Of a stretch of DNA of 6,124 nucleotides, positions 1 to 6,124 are shown one piece after another. Position 1 is the stretch's first letter. The number at the start of each line of letters is the position of its first letter. The position numbers and the translations under genes were made by a program. The notes beneath the pieces were generated by a model. The model was not told where the DNA came from. It did no database searches and worked only from the letters and a program-made list of their open reading frames with translations. This stretch comes from Pseudomonadota bacterium (lineage in GTDB: Bacteria > Pseudomonadota > Alphaproteobacteria > UBA8366 > JADFVY01), in contig DAOVHN010000161.1 in assembly GCA_030671915.1 (NCBI GenBank), forward strand, positions 1-6,124. The letters are read 5' to 3'.

Positions 1-194
1 CCGGTTTCCCCGACCGCGTCGGCCACCGTATCGAAGACGGGCAGGTCGAGATGCCTGGAACCGCCCTTGCCCGGCGTGACACCGCCGACCATCCGGGTAC
101 CGTAGGCGATCGCCTGTTCGGAATGGAAGGTGCCCTGCGAACCGGTGAAGCCCTGGCAGATGACCTTCGTGTTCTTGTCGACCAGTACGGCCAT
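1..194 (-). CDS. sucD: Succinyl-CoA synthetase alpha subunit, N-terminal part (cut by window edge)
   Basis: The alpha subunit carries the CoA-binding Rossmann domain and, further on, the histidine that is phosphorylated during ATP + succinate + CoA to ADP + phosphate + succinyl-CoA in the TCA cycle. Only the first 64 residues are present. They begin [18 protein letters not shown] and continue through [16 protein letters not shown] and GGVTPGKGG (about residues 18-46), almost identical to E. coli SucD and typical of the CoA-binding fold. The catalytic histidine lies beyond the window. The start codon overlaps the last base of the sucC stop (TGATG), with a strong AGGAGG seven bases upstream inside sucC, so the two subunits are probably translationally coupled. 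The family call is secure. Malate-CoA ligase alpha (MtkB) is related, but the canonical SucC partner next door argues for SucD. Confidence 0.95.
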
Positions 195-1390
195 CAGCTT
201 GCCTCCTTCACCGCTTTAACGATTTTTTCCGCGGCGTCGCCCAGATCATCGGCCGACAGGATCGGCAAGCCGGACTCGGCCAGGATTTTTTTGCCCAGGT
301 CCACATTGGTGCCTTCCAGCCGCACCACCAGGGGCACCTGCAGGCTGACCTCGCGCGCGGCTGCGACGACGCCCTCGGCGATGACGTCGCAGCGCATGAT
401 GCCGCCGAAGATATTGACCAGGATGCCCTCGACATTGGCGTCGGACAGGATGATCTTGAAGGCCTTGGCGACGCGTTCCTTGGTGGCGCCGCCGCCGACG
501 TCCAGGAAGTTCGCCGGATCTCCGCCACGCAGCTTGATGATGTCCATCGTCGCCATGGCCAGGCCCGCGCCATTCACCATGCAGCCGATATTGCCGTCGA
601 GCTTGATGTAATTGAGTTCGTGTTTGCTGGCTTCGAGTTCGGCGGGGTCTTCCTCGTCCTCGTCGCGCAGGTCGGCGACATCGGGGTGCCGGTAGAGCGC
701 GTTGTCGTCGAAATTCATCTTACCGTCGAGCGCGATGATCTCGCCCGCGCCGGTCACGACCATCGGGTTGACCTCGACCATACTGGCGTCCAGCGAGGTG
801 AAGGCCTTGTACATAGCCGAAAGGAATTTCACCGCGGACCCGACCTGTTTGCCCTCGAGGCCAAGCGCGAAGGCGATCTGGCGTCCGTGATAGGGCATGA
901 AGCCGCTCGCCGGGTCGATATCGACCGTGATAATCTTCTCCGGCGTTTCCGCCGCGACTTCCTCGATCTCCATGCCGCCCTCTGTCGAGGCCATCAGGGT
1001 GATGCGGCTGGTCGCGCGATCCACCAGCAGGCTGAGATAAAGCTCGCGCGCGATGTCGCAGCCCTCTTCGATATAGAGGCGCTTGACCTCCTTGCCCTGG
1101 GGCCCGGTCTGCTTGGTCACCAGGACCGCGCCGAGCATTTCGTCGGCGTTCTCGCGGACCTCATCGACGGATTTGACGACACGCACACCGCCCTTGCCGG
1201 CCTCGTCGCCCTTAAAGCGGCCGGCACCACGTCCGCCGGCATGGATCTGGCTCTTGACGACCCAGACCGGGCCGCCGAGATCCTTCGCCGCATCCTCGGC
1301 CTCCTTGACCGTATAGGCGACGACGCCGCGCGGAACCGCGACCCCGAATTTGCCCAGCAGCGTCTTGGCTTGATACTCGTGAATATTCAT
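194..1390 (-). CDS. sucC: Succinyl-CoA synthetase beta subunit (ADP-forming)
   Basis: Complete 398-residue beta subunit; it binds the nucleotide and, with SucD, makes or uses succinyl-CoA in the cytoplasm. The ATP-grasp part opens with [12 protein letters not shown], has Lys46, the HAGGRG loop at 50-55, and the Mg-site residues Glu206, Asn208 (EVNPM) and Asp222 (ALDGK). The CoA-ligase part has VNGAG at 272-276, DVGGGATKE at 297-305 and [10 protein letters not shown] at 326-335, all as in E. coli SucC. It is about ten residues longer than E. coli SucC, mostly from an insertion after HAGGRG (about 56-67), seen commonly in alphaproteobacteria. The start is fixed by the family N-terminus; its ribosome site is weak (ACAGG, spacing about 10). 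It follows tctA by 121 bases on the same strand, whereas alphaproteobacterial sucCD more often follows mdh. MtkA is the alternative, but its loop reads HAGARG. Confidence 0.95.
202..207 (-). promoter_or_regulatory. Ribosome binding site of sucD
   Basis: Read on the minus strand this is AGGAGG, seven bases before the sucD ATG and embedded in the last codons of sucC. Together with the TGATG stop-start overlap it supports coupled translation and equal subunit production. Confidence 0.85.
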
Positions 1391-1511
1391 GTTTGTTCAG
1401 CCTGTTAACCTGTCGAACCATACCGCATCGCAGCATTTTTCTTTGCGGCGCGGCATAAATGGCATCATTACCGGCCCGGATAAACCGTTTTCTCGCGGGC
1501 GGCGTGGAATC
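1391..1511 (-). other. Intergenic gap between tctA and sucC
   Basis: These 121 bases separate the tctA stop from the sucC start. No ORF with a credible ribosome site, no stem-loop followed by a T run, and no convincing -35/-10 pair was found on the minus strand. The only dyad noticed is CCGCA/TGCGG with a long loop of about 16 bases, which is too weak to call. Whether sucCD is read through from tctCBA or has its own promoter here is undecided. Confidence 0.5.
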
Positions 1512-3026
1512 TCATCCGGCCTGCCGACTTTCCTTGATTTTCCGGCGGATAAGCTGGAACACCGGCAGCAGGATCAGGATAATCGCGATAATGGTGATCG
1601 GTCCGGCGATGGGGCGGGTGAAGAACACCGAGAAGTCGCCGCCCGAAATCAGCAGGGACTGGCGCATCTTGGGCTCGGCGATCGGGCCCAACACGATCGC
1701 AAGCACCGCCGGCGCCAGCGGATAGTCCAGCTTGCGCAGCATATAGGCACCCACGCCGAAGATCAGCATCAGCCAGACATCGTGCATGTCCTGGGTCGGC
1801 GCGTAGCCGCCGATCAGACTGAGCACGAAAATGGTCGGCGCCAGGATGGTGAAGGGCATCTTCAGCATCCACAGGAATACCGGCACGAAGGCGACATTGA
1901 TAAGGAAGGCGAACAGGTTAGCCGCATAAAGGCTGGCGATCAGGCTCCAGACGAATACCGTCTCGTCGATGAACAGGCGAGGCCCGGGCACCAGGCCCCA
2001 GATCACCATGCCGCCCAGCAGGATTGCCGTGGTCGGCGAGCCGGGAATACCCAGGGTCAGCATCGGCAGCATCGATCCCGTGGAGGCCGCGTTGTTCGCG
2101 GCTTCGGGCGCCGCCACGCCGGCCGGCTCGCCCTTGCCGAAATCGCGAGGATTCTTAGCGGTCATCTTGGCGACGCCGTAGGCCATCAAAGAGCCCGGCG
2201 TGGCGCCCGCCGCCGGCAGGATGCCGACGAAGAAGCCCAGGAAGGAGCCGAGGGTCCAGCTTTTCCAGATCCGCATCATCTCCCCGAAGTGGCCGACGAT
2301 GCGGCGGAGACTAATGGTGGCCTTGGACATCTGCGTTTCGCCCCGGGTGACCTCGATGGTCCATAGCATCTCGCCGATGCCATAGACGCCGATGGCCAGC
2401 ACCAGGAAGTTGATGCCATGCATGAAGCCGGTGATATTCATGAAGACCAGCCGCGGCTCGCCGCTCATGATATCGAGGCCGACGGCGCTGAACACCAGGC
2501 CGATACAGATCGAGAAGATGGTCTTGGGGATATCGTCGCCGCTAAGGCCGACGAAGGTGGCGAAGGCCAGCAGCATCAGCGCGAAAATCTCGGGGTCGCC
2601 GAAATCCAGCGCGATGTGGGCCAGCGCCGGGGCGAAGCCGGTGAACAGCAGAATGGAGACCGTGCCACCGATAAAGGAGGCCGTCGCGGCAACCACAAGC
2701 GCCGTATCCGCCTTGCCCTGCAGCGCCAGCGGGCGCCCATCGAACGTCGTCGCCACCGCGGTCGACGCGCCCGGTATCCCAAGCATGATCGAACTGATGG
2801 CGCCGCCATACATGGCCCCATAATAGATGGCGGCCAGGAAAATCATGGCCGAGGCCGGCGGTACCAGGAAGGTCATTGGCAGCAGGATCGCCACGCCGTT
2901 GACGGAACCCAGTCCGGGCATCGCGCCGATGAACAGCCCGACCGTCACCCCGAAGATGATCAGTCCCAGATTCAGGGGCTCGAACGCGACCAGAAACCCG
3001 TTTCCAAGAAGACCCAGAATTTCCAT
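1512..3026 (-). CDS. tctA: Tripartite tricarboxylate transporter large membrane subunit
   Basis: A 504-residue, highly hydrophobic protein of the TctA family, the translocating subunit of TTT importers in the inner membrane, usually about 500 residues with 10-12 helices. It shows the two family repeats: GLFIGAMPGLG at 30-40 and GILPAAGATPGS at 268-279. It also has YYGAMYGGAISSIMLGIPG at 68-86 and the second-half counterpart GVAAPEAANNAASTGSMLP (303-321) followed by LGIPGSPTT. These internal halves are the usual signature of the fold. Hydrophobic spans are dense from about 12 to 225 and 258 to 490, and the tail is basic (RRKIKESR). The ATG start has GAGGATAGG upstream at a workable spacing. 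It lies 81 bases after tctB. Family assignment is secure, but the transported acid cannot be told from this subunit. Confidence 0.96.
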   Translation of the reverse strand: MEILGLLGNGFLVAFEPLNLGLIIFGVTVGLFIGAMPGLGSVNGVAILLPMTFLVPPASAMIFLAAIYYGAMYGGAISSIMLGIPGASTAVATTFDGRPLALQGKADTALVVAATASFIGGTVSILLFTGFAPALAHIALDFGDPEIFALMLLAFATFVGLSGDDIPKTIFSICIGLVFSAVGLDIMSGEPRLVFMNITGFMHGINFLVLAIGVYGIGEMLWTIEVTRGETQMSKATISLRRIVGHFGEMMRIWKSWTLGSFLGFFVGILPAAGATPGSLMAYGVAKMTAKNPRDFGKGEPAGVAAPEAANNAASTGSMLPMLTLGIPGSPTTAILLGGMVIWGLVPGPRLFIDETVFVWSLIASLYAANLFAFLINVAFVPVFLWMLKMPFTILAPTIFVLSLIGGYAPTQDMHDVWLMLIFGVGAYMLRKLDYPLAPAVLAIVLGPIAEPKMRQSLLISGGDFSVFFTRPIAGPITIIAIILILLPVFQLIRRKIKESRQAG

Positions 3027-3107
3027 GACTTGAACCTATCCTCGACCTTCAGGCCGGAGTCCGGGCGTGGACTTCATGGCCTGGTGTGAAGCGCCAGTAT
3101 TCCCCGT

Positions 3108-3605
3108 TCAGAGGAAAATCGAATAAAGCGGAATGAAAAGCGGTTCCAGATAACCCTTCGGCAGCACGATCCTCAGCGCCACGTCGAAGAAGAAGAATGC
3201 CCCGACCGTGGCTCCGACGGCTATCGATACCGTGGTGGTCCAGGAATGCCGGCCCAGGAACCTGATGTAAAAAATAAGGAAGAGCGGAACCGCACCATAC
3301 ATCCCTACCACATGAACCAGTGCAATCATCGCCGTCACGCCGCCGCCGGCGAGAGCAAACGATCGCGCGGCGTAGGAGTCCATGAAGGGCTCATCCGACT
3401 GCGAGGGCGGGGAGGTCCGGCGATACCAGTTGTACAGGATCCACAGACAGCTCAGCAGCATGGCCGCCGACAGCCAGAAGGGGAACGAACCGCCGCCCGG
3501 CCCTTCGTCCGGCACCCAGCCTATGGGGAGTTCCGCGCTCTTGACCATCAGATAGATCGAGAGGGCCGCCATGAGTAACGCTGTAACAAGTTCCGCACGT
3601 CTCAT
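3108..3605 (-). CDS. tctB: Tripartite tricarboxylate transporter small membrane subunit
   Basis: A 165-residue four-helix membrane protein of the TctB (DUF1468) type, partner of TctA in TTT importers. Helices are visible at roughly residues 4-20, 40-59, 80-114 (a long hydrophobic stretch that may include a break) and 122-145. Between helices one and two is the loop PDEGPGGGSFPFW, and the end reads LPKGYLEP, a usual TctB closing motif ahead of the last hydrophobic tail. Length is normal for the family, which runs about 145-170. A GTG at 3611 is in frame, but the purine-rich GAGGGGGG runs straight into it, so the ATG at 3605 has the better spacing. It sits between tctC and tctA in the common C-B-A order. 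TctB diverges fast; the call rests on helix pattern, end motif and neighbours. Confidence 0.93.
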   Translation of the reverse strand: MRRAELVTALLMAALSIYLMVKSAELPIGWVPDEGPGGGSFPFWLSAAMLLSCLWILYNWYRRTSPPSQSDEPFMDSYAARSFALAGGGVTAMIALVHVVGMYGAVPLFLIFYIRFLGRHSWTTTVSIAVGATVGAFFFFDVALRIVLPKGYLEPLFIPLYSIFL

Positions 3606-3664
3606 GATCACCCCCCCTCGATACTATCTTGAAATAATGGTCGGTCTTGTTGCCGTTTTCGATG

Positions 3665-4657
3665 TTAGCCTTTGATGGCGCCCATCTTGATCAGCATCTG
3701 GCGATGAATTTCATTGTTGGTCTGCCAATAGACCTTCATCGCGTCACCACTGATGAGATCGCCGCGCAGGCTCTTCTTCTTGCGATATGCCTGCCATTCG
3801 TCGGAATCGAAGACGTTCTTGAACAGGCCCTGATAATAAGCCAGGGCTTCCGCAGACATCTTGGGCGCGCCAACGACGCTGCGCTGCATGTAATATTCGA
3901 AGTCCTTGCCAAGCTCCTTGAAAGTCGGGGCATCGGGGAACATCGCCATGCGCTCGTCCGTAAAGGCGGCAATCGGCACCGTGTCGCCCGCCGCGTAGAA
4001 GCCTTCCTGCTCCGACGGATTGTTAACGGTCGAATTGGCATGCTGGCCAGCCAGCTGCTTGGCGACCGCGCCGCCGCCCTTGTAAGGCACATACTTCATG
4101 CTGAGCCCGTATGCCGAATTCAGGAAATCGGTGAGCAGGTTGTCTTCAGACGCCTTGCCGGTACCGGCCATGATCCAGTCGTTGCCCTTTGCCTTAGCGG
4201 CCTTGACGAAGCCGTCGACGTCTTTGATGCCCGAGTCCTTGTGGACCCACAGCAGGAAGGTATCTTCCGCCATGCGCGCGATTGGCGCGAAGGACAGCGG
4301 ATCCACGCCAAGCGCCGGCTGACGCAGCGGGGTCGTGTAGAAGCTGTTCAGCGTCACCATGATGGTATGGTTCGCGTCTGCGCCCTTTTTGCCGTTCAGA
4401 TGAACCAGCGCCTCGGCACCGGAACCGCCCGGCTTGTTCACCGGCAGCAGCGGCATCGCCGACATTTTGTGTTTTTCAACGACGGATTGCATCAGACGGG
4501 CCATCTTGTCGGCGCCGCCGCCCTTGCCCGCCATGATGACGAACTCGATCGGCTTGTTGGGCTCCCACGCGAATGACGCGACGGAGCTGTAGGTCAGTGC
4601 CGTGGCCGCAACCGCGGCGACCGCAACACCCGTACCAATTTTACGGATCTTATTCAT
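3665..4657 (-). CDS. tctC: Tripartite tricarboxylate transporter substrate-binding protein
   Basis: A 330-residue periplasmic receptor (TctC/Bug family) that captures the carboxylate and delivers it to TctAB. A Sec signal peptide is clear: basic MNKIRK, a hydrophobic core to about residue 25, and a likely cut after ASFA at 30. The mature protein begins WEPNKPIEFVI. Family marks include GKGGGADKMARLM (45-57), NKPGGSGAEA (74-83), PYKGGGAVAKQLAGQH (191-206) and DERMAMFPDAPTFKELG (224-240). The usual PFPAGGG near the start is replaced by IMAGKGGG, so this is not a textbook citrate- or Bug-type sequence. Three starts are possible: TTG at 4675, ATG at 4663 and ATG at 4657. The AGGAGG at 4667-4672 is nine bases from 4657 but only three from 4663, so 4657 is chosen. 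It is first in the leftward unit. The ligand is unknown. Confidence 0.93.
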   Translation of the reverse strand: MNKIRKIGTGVAVAAVAATALTYSSVASFAWEPNKPIEFVIMAGKGGGADKMARLMQSVVEKHKMSAMPLLPVNKPGGSGAEALVHLNGKKGADANHTIMVTLNSFYTTPLRQPALGVDPLSFAPIARMAEDTFLLWVHKDSGIKDVDGFVKAAKAKGNDWIMAGTGKASEDNLLTDFLNSAYGLSMKYVPYKGGGAVAKQLAGQHANSTVNNPSEQEGFYAAGDTVPIAAFTDERMAMFPDAPTFKELGKDFEYYMQRSVVGAPKMSAEALAYYQGLFKNVFDSDEWQAYRKKKSLRGDLISGDAMKVYWQTNNEIHRQMLIKMGAIKG

Positions 4658-4666
4658 GAGCATTAG

Positions 4667-4672
4667 CCTCCT
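4667..4672 (-). promoter_or_regulatory. Ribosome binding site that fixes the tctC start
   Basis: AGGAGG on the minus strand. Spacing is nine bases to the ATG at 4657 and three to the ATG at 4663, and the TTG at 4675 lies ahead of the site itself. It supports the 330-residue product with a normal signal peptide. Confidence 0.8.
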
Positions 4673-4847
4673 CAACAGCTATGGTTCTTATTTCTACTTT
4701 AACGACGCCCCTTATCAGGACGCTCAGACGCGGATCATACACAATTGCAGACCCATCGCCAGACCATTGACGCAGTTTTTACCCTGCCAATCCCTCTATT
4801 GGGCGACCGCCTGGAGGCGCATGTGCGCAACACAGGTATTTGGCATT

Positions 4848-4857
4848 TGGTATACCA
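4848..4857. promoter_or_regulatory. Operator-like palindrome 1 (GntR/FadR type)
   Basis: TGGTATACCA is a perfect 10-bp palindrome. It fits the GT-N-AC dyad pattern known for FadR-subfamily GntR repressors, which often control carboxylate catabolic genes. It lies immediately downstream of the leftward -10 candidate (4866-4871), about where transcription would begin, a natural place for repression. The regulator gene is not in the window, so the family is inferred from the site only. Confidence 0.6.
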
Positions 4858-4865
4858 CGCTTTTA

Positions 4866-4893
4866 ATCATACCAAAATGAATGATTGGATCAA
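4866..4893 (-). promoter_or_regulatory. Sigma-70-like promoter for tctCBA(-sucCD)
   Basis: On the minus strand TTGATC (4893-4888) is followed after 16 bases by TATGAT (4871-4866); the matches to consensus are 4/6 and 5/6. Initiation would fall near 4858-4860, next to the palindrome at 4848-4857. The -10 box overlaps the TTTTGGTATG element (4877-4868). This is a sequence match only. Confidence 0.5.
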
Positions 4894-4916
4894 GCATAAA
4901 AAATGTAAGGCGTGAA

Positions 4917-4946
4917 TTGAATTTAATTACCATATCCTAATATAAA
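4917..4946 (+). promoter_or_regulatory. Weak promoter candidate for the second SucC-like gene
   Basis: TTGAAT and TATAAA separated by 18 bases give a sigma-70-like pair with 4/6 and 5/6 matches, in AT-rich DNA where chance matches are common. If used, the start would be near 4953, and the second palindrome (5007-5016) would lie about 55-60 bases downstream, acting more like a roadblock than a promoter block. A start closer to the palindrome is also possible. Confidence 0.3.
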
Positions 4947-5006
4947 CAAACATCATGTAATACGGCCTTATACGTTGCTTCGGCCTTGCGAGAACCTTTT
5001 GGTATG

Positions 5007-5016
5007 TGGTATACCT
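5007..5016. promoter_or_regulatory. Operator-like palindrome 2 (GntR/FadR type)
   Basis: TGGTATACCT contains the perfect 8-bp palindrome GGTATACC and differs from palindrome 1 at one base. It is directly preceded by TTTTGGTATG (4997-5006), the same element that precedes palindrome 1 on the opposite strand. It lies about 100 bases before the start of the rightward gene. Two matched sites in one intergenic region make chance less likely than one alone. Confidence 0.55.
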
Positions 5017-5081
5017 GAGCCCATCGAAGATCGAAATACGGTTTACAGAACCCCGTCATTCAGGCCATAGCCTACTGGGTC

Positions 5082-5103
5082 GCGGCTGAACGGCGGCTGA
5101 ACG
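5082..5103 (+). repeat. Perfect 11-bp tandem repeat, two copies
   Basis: GCGGCTGAACG occurs twice without a gap (5082-5092 and 5093-5103), ending 13 bases before the ATG at 5117. The period is close to one helical turn. It could be a paired protein site, an element in the mRNA leader, or a simple duplication by slippage. Confidence 0.8.
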
Positions 5104-5116
5104 ATCGGGACAGCGA

Positions 5117-6124
5117 ATGAACCTTCACGAATATCAGGCCAAGGCACTGTTGCGCGAATACGGCGCGGCAATCCCCGACGGCGTACTCGCGGCGAGCTCG
5201 GAAGAGGCTGCGGACGCGGCACGGAAGCTGAGCGGCGACTCATGGGTGGTGAAAGCCCAGATCCATGCCGGCGCACGGGCACAGGCCGGCGGCGTGCGGA
5301 TGGTGTCTTCCCCCGACGAGGCCGCGGCGGCCGCGCGCGGCTTGCTGGGCAAGCGTATCGTGACGGCGCAGACCGGCCCCGAAGGCATCGCGGTCAAGTC
5401 TGTTTATGTGGAAAAGGCATGCGACGTCGACCGGGAGATATACGCGGCCATCCTCGTCCACAGGGCAAAGGCCAGCGTCGTGGTTCTGGTCGGCCGCGAG
5501 GGCGGAACCGGCGTTGAGCGCACGCTGGCGCGCCGCGAAACCCTGTATGAGCTTCCCTTCGGGCCGGACGGCGCAGACCGGGCGGGTATAGCCGGGATGG
5601 CCGAGTTTCTGTCCATCCAGCAGGACCAGGCCGAAAAAGTGGCCAGCATGCTGGCCCAGGCCCGGCGGGCTTTCATGGAGCTTGACGCACGCCTGATCGA
5701 AATCAATCCGCTGGCGATGACCACCGACGGCGATGTCGTTGCGCTGGACGCCAAGATGATCATCGACGACAACGCGATGTGGCGCCATCCGGAACTGGAA
5801 GAGCTGCGCGACGAGGACGAGACCGACCCGCAGGAACGCGCGGCCGACCGTTTCGAGATCAACTATGCCCGAATGGACGGCGATATCGGCATTCTTACCA
5901 TGGGCGCCGGTCTGGGCCTGGCGACGATGGATATGGTCATCGACGCGGGCGGGCGACCGGCCGACTTCATGGATGTGCGACCCATGGCAACCCGCGAGCA
6001 GGTCGCCGAGGGCGTCAAGCTGCTGCTGAACGACAAACGGGTGAAGGTCATACTGGTCATGGCGATGGGCGGCGGACTGCTGCATTGCGACACCATCGCC
6101 GAAGGGTTGTCCAGCGTGTTCCGC
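5117..6124 (+). CDS. Divergent SucC-like acyl-CoA ligase beta subunit (open at window edge)
   Basis: An uninterrupted frame of 336 codons running off the right edge; about 50-60 residues should be missing. It begins MNLHEYQAKALL, which fixes the start; only a weak GGGA lies upstream. The ATP-grasp half keeps Lys46, Arg54, Glu195 and Asn197 (EINPL) and Asp211, so nucleotide and Mg binding look intact, though HAGGRG is HAGARA (50-55). The CoA-ligase half is altered. DGNIG is DGDIG, VNGAG is TMGAG (Met262 for Asn), DVGGGAT is DVRPMAT (286-292) and NIFGGI is MAMGGG (315-320). It lacks the insertion found in the neighbouring SucC, so it is not a recent copy. It should act with an alpha subunit, perhaps encoded just downstream, to make a CoA thioester of an acid other than succinate. 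MtkA-type malate-CoA ligase is unlikely, since MtkA keeps VNGAG and GGGA. A degenerate or inactive paralogue is possible. Confidence 0.88.
   Translation, partial: MNLHEYQAKALLREYGAAIPDGVLAASSEEAADAARKLSGDSWVVKAQIHAGARAQAGGVRMVSSPDEAAAAARGLLGKRIVTAQTGPEGIAVKSVYVEKACDVDREIYAAILVHRAKASVVVLVGREGGTGVERTLARRETLYELPFGPDGADRAGIAGMAEFLSIQQDQAEKVASMLAQARRAFMELDARLIEINPLAMTTDGDVVALDAKMIIDDNAMWRHPELEELRDEDETDPQERAADRFEINYARMDGDIGILTMGAGLGLATMDMVIDAGGRPADFMDVRPMATREQVAEGVKLLLNDKRVKVILVMAMGGGLLHCDTIAEGLSSVFR

What the first reader, a model, noticed from the sequence alone, without database searches (positions are those of the whole stretch)
5264..6088. SucC paralogue with rewritten catalytic and substrate loops
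Seen: the rightward SucC-like protein keeps the ATP-grasp residues (Lys46, Glu195, Asn197, Asp211). It replaces motifs that are near-invariant in succinyl-CoA synthetase and also kept in MtkA: VNGAG to TMGAG (Met262), DVGGGAT to DVRPMAT, NIFGGI to MAMGGG, and HAGGRG to HAGARA. Known, from memory: structures of mammalian GTP-specific succinyl-CoA synthetase place succinate in the beta C-terminal domain, contacting the Asn of VNGAG and the loop corresponding to NIFGGI. Inference: this is an ADP-forming ligase for another acid, possibly an undescribed specificity. Acids other than succinate are known for relatives (malate for MtkAB, sulfoacetate for SqwKL-type ligases), but nothing here selects among them.
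Basis: partly seen in the sequence, partly recalled or inferred. Interest (0 to 1): 0.72.

Follow-up and report, generated by a model that had tools for sequence, protein, structure and literature searches.

The report
Predicted oxalate-activating succinyl-CoA-synthetase relative
A rare branch of the enzyme family that makes succinyl-CoA shares sequence changes in both subunits, predicted to lie at the active site, and occurs together with genes predicted to break down oxalate, so it likely activates oxalate instead, which would be a new way for bacteria to start consuming this common plant acid.

Summary
The gene is real and open up to the contig end (window 5117-6124, +). It belongs to a distinct group of SucC-like beta subunits, recognised here by FMDxR (Arg288). 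In 68 proteins this group (37 rows) splits from canonical SucC and MtkA-like rows (31) with 100/100 support, also without the motif columns. The surroundings are oxalate/formyl-CoA genes: TctABC, formyl-CoA transferase (FRC), a thiamine-diphosphate lyase, formate-THF ligase and, in relatives, formate dehydrogenase, PanE-type reductase and OxlT. FRC occurs in 35 of 385 sampled genomes of the class but in all 3 that have this beta subunit, and in 11 of 11 genomes or records tested overall. Best reading: an ADP-forming oxalate--CoA ligase, predicted and not assayed. Against certainty: some such clusters hold a canonical-motif SucC, and formate or succinate is not excluded. No characterised member was found in the sources searched.

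The parts
5117..6124 (+). SucC-like ligase beta subunit of the FMDxR group, truncated by the contig end (336 of about 389 residues)
   Evidence: (P0001, 389 aa, 99% identical)
5897..5911 (+). TMGAG (residues 261-265): Asn of VNGAG replaced by Met262
5966..5992 (+). FMDVRPMAT (residues 284-292): Met285, Arg288, Pro289 in place of FLDVGGGAT
6068..6076 (+). Gly318-Gly320: GG loop lengthened by one inserted residue, shared by the whole group
4676..5116 (.). divergent intergenic region with palindrome GGTATACC at 4849 and 5008; GTATAC core in the same intergenic region of 8 of 8 Tct/beta loci examined; possible shared operator (untested)
3665..4675 (-). TctC, solute-binding protein of a tripartite tricarboxylate transporter
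   Evidence: PF03401
3108..3611 (-). TctB
   Evidence: PF07331
1512..3026 (-). TctA
   Evidence: PF01970
194..1390 (-). canonical sucC (VNGAG, DVGGGAT, NIFGGI, RLEGTN), the only canonical copy that the search of this draft genome found
1..194 (-). start of canonical sucD, overlapping the sucC stop; runs off the contig
   Evidence: gene order in L129 and L130

Best explanation
The gene encodes a SucC-like beta subunit of what is predicted to be a two-subunit, phosphohistidine-type CoA ligase that likely attaches CoA to oxalate (ATP + oxalate + CoA = ADP + phosphate + oxalyl-CoA), within a gene cluster predicted to break down oxalate. Shown: group-specific changes in both subunits, kept ATP-grasp and phosphohistidine residues, and linkage or genomic co-occurrence with FRC, a TPP lyase, and TctABC or OxlT (in some members also formate dehydrogenase and PanE). 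Inferred: oxalate enters through TctABC (or OxlT), is activated by this ligase (FRC can also do it once formyl-CoA is present), oxalyl-CoA is decarboxylated by the TPP lyase to formyl-CoA, FRC releases formate, and formate is oxidised or loaded onto tetrahydrofolate; PanE would reduce part of the oxalyl-CoA to glyoxylate. The ligase would prime and top up the CoA cycle. The gained arginines (beta Arg288; alpha [TS]ER) and the lengthened Gly loop would fit a smaller dianionic acid than succinate.
For: Group. Alpha: 11 of 11 group members have Arg in [TS]ER (TER in 10, SER in L016) and NSxG, against 100 of 100 other alphas with TEG (90) or TEH (10) and NC[PA]G (alphas found through motif expressions, so odd variants may be missed). 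Context: G006 FTL-formyltransferase-FRC-TPP-TctABC // beta-alpha-QOR, then PanE; G014 and G023 FRC-canonical OXC (over cut-off)-GntR-like-TctABC // beta-alpha-FdsGB-FdsA; two Phyllobacterium plasmids oxlT...TPP-frc-beta-alpha...PanE, one continuing to gcl-hyi-2-hydroxy-3-oxopropionate reductase. Co-occurrence: FRC over cut-off in 35 of 385 class genomes, the TPP lyase in 16 of 385, the beta group in 3 of 385, all 3 with both; in G121 and G225 the ligase and the TctABC-TPP-FRC cluster are on different contigs, so this is not only linkage. FRC in 11 of 11 genomes or records with the group and enough sequence. Control: FRC/TPP/Tct near 1 of 79 other sucC loci, 57 of them 15 kb or longer. TPP-FRC loci of 12 of the 13 other lyase genomes: OxlT in 2 of 12, TctA in 7, PanE in 4.
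Against: No assay. The one exception among the 79 other loci (L076) and 2 of 12 further TPP-FRC loci (L216, L219) hold a sucC with canonical motifs near the same cluster genes, and the window itself has canonical sucCD beside TctA, so the cluster may simply want succinyl-CoA. The window genome's TPP lyase is far below the OXC cut-off (222.8 against 739.4 bits) and its G006 relative is nearest solved 2-hydroxyacyl-CoA lyases, so formyl-CoA could arise from another acyl-CoA. 13 of the 16 genomes with the lyase showed no member of the ligase group by pattern search, so it is not essential to the pathway. G225's ligase lies beside carboxylase-like and DASS-transporter-like genes. Asn262 and the RLEGTN Arg are lost in the window subclade but kept in Phyllobacterium and G023, so one substrate for the whole group is not assured. 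FRC alone can activate oxalate. Most of the 120 listed homologues have no context examined.
Confidence: 0.55

Rival explanations
1. It is a formate--CoA ligase (ADP-forming): it makes formyl-CoA to start the FRC cycle, or runs backwards to harvest ATP from formyl-CoA.
For: The same clusters centre on formyl-CoA and formate: FRC, formate-THF ligase, and in some members formate dehydrogenase. One formyl-CoA is enough to prime FRC.
Against: Two gained arginines suit a dianion better than formate (inference). PanE near the cluster and gcl-hyi genes in one Phyllobacterium record point to oxalyl-CoA/glyoxylate.
Confidence: 0.15
2. It is still a succinyl-CoA synthetase paralogue that feeds or drains a succinyl-CoA:oxalate CoA-transferase, so oxalate is activated indirectly.
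For: Canonical-motif sucC sits in related clusters L076, L216, L219 and in the window. An oxalate CoA-transferase plus SCS module that makes ATP from oxalyl-CoA is described in Pseudomonas fluorescens (PMC2752808, passages read).
Against: The window genome already has a canonical sucC beside TctA, so a second SCS would be redundant; both subunits of the group change at conserved motifs. The CoA-transferases YfdE and UctC gave no detected product from succinyl-CoA and oxalate (PMC3720670, passages read), though they are not this FRC.
Confidence: 0.15
3. It activates a different acid, such as a 2-hydroxy acid, whose CoA ester the TPP lyase cleaves to formyl-CoA and an aldehyde.
For: The G006 lyase's best solved match is 2-hydroxyacyl-CoA lyase (270 bits) and it misses the OXC cut-off. 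One Phyllobacterium record has a formaldehyde dehydrogenase gene near the pair.
Against: The same lyase family sits with OxlT in Phyllobacterium and in G102 and G317, with FRC on the same stretch in 12 of 12 further loci; and the group's beta in G014/G023 is in a cluster with a canonical OXC.
Confidence: 0.12
4. A relaxed or decaying sucC copy with no special function.
For: Its dN/dS is three to four times that of canonical sucC for the same three genome pairs.
Against: dN/dS 0.11-0.16 within the genus, full-length homologues, an alpha partner, the inserted Gly318 in 37 of 37 rows.
Confidence: 0.03

Closest known systems
Succinyl-CoA synthetase beta (SucC, e.g. E. coli 1jkj, C. jejuni 6mel)
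   Different: Arg288-Pro/Thr for Gly-Gly, one-residue insertion in the Gly loop, Leu268, Met285; [TS]ER and NSxG in alpha; genomic context
Malate thiokinase MtkA/MtkB
   Same: paralogous ADP-forming ligase with another acid (recalled)
   Different: the MtkA-like rows fall with canonical SucC, away from the group; window protein 317.8 bits against the 604-bit cut-off for NF010647, though truncated
Oxalate--CoA ligase of the AAE3 type (plant oxalyl-CoA synthetase; abstract beginnings seen)
   Same: predicted product, oxalyl-CoA
   Different: AAE3 enzymes are, from recall, AMP-forming ANL-fold proteins; the window protein is ATP-grasp/CoA-ligase
Formyl-CoA:oxalate CoA-transferase / oxalyl-CoA decarboxylase pathway
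   Same: FRC over cut-off in the window genome; TTT or OxlT, and in some members FDH, in the clusters
   Different: adds a nucleotide-driven ligase; in the members checked except G014 and G023 the TPP lyase is not of the TIGR03254 type
Sulfoacetate--CoA ligase SqwKL
   Different: not compared: its sequence was not fetched; only a paper listing was seen

Membership tests
ADP-forming SCS/ATP-grasp CoA-ligase superfamily | ATP-grasp_2 plus Ligase_CoA domains, two-subunit phosphohistidine motif | tested here: met
   PF08442 178.3 bits and PF00549 31.5 bits, both over cut-off; alpha with MGH motif and GE[IL]GG
Succinyl-CoA synthetase proper (SucC) | NCBIfam cut-offs (NF001913 370; TIGR01016 375.55) | tested here: inconclusive
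   354.7 and 332 bits, but the window protein is truncated; the full-length Phyllobacterium member scores 374.4 and 347.7
Succinyl-CoA synthetase proper (SucC) | Gly-Gly at the DVGGGAT position and no residue inserted in the GG loop | tested here: not met
   window protein has Arg-Pro and the insertion; 31 of 31 rows outside the group have Gly-Gly and no insertion
Succinyl-CoA synthetase proper (SucC) | succinate-dependent activity | not testable with these tools
   needs purified enzyme
Malate thiokinase (MtkA) | equivalog cut-off and tree position with MtkA | tested here: not met
   317.8 against 604 bits for the truncated protein, 324.7 for a full-length group member; MtkA-like rows on the other side of the split
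FRC/OXC oxalate pathway (context) | formyl-CoA transferase TIGR03253 over cut-off in the genome | tested here: met
   687.2 against 504.2 bits, G000:C170
FRC/OXC oxalate pathway (context) | oxalyl-CoA decarboxylase TIGR03254 over cut-off | tested here: not met
   window genome 222.8 against 739.4 bits; met in G014 and G023, 2 of 10 genomes searched
Oxalate--CoA ligase activity | oxalate + ATP + CoA to oxalyl-CoA + ADP + Pi | not testable with these tools
   biochemical assay required
SqwKL-type sulfoacetate ligase | sequence clade with SqwKL | not tested
   no SqwKL sequence fetched

The most novel reading that the evidence does not exclude
This is the founding clade of an undescribed ADP-forming, phosphohistidine-based oxalyl-CoA synthetase, created from succinyl-CoA synthetase by an arginine gained in each subunit and a one-residue loop insertion, and it works with a second, non-canonical lineage of oxalyl-CoA decarboxylase, giving bacteria a self-priming oxalate pathway.
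Probability: 0.45. Interest if true: 0.72.

Novelty: new variant of a known kind. Interest (0 to 1): 0.6.

Why it matters
Oxalate is abundant in plants and soils. Bacterial oxalate breakdown is usually drawn as a CoA-transferase cycle, which needs a first CoA ester from somewhere. A dedicated ADP-forming ligase would supply it at the cost of one phosphoanhydride bond and would also feed oxalyl-CoA to glyoxylate and biomass. Where such genes carry a name in the sources seen, it is 'ADP-forming succinate--CoA ligase' or 'succinyl-CoA synthetase', so annotation and metabolic models would place them in the wrong pathway. The shared residues give a direct, cheap test.

Tried and rejected
Decay or missing alpha subunit: rejected. 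Same-length NIFGGI swap and HAGARA as signatures: rejected as read. MtkA membership: rejected. A group created only by the motif columns: rejected, since the split keeps SH-aLRT 100 with those columns removed; the trees are unrooted, so 'clade' assumes the root lies outside. Arg288 as independent evidence: rejected, because I sorted the rows by FMDxR. The pattern search in 385 genomes gave 10 genomes with a hit; a motif scan of every locus held, those of all ten genomes included, found the SucC-like form only in G000, G121 and G225, and one search shows unrelated frames for G094, G232 and G235. Structure: the AlphaFold model of P0001 (pLDDT 85.9) confirms the SCS fold only; no coordinates were handed out, so the pocket around Arg288 was not measured and no heterotetramer was modelled. 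Literature: ten searches in an open-licence subset; 'oxalate' + 'CoA ligase' + 'ADP-forming' + 'oxalyl-CoA' returned 0 papers and 'oxalate' + 'formyl-CoA transferase' + 'succinyl-CoA ligase' returned 0; most subscription papers are not held, so 'undescribed' means not found there. Passages only were read in PMC2752808, PMC3720670, PMC6515984 and PMC9813914; the last two added nothing. The succinate-contact residues are recalled. That methylotrophs reduce oxalyl-CoA to glyoxylate is stated in PMC3720670; that PanE2 is the reductase is recalled, and the original paper was not held. Loss of Asn262 and of the RLEGTN Arg as proof of oxalate specificity: rejected, because members in oxalate clusters (Phyllobacterium, G023) keep both.

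Full report
What is there. The window is the whole of one 6,124-base contig (G000:C356) of a draft genome of 792 contigs; named proteins nearest the beta subunit come from alphaproteobacterial and Rhodospirillales MAGs. It holds, on the minus strand, canonical sucC (194-1390) with the start of sucD, and TctA, TctB and TctC of a tripartite tricarboxylate transporter; divergently, on the plus strand, it holds the SucC-like gene 5117-6124, cut by the contig end. A near-identical full-length protein (P0001, 389 residues, 99% identical) shows what the truncated gene encodes. A second contig of the same genome, C371, starts inside a variant of the same gene (84 residues, 95% identical; 92.5% over 253 bases) and continues with an alpha subunit (415-1293), a PIG3-type quinone oxidoreductase and a NuoE/NuoF-like gene. 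Because the overlap is not identical the two contigs were not joined; beta-alpha pairs in order in G001 and G003 (same genus) show the arrangement directly.

The group. I sorted 68 beta subunits by the motif FMDxR: 37 have it and 31 (canonical SucC plus MtkA-like rows) do not, so Arg288 defines the group and is not independent evidence. The 37 lie on one side of a branch with 100/100 support, also when the motif columns are taken out (SH-aLRT 100); the trees are unrooted. Besides Arg288, five positions separate the groups at 90% or more: Leu268, Met285, Pro/Thr289, Gly299 and an inserted Gly318. The insertion, present in 37 of 37 and absent from 31 of 31, lengthens the GG loop before the conserved CD motif. 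In 10 of 37 rows, the window's own subclade, the VNGAG Asn is Met (Thr in 16, Ser in 3, kept in 8); the RLEGTN Arg is another residue in 23 of 37 and kept in 13, one row being truncated.

The alpha subunit. Eleven alpha subunits from the group (the two Phyllobacterium records represented by one) keep the phosphohistidine motif MGH but have TER (10) or SER (L016) where 90 of 100 other alphas have TEG and 10 have TEH, and NSxG where all 100 have NC[PA]G (the 100 were collected with motif expressions, so odd variants may be missing). So both subunits changed together. From recall, the Glu of TEG and the VNGAG Asn lie at the active site of succinyl-CoA synthetase; I could not measure this here.

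The pathway. In G006 the neighbours are formate-THF ligase, a formyltransferase-like gene, formyl-CoA transferase (676.6 bits, cut-off 504.2), a TPP lyase and TctABC on one strand, and beta, alpha, quinone oxidoreductase on the other, followed by a PanE-like reductase. In G005 the lyase and TctABC are beside the pair, but FRC lies about 120 kb away. In G014 and G023 the lyase is a canonical oxalyl-CoA decarboxylase (1009.3 and 1014.1 bits, cut-off 739.4) and formate dehydrogenase subunits follow the alpha gene. In two named Phyllobacterium plasmids the pair follows a TPP lyase and frc, near oxlT (annotated oxalate/formate antiporter) and PanE; the stretch of one continues to gcl, hyi and 2-hydroxy-3-oxopropionate reductase. 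In the window's genus the pieces are on separate contigs: C170 of G000 has an alpha-subunit tail, TPP, FRC and a formyltransferase-like start, and G003:C149 has TctA-sucC-sucD-TPP in one piece, which places the window inside the same kind of cluster.

Counts and controls. FRC over cut-off occurs in 35 of 385 genomes sampled from the class, the TPP lyase at E below 1e-200 in 16 of 385, and the beta group, by pattern, in 3 of 385 (G000, G121, G225). All 3 have FRC and the lyase. G000 was chosen in advance; for the other two alone, drawing two FRC genomes by chance has probability about 0.008 and two lyase genomes about 0.001 (my arithmetic, simple draws without replacement; phylogeny not modelled). 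In G121 and G225 the cluster TctCBA-GntR-like-TPP-FRC-formyltransferase-like-FTL lies on a different contig from the ligase. Over all searches, 11 of 11 genomes or records with the group and enough sequence have FRC: G000, G001, G003, G005, G006, G014, G023 (72-100% identical to the G006 protein), G121, G225 and two plasmids; the twelfth locus, L016, is a 3.4-kb contig with TctC, beta and alpha only. TctC is divergent from beta in 8 of these 12 loci. G002 and G004, family members without a group hit, have only weak FRC and lyase matches (at most 203 bits), but are 65% and 78% complete. Of 79 other sucC loci (57 of 15 kb or more), 1 (L076) has FRC, lyase and Tct nearby.

Results against. L076 and 2 of 12 further lyase-FRC loci (L216, L219) hold a sucC with canonical motifs, and the window has canonical sucC beside TctA; a role for succinyl-CoA in these clusters is therefore possible, and a P. 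fluorescens route from oxalyl-CoA through a CoA-transferase and SCS is in print (PMC2752808, passages). Thirteen of 16 lyase genomes showed no group member. The lyase of G006 is nearest solved 2-hydroxyacyl-CoA lyases. G225's ligase lies beside other genes. Within the genus dN/dS is 0.11-0.16, well under 1 but higher than the 0.03-0.04 of canonical sucC. Most of the 120 listed homologues have no context examined.

Why oxalate. The same lyase family is with OxlT in Phyllobacterium, G102 and G317, with TctA in 7 of 12 and PanE in 4 of 12 further loci, and with FRC on the same stretch in 12 of 12 (in G113 only part of FRC, at the contig end; G299, the thirteenth such genome, was not fetched). With canonical OXC in G014/G023, the shared denominator is oxalyl-CoA and formyl-CoA. 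A ligase for oxalate would prime the FRC cycle; formate is the main rival. The palindrome GGTATACC (6 of 8 loci) or its GTATAC core (8 of 8) lies between TctC and beta, which fits shared control by the GntR-like regulator seen in several of these clusters; this is untested.

Noticed in passing
G000:C170 698-2422 (L128); L099 3814-5538; L170 8664-10418: A TPP lyase family distinct from canonical oxalyl-CoA decarboxylase (218-223 bits against the 739.4 cut-off of TIGR03254 in L099 and G000) is found in 16 of 385 class genomes, 15 of them with FRC over cut-off, and sometimes beside OxlT: a candidate second lineage of oxalyl-CoA decarboxylase.
   Followed up: partly
window 4849 and 5008: Palindrome GGTATACC in the divergent TctC/beta intergenic region, GTATAC core in 8 of 8 comparable loci: possible operator of the GntR-like regulator in the clusters.
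   Followed up: partly
window 1-1390; L076 5207-7260; L216, L219: Canonical-motif sucC (with sucD in the window genus and L076) sits near oxalate-type cluster genes in several lineages, suggesting a use for succinyl-CoA there.
   Followed up: partly
L004 1330-2328; L099 11620-12612; L209 12387-13361: A PIG3-type quinone oxidoreductase recurs beside alpha or PanE in these clusters; its role is unexplained.
   Followed up: no
L099 1575-2489; L192 10062-10976; L193 8284-9195: A formyltransferase-like gene between FRC and formate-THF ligase, below the Fmt cut-off in L099: possibly moves formyl groups between CoA and tetrahydrofolate.
   Followed up: no
L100 114-2249; L170 4200-6326: A fused ADP-forming acetate--CoA-ligase-like protein beside FRC or OxlT: a second candidate activator of oxalate or formate.
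   Followed up: no
G072, G299, G376: Genomes of about 1.4 Mb from one genus carry FRC and the TPP lyase, so small-genome bacteria may use oxalate.
   Followed up: no
G000:C356 end and C371 start: The two contigs overlap over about 253 bases at 92.5% identity, so the draft genome mixes strain variants or paralogous copies.
   Followed up: partly
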